Positions 1-64,000 of a DNA stretch of 64,000 bases are shown one piece after another. The notes beneath the pieces are model-generated. The model was not told where the DNA came from, did not search any database, and saw only the letters and a program-made list of their open reading frames with translations. How positions within the stretch are numbered: the first letter of the stretch is position 1; each line of letters opens with the position of its first letter. The stretch lies in contig JAFGEF010000038.1 of assembly GCA_016931715.1 (NCBI GenBank), forward strand, positions 51,924-115,923, read 5' to 3'. The DNA is from Sedimentisphaerales bacterium. GTDB lineage: Bacteria; Planctomycetota; Phycisphaerae; Sedimentisphaerales; Anaerobacaceae. A program made the position numbers and the translations under genes.

Positions 1-2
1 CC

Positions 3-3000
3 GATTTCAGGTCAAGAGAGCCAATGGGGGAAAATTCAAGAGCATTATCAATAAATCATGAGTCTGGAACAATCAGCAATCCGGCCGCTGCAAATCCCAT
101 CCCGGCTGCTTCGGAGACGATTGAGAAAGATACTGTTATAACTCAAGCGGCGGCGACAAAAATATCCTGGCAGGCGGAAGTGTTTTTAATGTGGATTGCA
201 ATCGCCGCAATATTGGCTCTAATAGTATTGAAAAGAACGATTTTTATAAGGGAGCTTGTAAAAAATGCGGCGGATATAGATTTCTCGAACAATAATTCTA
301 TATTACCGAAAACTGGTAGGGTGGGGTTCTACCCCACCAATTATTCGACACTGCAATTTGGTCCGGCAAGTACCACTCTGCAGTATTGTTGTAAATGTTT
401 AAGTTTCAAAAAGCAAATCCCTCTGAAAATCTCACCTGATGCCACAAGCCCTGTTGTCTGCGGCTTGCTGCGGCCAGTAATTTTACTGCCGCAAAACCTC
501 ATCTCCTCGCTCAGCCAGGAACAGTTGAAGGCGATTTTCTTTCATGAGCTTGCACATATCAGGCGGCTTGACTTGTGGGTGAACCTGCTCCAGACGCTTT
601 TGCAGGTTATCTATTTTTACAATCCGCTGTTCTGGCTCGCCAATTCTATTATCCGAAGAACGCGCGAGCAGGCGGTAGATGAGATGGTACTTGTCACAAT
701 GGGTAAAAACGCAGCCGAATATCCCGAAACTCTTGTGAGCGTCGCGAAACTTGCCTTTAAGCGTCCCGCTTTAAGCCTCCGGCTGATAGGTGTTGTCGAA
801 TCCGAAGACGCTCTATCCGGCAGAATCAAACACATGCTCAATCACCCAATCCCAAAAACCGCAAAGCTCGGCTTGCTCGGATTGTTAATCATAATTATAT
901 TAGCCTCGATTCTGCTGCCTATGACAAAAATGGCTAAGCCGAAAATGTCTGTAATAAACAACGGTCCGCTCGATATAAAGCTGGTCGCCATCCGGCCGGA
1001 CAGCGGCGATATGCTTTACGACCCAAATGGCAGAAAAATTGGTAAATTGCCAGAATTTGCTGTCGCATATCAAGACTCCTGGAATCCTGAGAGTCAGTGC
1101 AGAGATTTCATTTTCGAGCTTCCTAAAGATCAGAATCAATTGCTTTTTGCCGCTCATGGAATATATATTACCGACAATTATCTAAGCCTTGGTGATAGCT
1201 TTAGAGAAATTTATAACACAATAAGCGATCCACCTACCCTGACTTATTCTGTATCGTTCGAACGTTCTTATCGCAAATATTTGGTTCCTTTCTTCTCTGT
1301 TAATCACGTTATAGATTATATAGATATTACATTGAATTATTACTACGGCCCGCGTAAAGAAGCGCTCAGCACGTTTTCCGGCCCATTTACTTTGGATAGG
1401 ACAATAACTGCTGATGGAAATAGTCCCTATTATGTGACATTTAAGGAATCCGACAATACAATCAACAATGGTTTAGAGATAAATTTTCAATCAAATCAAT
1501 TTATTTATTTCAGCAAAATACCAGACATTATAATATATGACCTGAATGGTAAGAGATACTTTATGGACAATCCCAGGTCTGGTTCCGTTGGTTTTATTTA
1601 CTCAGATATACCCGTTTCTCTTGATAAAATCGCAGCTGTTACTTTTGGTGAACAATCTTACAGGATTACTTTTAAGAATGTGAAAGTTCAATATAATACT
1701 CCACCTCGTACACATGCTGAATATCTTGATATAATGGCACAAAGACTCAATTTGGCTGGATTAACCAGTGAAGAATTGAGACGATATGATTTTAAGAATC
1801 CGCAGGAAGCGATTAAAGTTATTGATATTATTCAAAGCCAGTCGCATATCCGGCAGGCTGTTCAGGCGATCAGATTTAATCAATATAATTCTGGTTCGCC
1901 TGCTCAGGATCAAGACGCAATGAGAAATAATCCGAAAGTTCGAATTCCCGAACTAAACAAGGAAACACAGATAATAATCCGAAAGGTCGCAGCTCAGTGG
2001 GCGAGTTCGAGTGACGTTGAGAATTTCGGACTGGAACTTGGCTTGATGGGGAAATGGCCTGAGTTTTTTGATATGGCTATCGAAAGGCTAAGTAAAGAAC
2101 CACCCGAACATCTTTCTCCTGAAAAGGAACGAATATGGCGACAGGATAACCATGAAATAACAAATGTTATGCTTAATTACAGGCTCGATAAATATACAAC
2201 CGAACAAGCTGATAAACTAAAACAGCTTATTCTTAGTACAAACGATAAAGCAGTGTTACAAGATATTTTTAATCTTCTGAAGATGACAAAAATCCAGGAA
2301 ATTACTGACGTTCTCTGGGAACTGGCTCAGGACGAGAACCCCTGGATATGGTGGCGTGCATTTGAAGCATGGTATTATCATATATCAAGCAAAGATAGAA
2401 ATATTGATGATCTATCCGAAGAAAATAAACTCAAATTATTTCTCATACATGGTTTTCCTAAAGATGATAATCTGGACAAAAAAGCTACAGAGCGTTTGGC
2501 TGAAATATTTACTCCTGAATTGGGAAGACTGGATGCGGGAACGTGGAATTCTGTCAAAACTAAAATTACGCAAAAGTACGATAAAAAAGAAGCAACCGAA
2601 CTTTTTATTAATTATCTGAGACAAGTACATGATGAAACCACAGCGAGACAATGGAAACAAAGAAATGCTCAACCTGTTTGGAATGTGATTAATATAATAT
2701 GGAATTTGAATCTATGGTATGATGTAAATATCGGTAATATTGGAATTGAAGAACCCGGGCGGGGAGCAAATATTGAGCCGAGAACATTTGCTGCTTTTCA
2801 AACTCTTATATCTCAGGCTCTGAACTGGTATGATGAGAATCAGAACGTTGAACCAATCGAGTTGGCCTTTGCCGGTAAAGTAGTCGATACATCCGGGAAT
2901 CCGATTGTGAATGCAAAATTAATTTTCACGAAAATGGAAGATTATCAGGATGAAAGAGGTTATAAAAACCAGCGCAGAGTTGAAGTGTCGCAGATTACTA

Positions 3001-6000
3001 CGGACATGAACGGGCAATTCTCTGTAGTACTCGATTCAAAAGAACAATGGTACGAATTAAATGTAACTGCAGATGGTTTTCTAACGAGAGAAAGAATTAT
3101 GGTTCATCCTCTTGACGATGGAAGATTTCGCTACAATGACCGCTATACAGATAAAGATAATGTAATTACAATGCAGCATCCCGGCAGAATCAGCGGGACA
3201 GTTTACGGCTCCGATGGAAAGCCCTTATTAAACACTAAATTTAAGTTGTGGGCTAATTATCAATACTCTTCAACGGGACCGGAACTAACCATCACGACAG
3301 ATTCACAGGGAAAATTTGATGTAAATGGGATTGCAGCCGACCCAATGCTTTTATCTTATACAAGGCTCAACCAGGTACCGCAGGGACGAACATCACGTCA
3401 GGAATACGGAGGATTGTGCGGTGCTTTAATAATTGAAAATAAAGAAGGACAGAATTTATCTGATATTGTTCTGGATTTATCAAAATCCGTCTGCTCGCTT
3501 GAGCTTGAGGTAAAAGATAAAGCAGGCGTTCCTGTCGATTCTATTAACATGTATTTTGATATAAAAATGCCCCCCGGAAGCGGATATCTTTATAATACGG
3601 TGTTCTATTCCAAAGAAGAAAAATCGGACGGAATATATAAATTCGAAGGCTTGCCGCCGGGAAAATGGCATTTAAGAATATCTAATAGTGATTATCCGGA
3701 TCAGGAACTTGACGTCGAACTTACCGGCGAAAAACCAGCTCACCATCAGATAGAAATTGGATCGTCTGCCGATTCAGAAATAAAAAAACGAGCCGAACTT
3801 GAAAGAGCCTTGAGAGCGGCAAAGGAGACACTCCCGAAAAATCTGTCTGATGTTCCGTTTATGGATAACCAATTTACAAGTAACAATAAAGAACCTATAT
3901 CTAATCAGACATCTGTTTTGCAGGGAACACCGATAATTGGTTATGATGTGAAACTTAATTTTACTGAACCAAATATCAGTGACGGTAGTTTTCATAGCGA
4001 GCAGAGTGTTGCTTTTGCATTGTCTTTTCTGCAAATTCAAGACAGGCCGGGTTATTATGTTGATTTTATTTCAACCGGGCAGGAAACGTGGCCTGTAATT
4101 GTTGATGATAATACCCTTACAATATCGAATGGCAATAGCGGCCGGCAAATTATTTCCGAATCATGGACTTCTGAAGAAACAAAATTTGAAAAAGTGATAA
4201 CTCTGCCGCTGGAGTATTCAGGCAAAAAATTTCAGTGTCCCGTTTATATAGAATTGCAGCGGAGAGAACATAATAGCCCGATTGGTTATTACTGGTTCTG
4301 TGCGTATATTTCAGGCAGATTACCCAGAGGCGCAAGCAGCAGAATCTTCGAAATAGTTAACCTCGACCAGCAGATGGAATTTCGCCTGAAAGGTGACGGC
4401 ACAGACAAGAGAGATGCTGTTTTGGGGATTGATATTGATGGCGATGGAAAAATCGACTCTTCAACAAGAGGCGGCGAGCAGTTTTCACTATACGAACCTT
4501 TCACTATCGATTCCAAAACATACCGGGTAACAGAAGTAGATCCTTATCTACCAAGAGTTGTATTTCGCGAAGTTGCTTCTGAAACGAAGACAAATACTTC
4601 TGCTTCTGGTCAATCAGTAAAACCGAAGCTGACAATAAAATCTCATGAGGCAAATGGGGCAAATAAGGAAGCTGAAGCATTGATGGGAAAATTTCAACAG
4701 GCTTTGAAGGATTCTGATTTTGAAAAGGCAATAAGTTTGTGTTCTCAAAAAGTTCAATCATTTGCTAAGAAATACCAACCTTTAGAGGATTTCTTTAATG
4801 ATGTTGTTCCTATCGAAAAAATAAAAGCTTTATCTGAAGTTTTGACTTTCGGTGGAAGTACAGGACCTGGAAATCGTAGATTAGCATATTTTTGTTGCGT
4901 GCAATTGTCTGAACCTGATATTAAACCACAGATTAGTTGGGAGTGGAAACTTAATAATACTGATTCAGGCTGGGAGATTGATTTTAAAACATTAACATTA
5001 AATGCATGGATTGAACAAGAGACGAATAGATTAAACAATGAACGAATACAGGCACTCGAAAGAGACAGAATCTTAAAGGAAGGCTTGGAATTAAAGCTGG
5101 TTCCATTGAGCGAGAGTTTTGTCGTTGGCAAGCCTATGGAGTTTCGGCTGGAATTGACTAATATAAGTGATTCACCGATTGAATATTGGACAGCAGATTT
5201 TTATTTGCTTAATGACCCTTTAACTATTATTGATCCTAATGGAAAACATGTCGAATATATGTCCGGCTCTACTCAAACTACAACGGTTTCTAAAACTCTT
5301 AATCCAAACCAAACAATCATACTCAAGGAAAAATATGATGTTACAAGCCAGTATCATATAACAAAACCGGGAACTTATACTTTTCAATTCACTGGCTACG
5401 ATTCCACAGTTGTAAAATCAAATATTGTAAAAGTGGAAGTCAATCCCGGACAGATTTCTGATGATGATTTAATATTTCAAAAGCTTATTGATATTGCTCC
5501 TGAAGATTGGGAAATAACCAAAACAAGAATACGTGATTTGGATGATTTCAATATAGAGGACAATAACGGAATTTCAATAGCCATGATAGGTGATTATGAT
5601 AAAGAAACAACCGAAGGTTTCGCTGGAGTAATTTTACTTATTAATACATCACAATCTTATCTGGAAGCAATTGACAACGAAGCCGAATTCTTGGGACATT
5701 CAAGGTGGGGAAACGTTTATATCAATTCCTTAAATGCAGAATCTCTTTGGCCGGATTACAAAGAACAAATAGTAAAAGTCCTTAGAATAGAAACAGCAGA
5801 AAACTCCATCAAGCAGAATGAAGAAAAAGCAAAATGGGGTGATGTTGTTGAAGGCTCTCAGATTCGTCTTGTTGATGCAAACCAGATTTGGGGACGCTCC
5901 GACTGGCCTCATGCTGTTGTGCGGCTGCATCTGGAAGCGAAAAATAATGGACAACGCTATCTTCATTTGCCTGAAAACGGACTTAGATGGCAAATAGAAG

Positions 6001-8945
6001 TTGATGGCAAATGGTATGAATATGTTAAGTATGAACAAGGACCGGATGGAATTGATTTTGGAGCAGGTACTGTCTTACGCGATTTTAATCAGGGAAATTT
6101 TTATGATGATTTGAAAGTTGAAATTGCGGGTAACTGGAAACAAATCCCGCAAGAAAAAGAAATAGAATATGCCATGAGACAATATTCCGGTTCCGGAGGG
6201 ATTATAGAAGTTCTATACGGCAAAGAGCTTATTTTGGAATCCGGCAAACATAAAATTCGCACAGCAATAACATGTCCTCCTTCAAAAAGAGTAAATATTG
6301 TCGACTCTCCGGTTCGTTTGATTAGCAATCCAATCGAAGTCACTCTTGATAAAGTTCCCGATGATAATGAAGTACCATGGGGACAGACAATCGAAGAAAT
6401 ACAGATTCGAGGGAGAATGGATGAGCAATGGCACGAGGGAGAAGTTCCGAAATTTCTTGTGGACGTGCGAAATAATGGGCCAGAAGATTTGAGATTGGTC
6501 CTGGCGCCTGAATGGTGGGAGTTAGAACTGGATGGTATATGGTATAAAATTGGAGCCTGGTATTCAGGAATAGTACCTGTGATGTCATTAGACTCGGGCG
6601 AACAGAAGAATGGTATAGAGTTTGTTCCGACAGAGCGTTGGGAATGGAATAATAATCGTGATCCTTTGAAATTTACCGAAGGTACGCATGAAGTCCGATT
6701 GTCACTTACTGTATTTCGTAAGGATCCTAATGACAAGCGAAGTACACGAGTATTAAGTAATCAAATCGAGTTTGAGATTTTACCGAAAGAAGAAAATTCC
6801 GATGCGAATGCTTCAGGAGCTGGCCAAACAGGTGTGAATATTTATTTATTAGATGGTGCATCGGCACAACCGCTCTCAGAGTCGGTTCTTAGAGATAAAC
6901 CATGGATAGCCTCAGAAGATATTGAAATGTACGATTTTTCAAGTCATTGTATCTATTTGAAAAAAGAAAGACCTGAACTTCCTTTCAAAACAGTGTCACT
7001 GCGCGGAAATCCCTTTGTTATTACAGCTAATGGTCAGAAATGCTATTCAGGTTTGCTATGGACATCAGTATCATCTTTTATGCCGGAATGGAATACGCCG
7101 CTGATTTATGTGCCTGATTTCACGATGCCTGGTGACATTATAAATATTCAGTTGAGTCCAGGACTTTCGTCTTCCGAAGAGGATACTCAAACTCAAGATG
7201 TGCGAATCGATCCGCATATAATACAGGCGCTTAAAGAAAAAGGGCAATATCATGCCGGGCTGGAAATCACCTTGGATAAGGTTGATATACGGAAAACAGA
7301 TACCGGCTCATCGCTTTCATATACCTATACCTTGAAAAATAATGACCAGAATGACCTTTACGTTTTTGATCCGAATAAAATGGGCGCAGGTCTGTTCCAT
7401 TATTTCAATAATTGCCCTTCGCTGCTGCCCGAGGGAGGTGGGCGCTATATCGCCGGAGATAACGATAAAATCGTAAAGACCCCGGACCCCTCGGATAAAA
7501 TTGATAAGTCATGGTTCAGTCTTATCGAGAGCGGCCAGTCGATGACTCGCACAGTGACATTAGATGCTTATCCGGAAATATCGCAAGGCAAATACGAGTG
7601 TAGTTTCAGGTTTCATTCCCCGGGCATTCGATTCACCAAAGATCAGCGTGCCCAGTTCGACAAAAGAGTTTGGATGGGGCAAATTAGCGCGAAAACAAAC
7701 GTCAATATCACTGGTATCAAGGCTCAGCCTTCCGAAGTTGAGGCAAATGCCAACAAACTGGAATTTAGGATAATTCCAGAAGCGCCCGGTTCCAGCGGCT
7801 ATCCGATTGGCTTTACGCCGCAGGAGGTGCAGCAATTCATTCAGGTACTCGAACAAAACGGTCCGAATGCTACAGTGCATAATAACGATTATATCTGGCT
7901 TGAACTTGATGAGAGCGTGGAAAGCAATTTATTTATCAAACAAAAATATCAGGGCAAAATGTATGTGCTGGCTTCAAACAGGAAATCTGAAATTATGCTC
8001 GATGACGGCAGTTGGTACATGAATCGTGCAAACAGAAATAGAGAAGATAATTTTACCAACAGGTATTATTCCGTCTCCTCGAGGTTAGATGAGTACGGCG
8101 ACCATCTCTTGTCTTCATTAACTAACAATAATATGGGGAAATATCTTGCTGTCATTGCAAACGGTAAGATTATTTTTGCTTCAAGGATTTCTCGCATAAT
8201 GCACGAGGTGACAATAACCGGTGACTTCTCGGCAGCTCAGGCCGGCTCATGGATGTACAGGCTCGATCAATTCGCTCAGGTTTCAGTGTTAGAAAGAAAG
8301 CCGCGTCTTTGTGATGTGGACAGGCAGGCCTCGCAGGAGTATGACAAAGCGAGAGAAGCGATAGCCGCAGGTGAAAACAGGGCAAAACTGGCGCAAATAT
8401 TTTTGACAATTGGCGCAAAGCATCCGAAAACTGACGAATGTAAAACCGCAACCGAATTAGGTCATCTGCTGGAAAAAATGGCACAAGAGGATAAAAACTT
8501 TGTTGAGCCGAAAGACGTGCAGAAACTTTCATCGCAGGAAAAAATCGATTATTACATTTACAAGCTGCGTGACATCTCCAAACAGTCAATTTTCACTGGT
8601 GAAAAAATACATGTTCTTCGAGAGGCGGATAACTCGGCAGTGACTCTAAGAGAAATGGGAAAAGACGTTGTACCGGCAATGATTTCTTTATTGGAAGATC
8701 GCCGACCGACGCGGACAGCCAGCGATCCATTTACCGGCGGCGTAATTCTGCGTTATTGTGATATTGCCTTGGAGATTATCGAGTCGATTTCCGGGAAGAA
8801 ATTTGATTTTCGTACTGTGCGCGGAAGCTATTTATCGACTGCAAGTGAAAAATTGAGAGAAAAAATCATCGAAGATGTCAAATCGTGGTGGGAGCAAAAT
8901 AAAGATAAGTCCGATAAGCAGCCTGATTCTATGAAAAATCGCTAA
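3..8945 (+). CDS. Giant BlaR1/M56-family membrane metallopeptidase with very long C-terminal region (carboxypeptidase-regulatory-like and Ig-like segments); 5' partial
   Basis: HELAHIRRLDLW zinc motif and FYNPLFWLANSIIRRTREQAVDE typical of M56/BlaR1. Reading frame is open upstream of ATG 24 to the window edge, so the N-terminus probably lies outside. Confidence 0.85.
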   Translation, partial: DFRSREPMGENSRALSINHESGTISNPAAANPIPAASETIEKDTVITQAAATKISWQAEVFLMWIAIAAILALIVLKRTIFIRELVKNAADIDFSNNNSILPKTGRVGFYPTNYSTLQFGPASTTLQYCCKCLSFKKQIPLKISPDATSPVVCGLLRPVILLPQNLISSLSQEQLKAIFFHELAHIRRLDLWVNLLQTLLQVIYFYNPLFWLANSIIRRTREQAVDEMVLVTMGKNAAEYPETLVSVAKLAFKRPALSLRLIGVVESEDALSGRIKHMLNHPIPKTAKLGLLGLLIIIILASILLPMTKMAKPKMSVINNGPLDIKLVAIRPDSGDMLYDPNGRKIGKLPEFAVAYQDSWNPESQCRDFIFELPKDQNQLLFAAHGIYITDNYLSLGDSFREIYNTISDPPTLTYSVSFERSYRKYLVPFFSVNHVIDYIDITLNYYYGPRKEALSTFSGPFTLDRTITADGNSPYYVTFKESDNTINNGLEINFQSNQFIYFSKIPDIIIYDLNGKRYFMDNPRSGSVGFIYSDIPVSLDKIAAVTFGEQSYRITFKNVKVQYNTPPRTHAEYLDIMAQRLNLAGLTSEELRRYDFKNPQEAIKVIDIIQSQSHIRQAVQAIRFNQYNSGSPAQDQDAMRNNPKVRIPELNKETQIIIRKVAAQWASSSDVENFGLELGLMGKWPEFFDMAIERLSKEPPEHLSPEKERIWRQDNHEITNVMLNYRLDKYTTEQADKLKQLILSTNDKAVLQDIFNLLKMTKIQEITDVLWELAQDENPWIWWRAFEAWYYHISSKDRNIDDLSEENKLKLFLIHGFPKDDNLDKKATERLAEIFTPELGRLDAGTWNSVKTKITQKYDKKEATELFINYLRQVHDETTARQWKQRNAQPVWNVINIIWNLNLWYDVNIGNIGIEEPGRGANIEPRTFAAFQTLISQALNWYDENQNVEPIELAFAGKVVDTSGNPIVNAKLIFTKMEDYQDERGYKNQRRVEVSQITTDMNGQFSVVLDSKEQWYELNVTADGFLTRERIMVHPLDDGRFRYNDRYTDKDNVITMQHPGRISGTVYGSDGKPLLNTKFKLWANYQYSSTGPELTITTDSQGKFDVNGIAADPMLLSYTRLNQVPQGRTSRQEYGGLCGALIIENKEGQNLSDIVLDLSKSVCSLELEVKDKAGVPVDSINMYFDIKMPPGSGYLYNTVFYSKEEKSDGIYKFEGLPPGKWHLRISNSDYPDQELDVELTGEKPAHHQIEIGSSADSEIKKRAELERALRAAKETLPKNLSDVPFMDNQFTSNNKEPISNQTSVLQGTPIIGYDVKLNFTEPNISDGSFHSEQSVAFALSFLQIQDRPGYYVDFISTGQETWPVIVDDNTLTISNGNSGRQIISESWTSEETKFEKVITLPLEYSGKKFQCPVYIELQRREHNSPIGYYWFCAYISGRLPRGASSRIFEIVNLDQQMEFRLKGDGTDKRDAVLGIDIDGDGKIDSSTRGGEQFSLYEPFTIDSKTYRVTEVDPYLPRVVFREVASETKTNTSASGQSVKPKLTIKSHEANGANKEAEALMGKFQQALKDSDFEKAISLCSQKVQSFAKKYQPLEDFFNDVVPIEKIKALSEVLTFGGSTGPGNRRLAYFCCVQLSEPDIKPQISWEWKLNNTDSGWEIDFKTLTLNAWIEQETNRLNNERIQALERDRILKEGLELKLVPLSESFVVGKPMEFRLELTNISDSPIEYWTADFYLLNDPLTIIDPNGKHVEYMSGSTQTTTVSKTLNPNQTIILKEKYDVTSQYHITKPGTYTFQFTGYDSTVVKSNIVKVEVNPGQISDDDLIFQKLIDIAPEDWEITKTRIRDLDDFNIEDNNGISIAMIGDYDKETTEGFAGVILLINTSQSYLEAIDNEAEFLGHSRWGNVYINSLNAESLWPDYKEQIVKVLRIETAENSIKQNEEKAKWGDVVEGSQIRLVDANQIWGRSDWPHAVVRLHLEAKNNGQRYLHLPENGLRWQIEVDGKWYEYVKYEQGPDGIDFGAGTVLRDFNQGNFYDDLKVEIAGNWKQIPQEKEIEYAMRQYSGSGGIIEVLYGKELILESGKHKIRTAITCPPSKRVNIVDSPVRLISNPIEVTLDKVPDDNEVPWGQTIEEIQIRGRMDEQWHEGEVPKFLVDVRNNGPEDLRLVLAPEWWELELDGIWYKIGAWYSGIVPVMSLDSGEQKNGIEFVPTERWEWNNNRDPLKFTEGTHEVRLSLTVFRKDPNDKRSTRVLSNQIEFEILPKEENSDANASGAGQTGVNIYLLDGASAQPLSESVLRDKPWIASEDIEMYDFSSHCIYLKKERPELPFKTVSLRGNPFVITANGQKCYSGLLWTSVSSFMPEWNTPLIYVPDFTMPGDIINIQLSPGLSSSEEDTQTQDVRIDPHIIQALKEKGQYHAGLEITLDKVDIRKTDTGSSLSYTYTLKNNDQNDLYVFDPNKMGAGLFHYFNNCPSLLPEGGGRYIAGDNDKIVKTPDPSDKIDKSWFSLIESGQSMTRTVTLDAYPEISQGKYECSFRFHSPGIRFTKDQRAQFDKRVWMGQISAKTNVNITGIKAQPSEVEANANKLEFRIIPEAPGSSGYPIGFTPQEVQQFIQVLEQNGPNATVHNNDYIWLELDESVESNLFIKQKYQGKMYVLASNRKSEIMLDDGSWYMNRANRNREDNFTNRYYSVSSRLDEYGDHLLSSLTNNNMGKYLAVIANGKIIFASRISRIMHEVTITGDFSAAQAGSWMYRLDQFAQVSVLERKPRLCDVDRQASQEYDKAREAIAAGENRAKLAQIFLTIGAKHPKTDECKTATELGHLLEKMAQEDKNFVEPKDVQKLSSQEKIDYYIYKLRDISKQSIFTGEKIHVLREADNSAVTLREMGKDVVPAMISLLEDRRPTRTASDPFTGGVILRYCDIALEIIESISGKKFDFRTVRGSYLSTASEKLREKIIEDVKSWWEQNKDKSDKQPDSMKNR

Positions 8946-9098
8946 GATTATAGGCAATTTACTCAATTATTACATACCAAAAGCCCAATTCCGCCGGATC
9001 ATTAGGCATTCTGCCTGCCTAAATTAAGGTTTTCCCCTATTTCCAGATTGATTCCTCGTGTGATATAAAAAGATTTTGAAATGCTTTAAGGAGTAAAA

Positions 9099-9194
9099 AT
9101 GGCTGGTTTCGGGGATAAAAAAGAGAAAGCTAAAAATGTTAAAGCTATCACAATGAGTAAAAAAGTAGGGGTGTTCGAAGGCAGCCGGTGTTAA
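9099..9194 (+). CDS. Candidate 31-aa small protein (MAGFGDKKEKAKNVKAITMSKKVGVFEGSRC)
   Basis: ATG preceded by AAGGAG at 7-nt spacing; Lys-rich; stop codon lies in the loop of a 10-bp hairpin. Not in supplied ORF track because it is short. Confidence 0.35.
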   Translation: MAGFGDKKEKAKNVKAITMSKKVGVFEGSRC

Positions 9195-9208
9195 ATATAC
9201 CGGCTGCC
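9180..9208. other. Perfect 10-bp stem hairpin (GGCAGCCGGT/ACCGGCTGCC), possible transcript 3' end
   Basis: Read directly; no clear U-tract follows, so an intrinsic terminator is uncertain. Confidence 0.45.
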
Positions 9209-9356
9209 GGGTAACAATTATCAATTCTGACATACTTCCAAAATTTAAAACAGTCCTGCGAATGTTTTACCGAAATCGTTCTACACCACAGAGCACACGA
9301 AGAATCTCGAAGAAAATACCTAACGACTATCGACCAACAACTAAAGACTAATTTAA

Positions 9357-9598
9357 AGCCGCAGAGCTCACAGAGAACAACAATCGCTAATGTCCAAAAC
9401 CAAAATTCTAAACAAATTCAAATGTTTAAAACATTTATTCTTGTTTAGAAAGGTAGGGGGTGATGAATCGCACCATTTATCTTAATATCAGATAAAGAGT
9501 TACGTTCCTGTTTGGAGCATTAGAATTTTTATATTGGAAATTGTTTAGGATTTTGGTTGCGGCTACGCCGCGCCAAGTCCTCTGTGAGCTCTGCGGCT
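9357..9598. repeat. Inverted-repeat unit with perfect 19-bp arms (AGCCGCAGAGCTCACAGAG / CTCTGTGAGCTCTGCGGCT)
   Basis: Arms at 9357-9375 and 9580-9598; additional inner complementarity CCAAAATTCTAAACAA / TTGTTTAGGATTTTGG. Confidence 0.7.
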
Positions 9599-9739
9599 TT
9601 TGATTAATTGTTAGTTTTTTCATTTGGGGACGGGTGAAGAATAAATCGGAATTGGTATGTATTCCATTGTGAAAATCTGGTATATTATTGAAAAGTTGTA
9701 TATTCGATATAATTTATAGACGATGATAATAGAATCTTC

Positions 9740-10813
9740 ATGGTATATAGAAAGCTAATTTTTTTCGGACGGAACGCGGTGAAATATTCCATAATACTTT
9801 TTCTTTCAGGTATCTTATGCCTTATCGGTTGCAAATCGGTCGAGAGCACGGACGGCGATGCAAGGTCGAAGAATATCGCGGCTTATAACAATATTTTCGC
9901 GGACTACATGTATAAGCAGAACCTTCCCGACCTTGAGTCGGTCCAGCGGTGGCAGAATATTTACGGACCCGGCCTGAAAATTACTACCGCCCACTACGAA
10001 ATTTTTTCAACGCTTATGGACCGGTATATGCTGTGCAGAATCCCGGAATTCATGGAATCTGCGTATCATGTTTATAACAGCCAGCTTCCTGAAAAAGTCG
10101 AGACATCTGTTAAATTCACTATCTATCTTTTCGCTAACCGGACACAGTGGGAGCATTTTACATGGACTTTCGCGGGCGACCAGGCGGAGATTTTTTATAA
10201 GATAAAAGCAGGCGCGTATTATCACAACGGCTCGTGTATCGCTTACGATATCGGAGCTGAAAGGACTTTGTCTGCGCTGGGTCACGAAGGATGGCATCAG
10301 TTCAGCAGCAGGCATTTTCAGTATCGCCTGCCGAGTTGGCTCGACGAAGGAGTCGCGATGCTCTTCGAGACGTATGACTATCAGGACGGTGCGATAATGT
10401 TCGCGCCGACTAAAAACAGCTACAGGCTCGATTCACTGAAAAAAACGCTCGCTTCAGGCAGAATGCTGCCTCTCGATGAACTGACGGCGATTAATCCGGG
10501 CCAGGTTCTTGCTACCGACCAGGCAGATTCGGTAGCGGCTTTTTACAGCCAGTCGTATGCGCTTGTTCGATTTTTGCGCGAATACGACCAAGGCAGGAGG
10601 CGGGCGATTTACAATCAGCTTCTTGCGGATGGTTTCCGGGGAAATTGGCCGCTCGATAATGTGAGCAGGGAGATTGCAGTTAACAGGAATTTGCCGAGAA
10701 CTATTCTCTGGAACCATATAGTCGGGACACAGTTGTTCCAGCAGTATATACATGATGATTTCGAACTAATCGAAAAAGAGTACCTTGATTTCTGCATGCA
10801 GATAACTCAATAG
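9740..10813 (+). CDS. Lipoprotein with HExxH gluzincin-like motif (DUF1570-like)
   Basis: Signal/lipobox-like LSGILCLIGC; LGHEGWHQFSSRHFQYRLPSWLDEGVAMLFE. Confidence 0.65.
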   Translation: MVYRKLIFFGRNAVKYSIILFLSGILCLIGCKSVESTDGDARSKNIAAYNNIFADYMYKQNLPDLESVQRWQNIYGPGLKITTAHYEIFSTLMDRYMLCRIPEFMESAYHVYNSQLPEKVETSVKFTIYLFANRTQWEHFTWTFAGDQAEIFYKIKAGAYYHNGSCIAYDIGAERTLSALGHEGWHQFSSRHFQYRLPSWLDEGVAMLFETYDYQDGAIMFAPTKNSYRLDSLKKTLASGRMLPLDELTAINPGQVLATDQADSVAAFYSQSYALVRFLREYDQGRRRAIYNQLLADGFRGNWPLDNVSREIAVNRNLPRTILWNHIVGTQLFQQYIHDDFELIEKEYLDFCMQITQ

Positions 10814-10820
10814 CGTTTTT

Positions 10821-11423
10821 ATGGATAATATGATGACGCATGGAAAGCAAACGAGACCGATAGTTTTGGCATCAGCTTCGCCGCGAAGAAGAGAACTTTT
10901 AACACAGGCCGGCTATAATTTCATCGTCGAAAAATCCGATATCGACGAGTCGCAGTTCGGGACGGAAAAGATCGAACCCTGCAAATTCGCAGAGCAGCTC
11001 GCACTTGCGAAAGCGAAAAGTGTAGCCCCGAAATATCCTGACAAAATAGTTCTCGGAGCCGATACGATTGTGGATTACCAGGGCACAATTATCGGCAAAG
11101 CGGCGGACGAAAAAGAAGCGGGGGAGATAGTCGGCAAACTGTTCAGCAGACCTCACAGGGTAATTACAGGCGTAGCACTCGTGAGAATAAAAGATAACAC
11201 CGAGCTGGTAACCAGCAATGTCACGACAGTATATCCGAAAAAAATGTCACGCGAGCAAATCGAGGAGCATATCAGAACAGGCATATGGCAGGACAAAGCC
11301 GGCGCGTACGCCATACAGGAGAACGGCGACGAATTCGTCGAAAGAATCGAGGGAAGCCTTACGAACGTAATGGGACTTCCCATGGAGCTTCTCGAAAGGC
11401 TTCTCGGCAAAATTACTATTTAA
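10821..11423 (+). CDS. maf: Maf family nucleotide pyrophosphatase
   Basis: IVLASASPRRRELLTQAG, VLGADTIVDYQGTIIGKA, GVALV motifs. Confidence 0.93.
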   Translation: MDNMMTHGKQTRPIVLASASPRRRELLTQAGYNFIVEKSDIDESQFGTEKIEPCKFAEQLALAKAKSVAPKYPDKIVLGADTIVDYQGTIIGKAADEKEAGEIVGKLFSRPHRVITGVALVRIKDNTELVTSNVTTVYPKKMSREQIEEHIRTGIWQDKAGAYAIQENGDEFVERIEGSLTNVMGLPMELLERLLGKITI

Positions 11424-11503
11424 AAAACTGCCTTTACGGGAATACATCACATCATTCTGCACAAATTTTCAATAGCTCGCAACCGGCTTTGCCTTCTTCG
11501 GAA

Positions 11504-12247
11504 TTATATCATGCCTCTTCTTCGCAGCGCTCCGGTGAGCGTCGTGCCGATGCAGACGAGCAATATTGCGCCTGGCGCCGGTATCGTATCGGGCACAAGG
11601 AGATGATTCTGCAAAGAGCCGTTTGCCGCGGCGGCGACAGGGTCATAATCTCCGATTGTAAAACCTGTGTTGTATAATGCGCTCCATTCATCGTTGCACA
11701 TTGAAAAGCCGTCTTTAGAATAAAAATCACCCCAGACGGGCATGCGGTCCGAGTCGAAGCACACGGTGACATAAGTTGCATCAATCGCGGCATCGAACTT
11801 GATTCCCCACATGTCTTCAGGCATATAAGGCGTGCTGCCGCCCGGGCCGTAGTTTTGAATCTCGATGGAATCGATCCAGCCGGAAATGCTGCTCGATGGT
11901 GAAAACAGATTTGACCTTGTAAACGGATTGTCACCATATGAAGCCTCTATTATCATGTGGCTGATGTCCTTAACCGGCACGGTAAGCGTGTAGCTGTAAT
12001 GCCATTTTCCCGGTGTTGTCGAATCGTCCACAGTCCAGCTCAGCGTGGTGCATGGATTATTCCATTCACCATGGGCGGTCAGACCTCCATCGGCGACAGA
12101 CAAACTTCCTGAATACGTTGTGGGATTGCCAAAGCAAATACCCGCTGCGGCTATTGCAAGTGCAAGAGAGATTATGCCGCGTTTGATAGAAATGCATGTT
12201 TTCATACCCAACTCCTTTTCCTTCGTTAATCCTTCATTTATGTTCAC
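11504..12247 (-). CDS. PEP-CTERM-like sorting-signal secreted protein
   Basis: N-terminal signal peptide; C-terminal IPAPGAILLVCIGTTLTGALRRRGMI (PAPGA + TM + basic tail). Confidence 0.7.
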   Translation of the reverse strand: MNINEGLTKEKELGMKTCISIKRGIISLALAIAAAGICFGNPTTYSGSLSVADGGLTAHGEWNNPCTTLSWTVDDSTTPGKWHYSYTLTVPVKDISHMIIEASYGDNPFTRSNLFSPSSSISGWIDSIEIQNYGPGGSTPYMPEDMWGIKFDAAIDATYVTVCFDSDRMPVWGDFYSKDGFSMCNDEWSALYNTGFTIGDYDPVAAAANGSLQNHLLVPDTIPAPGAILLVCIGTTLTGALRRRGMI

Positions 12248-12635
12248 CGTGAATTACGCTTTCACGAACGCCCTCTCCATAAGAGCAGAACATTTATACA
12301 AAGATATACACCCGCCGCCTTCCTGCTTCAAAGTGAGCGCAAAGACCGCCGGGCTGTTAAAAAATAGTGCTTGCGGATGCAGTTGTTTTCGAAAAAACAA
12401 TCTGCATTACGAAGAAGTGAAAATTTCCATACCCAACTCCTTTTCTTTAGATAATTCTTTTAAATCCAATCGTGAATTATCCGTTCACGAATCCTTTCAC
12501 CACGAGGACCAATAATCTTGTCCTGTATTTCACGGCTTAATATAGCTGTATTTCGGGCAAAGTCAACAAAAATTCTGGTATTGTGATTCTTTTTTGATTA
12601 TTAATATTGTGCCGCATGAATTACAAACTGCGTTA

Positions 12636-13040
12636 TCAGAGTTTGACAGTTTTTGGCGTCTTGCCGCTGAAATCGTAAAAAGTCGCCGATGCTTCATCGA
12701 GATAAAAAATTTCGAAAATCGGATTGTCTGGCGTTTTGTAAATCGATTTAACAAAAGGGCTTAAATCCAGAACCTTGCTTTTAATAGCCAGGTTATTGGA
12801 GAAGACAGCCCTGCCGCTCAGCCTAACCCATGAGAAGTTTTCACCACAGGCGGAAATCTCAACCCAGGGCTGTTTTTTCATTTCTTTGTAAACGTTCTTT
12901 TTGTTCGAAGTGCAGAAATAAATTTTGCCGTCTTCTTCAATCACTAATCCGAACGGACGAACTTTCGGTTTTCCGTCGAGACCTGCGGTTGCTAAATAAA
13001 AGACCTGGCTTTTTGTCAGGAAGTCGATTACTTCTTTCAT
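12636..13040 (-). CDS. Pyridoxamine 5'-phosphate oxidase-family (FMN-binding) protein
   Basis: FYLATAGLDGKPKVRPFGLVIEEDGKIYFCTSNKKNVYKEMKKQPWVEIS pattern. Confidence 0.8.
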   Translation of the reverse strand: MKEVIDFLTKSQVFYLATAGLDGKPKVRPFGLVIEEDGKIYFCTSNKKNVYKEMKKQPWVEISACGENFSWVRLSGRAVFSNNLAIKSKVLDLSPFVKSIYKTPDNPIFEIFYLDEASATFYDFSGKTPKTVKL

Positions 13041-13079
13041 TTCTTTTCTCCTTTAAAATAAATAATTTTAAAAAGATAC

Positions 13080-14498
13080 CTATTCGAGGTATATTTTCGC
13101 ACCTGGTTTTATCGGGGGGATTTTGGATAACTTTGCCTTCAGGTCGTCTTTTTCCAATGCGAAGGATGGTGCTATTTCGATTGAGCAATCGACTGAGCCG
13201 TCATGTTTTCTTGGGATTTTCACTCCCGCGTATTCGAGCCAGCTCGCAGCCCTGTCTGTTATCATCTGCCGTGTGCTTTCGGCGCTGTCAACGCCTGTTG
13301 CATTCTTGGTCGGAGCGAATTCTTCACTGCGTATTGTTTCGAGGACTATCGAATTCGAAGCTAAAGGCACCGCGTCAAAAATGAAACTCTCCAGCTTGAT
13401 TCCCTGTGATTCGACTTTGCGGCCGGTCTGGTCTATGTACCTGATTTTTTTTACCGCGCTATGCAGAGGCAAAGAGGTATCTTCCGATATAAATTTTTCG
13501 AGGAAAACACGATTGATAATGTGGATAGCGATACTGCCAAGCTCAAAAACCAGGGAATTGTCAGGATTACGTTTCGCAGCAAACTCATCCGGCAGGTCGC
13601 TGTATTCGATTATCGTAACTTTTCCGTCAATCAGGCAAAAGTTGCCTATTTTCTCTTTCGGGTCATTTTTTCTCAGCGCCTTGGAAGACATTTCCGCCTT
13701 ATCGTGTGCGTGCAGTCCGATAAAAAGAGGGTCGAAAATATTGATTAAAGGATTATCTACCTGCCAATAACTTATAAATTCCACACCTCGCTTTTTCATA
13801 TCTTCGAGCGCTCCGCTTTTATGTAAAGCTCTGATGCAGCCGCCGTGACCGTCAGGAGAACAGGCGATTTCAGATTTATCGGCGAGCAGGATTTTTCCTT
13901 CCGGGCTGAAGTTTGGCAGCGTTCCCTGCTGGAAGATGAAGATATTTTCTTTTTCAAGGCCGTAGTAGTTATTCGAACGGAAAATCTCGACTGTCTGATC
14001 ATAATTCAGCGGACTTGTCATAATATACCACGGGCAGACCGCCTTATATTTTTCCGATGCTGCGGAAATATTCTCTGCGAATATTCGAAAAAGCGTCTTT
14101 TTCCTGACCGGGCTGATGGGGAAATTTCCCTTTGGCCCGTCGAATCCGAGTCTTGTTCCCTGTCCGCCGGCTACAACGAAAGCGGCTGCCTTGCCCTGAC
14201 TTATTAATTTTTTGCCTAATTTGACTGCATTATCATATTTTTTCTGCTGCTCTGCGTTTTCCGGCTCAGGCTTATAGAATCCAACAGGCTCAAAATCCGC
14301 ATTTATCGAAGCATAAGGGGCTTTTTTCACAAAATTTGTGACCCAGTTATCTATTTTTGTAAAATCAAGCTGCTCGATTTGAGAGAGCAATCGGTTCTTT
14401 TGGTCCGAATCAAGCTTATCCCAGAACGCCAAAATTTGCTCCTGGTCGTGTTTTTTAAGTAATTTTGATGTTTTTTCGTAAATATTCCGGCTTAACAT
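13080..14498 (-). CDS. UDPGP type 1 family nucleotidyltransferase (UDP-sugar pyrophosphorylase)
   Basis: VVAGGQGTRLGFDGPKGNFPI nucleotide-binding motif and overall UDPGP architecture. Confidence 0.88.
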   Translation of the reverse strand: MLSRNIYEKTSKLLKKHDQEQILAFWDKLDSDQKNRLLSQIEQLDFTKIDNWVTNFVKKAPYASINADFEPVGFYKPEPENAEQQKKYDNAVKLGKKLISQGKAAAFVVAGGQGTRLGFDGPKGNFPISPVRKKTLFRIFAENISAASEKYKAVCPWYIMTSPLNYDQTVEIFRSNNYYGLEKENIFIFQQGTLPNFSPEGKILLADKSEIACSPDGHGGCIRALHKSGALEDMKKRGVEFISYWQVDNPLINIFDPLFIGLHAHDKAEMSSKALRKNDPKEKIGNFCLIDGKVTIIEYSDLPDEFAAKRNPDNSLVFELGSIAIHIINRVFLEKFISEDTSLPLHSAVKKIRYIDQTGRKVESQGIKLESFIFDAVPLASNSIVLETIRSEEFAPTKNATGVDSAESTRQMITDRAASWLEYAGVKIPRKHDGSVDCSIEIAPSFALEKDDLKAKLSKIPPIKPGAKIYLE

Positions 14499-15037
14499 AT
14501 CAATACACCATAACTAATTTCAATTTTACATAAGACTCAAACTAAGCATAATAAAAAAATTTTATTAATTTACAAGAAACTTACGGAAAATTTGCAAATT
14601 TACTTGACTGATTTAACATCTTGTGTTAAACTTTCATTATAAGTTAATGAAGGTGGGTTTAAATTGTTAGTAGTTTATAATTTTATAAGAATTAAGAATT
14701 GTCATAATAGATTAGTCCCGATTTCATATCTTAAATCCACCTGCCGGGAAGAAACGCTTATTAAAAATATCGTGTTTAATTCAACGCAGGTTAGTATAAG
14801 GTAGCATAAAATCACCATTTCTTTAAAATTTTAGTGTATTTGAACAAACCGTATTATCGGAATTGAAACGGTCGTTCTCTGGTATAAGAACATAAAAAGT
14901 TAAGAGGTTCGTATTTCGAGAGTGTTGGGTGTTATCATTATTATACATCGGGCATTTTCTAAACAAAAATGTAAGTACAAACGTGATTCCAGGAACGGCC
15001 GGATTTACGAATCTCAAATAGTGTAAAGGAGAAAAAA

Positions 15038-16264
15038 ATGAAGAAAAAAGGCTTTACTTTGGTCGAGCTGCTGGTCGTTATTGCGATTATAGCATTGCTC
15101 ATGGGCATTCTGATGCCCGCTCTGGCAAGAGTAAGACAAATTGCCTTCAGAATGGTTTGTGGTACAAACCTGGCTGGTATCGGCAAGGCAATGCTTATTT
15201 ATGCCAATGATTATGATGACGAGATGCCATGTGCCGGAGGACCTACCACTCAATGGTCAGCAACAATTCCAAATTATGCTGCGACAACCAGAGCAGCGGC
15301 TTATGGTTTAAATTCAACTGGTGCAGGTGGAAATGCAACAATTACAGCTTCTTTTTACCTGCTGGTAAAATATGCTGAAGTTACACCTAAGTCGTTTATC
15401 TGCAAGGGTGATTCGAGCGTTTCAGAGTTTCAGCCTGGAAATAATGTAGATTTGCTCACTCTCTGGGATTTCGGTCAAACTGGAGTCAAATTCTGCAGTT
15501 ATTCTTATCATCAGCCGTACAAAGATACTAATGGCAGGGGATTTCCTCTTACGACATCAAGCGATCCGGGTATGGCAGTAGCAGCAGACCCGAATCCATG
15601 GCTTGATGCAGAAGCTGTCGGCTCGTCAAGAGTATGGGCCAATTTTGCTGTAACAGGCGGCAAAGAATTTACAAAAATGGGTAATAGTATTACACACCAG
15701 GATGAAGGACAAAACGTTCTGTTCCTGGACAGCCATGTGAACTTCGAAGATAAATCATTCTGTGCTATTAATGAGGATAACATTTATACACAGGCTTTAG
15801 CCGCTGAAGTTCGAAAAGGTACTCAGCCGGCGAGCGGCGGTACGGTTCCTATTTCAAGGCAGGATAATTTGCTTTCTATGGATTACGGTTCGGGCAGTGC
15901 CAAAGGCAGAGCCTGCTTCCTTGCTGATACACCAGTATGTATCAACGGCCAGACAATGCAGATTGCCAGTGTAACAGATGAAAAACTCGAAGCACACGAA
16001 GGAACATGGGAATGCCGCGATATAGCTTTAGAGAGCGGAAATACCATTAGTGTTGTCGAATCTCACCTGTTCATGCTCAACTCCGGAATTTGGGTCCATG
16101 CCCAGGATCTCCGCAGCGGTATGACTCTCAGGACACAGAGCGGCTCAGTCGCAATAAAGAGCGTTACAACGAGAACTTATACCGGTATGGTTTACAATGT
16201 GAATGCAGCCAACAGCGATCAGTATCTGGTTGGACAAGACTCTGTAGTAGTACGTGATTGGTAA
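15038..16264 (+). CDS. Type II-secretion pseudopilin (DUF1559-like) with C-terminal Hint (hedgehog/intein-like) domain
   Basis: N-term KKKGFTLVELLVVIAIIALLMGILMPAL; H-X-D-type motif HQDEGQNVLFLDSHV; C-terminal Hint blocks CFLADTPVCINGQTMQIASV, SVVESHLFMLNSGIWVHAQDLRSGMTL, YTGMVYNVNAANSDQYLVGQDSVVVRDW. Confidence 0.8.
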   Translation: MKKKGFTLVELLVVIAIIALLMGILMPALARVRQIAFRMVCGTNLAGIGKAMLIYANDYDDEMPCAGGPTTQWSATIPNYAATTRAAAYGLNSTGAGGNATITASFYLLVKYAEVTPKSFICKGDSSVSEFQPGNNVDLLTLWDFGQTGVKFCSYSYHQPYKDTNGRGFPLTTSSDPGMAVAADPNPWLDAEAVGSSRVWANFAVTGGKEFTKMGNSITHQDEGQNVLFLDSHVNFEDKSFCAINEDNIYTQALAAEVRKGTQPASGGTVPISRQDNLLSMDYGSGSAKGRACFLADTPVCINGQTMQIASVTDEKLEAHEGTWECRDIALESGNTISVVESHLFMLNSGIWVHAQDLRSGMTLRTQSGSVAIKSVTTRTYTGMVYNVNAANSDQYLVGQDSVVVRDW

Positions 16265-16340
16265 TAAACTTGTAACAGCATACAGCCGATGTGTGCTTTA
16301 CGGGAAAGTAATCATGTAAAAATTAGTTGTTCGATTATTT

Positions 16341-16376
16341 ATAAGGCCTTATGCAGAAATGTATAAGGCCTTTTTT
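16341..16376 (+). terminator. Rho-independent terminator
   Basis: AAGGCCTTAT-N10-ATAAGGCCTT followed by T-tract, just after the pseudopilin gene. Confidence 0.8.
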
Positions 16377-16426
16377 ATGCTCATCGCAAGAGGAATATAT
16401 ACAGAAAATCTCTCCTGATTTTCTTT

Positions 16427-18277
16427 TTAGAATGCGCATTCACCGACTGCGCAGCCGCCGGAATATTCAGAATCTGCAATAATGGGCTTTTTGCTGTTTT
16501 TAATAGTCTTTGTTTCTTTTGCTCCAAAGCTTAATACCTGCTGGTTTTTCGAGCCGTACCTGTAAATTGTAATGCCCTTGCATTTTAACTCGTGCGCTTT
16601 GAGGTATATTTTTCTGACCTCGCTGATAGATGCGCTTTCCGGAAGGTTTATCGTTTTCGAGACTGCGTTATCAGTGTATTTTTGGAAAGCCGCCTGTATC
16701 TGTAAATGTTCGATAGGCTTTATATCAAAAGCGGTTGCGAAAATCCTCTTAAACTTCGATGGAATATTCTTTATTGATTGCAGAGAGCCTTTCTTTGCGA
16801 TTTGGAATAAGATTTCCTCTTCGTAAAAATCCTCCCTTTTGGCAATTTCTTCGAAGAGAGTATTAGTTTCAAACAGCTTCGTTCCCGAAAGAACGTTTCG
16901 GACAAAGCTGATTGCAAAAAGCGGCTCGATACTGCTCGAACAGCCGGCGATGATACTTATCGTTCCCGTAGGCGCAACTGTATTAACTGTTGCGTTGCGG
17001 AGCCTGAGTCCCTTTCCGGCATAGATAGATTTGTCGAAATTGGGGAAAGCGCCTCTTTCTTCTGCAAGCCGCACTGAAGCTTCTATCGATTGCCTGTGAA
17101 TAAATCGCATTAACTTGCCCGCAAGGTTCAGGGCTTCTTGCGAGTTATATGGTATTCCAAGCATAATGAGCATATCTGCAAAACCCATCACGCCAAGCCC
17201 GATTTTGCGGTTCGCGAAGGTCATTTCACGAATTTCCGGAAGCGGATATTTATTTACTTCGATAACATTATCCAAAAATCGAATTCCCCATATAACGCTA
17301 TCTTTCAGCTTTTCCCAGTTCATTTTGTTGTTATCAATCATTTTCGCCAGGTTTATCGAAGCGAGGTTGCAGCTCTCGAAAGCAAGCAAAGGCAGCTCGC
17401 CGCATGGATTTGTCGCTTCGATTTTACCAATTTCCGGCGTGGGATTTTTCCGGTTTATCTCATCAATAAAAACCAGCCCCGGATCGCCTGAATGCCATGC
17501 ACATTTTACTATCAAGTCAAAAAGGAATTTGGCTTTGATTTTCCCTGCTTTCTTATCGGTACTCGGATTTTTAAGGTCGAAATATTTGTCAGCTTTTACA
17601 TCAGCCATGAATTTATCCGTTACCGCTACGGAAAGATTGAAATTTTCCAGCGTGCCTGCTGCCATTTTCGCCTGTATAAACTCCACGATATCAGGATGGT
17701 CATAGCGAAGTATGCCCATATTCGCGCCTCGCCTGCGCCCACGCTGGACAATTACTTCAGTCGCCTTATCGAAGATGCTCATAAAAGAAACAGGGCCGGA
17801 AGCTCCGCCTTTTGTCGGATGCAATAAAGCACCTCTGGGACGCAGGTGAGAGAAATTAAAACCTGTTCCGCCGCCGTATTGATGAACTTTCGCCATGTTT
17901 TTAAGAGCCTCGAAAATTCCGTCTATGGAATCTTCGACTGGCAAAACAAAACAGGCTGAAAGCTGGCCGAACGATGTACCAGAGTTCATCAGAGTTGGTG
18001 AGTTGGGCATGAATTCGAGATTGCTCATCATTCGATAGAATTTTTCCTGTGCCTGTTCGAGGCTTATATCTGATTTGAAATTCGCCTGAACCTGCGCGAT
18101 GTGGGATGCAACCCTCATAAACAACTCGCTCGGTGTCTCGATAATGTTCTGATTATCATCTTTTAAGAGATAACGCCGCTTCAAAACTTCCATCGTATTT
18201 ACAGGAAGTTTCAAATCATTATTAACCTTCCTGGAAGGTTTGTTCAGGCAATTTTGTTTTTTTGTTTTTTGCAGCAT
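16427..18277 (-). CDS. nrdJ: Adenosylcobalamin-dependent ribonucleoside-diphosphate reductase
   Basis: FMPNSPTLMNSGTSFGQLSACFVLPVEDSIDGIF, NPCGELPL, APTGTISIIAGCSSSIEPLF; class II RNR motifs, C-terminal Cys pair CAVGECAF. Confidence 0.92.
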   Translation of the reverse strand: MLQKTKKQNCLNKPSRKVNNDLKLPVNTMEVLKRRYLLKDDNQNIIETPSELFMRVASHIAQVQANFKSDISLEQAQEKFYRMMSNLEFMPNSPTLMNSGTSFGQLSACFVLPVEDSIDGIFEALKNMAKVHQYGGGTGFNFSHLRPRGALLHPTKGGASGPVSFMSIFDKATEVIVQRGRRRGANMGILRYDHPDIVEFIQAKMAAGTLENFNLSVAVTDKFMADVKADKYFDLKNPSTDKKAGKIKAKFLFDLIVKCAWHSGDPGLVFIDEINRKNPTPEIGKIEATNPCGELPLLAFESCNLASINLAKMIDNNKMNWEKLKDSVIWGIRFLDNVIEVNKYPLPEIREMTFANRKIGLGVMGFADMLIMLGIPYNSQEALNLAGKLMRFIHRQSIEASVRLAEERGAFPNFDKSIYAGKGLRLRNATVNTVAPTGTISIIAGCSSSIEPLFAISFVRNVLSGTKLFETNTLFEEIAKREDFYEEEILFQIAKKGSLQSIKNIPSKFKRIFATAFDIKPIEHLQIQAAFQKYTDNAVSKTINLPESASISEVRKIYLKAHELKCKGITIYRYGSKNQQVLSFGAKETKTIKNSKKPIIADSEYSGGCAVGECAF

Positions 18278-18295
18278 ATTTGGTTTCCTGCTAAC

Positions 18296-19720
18296 TTAGC
18301 CTTTGACACATATTAAAGGTGCGAGCTTTGCGACTCTTTTTGCAAGGTGAGCTTTTTCGGTTGCGTCTGCTACTGATACTACGTCTTTGTACGCTCCCGG
18401 TGCTTCTTCGGCGATTCCCTTCATTGATGCACTTTTTATAATAATTCCTTTTTGAGCGAGGCTTTTGACTACTTCGCGCCCGCTCCATTTTTTCGTTGCC
18501 TGTGTCCGGCTCATCGCTCTTCCGGCGCCGTGCGAGCATGAGCTAAAACAGAGGTCTTCGCTTTCTTCCATTCCCGCGAGGATATAAGAAAATGTCCCCA
18601 TAGTTCCGCCAATCAAAACGGGCTGGCCGGCATCTCTTAAATCCTGCGGCAGAGCAGGGTGTCCCGGACCAAATGCGCGTGTTGCTCCTTTGCGATGAAT
18701 ATAAAGCTTCATGGACTTTCCATCGACTTTGTGTTCCTCGACTTTGCAGGTATTGTGGGAAACATCGTAAAGCAGCTTCAAATCCGCCTGCGGCAGGACC
18801 TTGTCGAAAGCCTCACGCACAAGATGCGTCAAGACCTGGCGATTCGCGATGGCACAGTTTATGCCCGCGCGCATGGCACCATAATATTGTTTGCCAACGC
18901 TCGAATTTATCGGAGCGCAGGCAAGGTCGCGTTCCGGCAGCTCTATTCCAGCTTCTTTTGCCGCTTCGAGCATTCTTGGCATGTAGTCTGTCGCTACCTG
19001 GTGACCCAGACCTCGTGAGCCGCAGTGAATAGTTACGACTATGTCACCGAGTGTAACATTATAAGCGTTTGCAATTTCTGCATCAAAAATTTCGATGACT
19101 TTCTGAACTTCAAGATAGTGATTACCGGAGCCGAGAGTTCCTACTTCCTCCTTTTGTCTTTCTTTGGCTTTATCAGAGACATATGCAGGTACTGCGCCGG
19201 AAGCTATGCCGTTCTCCTCGGTGCGCTGAAGGTCTTTTTGCGTTCCATAGCCTCGCTCGACAGCCCATTTCACTCCGCCCGCGAGCATTTCGTCGATTTT
19301 ATCTTTGGAAAGGTTCAGCCTGCCCGTGCTTCCTACTCCAGCAGGAATATGACGTGCCAGTTCATCGGCGAGCCTGTCTTTTACTGATTCGATTTGGTCT
19401 TCCTTGAGTCCTGTCAGTATAGTTCGTACGCCGCAGGATATATCGAAGCCTACCCCGCCTGCGGATATTACGCCACCTTTATCGGGGTCGAACGCGGCGA
19501 CTCCCCCGATTGGAAAGCCGTACCCCCAGTGAGCGTCAGGCATAGCGAAAGACGCTTTAACTATGCCGGGCAGGCTGGCGACATTTGTGCCCTGTTCATA
19601 TACTTTTTCATCAAGGTTTTTTATGATGTCATCGTCACCGAAAATAATAAAAGGCACTCTCATTTTTTCTGATGGCTCGATAAACCACTGGTATCCGGAG
19701 CGTTTCTTTAGATTCTTCAT
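18296..19720 (-). CDS. rtcB: RtcB-family RNA-splicing ligase
   Basis: MPDAHWGYGFPIGGVAAFDP, GGVGFDISCGVRT, GTLGSGNHYLEVQ, HCGSRGLGHQVATDY, SCSHGAGRAMSR. Confidence 0.96.
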   Translation of the reverse strand: MKNLKKRSGYQWFIEPSEKMRVPFIIFGDDDIIKNLDEKVYEQGTNVASLPGIVKASFAMPDAHWGYGFPIGGVAAFDPDKGGVISAGGVGFDISCGVRTILTGLKEDQIESVKDRLADELARHIPAGVGSTGRLNLSKDKIDEMLAGGVKWAVERGYGTQKDLQRTEENGIASGAVPAYVSDKAKERQKEEVGTLGSGNHYLEVQKVIEIFDAEIANAYNVTLGDIVVTIHCGSRGLGHQVATDYMPRMLEAAKEAGIELPERDLACAPINSSVGKQYYGAMRAGINCAIANRQVLTHLVREAFDKVLPQADLKLLYDVSHNTCKVEEHKVDGKSMKLYIHRKGATRAFGPGHPALPQDLRDAGQPVLIGGTMGTFSYILAGMEESEDLCFSSCSHGAGRAMSRTQATKKWSGREVVKSLAQKGIIIKSASMKGIAEEAPGAYKDVVSVADATEKAHLAKRVAKLAPLICVKG

Positions 19721-19783
19721 TATTTGATTCCTTAGGTTAATAGCTTATAGTAAAATGACAATCAAGACGTTTCGTCAGAGATT

Positions 19784-20200
19784 CTAAATATCTACTATAC
19801 ATTGCGCAGTCCATTTTCCGTTTTCCTGTGTCACTTTCAGGTCTGAATATGAAATTCCCTTTATCTCCACGACTGGTTTATGCTTTTTTAAATCCATCTT
19901 TTCTCCCCATGCGCAGCCGGTCAATTTCCCGTCTTTTATTTCAACCTCGAATTTGCTGAAAAACATTTTCCGCGTTGCCATTTCATACAATAGATTACTT
20001 AGCCATGCAATGAAGAGAAGCTCTCTGTCCTGCTCGCTGCAGGTTATTTTTACTTTCTGTTCCTGCTGTATTTTTTCGGGATCGACGTTAATCGCGACCA
20101 TTGCCACAGCAGCGGCGGCGAAGGCTTCTTCCATGCTGGCGCCATAGCCGCGAATACCCATATCGGCAGTATGTGAATAATGTTCCCAGTTTTTTCTCAT
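19784..20200 (-). CDS. Archease
   Basis: HTADMGIRGYGASMEEAFAAAA; LFIAWLSNLLYE; adjacent to rtcB. Confidence 0.92.
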   Translation of the reverse strand: MRKNWEHYSHTADMGIRGYGASMEEAFAAAAVAMVAINVDPEKIQQEQKVKITCSEQDRELLFIAWLSNLLYEMATRKMFFSKFEVEIKDGKLTGCAWGEKMDLKKHKPVVEIKGISYSDLKVTQENGKWTAQCIVDI

Positions 20201-20325
20201 AAATACGATTTATATCATATTTTATGAGTTTTTCAAGCAATTCAATCACAAATCGCTGATAGAAAAAAATCTTTATTAGATTGTTTGTTTCCGTATGTAC
20301 AAAATGCTCAATCATATAATTAAAG

Positions 20326-22275
20326 TTATTGATTCTGAATCCATTGGCTTGTGTGTGTTAATTGCATTGATTTTATTTTCCAACTGTCATCGGGACGAGT
20401 GACTGTAATTGTATAATGCAGAGGATTATTAATCCTTGATTCATCAAAAGAAACGCTGGTTAATTCGTAATTGTCCATATTAAAATATTTTCCATTCAGT
20501 TCACCCTTTTTAAAACCGAGTTTTTCAAAAGTTATATTCTTATAGTCACCATTCGATAAATTATTAGCAGCATATGCACGTAATGCAACGGCAATAGTCC
20601 CTGCGCCGGCTTTTCCTTCCTGCCATTTTGCTTCTTCCACATCAATTACCGAGACAAATTTACCTTCTGGAGTAAAAGTGAAAATTTTATCACTGATTAT
20701 TTTATCTTTCCCCCAGATAGTTGCCTCGTACTTATACCTGATGCCGCGATTACCGTTTTCATATGTTCCAGCTTCACCCCATTCGATGGTTTTCCGGGCT
20801 GTTATGTCGCGGTAATTTTGTGAGAAAAATTTCTCCACCAGAGCTTTCATTCCTTCATCAGTCGAAGTATCGATTTTAACTGCAACTTTATCTTTAGGAT
20901 ATCCTGATACATTTTTATAATTAACGTATCCTCCGTCTTTATCGAAAGTAAAAACAGCGTTCATGATTTTCCAGTCTTTCTCCCAGATTTGAGTTTCGCA
21001 CATATAACGAATGGAACGATTCCCTTTTTCTTCCGTTTCAGGTTCTCCCCATTCGATGGATTTGCGTGCGGTAATATCACGGAAATTATGCATAAAGAAA
21101 TCTTCCACACGCCCCATAAGCTCAGCTTTATCACTTGTTAGTTTCACAGTTTGGCCCGAACCGGCAAAGCTTGCCACTGACAGTACTGCAATTACCAACA
21201 ATGCAAAAGAGCCAAAAGCAATTTGACGATTAGAATGGATTTTAAATTTTGTTATCATTCCAAGTCTCCTTTCGATATTTGTTTTTCTTTCTACAACACA
21301 CGCCAGACCAGGGTAACGGGAAAGCTCGTCGTGTCGAGGGCGTCTCGCCCTCGTTTCGCGGGCAGGATGCCCGCGACACCACTTTAATAACTCCAGAAGA
21401 GAGCGGCTGTACTCAATTCGTTTTTCGGTTTCAAGCATCCTTAAAACGTGTTCATCACAGGCCATCTCACGATCAAGATACATATATCTGCCGGCCAGCC
21501 AAACCAGAGGATTAAACCACTGGAGGCAGCAGAACAAAGTCCAGAACCATGAAAGCCAAATGTCACCCTGTTTGATATGAGCTAATTCATGCAGGAGAAT
21601 ATGATAAAACTGCTGCCGGCTGTCGTTGTTCACTAAATCACAGGGCAGCAAAATACGCGGCCGGAGAGCGCCGATAAGACCTGGGGAATTTATGCCTGAT
21701 GAAACAATTAATACAGGCCAGATTTTAATTTTCATTCTTTCCCGGCATTCCAGAAATATCTCCTGAAGCCATGATGGAACCGGCTGGGGCGCTTCAGTTG
21801 TATAATGTGCTATTCTTCTGCTTCTGAAAAATGTAATACCCAATAAGGCAAGTGATCCAATAAACCAGATTCCCACAAATATCACACGAAGTACTTTAGC
21901 AGTAAATATCCTGTTTCTTGCAGCGGTTCGATGTTCTGAAGCTATTTCTGTATTGGGAACAGCTTCCGGCAACACCGGAACATCTTCCGGAGGTTGAATG
22001 ATAGATGCAGGAGATGGCCTTGAATTAAAAAAAGTATCAGGTTTAGAAAAAAGCGATGCAGGATCAATATTAACGGGAAAGGACCAGGGTACAATACATC
22101 GAATGAACAGGATGAGCCATAATATTCTGCATAACCTAGCGCCGAAAAAATTTGTAAAAATACGTCTTACAAGCAGAATCAGCAGAATGCAAAACGAAAT
22201 ATCGATCGTCTCCCTTAAAAGCCAATCCGTAAAAGTGACCATGACTTCATAACCAGTCATTATGAAACCTTTCAC
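20326..22275 (-). CDS. BlaR1/M56-family sensor metallopeptidase
   Basis: LHELAHIKQGDIWLSWFW, NPLVWLAGRYMYLDREMACDEHVL; adjacent to blaI-like gene. Confidence 0.9.
   Translation of the reverse strand: MKGFIMTGYEVMVTFTDWLLRETIDISFCILLILLVRRIFTNFFGARLCRILWLILFIRCIVPWSFPVNIDPASLFSKPDTFFNSRPSPASIIQPPEDVPVLPEAVPNTEIASEHRTAARNRIFTAKVLRVIFVGIWFIGSLALLGITFFRSRRIAHYTTEAPQPVPSWLQEIFLECRERMKIKIWPVLIVSSGINSPGLIGALRPRILLPCDLVNNDSRQQFYHILLHELAHIKQGDIWLSWFWTLFCCLQWFNPLVWLAGRYMYLDREMACDEHVLRMLETEKRIEYSRSLLELLKWCRGHPARETRARRPRHDELSRYPGLACVVERKTNIERRLGMITKFKIHSNRQIAFGSFALLVIAVLSVASFAGSGQTVKLTSDKAELMGRVEDFFMHNFRDITARKSIEWGEPETEEKGNRSIRYMCETQIWEKDWKIMNAVFTFDKDGGYVNYKNVSGYPKDKVAVKIDTSTDEGMKALVEKFFSQNYRDITARKTIEWGEAGTYENGNRGIRYKYEATIWGKDKIISDKIFTFTPEGKFVSVIDVEEAKWQEGKAGAGTIAVALRAYAANNLSNGDYKNITFEKLGFKKGELNGKYFNMDNYELTSVSFDESRINNPLHYTITVTRPDDSWKIKSMQLTHTSQWIQNQ
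21331..21379. repeat. Compound palindromic repeat located in frame inside the BlaR1-like gene
   Basis: Outer GTGTCG/CGACAC enclosing hairpins GAGGGCG-tct-CGCCCTC and CGCGGGCA-gga-TGCCCGCG. Confidence 0.85.
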
Positions 22276-22661
22276 TATTTATCTTTGTTGTGCTTTGTTT
22301 CGAGCAGTTCCTGTAACTTTTCAATCTGCTCGTTTGACAAATCTTCTTTTTCGATAAAATGCGACATCATGGAAACCGGATTGCCGCTGAAAAATCTTTC
22401 AAGAAAAGAGCGGCTTTCCTTTCTCAAACATTGCTTGCGTTTCAGAAGCGGTATATAAACATTTACGCCATGCTTTTTCTCTTTTGCTACCGCTTTCTTT
22501 TGCTCCAGCCTGTCAAGAAAAGAGCGAACAGTCCTGTTGTTCCACGTGGTTTTGTCCTTTAGCATCTCAAATATCTCGGATGCGCTTAGAGGCGACTGCT
22601 CCCAAAGAACCTCAATTACTTCCCATTCGGAAGGCGAAATACTGATTTTTTCCCGTTTCAT
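22275..22661 (-). CDS. BlaI/MecI/CopY-family transcriptional repressor
   Basis: PSEWEVIEVLWEQSPLSASEIFEMLKDKTTWNNRTVRSFLDRLEQKKAV; wHTH; directly upstream of M56 gene. Confidence 0.93.
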   Translation of the reverse strand: MKREKISISPSEWEVIEVLWEQSPLSASEIFEMLKDKTTWNNRTVRSFLDRLEQKKAVAKEKKHGVNVYIPLLKRKQCLRKESRSFLERFFSGNPVSMMSHFIEKEDLSNEQIEKLQELLETKHNKDK

Positions 22662-22709
22662 TTTGAAATCTCTGCTACTTTAAATATACAACAATTATTT
22701 TACATATAT

Positions 22710-22742
22710 TACATATTATGTATATGTACTACATATGTTGTA
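22710..22742. promoter_or_regulatory. Candidate BlaI operators (two adjacent palindromes)
   Basis: TACATATTATGTA (22710-22722) and TACTACATATGTTGTA (22727-22742), resembling Bla/Mec boxes, upstream of blaI start 22661. Confidence 0.65.
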
Positions 22743-22908
22743 CTACGTCAAGTATTTTCACCAAAAAATATTAATAAAATTTTGGAAAACAAAGCCTTTG
22801 CTTTTTAACATCTTGTATAATAAGAAGTTATGTGCCTATTATGTAATGCATATTTCTGAAAATTTACAGAAGATGAGAGTATGATCAGTTTTTTTATGAT
22901 TCTGCATT

Positions 22909-23802
22909 TTATTTAGATCCTCGATTTCCGATGACGTAGGCCTCGAAAATTTCATCGAGGTTCAGGGCTGTTTCCTGTGTGCCGTTGGAGAACATTGATT
23001 TGATTTTTGCTCTTTTCGATTCGTCGCAATCTTCTACTGTTACCGAAATGGTATTTCCGGTCTGAAATGCATCAAGAATACCCTGCATCTCACTGAAATC
23101 CGCCTGTGGAGAAGGAGCTATAACGAATTTGCGGACGCTTTCCCGCAATTGTTCTGTTGTGCATGATTTTACTATTACGCCTTTATCGAGAATCGCGATA
23201 TGGTCTGCTACAGGCTCGATTTCGTAAAGGAGGTGGCTTGAGAAGAAAACTGTTACGCCGTCCGTTTGCAGAAGTTCGATGACATGGCGCAGGAAATCTT
23301 TTCTTGCTATTGGATCGAGTCCAAGTGTAGGGTCGTCAAGAATCACAATGTCCGGCCTGTGACCAAGGGCAAGAAGCAGGGCAAGGCTCGAATTCTGCCC
23401 CTTGGAAAGTTCTTTGACTTTAATATTCATAGGCAATCCGAACTTAACTGCGAGCTTGTCGGTAAATTCATAGTCCCAGTCAGGGTAGAAGCCTGCTGCC
23501 CATTTTATGATTTGTTTTACTTTCATCCAGCCGTACATTTGCTGGTCCTCTGCCATAAAACCGATTCTTTTGCGTATGTCCAGAGTTTGAGTAAAGCTAT
23601 CCATTCCTCCGACGAGACATTTTCCTGAGTGCGGTTTTTGCAGGCCGAGCATTGTTTTAATGAGAGTTGTTTTACCTGTTCCGTTCCTTCCTAAAAAGCC
23701 GAATATAGAGCCTTTCGGCACTTCGAGATTCACACCTTTTAGAACCTGTTTTTTACCGTATGAAAAATGCAAACCTTCAATTTTTATTGCCGGCTCAGAC
23801 AT
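22909..23802 (-). CDS. ABC transporter ATP-binding protein
   Basis: GFLGRNGTGKTTLIK Walker A, LSKGQ signature, IVILDDPTLGLDP Walker B. Confidence 0.93.
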   Translation of the reverse strand: MSEPAIKIEGLHFSYGKKQVLKGVNLEVPKGSIFGFLGRNGTGKTTLIKTMLGLQKPHSGKCLVGGMDSFTQTLDIRKRIGFMAEDQQMYGWMKVKQIIKWAAGFYPDWDYEFTDKLAVKFGLPMNIKVKELSKGQNSSLALLLALGHRPDIVILDDPTLGLDPIARKDFLRHVIELLQTDGVTVFFSSHLLYEIEPVADHIAILDKGVIVKSCTTEQLRESVRKFVIAPSPQADFSEMQGILDAFQTGNTISVTVEDCDESKRAKIKSMFSNGTQETALNLDEIFEAYVIGNRGSK

Positions 23803-23866
23803 TTGTTTTCCTTTCGCTTTATACTAAAATAAATAGCATTAATTATCCCGCGTTCGCATAGTATTT

Positions 23867-25723
23867 TTAGGGACCTTTAAGGAGATATAAGTAATTTTTT
23901 TCTTTTTCTACAGAATTAGCCGGGGAAAAAAGATGATCCCACCTGAGATGAAGAACCATATTTCCATCTTCCAGAACGGCCATATCTTCAATTCTGTAAT
24001 CCAAACGGACGAAATGACCCAATTTCCTGATACCTTTATCAGGATGAATATCAAAAACCATTAACGTATTATCTGCTACGCAATATAACTTACCATTTTT
24101 GACAAACGTTTTATTCATCCGCTGTTTTGTTAAACCTTCAAGAAATGTCGATTGACGAGATTCTTTAAGTCTGCATTTGATAACGTACGGCTCCCGGTAC
24201 ATAACTTCATATCTTTGGAAACAATCAGTTGAGAAATTGTAACCATAAAAAGAAATCTCACCATTGAATATATCGACAATGGAAGATTCATACATATTTC
24301 GAGCATTATAAAATCTATCTATACTAAGAACTATTTTTTCCTGCTCACTGATCCCTTCAGCCGGAACTATAGGTATTTCTATTTCACTACCTTTCTCGAA
24401 AGCACTTCCAAAAACATAATATCGTTGCATGCTTACCACATTAATTTTCGCATCAACTTGCTGTATATCTTCAGGATTCGTGATATCATAAGTGACGAGA
24501 CTATTATCCACAAAAACAAAAAGTTTATTTTCAATTATTCGCATAGCCATGAATACATTATATACATTTTCATCGAGACATTCCGACAAATCAATCTCAC
24601 GTACCAATACCCATGAACTCCTTTCCACTTTGCTGACATACAAGGTTGCCCCATGATATTCTATCGTTGAGCTGCCTCTATCTGTTTTGACAATACCACC
24701 GTGAGCGAAAATATAAAAGCAATAGTAATCGTCTCCTACCTGTTTAATCAACCTGCCATCGTGCGGATATACATCGTGATTGTATCTTCCTCCACCATCA
24801 GAAAGGCCCGCCGGAATCGCCTGCCCCATAGTTCCCCCGACGTTACTTAATGAGATTTTATCATTGTTTGTACTGATATACTCATTCTGTTTATATACAA
24901 CTTTATCTCCAATATAATTCAATAAGTTTTCATTATGAAATGACGTTTGAATTTCCTTTTCCTCTAAAATCTTGATATTCGCAACCTGACTGCTAAAAAG
25001 CATTAACAGAACAAATACAAGTCCCGCGATAGTCCAAAGCAAACTTTTCAAATTTGTCTTCAAGTGCCAGTCGTACTGAGTTGCAAAAAGAGAAAGAACA
25101 AAAGATAATACTGAGATTATGATTATAAAAATTAAATAACGACTTGTTAGCAATACGAATACACTGAATACATCTTTATGATTGAGCGGCAGAAGGAAAG
25201 GTAACAAAAGAAAAAATCCGGTAAGTAAAATTCCAATAAGCCATCCGCGCGCAGTATTTCGTATGAGTACGTTTAATCCGAAACATAAGCTGTATATCAT
25301 AATAGCCAGGACAAAACAAAGAGGAATGTAGAACATTCTCATACCGCTGCTTACTTTTTCATTATAGAGAAAAGTAACTATAAATCCAAATACGACCGGA
25401 CAGGCGAAAATAAAAATTGAAATCGCTAATCCAACGAAGTATTTTATCGCGACCATTAACTTAATACCCGCCGGTTTGGATCGCCAGAAAAGATATAATT
25501 TGTCATTCATCTCAGCCTGTACATTAGAACATGCGATAAGACCGGCGAGTAAAGGAGCAATTATAAAAGCAATAAATACGGTTATGCCTCCGCTAAATCC
25601 ATGACCGTCTTTCAAGCCGACAATAAACTCCTCTACGGGCAGAACCATTACAAGTCCAACGCAAACCAGGATTTGCCATTTGAGCTGGCTTATCTGCTGA
25701 TGTATTATCGCCTGTATCTTCAT
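23867..25723 (-). CDS. ABC-2 type permease with long C-terminal soluble (beta-propeller-like) domain
   Basis: About 6 TM helices then ~330 aa of repeated beta-rich segments (VRIIENKLFVFVDNSLVTYDITNPEDIQQV; GKLYCVADNTLMVFDIHPDKGIRKL). Start chosen at MKIQAIIHQQ. Confidence 0.65.
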   Translation of the reverse strand: MKIQAIIHQQISQLKWQILVCVGLVMVLPVEEFIVGLKDGHGFSGGITVFIAFIIAPLLAGLIACSNVQAEMNDKLYLFWRSKPAGIKLMVAIKYFVGLAISIFIFACPVVFGFIVTFLYNEKVSSGMRMFYIPLCFVLAIMIYSLCFGLNVLIRNTARGWLIGILLTGFFLLLPFLLPLNHKDVFSVFVLLTSRYLIFIIIISVLSFVLSLFATQYDWHLKTNLKSLLWTIAGLVFVLLMLFSSQVANIKILEEKEIQTSFHNENLLNYIGDKVVYKQNEYISTNNDKISLSNVGGTMGQAIPAGLSDGGGRYNHDVYPHDGRLIKQVGDDYYCFYIFAHGGIVKTDRGSSTIEYHGATLYVSKVERSSWVLVREIDLSECLDENVYNVFMAMRIIENKLFVFVDNSLVTYDITNPEDIQQVDAKINVVSMQRYYVFGSAFEKGSEIEIPIVPAEGISEQEKIVLSIDRFYNARNMYESSIVDIFNGEISFYGYNFSTDCFQRYEVMYREPYVIKCRLKESRQSTFLEGLTKQRMNKTFVKNGKLYCVADNTLMVFDIHPDKGIRKLGHFVRLDYRIEDMAVLEDGNMVLHLRWDHLFSPANSVEKEKNYLYLLKGP

Positions 25724-26400
25724 AAATACCTCCTGATGCTCACATATCTGTAACATGCAATAACCAGAGCTAAAATGAAAAGTGGAATCTGTGTAATGCC
25801 GCCCTCTACTAAATTGAAATCTTTATCTAAAGCCAGGATAAAGGAATACGGAACCATGCGCGCTGCCCAGGCGACATTGCATGATAGAGCCCATACCAAT
25901 ACGATTGCCCAACCAATGAATACACTGAACATTATTGCTAAAGAGCCTGCTTCACTTCGACTCTGGCAGCCGAATGGACAAAACCATGTGAACAATAATA
26001 ACGCCGCTGCGCCGAAAAGCATATTGATACCAGACAAATACAATATAGGTGCTTCTCTGCCCTGAGCCATTATTTCCATCAAAATACTGCTCATAAGAAA
26101 TATTACAACTATACCAAAAGCCGAAACGATAAATTTACTGAAAAAAATCATCCATCTTGGTACTGGTATTTTAAAGAGCAGATAAATCGTGCGATTGCTC
26201 ATCTCGCCGGAAAAAATATCAAGCGAATAAACGATAGGGACGACAAACATCTGTATAAAAGAAATCACGAGGCAATTGGAGACATCGGGTATGATTCTTA
26301 TTCTGAAAAGCATTATAGTAAAAACTGCGCTTACGACGCCGCAAAACAACAGCTTCCAGAGATTTTCCTTCCATTCTTTCCACAAAATCATCCGAAACAT
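25720..26400 (-). CDS. ABC-2 type permease
   Basis: MFRMILWKEWKENLWK start, six hydrophobic segments; between gntR and ABC permease genes. Confidence 0.75.
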   Translation of the reverse strand: MFRMILWKEWKENLWKLLFCGVVSAVFTIMLFRIRIIPDVSNCLVISFIQMFVVPIVYSLDIFSGEMSNRTIYLLFKIPVPRWMIFFSKFIVSAFGIVVIFLMSSILMEIMAQGREAPILYLSGINMLFGAAALLLFTWFCPFGCQSRSEAGSLAIMFSVFIGWAIVLVWALSCNVAWAARMVPYSFILALDKDFNLVEGGITQIPLFILALVIACYRYVSIRRYL

Positions 26401-26401
26401 A

Positions 26402-26791
26402 TTATTTCTCCTTCGAGTCGTTTTTGAGACTGCCCGCTTTTTGTGAAAGGATTGTTTTGTATTCCTTTTCCAGTAATTCACTCACCTGTTCAAGCGGCAA
26501 ATCTAACTGAACCGCTAAAGTAGCCGCTTCGCGAAGCGCGTTGGCAACGGCCTTTTTTCGTTCCGAAATCGTGATATTCTGCCTGCCTGAAGATACGTAT
26601 GTGCCGTCTCCTCTTTCTATTCTCAGTACATTTTCCCTGCAAAGCTCGTTATAAACCTTGAGTATTGTATTTTGATTGACCGCCAGCTTTGCCGCCAGTT
26701 CCCTCACGCTCGGCACTTTGTCGCCTTCCCTGAGTATGCCGGTTGCTGCCTGATACCTGATCTGGTCAATTATCTGCCTGTAAATCGGCAT
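26402..26791 (-). CDS. GntR-family (YtrA-like) transcriptional regulator
   Basis: PIYRQIIDQIRYQAATGILREGDKVPSVRELAAKLAVNQNTILKVYNEL. Confidence 0.92.
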   Translation of the reverse strand: MPIYRQIIDQIRYQAATGILREGDKVPSVRELAAKLAVNQNTILKVYNELCRENVLRIERGDGTYVSSGRQNITISERKKAVANALREAATLAVQLDLPLEQVSELLEKEYKTILSQKAGSLKNDSKEK

Positions 26792-26848
26792 TGATGAAGA
26801 TGGTTCTATTCGTATAAAAATCTTCGTACTCCTTAAAAAGAGTTTTAC

Positions 26849-26868
26849 TGTTATATATTACTATAACA
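26849..26868. promoter_or_regulatory. Candidate GntR operator palindrome
   Basis: TGTTATA-tattac-TATAACA upstream of gntR start. Confidence 0.5.
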
Positions 26869-26937
26869 CTTGGGCGAAATATGTCAACAGAAAAAATTTA
26901 TTTTTTTGAAAAATTTTTATCTTCAGGATTAATTTGA

Positions 26938-27030
26938 TGGGTGGCAGCCTCATCCTGATTGCTTTTATCAGGATGGGGGTGAAGAATTTATATCAAACCA
27001 TCCCCAAGCTTCGCTTGAGGCTGCCACCCA
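26938..27030. repeat. REP-like palindromic element (family A, long form)
   Basis: Perfect 13-bp ends TGGGTGGCAGCCT / AGGCTGCCACCCA with internal CATCCTGAT..ATCAGGATG hairpin. Confidence 0.85.
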
Positions 27031-27049
27031 CGTGTTTTCAGGGAAATAC

Positions 27050-28012
27050 TCATTCAAAAAGTCGTTGATCAGCCTTATTTTCAGGTGATGTATTTTGAAT
27101 TTCTTCGAGCCATTGGTCAGATTGGGATTTGGTGTATCCGAGGAAAGCTGAATTTGCATCGTGGATTCTAAATGCGCTGTTTGCTCTGCCTTTATTCGTA
27201 TTGGCGTAACAGTAAATACAGCCGTGAGGGCAGGTGTTGTATGTTCCGATATCGTAACTTTCGGTGCAGCCGCATTCCTGTCTTGTGTGCTTTTCCTTGT
27301 AAGTGAATCCTTCGGGGAAAAATAGTTTCTCGATAACGGCACCGTCTATGCAATGGGCTTTTTGCACTTTTTCGTTAATCAGGTAATCGCAGCAGCATGA
27401 ATACAATTTAATTCCATAGCCGGAGGCGATATCGGAAAGTTCGTTCGCAAGAGCTATTTTGAAATCCACATCAGGATATTCAATTTTTACCTGCGTATTT
27501 TTTTCAAGCTCGTCGAAGTTTGCCAGAACTTTTTTATACTCAGTGACAAAACTGATATAACATCGCTCGACAAGTCCATCGAATTCTGCCGCTAATTTCC
27601 TGAATCGCTCGATGAAATATTTTGCATCACAAACGCTCGAAATAATAACCGGGTCAAATCGCCAGTTGATATGAGCAGGGGAATACGTTTTAGCGAGATA
27701 TTTCAGGCTGTCAATCGCAGATTGTTTATCGAGATTACTTTCGAATATTTCAGGCAAGCTTGTTATTGTGTAATTGAAATAAAACTTATAACCTGATTCA
27801 TCGAGTATTTTCAAATTTTCAAGGAACGGTGTGAAATTCTTCGACCAGAATACGAAGCAGCTTACATCCTCCGGTTTGAGCGAGACGATATACTTTTTTC
27901 CGCCGAATGGATTTACAACTCCCGTAAAACCTTCCTTCAGGCGGTTCATAAACCATTGCCCGTAAAACGCGGGAATATCCGTTCTGCGCGATACTGAAAT
28001 AATCTTCTTCAT
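27050..28012 (-). CDS. DUF1848-family protein
   Basis: SRRTDIPAFYGQWFMNRLKEGFTGVVNPFGGKKYIVSLKPEDVSCFVFWSKNF; cysteine cluster CPHGCIYCYAN. Confidence 0.8.
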   Translation of the reverse strand: MKKIISVSRRTDIPAFYGQWFMNRLKEGFTGVVNPFGGKKYIVSLKPEDVSCFVFWSKNFTPFLENLKILDESGYKFYFNYTITSLPEIFESNLDKQSAIDSLKYLAKTYSPAHINWRFDPVIISSVCDAKYFIERFRKLAAEFDGLVERCYISFVTEYKKVLANFDELEKNTQVKIEYPDVDFKIALANELSDIASGYGIKLYSCCCDYLINEKVQKAHCIDGAVIEKLFFPEGFTYKEKHTRQECGCTESYDIGTYNTCPHGCIYCYANTNKGRANSAFRIHDANSAFLGYTKSQSDQWLEEIQNTSPENKADQRLFE

Positions 28013-29439
28013 CAGTCTGTCGCTTCAGCTTCATCCTGAATATATATCTTGCCTTTATAGAACCGAACCACAATGCAGAATATTATGCCGGTAGCGAGCA
28101 TGAGTATCGTGAAAAACCAATAATAGCTCGGACCTTCGAGTTTTACTGTGCCATCAGGATTTTGAATAAATTTGTTAACAAGCGAGACAAACAGATTACC
28201 TAATGAAACAGATAACAGGTTCAGAGAGGAAATAAATGATTTCATTGATTTAGGCGCTTGAGTATATGCGAACTCCAGAGAAGGAATCGAAATCATAACT
28301 TCTGCGGCGGTCATAAACCAGTATGCAAGCACCTGCCACCAGATGGTCGGCTGCAATCCGTCGTTTATCCATTTCTCAAGCATTGCAGGAATTGCAAATG
28401 ACGGAATTGCAACAAAAAAACCTATCGCGAGTTTCCGAATCGGAGTAAGATGGTAAAATCTGTTAATAATCGGATAAACAATATAGGTAAAGAAAGGGAT
28501 TGTAATAAGAACAAATATGCAGTTAGCCGCCTGCATCTGTGCAGGAAGAATTTCCCACTCGACATGGTGGAGTCCTCCGAGTTTGCTCAGAAGTGAACCA
28601 AAGAACGTCTGGTCTGAAAAATTCCATTTCAGAAAAGTAAGATTCATTTTCTCGGCCTGGTATATCCATTTGGAGGTTGTCTGGTCGAACAACGACCAGA
28701 ACACCGCGATAAAAACAAACATGAAAAAGGATAAACGCAAGATTACTAATATTCCTTCCCTACTGACCAAATCCTTAAAGAATACTTTGCCCTTCGGTGG
28801 AATGTGGACCATTGATTTGCGTCCAAACCAATATATCAATACAGCTACTACCATGAAAATTCCGGGTACACCAAGCGCTATCCTGACGTCCTTATAATGG
28901 TCATACATCCACGGCGATATTGCCATCGAAAAAAAAGCGCCTAAGTTTACCATCCAATAGAATATATTGTATGCTCTCGTAATGAGGTTCTGGTTGGATT
29001 GACCGAACTGGTCGCCGACATTTGCGGAAAGACAAGGCTTTATTACTCCGGCGCCCAGAGATATAAGACCAAGACCGAGCATAGTTCCAAAATAAGTTTG
29101 ATCTAATGTGATTGCAAGGAAACCCAGGCAGTAAACAACTGAAAAAGCGATTATAGTACGGAATTTTCCAAGAAACAGGTCACTTATCAATGAACCTATA
29201 AGGGGCGTGAAATATACACCAGCTTTGAAGTAATGTTTCCATTCCATCGCCTGTTCTTCGGTTAAACTTGCAGGATTGCCTTTCCAGTCTAAAAGGTTCT
29301 TTATTAGAAAAAGCGCTAAAATCGCGTCGAAGGCATAAAATGCATATCGTTCGGCAGCCTCAGCAGCCATGATATATGGCATTGAAGCTGGCATTTTTGC
29401 TGATGGAACAGGAGCGGTAAGATATTCTGTTTTTGCCAT
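28012..29439 (-). CDS. POT family (PTR2-like) MFS oligopeptide transporter
   Basis: AAEAAERYAFYAFDAILALFL; GAGVIKPCLSANVGDQFGQ; NLGAFFSMAISPW. Confidence 0.9.
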   Translation of the reverse strand: MAKTEYLTAPVPSAKMPASMPYIMAAEAAERYAFYAFDAILALFLIKNLLDWKGNPASLTEEQAMEWKHYFKAGVYFTPLIGSLISDLFLGKFRTIIAFSVVYCLGFLAITLDQTYFGTMLGLGLISLGAGVIKPCLSANVGDQFGQSNQNLITRAYNIFYWMVNLGAFFSMAISPWMYDHYKDVRIALGVPGIFMVVAVLIYWFGRKSMVHIPPKGKVFFKDLVSREGILVILRLSFFMFVFIAVFWSLFDQTTSKWIYQAEKMNLTFLKWNFSDQTFFGSLLSKLGGLHHVEWEILPAQMQAANCIFVLITIPFFTYIVYPIINRFYHLTPIRKLAIGFFVAIPSFAIPAMLEKWINDGLQPTIWWQVLAYWFMTAAEVMISIPSLEFAYTQAPKSMKSFISSLNLLSVSLGNLFVSLVNKFIQNPDGTVKLEGPSYYWFFTILMLATGIIFCIVVRFYKGKIYIQDEAEATD

Positions 29440-29487
29440 GCTGATTATGCCCTTTCATTATTAATTCTGGCGGATTCTTAAATAATA

Positions 29488-29520
29488 TATGCCTTTTCTC
29501 ATTTTTGCAAAACTCTTATT
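29488..29520. repeat. Solo end of the MITE-like element seen at 60042-60217
   Basis: TATGCCTTTTCTCATTTTTGCAAAACTCTTATT differs by 1 nt from 60193-60225. Confidence 0.75.
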
Positions 29521-29720
29521 TATCAGACATTATCAATATTTTTTCCAATATGTTACTATCGTTTCAGGCAGAGTTCAAAGAAGAAATATCCCTGCATAAA
29601 AAAACAAGAACCTCGATTTGCTAAAAACTGCTTGATTTGCGATGCAATAACAGATAATATCTTAAAAATTAAACGGGGCTGGTGAACAAATGGAATATTA
29701 CATTAAAGGAGCCTGAGAAA

Positions 29721-31400
29721 ATGAAAATGTTACTGAAATCATTAATGATATTGGCTGTATGCGCAGCTCTTTCAGGCTGTGCACAAAACGCAAAGGAGAA
29801 AGAATTGCAAACGTTCATTGATAATCATGTCGCAAAAGTCAAGCCGCTCAGCAAGGAAAATAATCTTGCCTATTGGGATGCTGCTATTACGGGCAAAGAA
29901 GAAATCTATGATAAAGTCAGTGAACTTACCCTGAAAATTCGCCGGATTTACAGCAATCCGGAAAATTTTGCTATGCTCAAAGAAGCGAAGGCTTCGGGGC
30001 AGGTACAGAATGATATTTTGGCAAGGCAGCTTGATTTGTTGTATAACGGCTTTCTCGAAAACCAGATAGAGCCGGAGCTGCTCAAACAGATAGTCGAATT
30101 AAGCACCAATATAGAAAAGAATTTCAGCACTTTTCGAGGTGAAATTAATGGTGAAAAAGTTACGGATAACCATATTAAGGAAATCCTGAAGACAGAAAAC
30201 GACTCAGCCAAAAGGCAGCAGGCATGGCTCGCGAGCAAGCAGGTCGGCGGGCAGGTCGCAAGTGACATAATCAAACTGGTCAAGCTGAGAAACCAGGGCG
30301 CTCAAAAGCTCGGCTTCGATAATTACCATACGCTTTCTCTTACAGCCGCAGAACAGGATGTCAACGAGCTTGATGGAATTTTCGATAAATTATACGAGCT
30401 TACCAGCGAGCCTTACAGAAAATTGAAGGCTGAGCTGGATGCAAAACTTGCAGAAGATTTCAATGTTACTGTCGATAATCTTAAGCCGTGGCATTATCAC
30501 GACCCGTTCTTCCAGGAAACACCTCTTGTTTACGACGTCGATTTGGATTCGTATTACAAAGACAATGATGTGGTAAAACTTGCAGAGAAATTTTACGCCG
30601 GGATAGGTTTGCCTGTCGATGACATTCTTGCCAATAGTGACCTGTACGAGCGCGAAGGTAAAAATCCTCATGCGTTCAGTACCGATATTGACAGGGAAGG
30701 TGACGTGCGGATTCTGTGCAACGTGAAAAATAATGAAACCTGGATGGAAACAATGCTGCACGAGCTTGGCCATGCGGGTTACGACAAATACCATGACATG
30801 GAAATGCCTTACCTGCTCAGGCAGCCGGCGCATATATTTACTACGGAAGCTATTGCGATGTTCTTCGGCAGGCTCAGCCGCAATCCGGCATGGATGCAGC
30901 AGATGCTCGGATTAACCGACCGGCAAAGAGATGAAATCGCAACTGTCAGTGACAAATACGCACAGTTGAAACAGTTGATTTTCGCTCGCTGGGCGATGGT
31001 AATGTACAATTTTGAAAAAGAGCTTTACGCTAATCCCGACCAGGACCTGAACAAATTATGGTGGCAGATGGTCGAAAAATACCAGTTCATAAAACCACCG
31101 GCGGGCAGAAACGAGCCTGACTGGGCGGCTAAGATTCATTTTACTATCGCTCCGGCTTATTATCATAACTATATGCTTGGCGAATTGTTTGCCTCACAAC
31201 TGCACAATTATCTTGTTCATAAAGTTCTCAAACTCAAATCCGATGAAGATGTAAGCTATATCGGCCAAAAGAAAGTCGGTGACTTCCTCATAAAGAACGT
31301 TTACAAACCTGGCGCTGAATATAGATGGAATATCCTGATCGAACGTGCGACAGGCGAGCCTTTAACGCCGAAATATTTCGTCGAACAATTTGTAAAATAA
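29721..31400 (+). CDS. M2-family (angiotensin-converting-enzyme-like) peptidase lipoprotein
   Basis: Lipobox LAVCAALSGC; ETMLHELGHAGYDKYHD (HExxH); FTTEAIAMFFGRLSRNP. Start taken at MKMLLKSL. Confidence 0.85.
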   Translation: MKMLLKSLMILAVCAALSGCAQNAKEKELQTFIDNHVAKVKPLSKENNLAYWDAAITGKEEIYDKVSELTLKIRRIYSNPENFAMLKEAKASGQVQNDILARQLDLLYNGFLENQIEPELLKQIVELSTNIEKNFSTFRGEINGEKVTDNHIKEILKTENDSAKRQQAWLASKQVGGQVASDIIKLVKLRNQGAQKLGFDNYHTLSLTAAEQDVNELDGIFDKLYELTSEPYRKLKAELDAKLAEDFNVTVDNLKPWHYHDPFFQETPLVYDVDLDSYYKDNDVVKLAEKFYAGIGLPVDDILANSDLYEREGKNPHAFSTDIDREGDVRILCNVKNNETWMETMLHELGHAGYDKYHDMEMPYLLRQPAHIFTTEAIAMFFGRLSRNPAWMQQMLGLTDRQRDEIATVSDKYAQLKQLIFARWAMVMYNFEKELYANPDQDLNKLWWQMVEKYQFIKPPAGRNEPDWAAKIHFTIAPAYYHNYMLGELFASQLHNYLVHKVLKLKSDEDVSYIGQKKVGDFLIKNVYKPGAEYRWNILIERATGEPLTPKYFVEQFVK

Positions 31401-31413
31401 TGCAGGGACAGCC

Positions 31414-33339
31414 ATGAAATCAGAAAAAGATTCGATACCTGAAATCACGATAAAAGCGGTTTTACTGGGCATAGTACTATCGATGATACTGGCCGCGGCG
31501 AATGCTTATCTTGGTTTGTTCGCCGGCATGACAGTTTCAGCATCCATACCGGCGGCGGTTGTTTCAATGGGCGTGCTGAGATTATTTCGCAAAAGCAATA
31601 TCCTCGAAAACAACATAGTCCAGACAGCCGCTTCCGCAGGTGAGTCACTTGCGGCAGGAGTGATTTTCACTATTCCCGCTCTTGTAATCATGGGCTTCTG
31701 GAAAGATTTCAGTTATTTCTGGACGACTGTAATAGCCGCATTCGGAGGTTTGCTCGGTGTGCTTTTTACTATTCCTTTGCGACGCTCTTTAATTGTTGAG
31801 GAAAAACTTCAGTTCCCTGAAGGTATTGCAACCGCAGAAGTGCTCGAAACAGGCCAGAAAGGCGGAAAAGGAATCTGGCATATCGCAAAGGCAGCTATAA
31901 TCGGCGGATTATTTAAAATTGGAGCGGGTTTATTCGGTTTTTGGCCCGGAGCAGTGGAAGGCGCCAAAAGAATCGGCGGCTCAATCGCCTATTTCGGAAC
32001 GGATTTGAGTCCTGCTCTGCTTTCGGTCGGTTATATAGTAGGCTTAAATATTGCTGTACTGATTTTTGTTGGAGGCGCACTTAACTGGTTTATCGCTATT
32101 CCGATTTGTGCGGCTTTGTCCAATGGAACTCAAGACGCAAGCGCTGTCGATCAGGCATATACAATCTGGAAAGAACAAACTCGATACATTGGTGTCGGAG
32201 CAATGCTCGTTGGCGGTTTATGGACAATTTTTCAGATGAGAAAATCCCTTCTAAGCGGTATCACGAGCGGCTTAGCGGCTTACAAGAAATCTGCCGGTGA
32301 TAAGGCTGCAATAGAACGCACGGAAAAAGATATGCCTATGAAATGGATAATAATTCTTATTATAGCTTCCGCCGTTCCCTTATACCTGGTTTATCAGCAT
32401 TTTGTTCGTGATGTAAGTGTGTCACTGCCTATGGCTGTATTAATGCTTGCGGCCGGTTTTATCTTTTCCGCGGTCGCGGGATATATGGCAGGAATCGTAG
32501 GCTCGTCTAATAACCCGATTTCAGGTGTTACTATAGCGACAGTGACAGTATCTTCTTTGTTATTACTGGTATTAATGGGAAAATCTGCAGAGAACGGACC
32601 TTCCGCCGCGATAATTATTGGTTCTGTTGTATGTTGTGCGGCCGCTATAGCCGGTGACAATATGCAGGACCTTAAAACCGGTTATATAGTAGGCGCAACT
32701 CCCTGGAAGCAGCAGGTGATGCAAATTGCAGGAACACTTGCGGGCGCACTTGTCATAGCTCCTGTCCTCATGCTGCTTTTCAAAGCTTATGGATTCGCAG
32801 GCCACTCTGATAACCCTGATGCCTTAGCCGCTCCTCAGGCAAATCTTATGGCTTCGGTTGCTCAGGGAGTTTTTCAGGGAAATATACCCTGGGTCTTTGT
32901 TTTTATCGGTATGGCAGTCGCTATTGTCCTGATAACCTGCGACGTGTTTTTGGAAGCGAGAAAAAGCTCGTTCCGTACACCAGTGCTTGCGGTAGCTATC
33001 GGAATTTATCTGCCATTCGAATTAGCAGTGCCTATTTTTGTCGGAGGAATTATACATCAGTTAGTCAGGAAGCGCGACAAACTCACTGATGGTATAGTCG
33101 AAGAAGTGGAAAGTCCCGCGAAAAACGGACTTTTATTCGCTTCGGGACTTATCACCGGTGAAGCTTTAATGGGAATACTCCTGGCAATACCTATTGTAAT
33201 CCTGAAACAATATGAAATCGACCTGCCGCTAATGAAACATTATGGTAAGACCGTACCATACAGCGGATGGATTGGAGTAATACTGCTGATTGGTGTCGCT
33301 TATTGGCTCTATCGAACTGCCTTAGACAGGAATAAATAA
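31414..33339 (+). CDS. OPT family oligopeptide transporter
   Basis: NAYLGLFAGMTVSASIPAAVVSMGVLR; NNIVQTAASAGESLAAGVIFTIPAL; GSSNNPISGVTIATV. Confidence 0.92.
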   Translation: MKSEKDSIPEITIKAVLLGIVLSMILAAANAYLGLFAGMTVSASIPAAVVSMGVLRLFRKSNILENNIVQTAASAGESLAAGVIFTIPALVIMGFWKDFSYFWTTVIAAFGGLLGVLFTIPLRRSLIVEEKLQFPEGIATAEVLETGQKGGKGIWHIAKAAIIGGLFKIGAGLFGFWPGAVEGAKRIGGSIAYFGTDLSPALLSVGYIVGLNIAVLIFVGGALNWFIAIPICAALSNGTQDASAVDQAYTIWKEQTRYIGVGAMLVGGLWTIFQMRKSLLSGITSGLAAYKKSAGDKAAIERTEKDMPMKWIIILIIASAVPLYLVYQHFVRDVSVSLPMAVLMLAAGFIFSAVAGYMAGIVGSSNNPISGVTIATVTVSSLLLLVLMGKSAENGPSAAIIIGSVVCCAAAIAGDNMQDLKTGYIVGATPWKQQVMQIAGTLAGALVIAPVLMLLFKAYGFAGHSDNPDALAAPQANLMASVAQGVFQGNIPWVFVFIGMAVAIVLITCDVFLEARKSSFRTPVLAVAIGIYLPFELAVPIFVGGIIHQLVRKRDKLTDGIVEEVESPAKNGLLFASGLITGEALMGILLAIPIVILKQYEIDLPLMKHYGKTVPYSGWIGVILLIGVAYWLYRTALDRNK

Positions 33340-33383
33340 TAAATGAACAGAAAGTAAATTCCTGAATATTTTCAATCCAATTA

Positions 33384-33920
33384 TCAAGCGCCCTGGTTCG
33401 CGATGAATCCCTTCGAGGGCGCTCCGACATCAGAGGGCGTTCCCGCTATTCGAGCAAGGTAAGATGCGCCGAGTTTTTTAAGATGGTCATTTACATTATC
33501 GAAGTAGTTAAAATGAGCCTGCTCTTCGTCGGTAATAGTTTCAAATAATTTCAGGCTGATACTGTCGCCATTATCACTGCAAATCCGCTGGAACTGGTTA
33601 TAGATAATAATCGTGTCGTCTTCGAGCTTGCTGTCGAACGGGAAGATAGTCTCAATCGGCTGTTCGCGCTCGACCTTATCGGCTTTTTCGGTTGTCGGCT
33701 CGCCGCCAAGTTCTTTAATACGCTCTGCAAACATCTCCGCATGGCGCATCTCGTCAATCGCAATCAGCTTCACATTCGCGGCCAGCTCGCCATAGTCCAT
33801 ATCATCCAGATTGTAATGCTGGTTCATATACTGGTGAATCGCCTGCAGTTCCATTGCGCGTGCCTTGTTCAAAACCTCGATAACCTTTTGTTTTCCGGCT
33901 TGTTTGGTATCCTTTGCCAT
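33384..33920 (-). CDS. Bacterioferritin / ferritin-like diiron protein
   Basis: LNKARAMELQAIHQYMNQHY, IDEMRHAEMFAERIKELGGEP, ETITDEEQAHFNYF. Confidence 0.82.
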   Translation of the reverse strand: MAKDTKQAGKQKVIEVLNKARAMELQAIHQYMNQHYNLDDMDYGELAANVKLIAIDEMRHAEMFAERIKELGGEPTTEKADKVEREQPIETIFPFDSKLEDDTIIIYNQFQRICSDNGDSISLKLFETITDEEQAHFNYFDNVNDHLKKLGASYLARIAGTPSDVGAPSKGFIANQGA

Positions 33921-34477
33921 AGTTTTTTCTCCTTCCTTACTTCTTCATTTCATTTGTATTTAATATAAAAATAACCTGATATACTTATACAATCCCTATA
34001 GTCTTACCGCAATCATCCCGAATAATCAAGATATTTTCCCTTAAATAAACGACAGAGAAAGATAATATCGAATCCCGCAAAAGCACAGGGATGCAAAGAA
34101 TTAATTACCCACGTTGTCAATCCTGACTTCGGCAAGCTCAGTCGAGCCGTAAGGCAGGAATCCATTGTCGAGCCACGAGTCACGAGAACAAGTAGGATGC
34201 GAAATTTCGCACCTTTTGCATTCTATATTGCCTTTACAAAACTCAAGCCTGATTTTCAAAACATTTCAACTCGAAATATAAATTTTGGGAGTCTATTTAA
34301 ACACCCGCCATTATAGAAAAAATTTTTACTGACAAATAATCTGGAATATGATAGTTTACTCATATAGATTCTGGGTGAGCAAAATCGAAGTATTATGGTT
34401 AACATTTGGAAAATGAAAATCGAGATAATAAATCTTTCATGATTAGCAACAAAAATATGTTTCAATGAGACCTTATT

Positions 34478-35233
34478 ATGCACATACCAAAATATCTTTA
34501 TAAATATAGATCGATGCACACAAAAAAAGATAGAGAACATACTTTACGTATTCTCACGCATAACGAAATATATTTTGCTAAATGTACAGAATTTAATGAT
34601 CCGTTTGATTGTAATCTTCATATATCCTGTGAAGGAGATTTTACCACTCATAAGGAAAAACTAAGGAAATTGAATCCAGACTTTTCAGAAGCAAAATTAG
34701 ATATTCAAACTCAGAAAGATCTTCAACAAGAAAATATTAAAAAACGGGAGCGAAAAGTTAATAATGATATTCAGCGTATAACTGAAAACGCTGGTATATT
34801 TAGCATGAGCGTAAAACGTGACAATCTACTTATGTGGTCACATTATGCAGATTACCATCGAGGAATTTGTATAGAATTTAAAACAACCAATAGTAAACTT
34901 TTTGGTTGTGATTTACTGAAAGTTGATTATGTAGTTAATCACCCAAGGTTCACTATATATGATGAAGCGGATTTTGAATTTGTAAAAAAAAGAGTAAGCA
35001 CAAAATCAAAAGATTGGGAATACGAAGAAGAATGGAGAATAATTTTCAGAGAGACAGGTTGCCAGTATTTTCCCTCCGAGGAATTAAATGGTGTAATATT
35101 AGGAGCCTATATATCCAAAAGAAGTAAAGCGATGGTTCTCAAATGTCTTTCTGAAACTAATTGCACAGTCAAATTATATGAAGCACATAAATGCAAAAAC
35201 AGGTTTGGTTTAGATATAATTCCCATAAAGTAA
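34478..35233 (+). CDS. DUF2971-family protein
   Basis: YKYRSMHTKKDREHTLRILTHNEIYFAKCTEFNDPFDC; LLMWSHYADYHRGICIEF. Confidence 0.8.
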   Translation: MHIPKYLYKYRSMHTKKDREHTLRILTHNEIYFAKCTEFNDPFDCNLHISCEGDFTTHKEKLRKLNPDFSEAKLDIQTQKDLQQENIKKRERKVNNDIQRITENAGIFSMSVKRDNLLMWSHYADYHRGICIEFKTTNSKLFGCDLLKVDYVVNHPRFTIYDEADFEFVKKRVSTKSKDWEYEEEWRIIFRETGCQYFPSEELNGVILGAYISKRSKAMVLKCLSETNCTVKLYEAHKCKNRFGLDIIPIK

Positions 35234-35278
35234 TCTCTTATTTACAAGTTGTGATGACATATAGATAATATAGTTAGT

Positions 35279-35369
35279 ATTTTTTTTCTGAATCTTGCGG
35301 CGGGGATGTTCATTCGTTTTCTGTATTTGGCGACGGTTCTGTGGGCGAGGTTGTCAATGCCGCAGAATA
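35279..35369 (-). pseudogene. Diverged duplicate fragment of the rpoN 3' end
   Basis: Reverse strand reads GIDNLAHRTVAKYRKRMNIPAARFRKK vs rpoN GIDGLARRTVAKYRKLMNIPAARFRKKY; no upstream rpoN sequence. Confidence 0.85.
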
Positions 35370-35487
35370 TAAGGAGATGTCAGGATTCGCTTGTAAAATT
35401 GTTTGAAAATAACAGTTTAAGCTGATATAATTATAGAAAACCTGAATATATTAAAGAGGTTTATTCGCTATTACAGGAGAAGTAAAT

Positions 35488-35667
35488 ATGGAAACCTTGA
35501 AAAAACAGGCAATCGGTGCTATCTCAAAGCTTCCTGAATCTGCTAATATTGATGATATAATGTATCGGCTTTACGTAATCGATAAAATACAAAAGGGCCG
35601 AGATGCCGTTAAAGAGGGCAAAACCATTTCCATTAAATCATTAAAGAAAGAAATGAAATCATGGTAA
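35488..35667 (+). CDS. Antitoxin-like 59-aa protein
   Basis: METLKKQAIGAISKLPESANIDDIMYRLYVIDKIQKGRDAVKEGKTISIKSLKKEMKSW; upstream AGGAGAAG RBS. Confidence 0.6.
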   Translation: METLKKQAIGAISKLPESANIDDIMYRLYVIDKIQKGRDAVKEGKTISIKSLKKEMKSW

Positions 35668-35765
35668 TTATTTATTTTTCAATTATAGAATTTCATAAAA
35701 AATTCGTGTTCATTAGTGGTTTTAATTTACTGTTTATAAATGGATTCCCGTTTTCACGGGAATGA
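35661..35765 (+). pseudogene. Possible toxin remnant overlapping antitoxin stop
   Basis: ATGGTAA overlap; 34-aa ORF MVIIYFSIIEFHKKFVFISGFN... ending in a palindromic GGATTCCCG..CGGGAA repeat. Confidence 0.25.
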
Positions 35766-35818
35766 CAGGGTCGTGGTATTGAATAATCTGTGAAAATCTG
35801 CGTCAATATGTGGTTAAT

Positions 35819-37291
35819 TCAGTATTTTTTTCTGAATCTTGCGGCGGGGATGTTCATTAGTTTTCTGTATTTTGCTACGGTTCGGCGGGCTAAGCCGTCA
35901 ATGCCGGCTTCGGCGAGTTTCTTTTTGATTAAATCGTCACTCAATGGTTTTGACTTATCTTCCTCATCTATAATCTGCTGGAGCTTGCCTCGTATCGCTT
36001 CCCAGCTTACCGCGTTGCCGTCGGTATCTTCCATGCCGCCGCTGAAGAACTTGCGAAGCGGCAAAATCCCCCAGGAACACTGGATATATTTTCCCGAAAC
36101 CGCGCGTGAGACGGTAGCGATATGCACGCCGACATCGTCGGCGACTTTCGACATAGGTAACGGATGCAGATAAAGCTGTCCCTTATCGAAGAAATCCTTC
36201 TGATATTTCACAACCGTTTGCGCGACTTTGAGCAAAGTATTTTTTCGCTGCTCGATTGCGTCCATAATCCACTGAGCCGAACGCATGTTTTCCTGCAGGA
36301 ATTTTCGTGTCTTTTCGTTGACAGTCTCGTCTTTGACCATCTTCGAGTAATAATTACTGATTTTCAAGTGCGGCAGGTTCGTGTCCGCCAGTCTTACTAA
36401 ATACTGTCCCGGGACCTCGGACGCTTCAACGATTATATCTGGGATTATCGGGTGATTCCTGTCCTGTCCTATCTGCAAGCCGGGCGAAAAATCGAGCTTG
36501 CTCATATTCTCGATAGCATGATTTATAGCTTCAATATCGCAGTTCATTTTTTTCGCAATATCAGGTAATTTGTTCTCGAGCAGTTCTTCCATGTGCTCGG
36601 AAATCAGCTTTGACTCGAAGCTCATATCTCTGCTGCCCTGGGACATCTGAATAAGAAGACATTCCTTCAAATCGCGCGCCCCGACTCCCGTCGGCTCAAG
36701 TTTCTGCACAAATGCAAGAGCATTGTTCAGATCATCTATTGTGAACTCGTGTTTGTCTTTGTTATGAAGCTGTTCAAGTCTTACAGTCAGAAAACCTTTT
36801 TCATCGATGTAGTCGATAATTGCAGCGCCGGCAGTTTTAACAGGCTCATTGGCTTCAATCATGCGCCATTGTTCCAGCAGGTAATCATGCAGTGATTGAG
36901 AAGGAGCGGCGGTATTATTCAATGCTTCGAGTTTTTTATCCGGCTCATCGTTGTAAATCCGCTGGCGCATCGAGCCTGATTGACTCATGTATTCCTTAAA
37001 ATCGTCATCCAAATTCTCAAGCCGCTCGAAGTCCTTGACTTTATCGTTATCTGTGCTGACAACAAGGTCCTTTTCCTCGATTTCCGGCGTGCTTTCCTGC
37101 ACCGTTGTTTCGGTTTCTTCGGAATTGCCCGGCTCAACCATTTCCAGAACCGGATTACTATTGATTTCATGCTCGATTCGCTCCTGGAGCGCGAGGATGG
37201 GAAGCTGGAGTATCTCCATCGATTGAATCATGTGGGGAGCGAGCTTCATGTGCTGCTCCAGCCGCATCTGGCCTGTCATCTCCAACTTCAT
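35819..37291 (-). CDS. rpoN: RNA polymerase sigma-54 factor
   Basis: Region I MIQSMEILQLPILALQERIEHEINSNPVLE; RpoN box ARRTVAKYRKLM. Confidence 0.95.
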   Translation of the reverse strand: MKLEMTGQMRLEQHMKLAPHMIQSMEILQLPILALQERIEHEINSNPVLEMVEPGNSEETETTVQESTPEIEEKDLVVSTDNDKVKDFERLENLDDDFKEYMSQSGSMRQRIYNDEPDKKLEALNNTAAPSQSLHDYLLEQWRMIEANEPVKTAGAAIIDYIDEKGFLTVRLEQLHNKDKHEFTIDDLNNALAFVQKLEPTGVGARDLKECLLIQMSQGSRDMSFESKLISEHMEELLENKLPDIAKKMNCDIEAINHAIENMSKLDFSPGLQIGQDRNHPIIPDIIVEASEVPGQYLVRLADTNLPHLKISNYYSKMVKDETVNEKTRKFLQENMRSAQWIMDAIEQRKNTLLKVAQTVVKYQKDFFDKGQLYLHPLPMSKVADDVGVHIATVSRAVSGKYIQCSWGILPLRKFFSGGMEDTDGNAVSWEAIRGKLQQIIDEEDKSKPLSDDLIKKKLAEAGIDGLARRTVAKYRKLMNIPAARFRKKY

Positions 37292-37427
37292 AAAAATACC
37301 GATAAAAACTCAATTTCTACTTATTTTTTATATATTCTTCTGGCTATATCATAGAATCTTTAAGACTCTTCGTCAAGTTTTGGGGGGAAATTCACTAATT
37401 CGTTATTGTTGTAAAAAATTAGAACAT

Positions 37428-37506
37428 TGGGTGGCATCCTCATCCTGATTCTTTTATCAGGATGGGGATGGTAAACTCATATTAAACCATCTCCAAGCTG
37501 CCACCC
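37428..37506. repeat. REP-like palindromic element (family A)
   Basis: TGGGTGGCATCCTCATCCTGATTC..ATCAGGATGGGGATGG ... CCATCTCCAAGCTGCCACCC. Confidence 0.85.
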
Positions 37507-37590
37507 GCAGTTTTAATAATTACTGCTCAACCACTTTTATAAAAGGTTATTTTTTTACAATGTGATAAAAAATGCAATAGAAGCAATAAA

Positions 37591-39657
37591 CTATTGCCGG
37601 ATTGTTCCCTGAGCGACTTTGAAGTTATCGAGCCAGGCATCTGCTCCGGTCAGAGCCATGCCGTCTTCGGAACCGCCGCTTAAGATTATGTAAATCGATT
37701 CGCATTGCCATTGGGCGCGAATCAGGCCTGTTATTGTCCAAAACGCATCTTTCTTACCGTAATTTTTATTACTGAAATACAGCTCGTCCAAATTCGGATC
37801 GTAAGATATGTACAAAGTTCCTTCATTGAGGAATCTGGCGCAGGTCTGTTCATCAACCCACATGCCGTCACGAATTTCATAGAGATAGAATGGATTGTCA
37901 TCGAACGTTCCGGCCTCGAATTCCGCCCATTTCATTGCCGATGGGTCCAAACTGGGAACTATACCAAGATTGACGCGGCCGTCACCTGTGCCAATTTTGC
38001 TGAAATGAAAATCAACCTGAACAGCGAATGGTTTATTCGCATCAAGACCCCAGTTATAAGGAGCGTAAATAGCATCAATATCTTCCAGGCTGCCGGCGGT
38101 ATAAACCTCGAGCCTGCCATTTGTTTCCTCTAAGTGAGCTAATTCAGGTTCTAATTCATACACGAACCAGAGAGGCTCTGCTTTACCGTCACTAAAATCA
38201 TCCGCAGGAAGCTGCCACCATAAAAGAGGATAATACCGATCTTCAAGAATCCACCATATGTCTTCATTGCCATTTTCGGTCTCACCAATAAAATCCCATC
38301 CTTCATTTGCGAAGGTGTCTCCTGTTTTCATCCGGGTTGTTGTCATACCTGTCCCGCCATCACTGATTGTCTGGCCGGATGTTTCAACATCCCAAAAACT
38401 TGATACTGTATTGGCATCTTCCCAGGTCATTTCTACAAGACCTCCGGCGGAACGACCTGCATTAATTATGCCGGCGCTGTAGGTCTCATTCACGTCGCCA
38501 TAGTTTACGCAAACAAGTCCTCCGGCGTCCAGGTCGGAAAAAACCTTACTGATGCTGTAGCATCTTGTGATATCACCATAATTATCACCGGCAAGACCGC
38601 CAACATAGCAATAGCCATTAACATCAACCATTGTACAGCTTGTTGTTATACTGCCCCAATTTCTGCCCGCCAGGCCGCCTATACGCTGCTCTCCGTTGAG
38701 CCTGCCGGTACTGAAGCTTGCTTCTATAGTACCTCTGTTGTAACCTGTTAAAGCGCCTATATAATCACCAGAACCGACTATATTAGCATCTGCGATACCG
38801 ATATTTATTAGCTGGGCCTCGTAGTCTGTCTGACCAAACAAACCTAAATAACTCACACCGCTGATTGCAGTATGCAGGATTTTATGCCTGTTTCCATCGA
38901 AAACACCCGTAAAAGGAATTCCCTGAAAGCCTGTTTGAAAATCATTAGTATCCGGAGCTATAACAGCGTTGGCAAATACTTTCCGGCCGGGAAGGCTCGG
39001 ATTCATATTGATATCATTTGTCAGAATGAAGTTTTTATCGTAATCTTCGATTGTCTCTCCCAATAGTATCAAATCCTCGGCGGAAACTATTTGGAATGGT
39101 TCGTTAGGTTCTCCTGAGCCGCCTGAGTACTTGCGTTTGGCATTGGCGTCCATTGTATAAATGAAGAAATCGGCGCTATCCGGCGGCGGGGTAGTATCAG
39201 CGGCAAGATGAATCATATTATCCTGCAAAGTCGCTGTAAGCTGGATTGCGTTTCCATTTTTCTGTTTGCCTGTAAATTTTATCGTTGTATTATTCTGGAC
39301 AACTCCTTCAAGAGATGTCATGTCAAAAACATTGTTCGGATCAAGTGTGCGTTTGTAAGGACTGTCATCTACGGCATTTGCATCAACCTTAATGAATGAT
39401 GCTGTACCAGCCTCGAAATCCGCTTTTAGAACAAATTGTCCTTCTACATTATAAGTATAATGTACTCCTGCAATTCCACCTGCCTGAACTATTGTACTCT
39501 GCTCGGGAAGGAACACGTATCGATTTACTAAAATCGGCTTTTCAGAATCATTTCCAGCGAGTAATTTGGCCTGTTTGGTAAAGAATATAAGAAATAGGAA
39601 TACAAAAAATATGACCGTTTTTAGGTCTCTTTTAATCCGTATCTCCGGCATTTTCAA
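37591..39657 (-). CDS. Secreted GLUG-motif repeat protein
   Basis: Signal-like N-terminus; repeated VGGLAGDNYGDITRCYS / IGGLAGRNWGSITTSC / LFGQTDYEAQLINIGI units. Confidence 0.8.
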   Translation of the reverse strand: MKMPEIRIKRDLKTVIFFVFLFLIFFTKQAKLLAGNDSEKPILVNRYVFLPEQSTIVQAGGIAGVHYTYNVEGQFVLKADFEAGTASFIKVDANAVDDSPYKRTLDPNNVFDMTSLEGVVQNNTTIKFTGKQKNGNAIQLTATLQDNMIHLAADTTPPPDSADFFIYTMDANAKRKYSGGSGEPNEPFQIVSAEDLILLGETIEDYDKNFILTNDINMNPSLPGRKVFANAVIAPDTNDFQTGFQGIPFTGVFDGNRHKILHTAISGVSYLGLFGQTDYEAQLINIGIADANIVGSGDYIGALTGYNRGTIEASFSTGRLNGEQRIGGLAGRNWGSITTSCTMVDVNGYCYVGGLAGDNYGDITRCYSISKVFSDLDAGGLVCVNYGDVNETYSAGIINAGRSAGGLVEMTWEDANTVSSFWDVETSGQTISDGGTGMTTTRMKTGDTFANEGWDFIGETENGNEDIWWILEDRYYPLLWWQLPADDFSDGKAEPLWFVYELEPELAHLEETNGRLEVYTAGSLEDIDAIYAPYNWGLDANKPFAVQVDFHFSKIGTGDGRVNLGIVPSLDPSAMKWAEFEAGTFDDNPFYLYEIRDGMWVDEQTCARFLNEGTLYISYDPNLDELYFSNKNYGKKDAFWTITGLIRAQWQCESIYIILSGGSEDGMALTGADAWLDNFKVAQGTIRQ

Positions 39658-39821
39658 TCCTCCGTCCCCCGGTTTTAATCAGTTAAATAGCAGCAAACTA
39701 AAATATCTATCCGAATAAGTCAGTATATCAAATCAGTATTAGTCATGTCAAGAAATAAACGGACTATAGACAAAAGACCTCAGACAACAGATTTCATATC
39801 CCTTTTTTTACTGAAATTCGC

Positions 39822-39866
39822 GGGCAAGCCTGTCCTGAGCGAAGTCGAATGGAATGCCCGCGACAC
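39822..39866. repeat. Palindromic repeat, CGCGGGCA..TGCCCGCGACAC family
   Basis: Arms CGCGGGCA / TGCCCGCG plus shared ACAC; same core as 21331-21379. Confidence 0.7.
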
Positions 39867-39871
39867 GTTTT

Positions 39872-40477
39872 TTATTCGAGCGTTTGCCTGCCTGCAATTG
39901 CGTCTGAGAGCATTTTGCCGCTGGCAAATTCTATTGTGCTGCCGGTCGGAATACCTCTTGCAAGTCGTGTTATTTTCACATTAGTATTTCTAAGAAGCGA
40001 GCTGATATAGAGGGATGTACCGTCACCTGCCATGTTCGGATTAGTTGCCATAATAAGTTCTTTTACGTTTCCTGCGCTTACTCTTTCGACAAGCTCTCTT
40101 ATTGTCAAGTCGCCCGGCTCTACGCCGTCGAGCGGTGCTATATGGCCGCCAAGAACGTGATAAACCCATTTGCATGCGCCGGTTTTTTCGAGACTGATTA
40201 CATCTTTGGGCTGCTCGACAACGCATATTATGCTCTTATCTCTTTTTGTATCAGAGCATATCTGGCAAATATTCTGTTCGGAGAAATTAAAGCATATTTC
40301 ACATCGTTTGGTTTTTTCTTTCAAATCACGTATAGCATCAGCGAGTTTAAGAGCCTGCACAGGCTGCGCTTTTAATAAATAAAACGCCAGTCGTTCTGCG
40401 CTCTTTGGCCCGATTCCGGGCAGTTTCTCAAACTCTTCAATTACTCTGTTCAAACTTTCTGTATATCCGCTGCTCAT
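39872..40477 (-). CDS. recR: Recombination protein RecR
   Basis: LIEEFEKLPGIGPKSAERLAFYLL-like, CEICFNFSEQNICQIC zinc finger, Toprim IMATNPNMAGDGTSLYI. Confidence 0.95.
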   Translation of the reverse strand: MSSGYTESLNRVIEEFEKLPGIGPKSAERLAFYLLKAQPVQALKLADAIRDLKEKTKRCEICFNFSEQNICQICSDTKRDKSIICVVEQPKDVISLEKTGACKWVYHVLGGHIAPLDGVEPGDLTIRELVERVSAGNVKELIMATNPNMAGDGTSLYISSLLRNTNVKITRLARGIPTGSTIEFASGKMLSDAIAGRQTLE

Positions 40478-40507
40478 ATCTATTTTTATTACTCCTTTTT
40501 TAATTCA

Positions 40508-40550
40508 GCCATCCCCATCCTGAAAAACATCAGGATGAGGCTGCCACCCA
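40508..40550. repeat. REP-like element (family A) between recR and RAYT
   Basis: GCCATCCCCATCCTGA..TCAGGATGAGGCTGCCACCCA. Confidence 0.85.
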
Positions 40551-40579
40551 TATCTTAAATTCTAATGTCCAGGCTTATT

Positions 40580-40738
40580 CTACAATTGTTGAATATTTTC
40601 TATTTCCTTCTTGTGCCTTAAATCCTCATCTTTCTTTGATTCAAAATTAATACTCACACTAAACTTAATTCTATGCACACTGCTCACATAAGATGAAGAT
40701 AGTCCACTTGAAACTACCATATATTCTTTAACATCCAT
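40580..40738 (-). CDS. Candidate 52-aa small protein
   Basis: MDVKEYMVVSSGLSSSYVSSVHRIKFSVSINFESKKDEDLRHKKEIENIQQL; shares FESKxDEDLRxK with the small ORF at 41456-41554. Confidence 0.4.
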   Translation of the reverse strand: MDVKEYMVVSSGLSSSYVSSVHRIKFSVSINFESKKDEDLRHKKEIENIQQL

Positions 40739-40772
40739 ACCTATCTAACCTCATATAACTAAACACAATATC

Positions 40773-40808
40773 GGGTGGCATCCTCAAAGCCGTAGGCTTT
40801 GGGGATGG
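40773..40808. repeat. REP-like element directly downstream of RAYT
   Basis: GGGTGGCATCCTCAAAGCCgtaGGCTTTGGGGATGG. Confidence 0.8.
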
Positions 40809-40809
40809 T

Positions 40810-41376
40810 TCAAGTTACAGGGAAACTATCAAAATCTATCGATATTGGTCCTTCTCCAGCTTTCTGCCAATCAGCGGCACTTGAATAAGACCACTTTTCC
40901 GGAATTTCAACCAGATTCTTTCGAACCGGATTATTATGAATATATCTTACTACATTAATAACAGTCTTGTCTTTTATTATATTTCTATCGTAACCGCCGC
41001 CTTTCTGCCAAAATTGATATGGTCTATTTCTCTGGGAAGTTGCCAGAAATTTCAAGCCGGCAGGATTATTTTTTCTTAAATAAGTTATCGCTTTTCTTGA
41101 TACAGGCTGCTTTATTGACAGTAATATATCAGAAATAGAATATATCTCATTTTTGGGACAAATTAATAAATGGACGTGGTTCGGCATAAAAACATAAGCC
41201 CAAATATCAAATCTATATTTTTCTCTGCTCGAATTGATAGAATCCACTAAATATTTGCATGTTCTGTCTTTTGAAAGAAAATTCTGGTTCTTATAGCAGC
41301 AAAAAGTTAATTCGTGAGCATTGCCTGCTATATTATAACGGTGACAGCATTTTGTATATATTTTCCCGTTCAGCAT
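40810..41376 (-). mobile_element. REP-associated tyrosine transposase (RAYT, Y1/HUH family)
   Basis: HVHLLICPKNE HUH motif (FMPNHVHLLI), VVRYIHNNPVRKNLVEIPEKWSYSSA; flanked by REP elements. Confidence 0.92.
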
Positions 41377-41400
41377 ATATTATTATTCTAATTATAGAAA

Positions 41401-41445
41401 TGCCATCCCCATCCTGAAAAAACGTCAGGATGAGGATGCCACCCA
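41401..41445. repeat. REP-like element upstream of RAYT
   Basis: TGCCATCCCCATCCTGA..TCAGGATGAGGATGCCACCCA. Confidence 0.85.
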
Positions 41446-41455
41446 TAATTATATT

Positions 41456-41554
41456 TTAAATATTAGAGTTGGGAATACAATTTTGTATTCCTGTTTTATT
41501 TCTTAAATCCTCGTCCGCCTTTGATTCAAAATATTTACATTTACAATATTTCAT
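41456..41554 (-). CDS. Candidate 32-aa small protein translationally coupled to dnaX (TAATG)
   Basis: MKYCKCKYFESKADEDLRNKTGIQNCIPNSNI; start codon overlaps dnaX stop. Confidence 0.35.
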   Translation of the reverse strand: MKYCKCKYFESKADEDLRNKTGIQNCIPNSNI

Positions 41555-43230
41555 TAATCTTCTTCGATATTTGTAATAGTTGCGTCGAGACCAAGCAGGA
41601 CGGTTTTAACCGCCGGGTCGTTCATCAGTTCGTTTCTTCGCTGGCTTGTTCCTTTTGATTGGTCAACCGGGGCAACTTCCGGCGACTGCTCTTCCTGCGC
41701 AACTTCAAATTTCAGCCCGATTGGAATTGAAAACTGTTCACTCAAAAAAGCCTGTATCTGTGCTGCACGGCCGTTGCTTTCGCACATTTTTTTCTGCATC
41801 TGCGACGATGCTCCGAATTCAAGGGTCAGGACACCTTCTTCAAATCGGCTCGGTGCGGCAGAGCTTAATAATCCGCCTGTTCCGGGACCAAGACTTTTGG
41901 AAATTTCCTTTAGGAGATTTTGCCAGTTACTTTGAATCTCCTGCAAATTTATCGAACCGGAAACCGCGATTTTAGATGCGTTATTAGTAATTGGTGGCTG
42001 GTGATTAGTTATTAGCAACTCGTCTGCTTCGGGATTATTTACTGGAATAGGGATTTTTTTTTTAACTGCCGCGGAACTTACTGATGAAACTGAGCCTGAC
42101 TTTATCTGCGAAAGAAGATTATCTACATTCAGAAAATGCTCGCTCAAAGCGAATCGCAAAAGCGAAGCTTCCAGTAATGCCCGGCTTGTATCACTATTTT
42201 TAATTGCCCAGTGCAGTTTCTCCAAAGTTGAGATATTATATACAAGCGCTGCTATATCGAACTTCTCCGCCAATTCACCCGCGCGCTGCCTCTGCTGCTC
42301 AGTCATCACGACCAGCTCAGTTTTAATACCGGTAGATTTAACGACCATCAAATCGCGCATATAATCGATTAACGAATCGGCGATTTGCACTTCGCTTATA
42401 CCGACAGAGATTAAGTCTTCAATCGCAGCCAGTGTTCCGGCAGCATCACTTTCTGCAATTTTTTCTATCAGCTTCCAGAGTTTTTCGCTGTTAGGCTGGC
42501 CGAGAAATTCTTCGAGCAGCTTTATTGATAACGGCTCAATACCTGTGCTTAATAACCTGTCCAAAAGGCTCAGGCCGTCCCGCATCGAACCGTTTGCCAT
42601 TTTTGCAAGGGACATTATCAAATCTTCTTCGTACTTGATTTTTTCCTGCTTGAGCACGGATTTCAATTGTTCTGCAATTAAAGTCGGCCCGATATTGCGA
42701 AAATCGAATATCTGGCATCGCGACTGGATTGTTGCGATGACTTTATTAGGTTCAGTCGTAGCGAAAATAAATTTAACATGACTTGGCGGCTCTTCGAGGA
42801 TTTTCAACAGCGCGTTAAAGGCTCCTGTACTGAGCATATGGACTTCGTCTATGATATAGATTTTAAATCTTGCCCTTGCGGGCCTGTAGATAGCGTTTTG
42901 TCTGAGCTCTCGCACCTGCTCCACGCCGTTATTGGTAGCTCCGTCTATCTCGATAACATCGATATCTTCACCTGCGTTCACCGCGACGCAGCTTACGCAC
43001 TTGCAGCAAGGTGCAGGAGTCGGTTTATCGAACGCAAGGCAGTTCAGCGCTTTTGCAAGGATTCTTGCCATAGTGGTTTTTCCGACGCCGCGAGTACCTG
43101 TGAAAAGATAGGCGTGAGCAACCCTGTCGTTTTTGATGGCATTAATCAGCGTCTGCGCAATCGGTTCCTGGCCGATAACGTCGGCAAATGTCTGCGACCT
43201 GTATTTTCTTGCAAGAACTGTATAAGCCAT
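41554..43230 (-). CDS. dnaX: DNA polymerase III subunits gamma and tau
   Basis: YRSQTFADVIGQEPI, AYLFTGTRGVGKTTMARILAKALNC, CKCVSC zinc module, IIDEVHMLSTGAFNALLKILEEPP. Confidence 0.95.
   Translation of the reverse strand: MAYTVLARKYRSQTFADVIGQEPIAQTLINAIKNDRVAHAYLFTGTRGVGKTTMARILAKALNCLAFDKPTPAPCCKCVSCVAVNAGEDIDVIEIDGATNNGVEQVRELRQNAIYRPARARFKIYIIDEVHMLSTGAFNALLKILEEPPSHVKFIFATTEPNKVIATIQSRCQIFDFRNIGPTLIAEQLKSVLKQEKIKYEEDLIMSLAKMANGSMRDGLSLLDRLLSTGIEPLSIKLLEEFLGQPNSEKLWKLIEKIAESDAAGTLAAIEDLISVGISEVQIADSLIDYMRDLMVVKSTGIKTELVVMTEQQRQRAGELAEKFDIAALVYNISTLEKLHWAIKNSDTSRALLEASLLRFALSEHFLNVDNLLSQIKSGSVSSVSSAAVKKKIPIPVNNPEADELLITNHQPPITNNASKIAVSGSINLQEIQSNWQNLLKEISKSLGPGTGGLLSSAAPSRFEEGVLTLEFGASSQMQKKMCESNGRAAQIQAFLSEQFSIPIGLKFEVAQEEQSPEVAPVDQSKGTSQRRNELMNDPAVKTVLLGLDATITNIEED
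42054..42063 (-). promoter_or_regulatory. dnaX: A10 slippery run within dnaX
   Basis: Coding strand GTT AAA AAA AAA ATC at codons 390-392; both alternative frames stop within ~11 codons. Confidence 0.6.
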
Positions 43231-43491
43231 TGTAATATAATAAGTTATATTGAAAAAAACGCAAAAAACTCGTTTTACGCCGCATATTTAGTGCGGCTCC
43301 GAACCAGAAAGCAGTATAATACAAGAGATATTTTTTTTCTACAAAAACATTTTGATTTGACAGATTTTATATAAAAAGATATTGTGCAAATATGTTTTTT
43401 TGCTTAAATAAAAGGAAAATTAAAAAAGCATTTATTTTTGCTTTTTGCTTGAAGAAACGGGAAAAAATTCGAGACAAGGAAAGGAAAAGTT

Positions 43492-43674
43492 ATGCGAGTT
43501 ACTATAGAAGATACCTGCACTGCCTGCGGATTGTGTGTCGATACATGTCCTGAAGTATTCGAGATGGGGGACGAAATGGCACAGGTCATTGTCGATGAAG
43601 TTCCCGCCGAATACGAGGAAGCTGTTCAGCAGGCGGCTGACGAATGCCCCGTCGAAGCGATTATAGTCGATTAA
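43492..43674 (+). CDS. 4Fe-4S ferredoxin
   Basis: DTCTACGLCVDTCPEVF ... ADECPVEAI. Confidence 0.92.
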   Translation: MRVTIEDTCTACGLCVDTCPEVFEMGDEMAQVIVDEVPAEYEEAVQQAADECPVEAIIVD

Positions 43675-43707
43675 CCGGTTTTTTACAGAGCACAAGTTTA
43701 TATAAAA

Positions 43708-44976
43708 TCAGTCTTGTTGTTTTGACAGGGAATATACGCCCAATAGAAATGCCGCAAATCCTATAGCGAGTAAGATAAGGCATGGTATGGCAATTTCCAT
43801 TAAACTGAAGTTGCGCCATATAGCTCCCTCAAGGGCATAAATACCCCATTTTACAGGGCTGATATTGGAAAGCGAACGCAGCCAGGCAGGCATAAAATAC
43901 AGCGGCATCATACCTCCGCCAAGCATTGCCATAATCATAATAATAGCCCAGCCTGCACCGCCGGCGCTCTGCTCGGTACGTCCCAAAGTGCTTATGAGCA
44001 TCATTATACCTACGAAACAAAGTATCGTGCACAGATAAGCGAGTACGAAAAGAGGTAGATCTCCCACAGGCATTTTAAAAAACAATTTTGCTCCGATGTA
44101 CTGAATGCACATTATAAAACTGCAGGTTATAAAACACGCGGCGCCTTTACCTGCGAGAATATGTGCCCGTCCTGTCGGCCCGACTAATAATCGCTGAAAA
44201 GTTCCGCCTGCTCGCTCTTTTACTATCGAGATAGCAAACGTAGCAGCACAGCCGAGAATGCCCCAAAGCATAGCCTGTGGAAATGTAATTTGAAATGATG
44301 TCAAAGGTCCATCAGATTCCCGGCTTATATTTGTTTGTGAGAAATTAAGGATGTCTCCATTAAAACCCATTTTTAAGTTCTGGTCATTAATATCGTCGAA
44401 CAAAGTGTCAAAAGAATCAAATAAGTCAAGGAATAAATTCGCCTGCCTCGTATCGAGGTCGTTAGCGTCTTCAATTTCGCCTCGCCATTGGCTTATCTGG
44501 TCTTTCATCCAGTTTCTATCTGTAAAGTTTCCGCTCAAAGCTTCGAACTGGGCTTTTGCAAGAAGTCCCTGTAAGTATCCGCTTTCCATTTTGCGTGATG
44601 GGTCGGCTGCTATTTCTATTTTGGGTTCTTCGCTGTTAAAGATAGCTTCGAAACCATCTCCCATGCCTTTTTTAATAATAACTGCTGCGGCTATCCTGCT
44701 CTTTCTAACCTGTTCGATTGCTTCTTCTCTGCTTAACAGTGACACTTTAAGAGCATCACTGGATTCGAGCTTCGATATGTAAGAGGTTGAAAAATCAGAT
44801 TTGTCTTCGTCCACTACGGCTATTTTCATGCCGGTAGGACCTTCGCCGGCATCCGAATATATTGCTCCGAAGAAAAAGGCAAATACAAGAGGGAATACCA
44901 AAACCCAGAAAATATTACCCCTGTCGCTCATCAGTACGCGTATGTCTTTAACCGCAAGAAAGAAAACCTTATTCAT
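43708..44976 (-). CDS. ABC-2 type transporter permease (YhgE/DrrB-like)
   Basis: N-term VKDIRVLMSDRGNIFWVLVFPLVFAFFFGAIY, large extracytoplasmic domain, five C-terminal TMs. Confidence 0.88.
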   Translation of the reverse strand: MNKVFFLAVKDIRVLMSDRGNIFWVLVFPLVFAFFFGAIYSDAGEGPTGMKIAVVDEDKSDFSTSYISKLESSDALKVSLLSREEAIEQVRKSRIAAAVIIKKGMGDGFEAIFNSEEPKIEIAADPSRKMESGYLQGLLAKAQFEALSGNFTDRNWMKDQISQWRGEIEDANDLDTRQANLFLDLFDSFDTLFDDINDQNLKMGFNGDILNFSQTNISRESDGPLTSFQITFPQAMLWGILGCAATFAISIVKERAGGTFQRLLVGPTGRAHILAGKGAACFITCSFIMCIQYIGAKLFFKMPVGDLPLFVLAYLCTILCFVGIMMLISTLGRTEQSAGGAGWAIIMIMAMLGGGMMPLYFMPAWLRSLSNISPVKWGIYALEGAIWRNFSLMEIAIPCLILLAIGFAAFLLGVYSLSKQQD

Positions 44977-45906
44977 TTAATCTCTGAGCCTCCTTCCTGT
45001 CAGGTTGAGAAAAACATCTTCAAGGTTTGCTGTTTGAACTTTAATCGAATGAAAACGCAGGCCGCTTCGATTAAGTTTTGCCAGAGATTCCATCGGCTGG
45101 CTCGTTTTGAACCTGATTATGCGTTCCTCTAACTGAATATCCTTATCATCCACAAACATCTTTATTTTTTCGACATCGGATATTTTCTCTTCTAATTCAG
45201 CTTCGATATGAGACGGGCCGCCATGTCTGGTGATAAGATTCTCGACATTATCAATATCCAGAATTTTACCATGGTCGAGTATTGCGATTTTATCACAAAG
45301 GCGCTGAGCCTCTTCCATATAATGAGTCGTATAGATTATTGTCCTGCCTTCCTTTTTCATAGCCTCGATAGTATCGAATATTAAATTGCGGGATTGCGGA
45401 TCAACTCCGACTGTCGGCTCATCAAGCAGTAATATGGACGGCTCATGCAAAAAAGAGCAAACCATATTAAGTCTGCGTTTCATGCCCCCGCTGTATTTGG
45501 AGACCTTCTCCTTTCTGCGTTTCAACAGGCCGGCTATCTTAAGACAATCTGCTGTTTTCTCTCTTAATTTTCTTCCTCTTATACCGTAAATCCTGCCCCA
45601 AAAGTGAAGATTTTCCTCTGCCGATAGTTCTTCATAAATAGCCAAAGACTGGGGAACCACGCCCAGAGACCTGCGAACCTCAATCAAAGTCGGGTCTGTT
45701 TTGCCATTAAGTGAAACAATGCCGCTATCAGGCCTGATAAGTCCGCAAAGAAGTTTTATCGCCGTAGTTTTGCCCGCGCCATTGGGGCCTAAAAGCCCGA
45801 AAGTCTGGCCTTTGCCGACATTAAAGCTTACATCGTCAAGCGCTGTTGTATTTCCATATTTCTTATTTAAATTCTGAACATCAATCATTTGATTTTTCAG
45901 CCTCAT
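44977..45906 (-). CDS. ABC transporter ATP-binding protein
   Basis: FGLLGPNGAGKTTAIKLLCGL; YSGGMKRRLNM; ILLLDEPTVGVDPQSR. Confidence 0.94.
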   Translation of the reverse strand: MRLKNQMIDVQNLNKKYGNTTALDDVSFNVGKGQTFGLLGPNGAGKTTAIKLLCGLIRPDSGIVSLNGKTDPTLIEVRRSLGVVPQSLAIYEELSAEENLHFWGRIYGIRGRKLREKTADCLKIAGLLKRRKEKVSKYSGGMKRRLNMVCSFLHEPSILLLDEPTVGVDPQSRNLIFDTIEAMKKEGRTIIYTTHYMEEAQRLCDKIAILDHGKILDIDNVENLITRHGGPSHIEAELEEKISDVEKIKMFVDDKDIQLEERIIRFKTSQPMESLAKLNRSGLRFHSIKVQTANLEDVFLNLTGRRLRD

Positions 45907-46709
45907 GAAAGTTCTATGCTTCTTTCATAAGCTTTTTTCAGGGCGGCATATACCATCGGGCCGAAATTTGCTTCGTTGAATACCTTGATAGCCGCTTCGG
46001 TGGTTCCACCGGGAGAAGTGACTCTTTTACGAAGAAGCGCAGGGCTTTCAGCGTTTTTATCTGCATGACTGGCAAGCAGACCGGCTCCTTTGGCTGTCTG
46101 AAGAACAAGGTCTTTAGCAGTCTCCTCTGGCAAACCCAATTCAACTCCGGCTTTTATCATTTCTTCCATCAGAAGGAAAAAGTATGCAGGACCGCTGCCG
46201 CTTAAAGCGGTTACGGCGTCAATCATTCCTTCATCCTCGACAACAACGGTTTTTCCGACCGCCGAGAAAATCGATGTCGCTTTATCGAGCAGTTTTTTTG
46301 CCGGCTCGTTTGCGAATAATGCAGCCGCTCCTTCGCCTATCAGGGCAGGTGTATTGGGCATAACGCGAATTATTGCTATATCGCCCAGAACAGATGCAAT
46401 TCTGGAAATTTTTATACCCGCCGCTATTGAAATTACAAGTTTTACGGAATCAACAGCGTCTTTAATGCTTTTGAGAGCATCGTTCATATGCTGAGGCTTA
46501 ACACTCAAAACGAGCACATCGACATGAGCCGCGAGCCTGCTGTTTTCACTGAAAACTTTTACGCCATATTTTCCGGCGAGAAATTCGAGCCTTTCCTCCC
46601 TTATATCACTTAACATGACATTTTCAGGTTTATACACTTTGGCGGTTATTACGCCCTTTATGATAGCTTCCGCCATATTCCCGCTGCCTATGAATCCTAT
46701 TTTTTCCAT
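45903..46709 (-). CDS. proC: Pyrroline-5-carboxylate reductase
   Basis: IGFIGSGNMAEAIIKG; VMPNTPALIGEGAAAL; ALSGSGPAYFFLLMEEMIKAGVELGL; VTSPGGTTEAAI. Confidence 0.95.
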   Translation of the reverse strand: MEKIGFIGSGNMAEAIIKGVITAKVYKPENVMLSDIREERLEFLAGKYGVKVFSENSRLAAHVDVLVLSVKPQHMNDALKSIKDAVDSVKLVISIAAGIKISRIASVLGDIAIIRVMPNTPALIGEGAAALFANEPAKKLLDKATSIFSAVGKTVVVEDEGMIDAVTALSGSGPAYFFLLMEEMIKAGVELGLPEETAKDLVLQTAKGAGLLASHADKNAESPALLRKRVTSPGGTTEAAIKVFNEANFGPMVYAALKKAYERSIELS

Positions 46710-46807
46710 AATTCTGTTCCTATTATTTCTGAAAATTGAGTCTTGTTAAAATCTGTTTCTGTCATATAATCTATTTATAAACTATAAATGTAATTCGGAG
46801 AAAAGCA

Positions 46808-47311
46808 ATGCAAAAACAAGTCGAATATTCAGATGCAATAAAAACAAAATATCCCGAGCAGGTCGTCATCGTCATCGCAAAGGATAAGAACGGCAAAGTA
46901 AATCCCGTCACATTGGGCTGGACAATGATTGTTTCAGGCAATCCTCCTATGATGGCAATTGCAGTAGCGAAAAAGCATTATTCAATCGAAGCAATCAGTT
47001 ACTCGCGATGCTTTACGATTTGCTATCCATCTTCGGAAATGGCCGATGAAACTCTCTTTTTCGGCTCGAAGTCCGGCAGAGATACAGATAAATTCGCCGA
47101 ATGCAAATGCAATGCACAGCCTGCGGAAAAAATTGATTCAGTACTTTTAAGCGATGCAGTCGCAAATTTCGAATGTCTGCTCGATTCACAGGCTGAAGCG
47201 GGAGACCACATTATCTTCATCGCCAAAATAGTCTGTTCCCACATGAACACCGAACCGAAAAAACGCCTCTATACCACCGCTCCAGGTCATAAACTCGGCA
47301 CGGCTTCATAG
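46808..47311 (+). CDS. Flavin reductase-like domain protein
   Basis: NPVTLGWTMIVSGNPPMMAIAVAKKHYSIEAI ... FGSKSGRDTDKF. Confidence 0.8.
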   Translation: MQKQVEYSDAIKTKYPEQVVIVIAKDKNGKVNPVTLGWTMIVSGNPPMMAIAVAKKHYSIEAISYSRCFTICYPSSEMADETLFFGSKSGRDTDKFAECKCNAQPAEKIDSVLLSDAVANFECLLDSQAEAGDHIIFIAKIVCSHMNTEPKKRLYTTAPGHKLGTAS

Positions 47312-47372
47312 AAAATTAACCATAAGTCCTGTGTTGCGAAAGCAGTATTAGAACCTCTAACAAAAAGAATCG

Positions 47373-47436
47373 TGTCGCGGGCATCTTGCCCGCGAAATAT
47401 TACCAGAGCCTGCCCTGAGCGATAAACGAATGGGAT
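47373..47436. repeat. Palindromic repeat, GTGTCGCGGGCA..TGCCCGCG family
   Basis: GCGGGCA-tct-TGCCCGC followed by AGCCTGCCCTGAGCGATAAACGAATGG, cf. 39822-39866. Confidence 0.65.
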
Positions 47437-47638
47437 GGCAATGCTGCATCTTAAAAAATTCATCGAATTTTCATAATTATCTTTTTTGTCAGAAAACGGA
47501 ATAAAAACGACAAAAGCAGTTTAAAAACAAAACCAGCCGAATCTTCTTGAAAATCGGCTGTTATTTGAGTAAAGTATGCGAATAATCTGGAAATACTGAG
47601 TTCGTATATCAGGCTGTTTGCCTGGTATTTGAAGTCCC

Positions 47639-47727
47639 GGAGAGGTGTCGGAGCGGCTGATCGAGCTGGTTTCGAAAACCAGTGTGCTCTTTATAGAGTA
47701 CCGCGGGTTCGAATCCCGCCCTCTCCG
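47639..47727 (+). tRNA. tRNA-Ser (anticodon CGA)
   Basis: GGAGAGG...CCTCTCC acceptor pairing; CTGGT-TTCGAAA-ACCAG anticodon arm; long variable arm; GGGTTCGAATCCC T arm. Confidence 0.95.
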
Positions 47728-47887
47728 TTTTATCTTTTGTGGTGCCGTTTATGCCTATGCCTGTCTTTTTAATCTTCAAACACTGTTGCTGTAATACTAT
47801 TGCCGATAGCCTTGTGATATTCGTGAGCTTTTGGTATCATGTTGGAAGTACAGGCGTTAGATGGTCGTGATTTTGTGACACAATATT

Positions 47888-49180
47888 ATGAGTAAGCCGA
47901 ATGTAAAAATAGCGGTTTCTTTTTTTGGCAGATTAGGGCCAGGGTTGCTTCTGGCGGCTACCTCCATTGGTGCGAGTCATCTTGTTATGAGCCCTCAAGC
48001 GGGCTGTTTGTTCGGGTTTCAGTTACTTTGGCTCGTGCTCTTTACTCATCTGTTCAAGTATCACGCCTTTGAGTTTGGCCCGCGCTACGCTGCGGCGACC
48101 GGGGAATCACTTATTGCAGGATATGCCAGAATGCCGGGACCGAAAGGATGGGCATTGTGGATTCTTCTGTTTGTGACTGTAGCTCAGGGTATAGGAGTCC
48201 TGGCCGGCGTGGTCGCTATAGCCGCCGCTGTTCTATCCACATTTATAGGACATGAGCCTTTTACCGGCTTCTACGTCATCCTGGTTATTGGAACAGTACT
48301 GCTTTTTCTGGTATTGGGTGGGTACAACTGGCTGGACTTCCTCAATAAAATCATGATGACAGTTCTTTTTCTGGCGACAATTGTGGTATTTGTCCCGGCC
48401 TTTCCCGATCCTGCTGAATTCAAATATTTCGTAATTCCCTCTGTACCGGCAGGTTCGATTGCCGTTATTACCGGCATCCTGGGCTGGATGCCAACGGGGA
48501 TAGACGTATCAATCTGGCACTCACTTTGGACGCTGGAGAAGCATCGAGAGCTGACTTCGGATGTGACTTTAGAGGGCAGGTGGAAGATATTCAGGTTATC
48601 ACTAATGGATATGAGGGCGGGATACATCTTGTCTTTCATCGTTGCCTCCGTTTTTCTTATGTTGGCCGCTGTGTATCTTCATGGAACGCCTGATAAGATT
48701 GATGGAGCGGAATTTGCCCGTTCTCTCGCTAAAATCTATACCAACAACATCGGTTATTGGATGTATTTCGTCTTCATGGTCGCCGCCTTCACCGCAATGT
48801 ACTCTACCGTGTACACCGTGATGGACGGTTTCTCTCGTTCCTTCGCCGAGATGGCTTCGACACTGTTTCCGAAGCTCAGAGCCAAATGGCGGATGAAACT
48901 GTATTGGATATTTGTCATTTTCACATCTGCTTTCGCAATTCTTATTCTATTGGTATTCAAAGGCAAGAATCCGGTGACACTCGTGCTGGACGTTGCTTTT
49001 TTGAGTCTTTGTTTTGCTCCACTCTATTACGGCCTGAACTACTACTGTGTCACCCGCCTTATCAAAGAAGAGAAGTTCAGGCCCGGGACTACAGCCCGCC
49101 TGGTTGCGCTTGCGGGCATTGTTATAGTGCTTTTCGCGACTTTTGTTTGCGCAGCGTATAAGTTCGATTTATTGAAATAA
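47888..49180 (+). CDS. Nramp family divalent metal transporter
   Basis: LGPGLLLAATSIGASHLVMSPQAGCLFGFQLLW; Nramp-like TM1. Confidence 0.82.
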   Translation: MSKPNVKIAVSFFGRLGPGLLLAATSIGASHLVMSPQAGCLFGFQLLWLVLFTHLFKYHAFEFGPRYAAATGESLIAGYARMPGPKGWALWILLFVTVAQGIGVLAGVVAIAAAVLSTFIGHEPFTGFYVILVIGTVLLFLVLGGYNWLDFLNKIMMTVLFLATIVVFVPAFPDPAEFKYFVIPSVPAGSIAVITGILGWMPTGIDVSIWHSLWTLEKHRELTSDVTLEGRWKIFRLSLMDMRAGYILSFIVASVFLMLAAVYLHGTPDKIDGAEFARSLAKIYTNNIGYWMYFVFMVAAFTAMYSTVYTVMDGFSRSFAEMASTLFPKLRAKWRMKLYWIFVIFTSAFAILILLVFKGKNPVTLVLDVAFLSLCFAPLYYGLNYYCVTRLIKEEKFRPGTTARLVALAGIVIVLFATFVCAAYKFDLLK

Positions 49181-49429
49181 TTCAGCGTCCGTGCATTGTT
49201 AGTATTATCGGCCAGGTACGAGCAATTTGTACGCCGGGTATTGAACGCTATTGCATTTTTATAGGCTTCCTTAAGTAACTGATATATCTATACTGAACAT
49301 TGTGAACCGTTAAGGCAATTGACACCGAGCAGATTATTCAGTAAAATTATGGAATTAAATGCGTAAGATGGCGGTTTTTGAAATCCGCCGGAATATTTAT
49401 AAATAATTATAATTTAGGAGGAGTAATTA

Positions 49430-50293
49430 ATGATGTCTATGAAATATTATTTCTATTGTATGGTTACTATGATGCTTTTAGTATGCAATATTAGTAAAGG
49501 GGCAATCGTCGTCTTTCAATCGACTGCCAAAGCCGATACGTATGTGCAGCAAAATTCACCTGATGAGAATTCAGGCACCAAAGGAGCTTTATCAGTAGCA
49601 GGTTCCGAAGCATTAAATTTGTCAGGACAACCGGTTGGAAAAACAGATACTTTTCTTATGTTCAACATGGCTTCAGAAGTCGCGTATATGGATGCTTCTT
49701 TCGGATCGCAGAATTGGATTATCCAGGAAATTAGTCTGCATTTTGTCGAGCAATCCGCACCAAGTAATTCCCGATTCGGTATTGGTAAAGGCCATTTTGA
49801 AGTTCGCTGGATTGCCGCAGATGATTGGTCAGAAACATCGTTGACATGGAATACCAAAGACAATTATCTTGGCAAGGATACTGATATTCCGGTAGGAGTA
49901 TTTGACAATCTTTTTTGCGGTGACGCATACATTCCTACGCAACGTTTCACTTTAAAAACACCCAAATCGATGGTCGATGATATTCGCGATGGCAATGATA
50001 TCAGTTTTTATTTGTCCGCGTTAGATACGTCCATAGGTTTCACATTCAATTCCAAAGAAATTACCGGCACTCGACCACATCCATATATTGAACTGACCGC
50101 TATTGTATATGACGATGCAGACCTTAATCATGATGGTTACATTAACTTTTCGGACTATGAGATAATTTTCAAAAACTGGAATTCGACAGGGCCTGAAGTT
50201 GATGGAGATGTTAACAAAGATGGTATAGTTGATAATAAAGACATGAATGGACTCCTGAAATTTTGGGAATATTGGTTGGATTCAAACCTTTAG
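49430..50293 (+). CDS. Secreted DNRLRE-domain protein with C-terminal dockerin-like repeats
   Basis: Signal peptide; FQSTAKADTYVQQNSPDENSGTKGALSVAG; DLNHDGYINFSDYEIIFKNW and DVNKDGIVDNKDMNGLLKFW. Confidence 0.82.
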   Translation: MMSMKYYFYCMVTMMLLVCNISKGAIVVFQSTAKADTYVQQNSPDENSGTKGALSVAGSEALNLSGQPVGKTDTFLMFNMASEVAYMDASFGSQNWIIQEISLHFVEQSAPSNSRFGIGKGHFEVRWIAADDWSETSLTWNTKDNYLGKDTDIPVGVFDNLFCGDAYIPTQRFTLKTPKSMVDDIRDGNDISFYLSALDTSIGFTFNSKEITGTRPHPYIELTAIVYDDADLNHDGYINFSDYEIIFKNWNSTGPEVDGDVNKDGIVDNKDMNGLLKFWEYWLDSNL

Positions 50294-50356
50294 ATTATAG
50301 AAAGATAGTTTCATTTGGCAAAATTACTATGCCTGCCTTATTGAAAAACGATTAAG

Positions 50357-51127
50357 ATGAAGCGTTCTAAAATTTACGAATTTTATATTATCCGGAATAA
50401 ATCTCATAAGAGGTCTGCAAGTCGGAGAATTACTGGAGGGCATAGTGCGGGCTTTACACTAATCGAACTGCTCATGGTCATTTTTGTTGTTACAGTGCTT
50501 TCCGGTATTTTAATGCCGGCGTTGGTTAGAACCCGCGCGGCATCTAAGTCAGTCATGTGTAAGAACAAACTGCGGCAATGGGGCTTAGCCTTGTATTTCT
50601 ACATGGATGAACATGACGGCTCAATTCCAAGACGGGGACAGGGTGTACAGCCGATAAGCATGATTGAACGCCCGGAAGACTGGTTCAACTGTCTATCCCC
50701 TTATATCGGTGAAAAACCTTACAAAGAACTTGCAGCTTCAGGGTGTCAACCGCAACCTGGAGACAAATCAATTTTCGTTTGCCCGAGTGCGTCCAGTGAC
50801 TCGAAGCTCTATTTCTTCCCGTATGCTATGAATATGTATCTGTCGCCATGGATACGCCCTGAGAACCACAAATTGAGTGAGATTCCCTGCCCGGAGCACC
50901 TTGTTTTCATGGCTGATGCTCCCGGGCCATATTCATCGACAGTACCATCAAAAAAAGAATACTCGGTAGCAGCCAGACATGAAGACAGAGCTAATCTTGT
51001 ATTTCTGGATGGGCATATCGGAAACTATTCCGGAGAGTATCTCGGATGCGGAGCAGGTGACACTGGACACAGGGACGTTCAATGGCAGACAGGTAGTACT
51101 GGAGTTAATCAAAGTCTTGTCGAATAG
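50357..51127 (+). CDS. Pseudopilin (DUF1559-like) with H-X9-DG motif
   Basis: GFTLIELLMVIFVVTVLSGILMPALVRTR; RHEDRANLVFLDGHIG. Confidence 0.85.
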   Translation: MKRSKIYEFYIIRNKSHKRSASRRITGGHSAGFTLIELLMVIFVVTVLSGILMPALVRTRAASKSVMCKNKLRQWGLALYFYMDEHDGSIPRRGQGVQPISMIERPEDWFNCLSPYIGEKPYKELAASGCQPQPGDKSIFVCPSASSDSKLYFFPYAMNMYLSPWIRPENHKLSEIPCPEHLVFMADAPGPYSSTVPSKKEYSVAARHEDRANLVFLDGHIGNYSGEYLGCGAGDTGHRDVQWQTGSTGVNQSLVE

Positions 51128-51140
51128 GAGAATAACATCT

Positions 51141-51986
51141 ATGAAGCGTAATACGTTGATAACATTGTTTACTGTAATCTTAATAAGCTTTGCAGGTTGC
51201 CAATCGAACACTTCGCACTCTGTTACTAAGCAGGGTGTTGTCCGAGTTGCTGTCATTGGCGGTATGACAATGACCGGACTATGGCAGGATATCAGCCGGA
51301 TGTTTGAGGAACAAACCGGATATATTGTCGAAGTCGTAGTTACGGGACAGCGAGATGGGCTATCCGAAACTCTTCGTGAGGGCAAAGTTGACCTCCTTAC
51401 TATGCATTCCGGGGATATTACAACAAACCTCGTAGCTGATGGCTACGGCGTTAATATGCACCCATGGACACAGAATGAGCTTGTTATCGTCGGGCCGTCC
51501 AATGATCCCGCTGGAATACGCGGGCTCCACGATGGTTCCGAGGCTTTCCGGAGAATCGCCGAACACCAAGCTAACTTTGTGGATTTTCTTGGCATTGGCT
51601 CCCGGGAAGTCTGCCACAAATTATGGAAAAAAGCAGGTATCCGTCCGCAAGGCGACTGGTTATTAAAGGACGAGAGTACCAATCATAAAGAGGCAGTCAA
51701 TTTCGCTGAAAAAAACAACGCGTATGTGGTAGTGGGACGAATGCCTGTTCTATTCGGCAAAATCGAAATGAAAGGAATGGAAATCCTGGTTGAAAATGAC
51801 CCGGCTATGCGCAGGCCTTATATAGTCATGGAAATAAATCCTGAAAGATTTCCTGAAGCAAACATACAGGGTGCAAAGTGCTTATCTGATTTTCTTCTTT
51901 CCAATAGAGTTCAAAATTTTTTAGCACATTCAGCCTCAAACCGACGTGGAAACCTGCCATTGTTCTACCCTGTCGTTACACAATAG
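51141..51986 (+). CDS. TupA/ModA-like substrate-binding lipoprotein
   Basis: Lipobox VILISFAGC; VRVAVIGGMTMTGLWQDISRMFEEQTGYIVEVVVTGQRDGL; NELVIVGPSNDPAGIRG. GGAG upstream supports start 51141 rather than 50979. Confidence 0.82.
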   Translation: MKRNTLITLFTVILISFAGCQSNTSHSVTKQGVVRVAVIGGMTMTGLWQDISRMFEEQTGYIVEVVVTGQRDGLSETLREGKVDLLTMHSGDITTNLVADGYGVNMHPWTQNELVIVGPSNDPAGIRGLHDGSEAFRRIAEHQANFVDFLGIGSREVCHKLWKKAGIRPQGDWLLKDESTNHKEAVNFAEKNNAYVVVGRMPVLFGKIEMKGMEILVENDPAMRRPYIVMEINPERFPEANIQGAKCLSDFLLSNRVQNFLAHSASNRRGNLPLFYPVVTQ

Positions 51987-52239
51987 CTCAAACTCGAACA
52001 ATAAAAGTTCTGTTACCAACCGGATACTTTTGTATGGCTGTAAAACAGTTGTTGATAGCAGAATGGAAAGGAAATCGTATTTTCAGGCTCATTTATTCGT
52101 CCATATTGTTCCAACCGGATTTTATTTACATTTTGCTTGATATTCCCTGCAATCGATATAATATCAAGGTTATAAAAGCATATTTTATAGTAAGGGCATA
52201 ATGCCGGTTTTAACCGGCGGTAAAGAAAGGTGGATTGAT

Positions 52240-52533
52240 ATGGCCACGTATTTTATGTTTGGGAAATACTCATTCGAATCATTCAACAAAATGGGTGCCG
52301 AAAGAACAGACGAAGCAGTCAGTCTTCTTTATAAATTTGGCGGTCAGGTAAGTTCGATGTACACACTGCTTGGAGAGCAGGACATAGTTCTTATTGTTGA
52401 TTTTCCCGATTTAGACCATGTAATGAAAGCCTCTATTGCTTTGACTAAAATGACAGGTATCTCATTTAAGACTTCTCCTGCCATAGCTGTAGAAGATTTT
52501 GATAAATTAATAACCGGGAGATTACACCTATAA
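52240..52533 (+). CDS. GYD-domain protein
   Basis: MATYFMFGKYSFESFNKMGAERTDEAVSLLYKFGGQVSSMYTLLGEQDIVLIVDFPD. Confidence 0.82.
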   Translation: MATYFMFGKYSFESFNKMGAERTDEAVSLLYKFGGQVSSMYTLLGEQDIVLIVDFPDLDHVMKASIALTKMTGISFKTSPAIAVEDFDKLITGRLHL

Positions 52534-52564
52534 ACAGCACAAAGTAAAAAAATATAATCTCTAT

Positions 52565-52584
52565 AACTTCAATTTTGCAGAATC
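52565..52584. repeat. Left 20-bp inverted repeat arm of the 52.6-57.6 kb segment (solo MITE-like end)
   Basis: AACTTCAATTTTGCAGAATC; exact reverse complement at 57533-57552. Confidence 0.85.
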
Positions 52585-52788
52585 CTTTGCAATTTTAGAT
52601 AATTCGTGACAAGACTTGTACCTCGTACATTGAAACCATTCAATGAATTTTCGATCCTCGTAAATGATTGATGTTAAAAAAACTTAGGTAATGGGCATCT
52701 TCAAAAAATGGGGAGGGAATGACTCTTCTGGTTGTAGTACGACTTTCACTCATAAAATCAGATGATATTTATGGCTTACATTCCCATT

Positions 52789-55206
52789 TTATTTATCTTC
52801 CGATGTCACAGATGATTCTGCATCAAGTTTGTTTTTTGTGGGGTATTGGGTGATGTCCTTCTGCATCGCTTCAGTCAATAGCTCGATGATCTCCTTATTC
52901 CCACGTTGCCGGGCAAGATCTAACGCAGTCAGTCCACCATTGTCTTTTGCATCTATGTCTGCACCGCTGGCAATCAATAGTGCTACTATTTCCCTATTAC
53001 TACGCAAACATGCTATGTGCAACATGGTCCGGCCTACTGTATTCCTCTTATTTACCTCTGCATTAAAAGATAGGGAAAGTTTCACGAGATCAACATTATT
53101 ACGCTCAATAGCCTCTCGTAGCAGAGTACGTCCATCGGATAATGTGGCATTAACATCAGCGCCTGCGGAAAGGAGAAGTTTCGCTAAGTCAACATTATTG
53201 TTCGCGAAAGCACAAGCTAACGGCGTACGACCTTGAAAATCCTTAGTATTAATATCAGCGCCATAGGCTAAGAGAAGTTCGATTACGTCTCTGTGATCGC
53301 TCATCACTGCACGATAAAGAGCAGTCCTTAACATAGGGTTCTCCACACCTTCTATATAAGCTCCACTCTCAATGAAAGATCTTACCAAATCCACATTCCC
53401 GATAGCTGCTGCCTCCTGAAGCGATAGCGGTAGCTCAGGCGTTTCAGTTAATGTATATATAATCAGGTTGTCGATTCCTTCTTCATTATAGCGATAGGGA
53501 GCAACAAATATAGGACTGGTTGGCCAGACCCGCGGCGCTAATCCCTGCTGCTCTTTGAGCGTTTCTGCTAAATGTAATAAGGCCAGCGGCTCAAAGCAGT
53601 CAAATCGCACATAAATATCTTTATTGCTGGAAACAAAAAAACCATTGTAAAATTCTGTTGACAAGATATTGTCAGCGATACGACGGGCTATACCTAGGAA
53701 TTCCTCCTGCCTTGTCTTCTTATAAAGCTCAAGGAAGCCTAACAAACTATAAACATTGGCATTAGTTGTGTTTCTATTCAATGACGGTGCCTGACCAGGG
53801 ATCTCACCGATATCTCCGAAGCCGTTACCTTGAACGATATCCCTTGTCATTTGCCACATAAATGAATCGCCTGTTGCTTTATAGGCAGTGGCGTATGCCC
53901 ATAAAAACCCTGCATCAGCAAAGAGAGGCTCAGCAATACTTCCCTTGAGAGCGCCCGAAGAATTTTCTTCGAGCATGATTCCCTCAATAGGAGTCCCATC
54001 AGTAAGTATGGGCATGAATACATTGTCCTTTATTCGGTAGGATGCCTTACCCCATGCGGTTAATTCCTCCAAAGCCCATTGAGTAAACTCTTTTCCCTGT
54101 TCGCCAAGCTCTTCTCCCATCAACAACATACTCAACCATACGTGAGGCCTACCTTCTTCGGAAGAATACAGAGATCTCACTGATGTTGAAGGATCAACAA
54201 AAGGATTTATAGGAAACAATCCTACACGTCGATCACGAAAATGCTCTTCCATGCCACCCCCCACAAATGAGTTCTGACGATAGTTGTACAAATAAGGGCT
54301 TATGCCGGTATTAGGATGACGAGCATCAACGAACCGCTGTATAAGCCGCTTACTCCATACCAGCGGTGGTTCCTGGCCAGACAGCTGATGCAGCGTTATG
54401 GCGGCATGGGCAAGGCTTGTGCCAGTCGCCAAGAAACCCCTAGCCCAAGATACCTTGCTCGTAAAGAATGCCTCTCCGCCCTTGTATTCATTATCCCATG
54501 GTGTTTTTGCAGCAGTGAAGAGATCGATGTCAACCGCATCGCGGTTAAAATCAAGATTAGACCAGTCAATGATGTGCCCAGACCAATAGGCTTCGACGAA
54601 TCGCTGCGTTGCTTCCGGATTCACCTGCCACATCAATTCATAGTACGGATAATGTCTTTTTAGTGCATGCATGTTGCTATCGTTCCTTACCCTATCGCCC
54701 AATGCATCATAGGCGGTTATCTCTCCCCAATAGAATAAGCCGTTGGGAGTCCGCAGGTTATCAAAGGCGTATTTGACTGCCTGCTCGGCTGCATCGCGGT
54801 ATTTGGCGTTCCCAGTGAGTGCTGATAATCCGTCAAGGGTCCGCAATAAAGTCTGCTGAGAAGCAAAGTTGGAGAGAATCCACTCTTCAGTCTCCAGTGT
54901 TTGCGACAGATCACCCTTAGGGCTTATCCACTTGACCGGCTCATTGGTAGTGACATTGACGCCATCGACAAAGAGCGGCGTATGCTTCGGACCGTAGGTG
55001 TCTCTGCCATACTTAAGGACATTGTCAGCAAATTCACGCACAGCATCAAGATACCTGTTGGGATCTGAACTTGCTTTTTCTGCAACGGTTGGTTTAGTTA
55101 ACATCCTTTCACATCCAAAAATAATGAACATTAATATAATGGTAATTAAATTAATGTTAAAAATTTGTAATACCTTATACTTTATTAACATATTACTAAT
55201 CCCCAA
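52789..55206 (-). CDS. Lipoprotein with (alpha/alpha)-type pectic-lyase-like domain plus C-terminal ankyrin repeats
   Basis: Lipobox IFGC; helical-barrel-like N-domain (QQTLLRTLDGLSALTGNAKYRDAAEQAVKYAFDNL); ankyrin units NVDLVRSFIESGAYIEG, HRDVIELLLAYGADINTKDFQGRTPLACAF, NNVDLAKLLLSAGADVNA. Confidence 0.72.
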   Translation of the reverse strand: MGISNMLIKYKVLQIFNINLITIILMFIIFGCERMLTKPTVAEKASSDPNRYLDAVREFADNVLKYGRDTYGPKHTPLFVDGVNVTTNEPVKWISPKGDLSQTLETEEWILSNFASQQTLLRTLDGLSALTGNAKYRDAAEQAVKYAFDNLRTPNGLFYWGEITAYDALGDRVRNDSNMHALKRHYPYYELMWQVNPEATQRFVEAYWSGHIIDWSNLDFNRDAVDIDLFTAAKTPWDNEYKGGEAFFTSKVSWARGFLATGTSLAHAAITLHQLSGQEPPLVWSKRLIQRFVDARHPNTGISPYLYNYRQNSFVGGGMEEHFRDRRVGLFPINPFVDPSTSVRSLYSSEEGRPHVWLSMLLMGEELGEQGKEFTQWALEELTAWGKASYRIKDNVFMPILTDGTPIEGIMLEENSSGALKGSIAEPLFADAGFLWAYATAYKATGDSFMWQMTRDIVQGNGFGDIGEIPGQAPSLNRNTTNANVYSLLGFLELYKKTRQEEFLGIARRIADNILSTEFYNGFFVSSNKDIYVRFDCFEPLALLHLAETLKEQQGLAPRVWPTSPIFVAPYRYNEEGIDNLIIYTLTETPELPLSLQEAAAIGNVDLVRSFIESGAYIEGVENPMLRTALYRAVMSDHRDVIELLLAYGADINTKDFQGRTPLACAFANNNVDLAKLLLSAGADVNATLSDGRTLLREAIERNNVDLVKLSLSFNAEVNKRNTVGRTMLHIACLRSNREIVALLIASGADIDAKDNGGLTALDLARQRGNKEIIELLTEAMQKDITQYPTKNKLDAESSVTSEDK

Positions 55207-55221
55207 AAATCATATATATAA

Positions 55222-57351
55222 TTATTCCTTTGCTCCATGCTTTTTAAGCAGTTCAACTAATTCTTTATAATCCATCGCATCTGCAATTTCCAAGCAAGTG
55301 CGGCCGGTATCGCTTATCTTATTTACGTCAGCCCCTTTATCTATTAGCAGTGTCACCAAATCAGCAAAACCGAAATAACAGGCCCAGTGTAAAGGAGCAT
55401 AACCGAGCCAATCCTTTTCATTTATATCTGTACCGGCTTCCAGCATTTCATTAATCTTTTCAATGTTATGGTCGCGCACATACTGGTGCAGCATCTTTAC
55501 ATAGCCATGAGAAGTGCCATTGGGATCATGTTCAAACGCGCCTAAGTCAGGTTTTTTGCCTACAAAAGGCATACCAACATCAACACCTTTATCAATTGCA
55601 CTGCTTGCCGGTGCAAGTTTAAGAAAGTTATTCTGGGGGATACTACCGTCAGGATTACGCGGGGCTGACATCATGCTGTAGTCGAGGCTGAGGAAATCAC
55701 TATCGGCTAAGGCAATACCAACTTCAGCATCCCAGCTATTAGACTGACTGTCAACTCTTACACCAATAGAGTCTTGCCCTCCATATGAGAGGTTATTACG
55801 CAAAACATTGCCTGCTCCGCCACTGTTGGTCGTAAAATAATAATTAATTAGGTTATTCCATCCTGTACAATTATACAGAACCACACCTTGCCTGTTAGCG
55901 TTTAGATCAAATCCGCGATGGGGATTACCCCACGCAACGCAATTTATTAAAATATGCTTTCCTTGTCCCTGGCCAAGCTTAAAGCCATTGCCGTCTCCGG
56001 CAAAGAAAGGATGGTTCCAGATATTTACACCGTTATCCCAGGCATAACATTTCTCGAACCGGACACTATTGCCTGCAAACCATACATCAAAACCATCATC
56101 GGAATTATTCCATGATCTATTACCGATAAGAATATTACCTTCACCTAAAGAGTATACACCGAGAAATCCATCTGCATTGCCTCCATTTCTTAAGAATTCA
56201 ACGTTTTGATACGCATCGCAATCAAGAATAAGATTTTGTGCGGCCCCAGAGTAAATTGCGATGTCTGCATTTTGGCCAATTACCTGCTCCACTACATTGT
56301 GATGTGCTCCTTCACCTCCTAAACTCAGTCCTCTATGAACATCAGTAATGACAATTCCTTGAATATGCCAATAGGCACCTTTAACCATAAACCCGACGTC
56401 AGACTCTGTGGAATACAGGGTATTCACTGTAGAACAATCAAAGACGGGTACTTCTCCAGGAAATGCTTTAATAAGAATTGGCTTACCTGAAAGACCGGAT
56501 TTATCGATATGAACGGTTTGTGTGCACACATACGTTCCTCCACGAACTATAATAGTATCACCTGGCTCTGCGATCTCTATAGCAAAGGTTATTGAACTAA
56601 ATGGACTCTTCAATGTTCCTGGATTATCATTTCCTCCATTGGTAGCTACATAGTACACAGACCGCTTTAATAATTTTGCTATTTCTTGGTATCCATTTAT
56701 CCTTACTTGCGCCGTTGGCTCTTGTAGTCTTATTTTGAGTACAGATATTTTGTTTTGAAGCCATAGATAAGCAGTATGACCGCGATTATCAACTATGTCA
56801 ATATCAGCTCCGCTATTAATAAGCAACTCTACGATATCCTTATGTCGCCTTTCAGCTGCATAATACAATGGCGAAAAGCCGGAATTATCTCTTGCGTTAA
56901 TATCAGTATTATTGTCTAACAGTAATTGGATAATATTAAGCATATTTGCCTGAGATTCGCCTTCACTAGATGACCCTGCTCCGGAAGCATAATGCAGTGG
57001 CACACGCCCGGCGTTATCTTTAATATCAAGACGGGCACCTTGTGCGATTAAAAGCTTGACAATATCGATATGACCCGCTGAGGCGGCACTATGCAAAGGA
57101 GTCCTGCCATACTTATCAACAGCATTTACGGCAGCACCTTGCGCTATTAGCTTTTTCACCTCATCTCCACGACCATTGGTAACGGCAGTAAAGAGCGCCT
57201 GAGTCAATTCCTCTTGACCTTGCTCAACTTGCACGTACTGTTGCGGTTCAGTGTTTTGAGCAGATAAAATAGAAGGCTCTAAGAATACAATAAGGCAAAC
57301 AGATATTAAAATGACTTTAAGAATTGAATGATTCTTTCGTTGGTTTTTCAT
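55222..57351 (-). CDS. Secreted ankyrin - right-handed beta-helix (PL9-like pectate lyase) - ankyrin protein
   Basis: Signal peptide; ankyrin YGRTPLHSAASAGHIDIVKLLIAQGA; SSITFAIEIAEPGDTIIVRGGTYVCTQTVHIDKSGLSGKPILIKAFPGEVPVFDCS; C-term WLGYAPLHWACYFGFADLVTLLIDKGADVN. Confidence 0.82.
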   Translation of the reverse strand: MKNQRKNHSILKVILISVCLIVFLEPSILSAQNTEPQQYVQVEQGQEELTQALFTAVTNGRGDEVKKLIAQGAAVNAVDKYGRTPLHSAASAGHIDIVKLLIAQGARLDIKDNAGRVPLHYASGAGSSSEGESQANMLNIIQLLLDNNTDINARDNSGFSPLYYAAERRHKDIVELLINSGADIDIVDNRGHTAYLWLQNKISVLKIRLQEPTAQVRINGYQEIAKLLKRSVYYVATNGGNDNPGTLKSPFSSITFAIEIAEPGDTIIVRGGTYVCTQTVHIDKSGLSGKPILIKAFPGEVPVFDCSTVNTLYSTESDVGFMVKGAYWHIQGIVITDVHRGLSLGGEGAHHNVVEQVIGQNADIAIYSGAAQNLILDCDAYQNVEFLRNGGNADGFLGVYSLGEGNILIGNRSWNNSDDGFDVWFAGNSVRFEKCYAWDNGVNIWNHPFFAGDGNGFKLGQGQGKHILINCVAWGNPHRGFDLNANRQGVVLYNCTGWNNLINYYFTTNSGGAGNVLRNNLSYGGQDSIGVRVDSQSNSWDAEVGIALADSDFLSLDYSMMSAPRNPDGSIPQNNFLKLAPASSAIDKGVDVGMPFVGKKPDLGAFEHDPNGTSHGYVKMLHQYVRDHNIEKINEMLEAGTDINEKDWLGYAPLHWACYFGFADLVTLLIDKGADVNKISDTGRTCLEIADAMDYKELVELLKKHGAKE

Positions 57352-57530
57352 AATACCTGCTCCTTAAATTCAAAGATAATATGTCAACCACAAGATAATG
57401 AAACAGATGTTGTTTGATTATTATAATCTTGGTTAGTAACTACGGCAATATAGAAAAATGTTTAGCCTGAAATAGTTTATTGAAACCATTCAATGAATTT
57501 CCGAGCTTCCCGTTATGTTGATATTTTTGA

Positions 57531-57727
57531 AAGATTCTGCAAAATTGAAGTTAGGCATATATTGTATAAAGAAAATCTGTTTAAAAGATTTTCTTTATAC
57601 AATCTGGCGCATTGCTGTAACTGCTTATTCATGAGTAATTTAACTTCATTGTTTAAGAAAGAAAAAATTAAACACAGGCAATTTTTTCTTTCTTAAAGTA
57701 TGTCTAACTTCAATTTTGCAGAACTCA
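57531..57727. mobile_element. MITE-like element 1: 25-bp TIRs, two internal 18-bp hairpins, 13-bp direct-repeat flanks
   Basis: TTCTGCAAAATTGAAGTTAGGCATA (57535-57559) vs TATGTCTAACTTCAATTTTGCAGAA (57699-57723), 24/25; hairpins 57561-57603 and 57652-57697; TTGATATTTTTGA at 57518-57530 and 57728-57740. Confidence 0.8.
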
Positions 57728-57955
57728 TTGATATTTTTGATTTAAAGAGGTCGGTTATGAAGTTTTTTAAGGGACACGAAATTTTTAAATTACAGGTTTT
57801 GCTGTGACTTATTCATCCGCAGGCGGCTGCCTGAGCAAGCTTTCTTCTTGATAGTTCGAGGTCATTTTTGTAAAATTACTGATGTTTTATGCATTAGCAT
57901 AGATTTACGTAAGTTTTTGAAACTGTAGTTGACATACTTTGATAAGAGGAAGAAA

Positions 57956-60022
57956 ATGAGTACATTTCGTAACACACGCCGTGATTTTTTGTCGCAGTCG
58001 GTTTATTTTGGGACTGCTGTAGTTGCCTCCAGCCCGCTTGTTAAACTTTTTGCAATGAATTCTGATGTATTGAATACCCAGCCCGCCAGGCTCACCAAAA
58101 TTGTGCCTGACGGCAAACCCCACAAGTTTGAAACCAGGAACAAGCAGTTTCTCATCGATGGTGATCCAACGATAATCATTGCCGGCGAAATGCACTTCGG
58201 CCGCATCCTCCCCGAGGATTTTGAAACCCGCGTCAAGCAGGCAAGGGCTATGGGACTCAACACTCTGTCCTTCTATCTTTTCTGGAATCTCACCGAGCCG
58301 CAGGAAGGCAAGTTCGACTTCACAGGCAGGAATGATATCCGGCGCATGTTCAAGATATGCCAGGACAACGGCATGTGGGTTATCCTTCGCCCGGGCCCCT
58401 ACTGCTGTGCCGAGGTCGAATACGGCGGAATTCCCTACTGGACCTGCAAATACCCTGATGTAAAAATCCGTACCAATGATCCCAAATACGTCGAATGGTC
58501 CAAACGCTATATCGAACGCATCGGCAAGGAAGTCGCCGACATGCAGGTTACTAAGGGCGGCCCCATTCTTATGGTCCAGATGGAAAATGAGTTCGGCATG
58601 GTCGCCTACGCTTCCGGCGGCTTCGCCTACATGAACTCCCTGCAAACAATTTTCCGCGATGCCGGTTTCGAGGTTCCCCTCATGGTCTGCGATCCAGGCG
58701 GTGCAGGAGGCGGTCGAGGCGGCAGCACCTATCCCGCTGACGTCCTCCGCGGTCCCAACGGCCTGGGAGCCTCTGAAATGTCCATCAGGCAGGTCGCGGC
58801 GGCGCTCGGCGATTTACCCATCTACTCACCCGAAATTTACACTGCATGGTTCTCCGGCTGGGGTCAGCCCGTGGCCACGCGTCATACCTCTATCCAGGAG
58901 GTCGCAAACGAAACATCCTTCTTCCTCGACCACAACGTCTCCTGGTGCTATTACATGTTCTTCGGCGGCACGAACTGGGGATTCAACACCGGCTGCAACG
59001 AGTTCCTCCCCTTGCAGACATCTTATAATTACAGCGCACCTGTTGATGAAGCCGGGCGCATCACGCCCAAGTTCAATGCTCTTCGCGCCGTTATCGCCGA
59101 GAAAACCGGTCGCAATCTCCCCGAACCGCCGCTTGAACCTGTAGTCGCTGCGCTGCCGACAATCAAGTTCACAGAACATGAACCGCTCATCGAGTGGCTC
59201 CCCGCCGGGCCGACTGCCGCCTCCGCCAAACCAATATCGATGGAAAACCTGAACCAGGACTACGGCTTCGTTCTCTACCGAAAAACTTTCCCAATGGGCG
59301 TTAAAGGCACGCTCGAGCTGCGCCAAGCACGCGACTACACCATCACAATAGTCAACGGCAAGACAGTTGGTAAGTCCTTTCTCGGTCTGGGTGTCGACAG
59401 CAATAAAATCACGCTCAACGAAACTGGTCCAGTGACACTCGATCTGCTCGTCCACAATCTCGGCCGCATTTCCGTCATAACCAGCGCCAACTCGCAGAAC
59501 CGCGCCATAAAAGGCCTTGTCGATGGCGCCTACCTCGATGGTAATGAGCTGACCGACTGGCAAATCTATTCCCTCCCTATGCCAAAAGTCGATGGTTTTA
59601 AAGCCTCAGCCGCTCCCCACACCGGCCCGACTTTCTACCATGCCGCGTTCAATATAGACAAACCCGTTTCCACTTTTCTTGATATGCGAAACTTTAGCTT
59701 CGGTGTGGTCTGGGTCAATGGTTACAACCTTGGCCGCTTCTGGGATCGCGGCGGGACACGCTCTCTGTTTCTTTCCGGGCACTTCCTCAAATCCGGTACA
59801 AATGACATCATCGTTCTGGAACTCCATGATCCCCCGAAGACTCCCGAGATTGCCGGCACTGTCGATATGATTTCAACAGAACCGGTTCCGTTTGCCATCC
59901 GCCTCGATAACGCTGCTGCAGGCGGCGGAACAAATCTGGGTCGTCGTGGTGCGGGAAGCACAGTTAGTCCTGGCGCTGGCGGCGCTCGCAGCGCACCCAT
60001 GATTCCGCCAGGGGGCAATTGA
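57956..60022 (+). CDS. GH35-family beta-galactosidase with Tat-type signal
   Basis: RRDFLSQSVYFG; IIAGEMHFGRILPEDFETRVKQARAMGLNTLSFYLFWNLTEPQEGKFDF; LRPGPYCCAEVEYGGIPYW; MVQMENEFG. Start at MSTFRNTRRDF. Confidence 0.9.
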   Translation: MSTFRNTRRDFLSQSVYFGTAVVASSPLVKLFAMNSDVLNTQPARLTKIVPDGKPHKFETRNKQFLIDGDPTIIIAGEMHFGRILPEDFETRVKQARAMGLNTLSFYLFWNLTEPQEGKFDFTGRNDIRRMFKICQDNGMWVILRPGPYCCAEVEYGGIPYWTCKYPDVKIRTNDPKYVEWSKRYIERIGKEVADMQVTKGGPILMVQMENEFGMVAYASGGFAYMNSLQTIFRDAGFEVPLMVCDPGGAGGGRGGSTYPADVLRGPNGLGASEMSIRQVAAALGDLPIYSPEIYTAWFSGWGQPVATRHTSIQEVANETSFFLDHNVSWCYYMFFGGTNWGFNTGCNEFLPLQTSYNYSAPVDEAGRITPKFNALRAVIAEKTGRNLPEPPLEPVVAALPTIKFTEHEPLIEWLPAGPTAASAKPISMENLNQDYGFVLYRKTFPMGVKGTLELRQARDYTITIVNGKTVGKSFLGLGVDSNKITLNETGPVTLDLLVHNLGRISVITSANSQNRAIKGLVDGAYLDGNELTDWQIYSLPMPKVDGFKASAAPHTGPTFYHAAFNIDKPVSTFLDMRNFSFGVVWVNGYNLGRFWDRGGTRSLFLSGHFLKSGTNDIIVLELHDPPKTPEIAGTVDMISTEPVPFAIRLDNAAAGGGTNLGRRGAGSTVSPGAGGARSAPMIPPGGN

Positions 60023-60041
60023 TTGAATTTAATAACAAGAA

Positions 60042-60217
60042 TTTTGCAAAAATAAGAAAAGGCATATATTATTTAAGAAAATCGCCGAATGATTTTCTTA
60101 AAATAATAAATTATCGTCCGTATAACTCTTTAATATGTAATATTTTACGTTTAGAAAGAAAAAATTATACAATAAATTTTTTCTTTCCAAAGTATGCCTT
60201 TTCTTATTTTTGCAAAA
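60042..60217. mobile_element. MITE-like element 2: perfect 25-bp TIRs and two internal hairpins
   Basis: TTTTGCAAAAATAAGAAAAGGCATA (60042-60066) is the exact reverse complement of 60193-60217; hairpins 60072-60102 (12 bp) and 60154-60187 (13 bp). Confidence 0.8.
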
Positions 60218-60263
60218 CTCTTATTACTAAGTTGAAGTTTGAATATAGAAAACACAGGTTGTT

Positions 60264-61208
<945 letters not shown>

Positions 61209-62234
61209 CTATTTTCCTTTTTCTTTTGAACTCTTTTCGTATTCCTCGATAAGTTTTTCGTTTTCCGCGATTTTCATATCAGCATCAGTCATCATAATTA
61301 CAAGCCGCTCGAATGTCACCTTAGGCTCCCAGTTAAGAATATTTTTTGCTTTCGAAAAATCTCCGAGCAGCAGGTCAACTTCAGTCGGCCTGAAATATCT
61401 CTTGTCGATTTCAACATACTCTCGCCAGTCCATGCCAAGGTGCTGAAAAACTGCTTCCACGAATTCTCTGACGGAATGAGTCTGTCCTGTAGCGATAACA
61501 AAATCATCAGGCTTTTCCTGCTGAAGCATGAGCCACATCGCCTCGATGTAGTCACCCGCAAATCCCCAGTCACGTTTGGCATCGAGATTACCGAGATATA
61601 ACTTGTCCTGCAGTCCGAGCTTGATTCTCGCTGCGGCACGGGTGATTTTTCTGGTAACAAATGTCTCACCTCGCCTTGGCGATTCATGATTAAAGAGGAT
61701 TCCGTTACAGGCAAATATGCCGTAAGCTTCGCGATAGTTCACAGTCTGCCAGTAACTATATACCTTCGCACAGGCATAGGGACTTCTCGGATAAAAAGGA
61801 GTCTTTTCTGTTTGCGGCGTCTCGACTACCTTGCCGAACATTTCACTGCTCGACGCCTGATAAAACTTTACAGATTTGCCGCAGGAACGTATTGCCTCAA
61901 GCAATCTCAGCGTGCCGAGAGCATCAGTATTTACGGTATAAATGGGCATATCAAAACTGACACGGACGTGACTTTGCGCTCCCAGGTTATAAATCTCATC
62001 CGGTTTAATCTCGTTTATTATTGTCGAGAGATTGCTGCCATCGGTTAAATCGCCGTAAATCAGCCGGAGTTTGGGCTGCTCATGCGGGTCCTTGTATAAA
62101 TGGTCGATTCTTCCTGTATGAAAGGTTGAACTTCGGCGTATTAATCCCCAAACTTCATATCCTTTTTTCAAAAGGAATTCAACAAGATATGAACCATCCT
62201 GTCCCGTTATACCTGTTATTAATGCTTTTTTCAT
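61209..62234 (-). CDS. gmd: GDP-mannose 4,6-dehydratase
   Basis: [80 protein letters not shown]. Confidence 0.96.
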
Positions 62235-62348
62235 AAAGTACCTTTTTAAGTAAAAGCAATTCGATTAAGTAACCATTCACCAATATTAAGAATAACAGTT
62301 ATTTGTCCATAGAGCAAGCAGAGATTTATGGAAACTTAACTGTGTGCT

Positions 62349-63710
62349 TTACTCTATACCATAGGCTTTCATTTTTAATCTGAGTGTTTTGCGGTCAATT
62401 CCAAGTGATTCGGCGGTGTTGCCTCTGTGGCCGTTAAATTGTTTCAGCGCTTTAATAATGTGCTCTTTTTCCATATCGACAAGGCGTCTGACCTTGTCTT
62501 CGCTGTTACCCTGTATTTCCGAAACAGGATCAATCGTCAGGCCGTAATACAGCAGGTCGGCAGGTTCTATTGTTTCATGTTCCGTTAAAACAACCGCCCG
62601 CTCTATGGCATTCTCCAGTTCTCTTACATTTCCCGGCCAGTCATATTCGACCAGGGCGTGCATCGCTTCGTCTGAAATGCCTTTGATATTTTTTCCTCTT
62701 TTTTTATTATATTTTTCCAGGAAGTGCTTTGTAAGCAGAGGTATATCGCCTTTTCTTTCACGAAGCGGCGGGATTGTAATAGGAACCACGCTCAGCCTGT
62801 AAAACAAGTCTTCACGAAAAGTCCCGTCTTTTACCGACTGTACTAAATCTTTATTGGTAGCCGCAATAATTCGCACATCAACTTTCACAACCTGTGAGCT
62901 TCCGACCTTTATAATTTCACGTTCCTGCAGGACCCTGAGCAGTTTTGACTGAATGCTCAGGCTTACGTTGCCTATTTCATCGAAAAATAAAGTTCCTCCG
63001 TTTGCCAGCTCGAATCGGCCGTATTTTGTTTCCACAGCACCGGTGAAAGAGCCTTTGACATGGCCGAACAGCTCGCTTTCGAAAAGACTCTCTACCAAAC
63101 TGCTGCAATCCACCGCAACGAATGATTTATCATTCCTGCTGCTGCATCTGTGTATTGCTCGTGCAATTACTTCCTTGCCTGTCCCGCTTTCACCTGTGAT
63201 TAAAACTGTCGTATCGGTCGGCCCGACCTTGCGAACAAGCTGCTCGACTGATTTCATCGAATCTTCGCTGCCTATTATCACTTCCTGACCTAATCCTAAT
63301 TTCAGCTCGGTGCGCAATAAGAGATTTTCAAGGGCAAGCTCTCTTGTACTGAGCGCACGCTGGACTATCATTCGAAGGCTTTCGGGAGTGAATGGCTTGG
63401 GAATGAAATCATATGCTCCCTGCTTCATTGCCTCGACGGCGGATTCTACAGTCGCATGACCTGTGATAACTACGACGACAATATCCGGATTGTCCTGCTT
63501 TATAATTTTCAAGACTTCCAGGCCGTTCAGGCCGGGCATTTTCAAGTCGAGAATTACGAGGTCGTAAGATTTTTCTTTCAGCATCTCCAGACCTTTGATA
63601 CCGTTACCGGCGGTTTCGACATTATAGCCTTTGCGTGAAAGAGTCTGCAGGCACGAATCCCTCATGCTCTCTTCGTCGTCAATAACCAGAATATTGGCAT
63701 TTTTAATCAA
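62349..63710 (-). CDS. Sigma-54-dependent response regulator (NtrC family)
   Basis: REC domain [25 protein letters not shown]+ [22 protein letters not shown]; Fis-type HTH at C-terminus. Confidence 0.95.
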
Positions 63711-63858
63711 TTACTTAGCCTTTGTGCCCAAGATACTGCTTAATTGAAGTCAGGCGCACTTTAAGAAAAAGGTTTTCAATCGTTCATAATAATTAAAAAT
63801 AGCAGTTTTCCGCTCCGTGAGCAAGTAAATATTGATGGATAAATCACCCCGCCAGAAG

Positions 63859-63999
63859 TCAGATTATTTTGGTATCAGGAAAATGTTCAAGGTTATAATT
63901 ATGAGCCTGGTTGGCTTTCGCAGTATTCCAGATGGAATATTGATAGTCTTTGCCAATTTCATAAACCGCTTCGGCAAGACCTGTATTTTCAGCGAATTC
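63859..63999 (-). CDS. 3' end of an unidentified protein (partial)
   Basis: Open frame to window edge: EFAENTGLAEAVYEIGKDYQYSIWNTAKANQAHNYNLEHFPDTKII*. Confidence 0.4.
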   Translation of the reverse strand, partial: EFAENTGLAEAVYEIGKDYQYSIWNTAKANQAHNYNLEHFPDTKII

Positions 64000-64000
64000 C

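Follow-up and report, generated by a model that had tools for sequence, protein, structure and literature searches.

A dispersed non-coding MITE-type element of Sedimentisphaerales and relatives, with an AT-rich target just before AGGAG

Introduction

What is the strongly folded stretch between positions 57518 and 57740 of a 64,000-nucleotide window of a Sedimentisphaerales genome, and how did it come to lie there? Working from the letters of the window (the whole stretch of DNA that was analysed), the original prediction read it as a MITE-like insertion with terminal inverted repeats (TIRs), two internal hairpins and a target-site duplication (TSD). Here we conclude, with a good deal of confidence, that it is a single copy of a MITE-type element, non-autonomous and some 165-190 bp long, which would be moved in trans by a transposase. 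The family is dispersed, it duplicates about 9-15 bp of target, and one of its members has a matching empty site in a relative. Insertion is anchored to the DNA, namely to some 12 bp of AT-rich sequence, which become the duplication, followed 2-6 bp further on by AGGAG or GGAGG. The terminal stem, hairpin 1 and hairpin 2 keep their pairing through two-sided changes, and the interior has probably been inverted repeatedly between the TIRs. The original prediction did not include the target motif, the asymmetric tips or the repeated inversion of the interior.

Results and discussion

Anatomy of the window copy

The features of the window copy are as follows.

57518-57530, no strand: left copy of the 13-bp target-site duplication, TTGATATTTTTGA (exact repeat; family-wide TSDs)
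57531-57534, no strand: unpaired element tip AAGA, family consensus AAGGA (tip comparison across copies)
57535-57559, plus strand: left TIR (sequence; 133 genomic sites at up to 3 mismatches, control 1)
57561-57603, plus strand: hairpin 1, 18-bp stem ATTGTATAAAGAAAATCT/AGATTTTCTTTATACAAT with a 7-nt loop (sequence, folding, covariation)
57604-57651, plus strand: poorly conserved central spacer; some copies of about 225 bp have a TGTCATTGCGAGGAGCGCAGCGAC... palindromic repeat instead (copy comparison)
57652-57697, plus strand: hairpin 2, 18-bp stem TTTAAGAAAGAAAAAATT/AATTTTTTCTTTCTTAAA with a 10-nt loop (sequence, folding, covariation)
57699-57723, minus strand: right TIR (sequence; genomic TIR search)
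57724-57727, no strand: element tip CTCA, family consensus CTCAT (ATGAG inverted), adjoining hairpin 2 (copy comparison)
57728-57740, no strand: right copy of the 13-bp target-site duplication (exact repeat; family-wide TSDs)
57744-57750, plus strand: target motif AAAGAGG, resembling a Shine-Dalgarno (SD) sequence, 20-27 nt outside the TIR edge (sequence; family-wide AGGAG/GGAGG peak at 16-23 nt)
57757-57807, plus strand: 16-codon ORF MKFFKGHEIFKLQVLL*, starting 33 nt from the TIR edge (sequence; start-codon spacing distribution)

From TIR edge to TIR edge (57535-57723) the element measures 189 bp, and it is 74% AT. The TIRs pair at 24 of 25 positions and all hairpin arms are perfect 18-mers (57561-57578/57586-57603 and 57652-57669/57680-57697), as had been predicted, and the coordinates given for the 13-mer were exact. 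Direct repeats do lie outside the TIRs, but they do not abut them as had been claimed: 4 nt intervene on each side (AAGA and CTCA), and we count these as element sequence because comparison of copies shows the consensus ends ATGAG-TTCTGC...GCAGAA-TCCTT. The folding energy of the window element has a z-score of -11.0 as single-stranded DNA and -12.5 as RNA relative to dinucleotide shuffles, 0 of 200 of which were as low. The sole overlapping ORF (57493-57696, 67 aa) has its start codon outside the element, which is without coding capacity of its own, as the original prediction held. The window copy, whose interior is inverted relative to the majority of copies, also fits the target rule described below, with AAAGAGG in place and a start codon, ATG, 33 nt beyond the TIR edge; the short ORF that begins there, at the same spacing as in SD-adjacent copies, is probably a decayed gene start or leader.

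Copy number, distribution and tips

A search for other copies, proposed with the original prediction, found at least 40 near-full copies at 85-100% identity in the window's own genome (G000; 4.55 Mb, 173 contigs), a lower bound because 40 of 163 first-look candidates were scored. The 22-bp TIR core occurs there at 66 + 67 sites with up to 3 mismatches (133, vs 1 for a reversed-pattern control), which suggests roughly 65 or more copies, and many contig ends fall inside copies of the element. Across the GTDB family the distribution is patchy: the TIR pattern was present in 12 of 89 genomes and 9 of 45 genera, in very unequal copy numbers that are high in G000, G011, G009 and G015, and it was absent from both congeners of the window's genome (0/2), one of which has a weak partial match to the element. 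More distant copies are 70-77% identical to the window element, and the public records that contain copies are titled Sedimentisphaerales, Phycisphaerales, Phycisphaerae or Planctomycetota. Viral contigs searched by pattern gave four matches, none of them a family copy.

For the anatomy of the family we catalogued 95 copies with both TIRs from seven genomes. The 25-bp TIRs are conserved across species and lie 4-5 nt inside the true ends, the outermost 4-5 bases being unlike between the two ends. Copies in G000 read ATGAG-TTCTGCAAAATTGAAGTTAGRC ... GYCTAACTTCAATTTTGCAGAA-TCCTT; the right tip is GCCTT in G011 and G065, and the tips of G009 are TGAAC and CTCTT(G).

Target-site duplications and an empty site

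Direct repeats of 9-15 bp that score at least 9 lie outside the tips of 33 of the 95 catalogued copies and in none of the shuffled left/right pairings, which bears out the reading of the 13-mer as a target-site duplication. In most copies the clear duplication is gone (62/95 score below 9). A looser set of 42 copies, with lengths of 8-15 bp, includes 21 from G000, and the duplications are AT-rich (80% overall and 89% for these 21, vs 58% for the window).

An empty site, the second check that had been proposed, was found for another copy. Both flanks of L134 in G065 match contig C528 of its congener G064, where they overlap by 11 bp and enclose no element: the empty allele reads CCTGACAGTATGACACAAAGGAG, and the filled allele reads CCTAACAAAATGA-[element]-TGACAGAATGATATAAAGGAG. 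A single TGACAGTATGA in G064 thus stands against TAACAAAATGA-[element]-TGACAGAATGA in G065, just before the SD sequence AAGGAG, and it corresponds to the two flanking copies in G065, which have diverged since at two positions. The congeners of the window's genome are too diverged at the orthologous position, and no empty site for the window copy was found in them; in a second attempt elsewhere (L135), the downstream gene alone aligned. With other copies in the genome, family-wide duplications and the matching empty site in a relative, the MITE reading holds.

Targeting of AT-rich DNA before AGGAG

Throughout the family, AGGAG or GGAGG sits 16-23 nt outside one TIR end. Counts in 4-nt bins were 15 at 16-19 nt and 42 at 20-23 nt in G000 (57 in total), and 17 and 10 in six other genomes (27 in total), vs 0-3 in almost every other bin; these counts score overlapping AGGAG and GGAGG at one site separately, so the per-element figure is safer. 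By that figure, for the 92 copies having both flanks, an exact AGGAG lies at 14-24 nt on one side in 30, vs 1 of 92 in shifted windows (Fisher p = 2e-9). At the level of 4/5 matches the background is high (23-25/92), and 26 of the 92 copies have no such match. For copies whose duplication could be identified as well, 2-6 bp separate its inner end from AGGAG. The tip turned towards the motif is the ATGAG-type one in 24 of 31 G000 cases (read from the motif-scan output; binomial p = 0.003), and no such bias was seen in the other genomes.

The motif brings the copies close to gene starts. By a coarse gene call, a start codon lies no more than 40 nt from the TIR edge in 20 of 41 G000 copies, vs 15% of random intergenic positions, and none of the 41 lies within a predicted coding region; a direct scan found about 30 ends that have the start codon 28-36 nt away. 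This spacing had prompted the idea of translation-coupled targeting, which is weakened by the equal share of motif sites that have no gene start. For 30 motif-adjacent ends with enough flank, an ORF start follows the motif in 18 and none does in 12, and AT-rich non-coding occurrences of AGGAG/GGAGG in the rest of that DNA divide as 36 with and 24 without a gene start. Because the two ratios match, the DNA motif suffices for the SD association, and insertion looks to be targeted by the DNA motif, not by translation. Copies accumulate just upstream of ribosome-binding sites because AGGAG in AT-rich non-coding DNA is mostly an SD sequence. Such targeting would also limit damage, since the duplicated target copy beside the gene would leave its ribosome-binding site intact.

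Selection could in principle give a similar picture, if the element inserted anywhere in AT-rich DNA and survived only between promoter and ribosome-binding site. The AT-rich duplications and the lack of copies inside predicted coding regions agree with this, but because duplication restores the target, insertions slightly nearer to or farther from the SD sequence should be tolerated equally, whereas the distance to AGGAG varies by only a few bases and few copies lie at 24-60 nt. About 12 of the 30 motif-adjacent sites also lack a gene start after the motif, which equals the background share, and we regard selection instead of targeting as improbable. Among the open-access papers searched, we found none that describes insertion targeted to SD sites.

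Among the 12 sites without an ORF start, two (L074 and L075) resemble genes whose start codon is unusual or comes later: just outside the element there is a good ribosome-binding site and then an open frame whose natural start would be ATT, so that these are possible AUU start codons.

Covariation of the fold and inversion of the interior

Covariation was assessed in an alignment of 33 copies from seven genomes plus Phycisphaerae SM23_30, from which the outer part of hairpin 1 was excluded because the aligner misplaced it in G011-like copies. The 55 pairs in three helices are standard pairs in 90.8% of cells, a percentage that favours the window copy, from which the structure was derived; two-sided changes are the stronger measure, and they occur at 18 pairs vs 11.6 after shuffling. 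The covariation score was 0.159 vs 0.080 for shuffled alignments and 0.018-0.085 for slid controls. For example, GGCAT/ATGCC in the TIR stem is changed to GGCCT/AGGCC, and the AAAATC/GATTTT tip of hairpin 1 is AATCCCGA/TCGGGATT in G065. The terminal stem and both hairpins thus covary across species, and for the hairpins, template switching that corrects palindromes, rather than selection, could have produced part of the signal.

About one G000 copy in four, that of the window among them, carries its interior in the reverse orientation with respect to the tips. On the interior tree these copies are scattered, needing 7 changes where shuffled labels need about 7.3, so that the interior has probably been flipped between the TIRs on repeated occasions; the resolution of this tree is poor, and L084 was entered in it in the wrong orientation. 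The covarying stems and the recurrent inversions together suggest that what is maintained is the fold as well as the ends.

What moves the element

The original prediction had a transposase acting in trans and proposed a search for a full-length IS with the same TIR. Since none was found in the searched loci, where TIR pairs 0.24-6 kb apart proved to be enlarged, nested or neighbouring copies only, we infer rather than observe such a transposase. The autonomous partner may be missing from the draft assemblies, because multi-copy IS collapse in them.

In classical DDE elements the length of the target duplication is usually near-constant and the terminal bases match. Against this pattern, the duplications here vary between 9 and 15 bp, and the tips differ. 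The element ends look like those of the IS6 family. An IS6-family derivative was nevertheless rejected, as PF13610 had 0 matches in G000, G009, G011, G015, G065 and G067 and a match below the cut-off in G064, and so was an IS1595-family derivative, PF12762 occurring once in G000 and in none of the other high-copy carriers. Co-occurrence of IS1595, IS6 and Y1 transposases does not separate carriers from non-carriers for any of the three. An integron attC site, considered for its GTTAGRC/GYCTAAC resemblance, was rejected because the order is reversed, the copies are single and dispersed, and duplications are present.

The folded three-stem form, as extruded DNA or as a transcript, may be recognised by the machinery or may spare the host gene. 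In a stronger version, which we consider rather unlikely, what is transposed is this fold itself, whether as extruded or single-stranded DNA or as an RNA copy, and the machinery places it where some 9-15 bp of DNA just upstream of AGGAG have locally opened; this would account for the variable duplications and the damage-limiting placement.

One rival is that the element is a repeat of the REP/TIR type and that its mover is an IS200/IS605-like transposase (Y1, RAYT/TIRYT) reading the hairpins in single-stranded DNA; against it, Y1 transposition is generally understood as making no target duplications. The conserved and covarying hairpins would suit such an enzyme, Y1 transposases occur in G000 and most family genomes, and TIR repeat families linked to tyrosine transposases have been described (PMC3733652). 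However, Y1 genes are as common in genomes without the element (77 of 89 genomes have one), and no long-spaced TIR pair able to enclose a gene was seen; we give this explanation only a small chance.

That the element is a structured regulatory RNA (a leader) spread by recombination and kept for its function, the outside repeats being incidental, is very improbable: the strong, covarying secondary structure and the many copies just upstream of gene starts would fit, but the duplications and empty site, the patchy distribution, the structure-free deletion derivatives of 44-58 bp among the family copies, the varying orientation of the interior relative to the tips and the lack of any Rfam 15 match near a gathering threshold do not. 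The original prediction had named stems covarying at a fixed orthologous locus as the sign of such an RNA; the stems do covary, but between dispersed insertions and not at one locus.

Comparison with known repeats

Being short, non-coding and high-copy, with TIRs, target duplications and an empty site, the element is a bacterial MITE in the descriptive sense. By anatomy, YPAL/RU-2 of Yersinia would be its closest described counterpart, which is 168 bp long, intergenic and strongly folded, with inverted repeats internal to its true ends, target duplications of 3-26 bp and known empty and filled sites (PMC2229807). Compared by description, the planctomycete element shares the variable duplications (9-15 bp) and the TIRs internal to the tips. 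YPAL/RU-2 does not share the AT-rich composition (74% AT here), and its targets are sites that span or lie next to dyad symmetry (PMC2229807), whereas our element has an AT-rich target before AGGAG, a 25-bp inverted repeat and a planctomycete host; because base composition and target differ, we do not file the family under YPAL/RU-2.

Correia/NEMIS of Neisseria and RUP/BOX of pneumococcus are likewise non-autonomous, about 100-200 bp long, high-copy and mostly intergenic, with pairing inverted ends, and Correia and RUP have target duplications (PMC2229807, PMC3049150). Those two carry TA termini, and RUP inserts at TA and has a related IS630-type IS, whereas the planctomycete family has asymmetric tips, 9-15-bp duplications, an SD-like target motif and no known IS partner. 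With REP/REPIN and the TIR repeats of RAYT/TIRYT transposases (PMC3733652) it shares dispersed palindromes and hairpins that may be recognised in trans; unlike them, it duplicates its target, its long outer inverted repeats enclose two hairpins, and no linked tyrosine transposase was seen in the searched loci.

Small bacterial repeats are usually described as lying near genes, without a precise target, whereas here the target can be read as an AT-rich stretch before AGGAG. Such targeting would account for the ability of a high-copy parasite to occupy many gene leaders and leave the genes themselves unbroken, and the motif offers a testable handle on what moves such elements, a question that a review left to future work (PMC2229807).

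Size variants, solo ends and nested repeats

Outward promoter or terminator sites in the element showed no excess over shuffles. The family also includes one-ended copies; retroelement-like end truncation is unsupported, since these keep either end. Some copies, about 223-226 bp long, have a TGTCATTGCGAG palindromic repeat in place of the centre. This replacement is seen in L065, L067, L077, L078, L051 and L151, and L109 and L242 carry a different repeat, GTCATTCCTGCGAAAGCAGGAATCC; these central palindromic repeats are nested small repeats.

Elsewhere in the window, a solo family end, TAACTTCAATTTTGCAGAATCCTT, lies at 52561-52582 on the minus strand soon after a small ORF (52201-52533) and is a truncated copy, and a degenerate TIR-like sequence, TGCTTAATTGAAGTCAGGCGCACTTTAAGAAAAAG, at 63734-63755, upstream of a response-regulator gene, is probably a decayed family copy. 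The identical ATTGAAACCATTCAATGAATTT, which contains a palindrome, stands at 52629-52650 beside the truncated copy and at 57479-57500 beside the full one. In the one-ended L073 and L079, the hairpin arm TTAAGAAAG runs directly into the AAGGGAG/AAGGAG site of the gene, and part of the ribosome-binding region appears to be supplied by the element.
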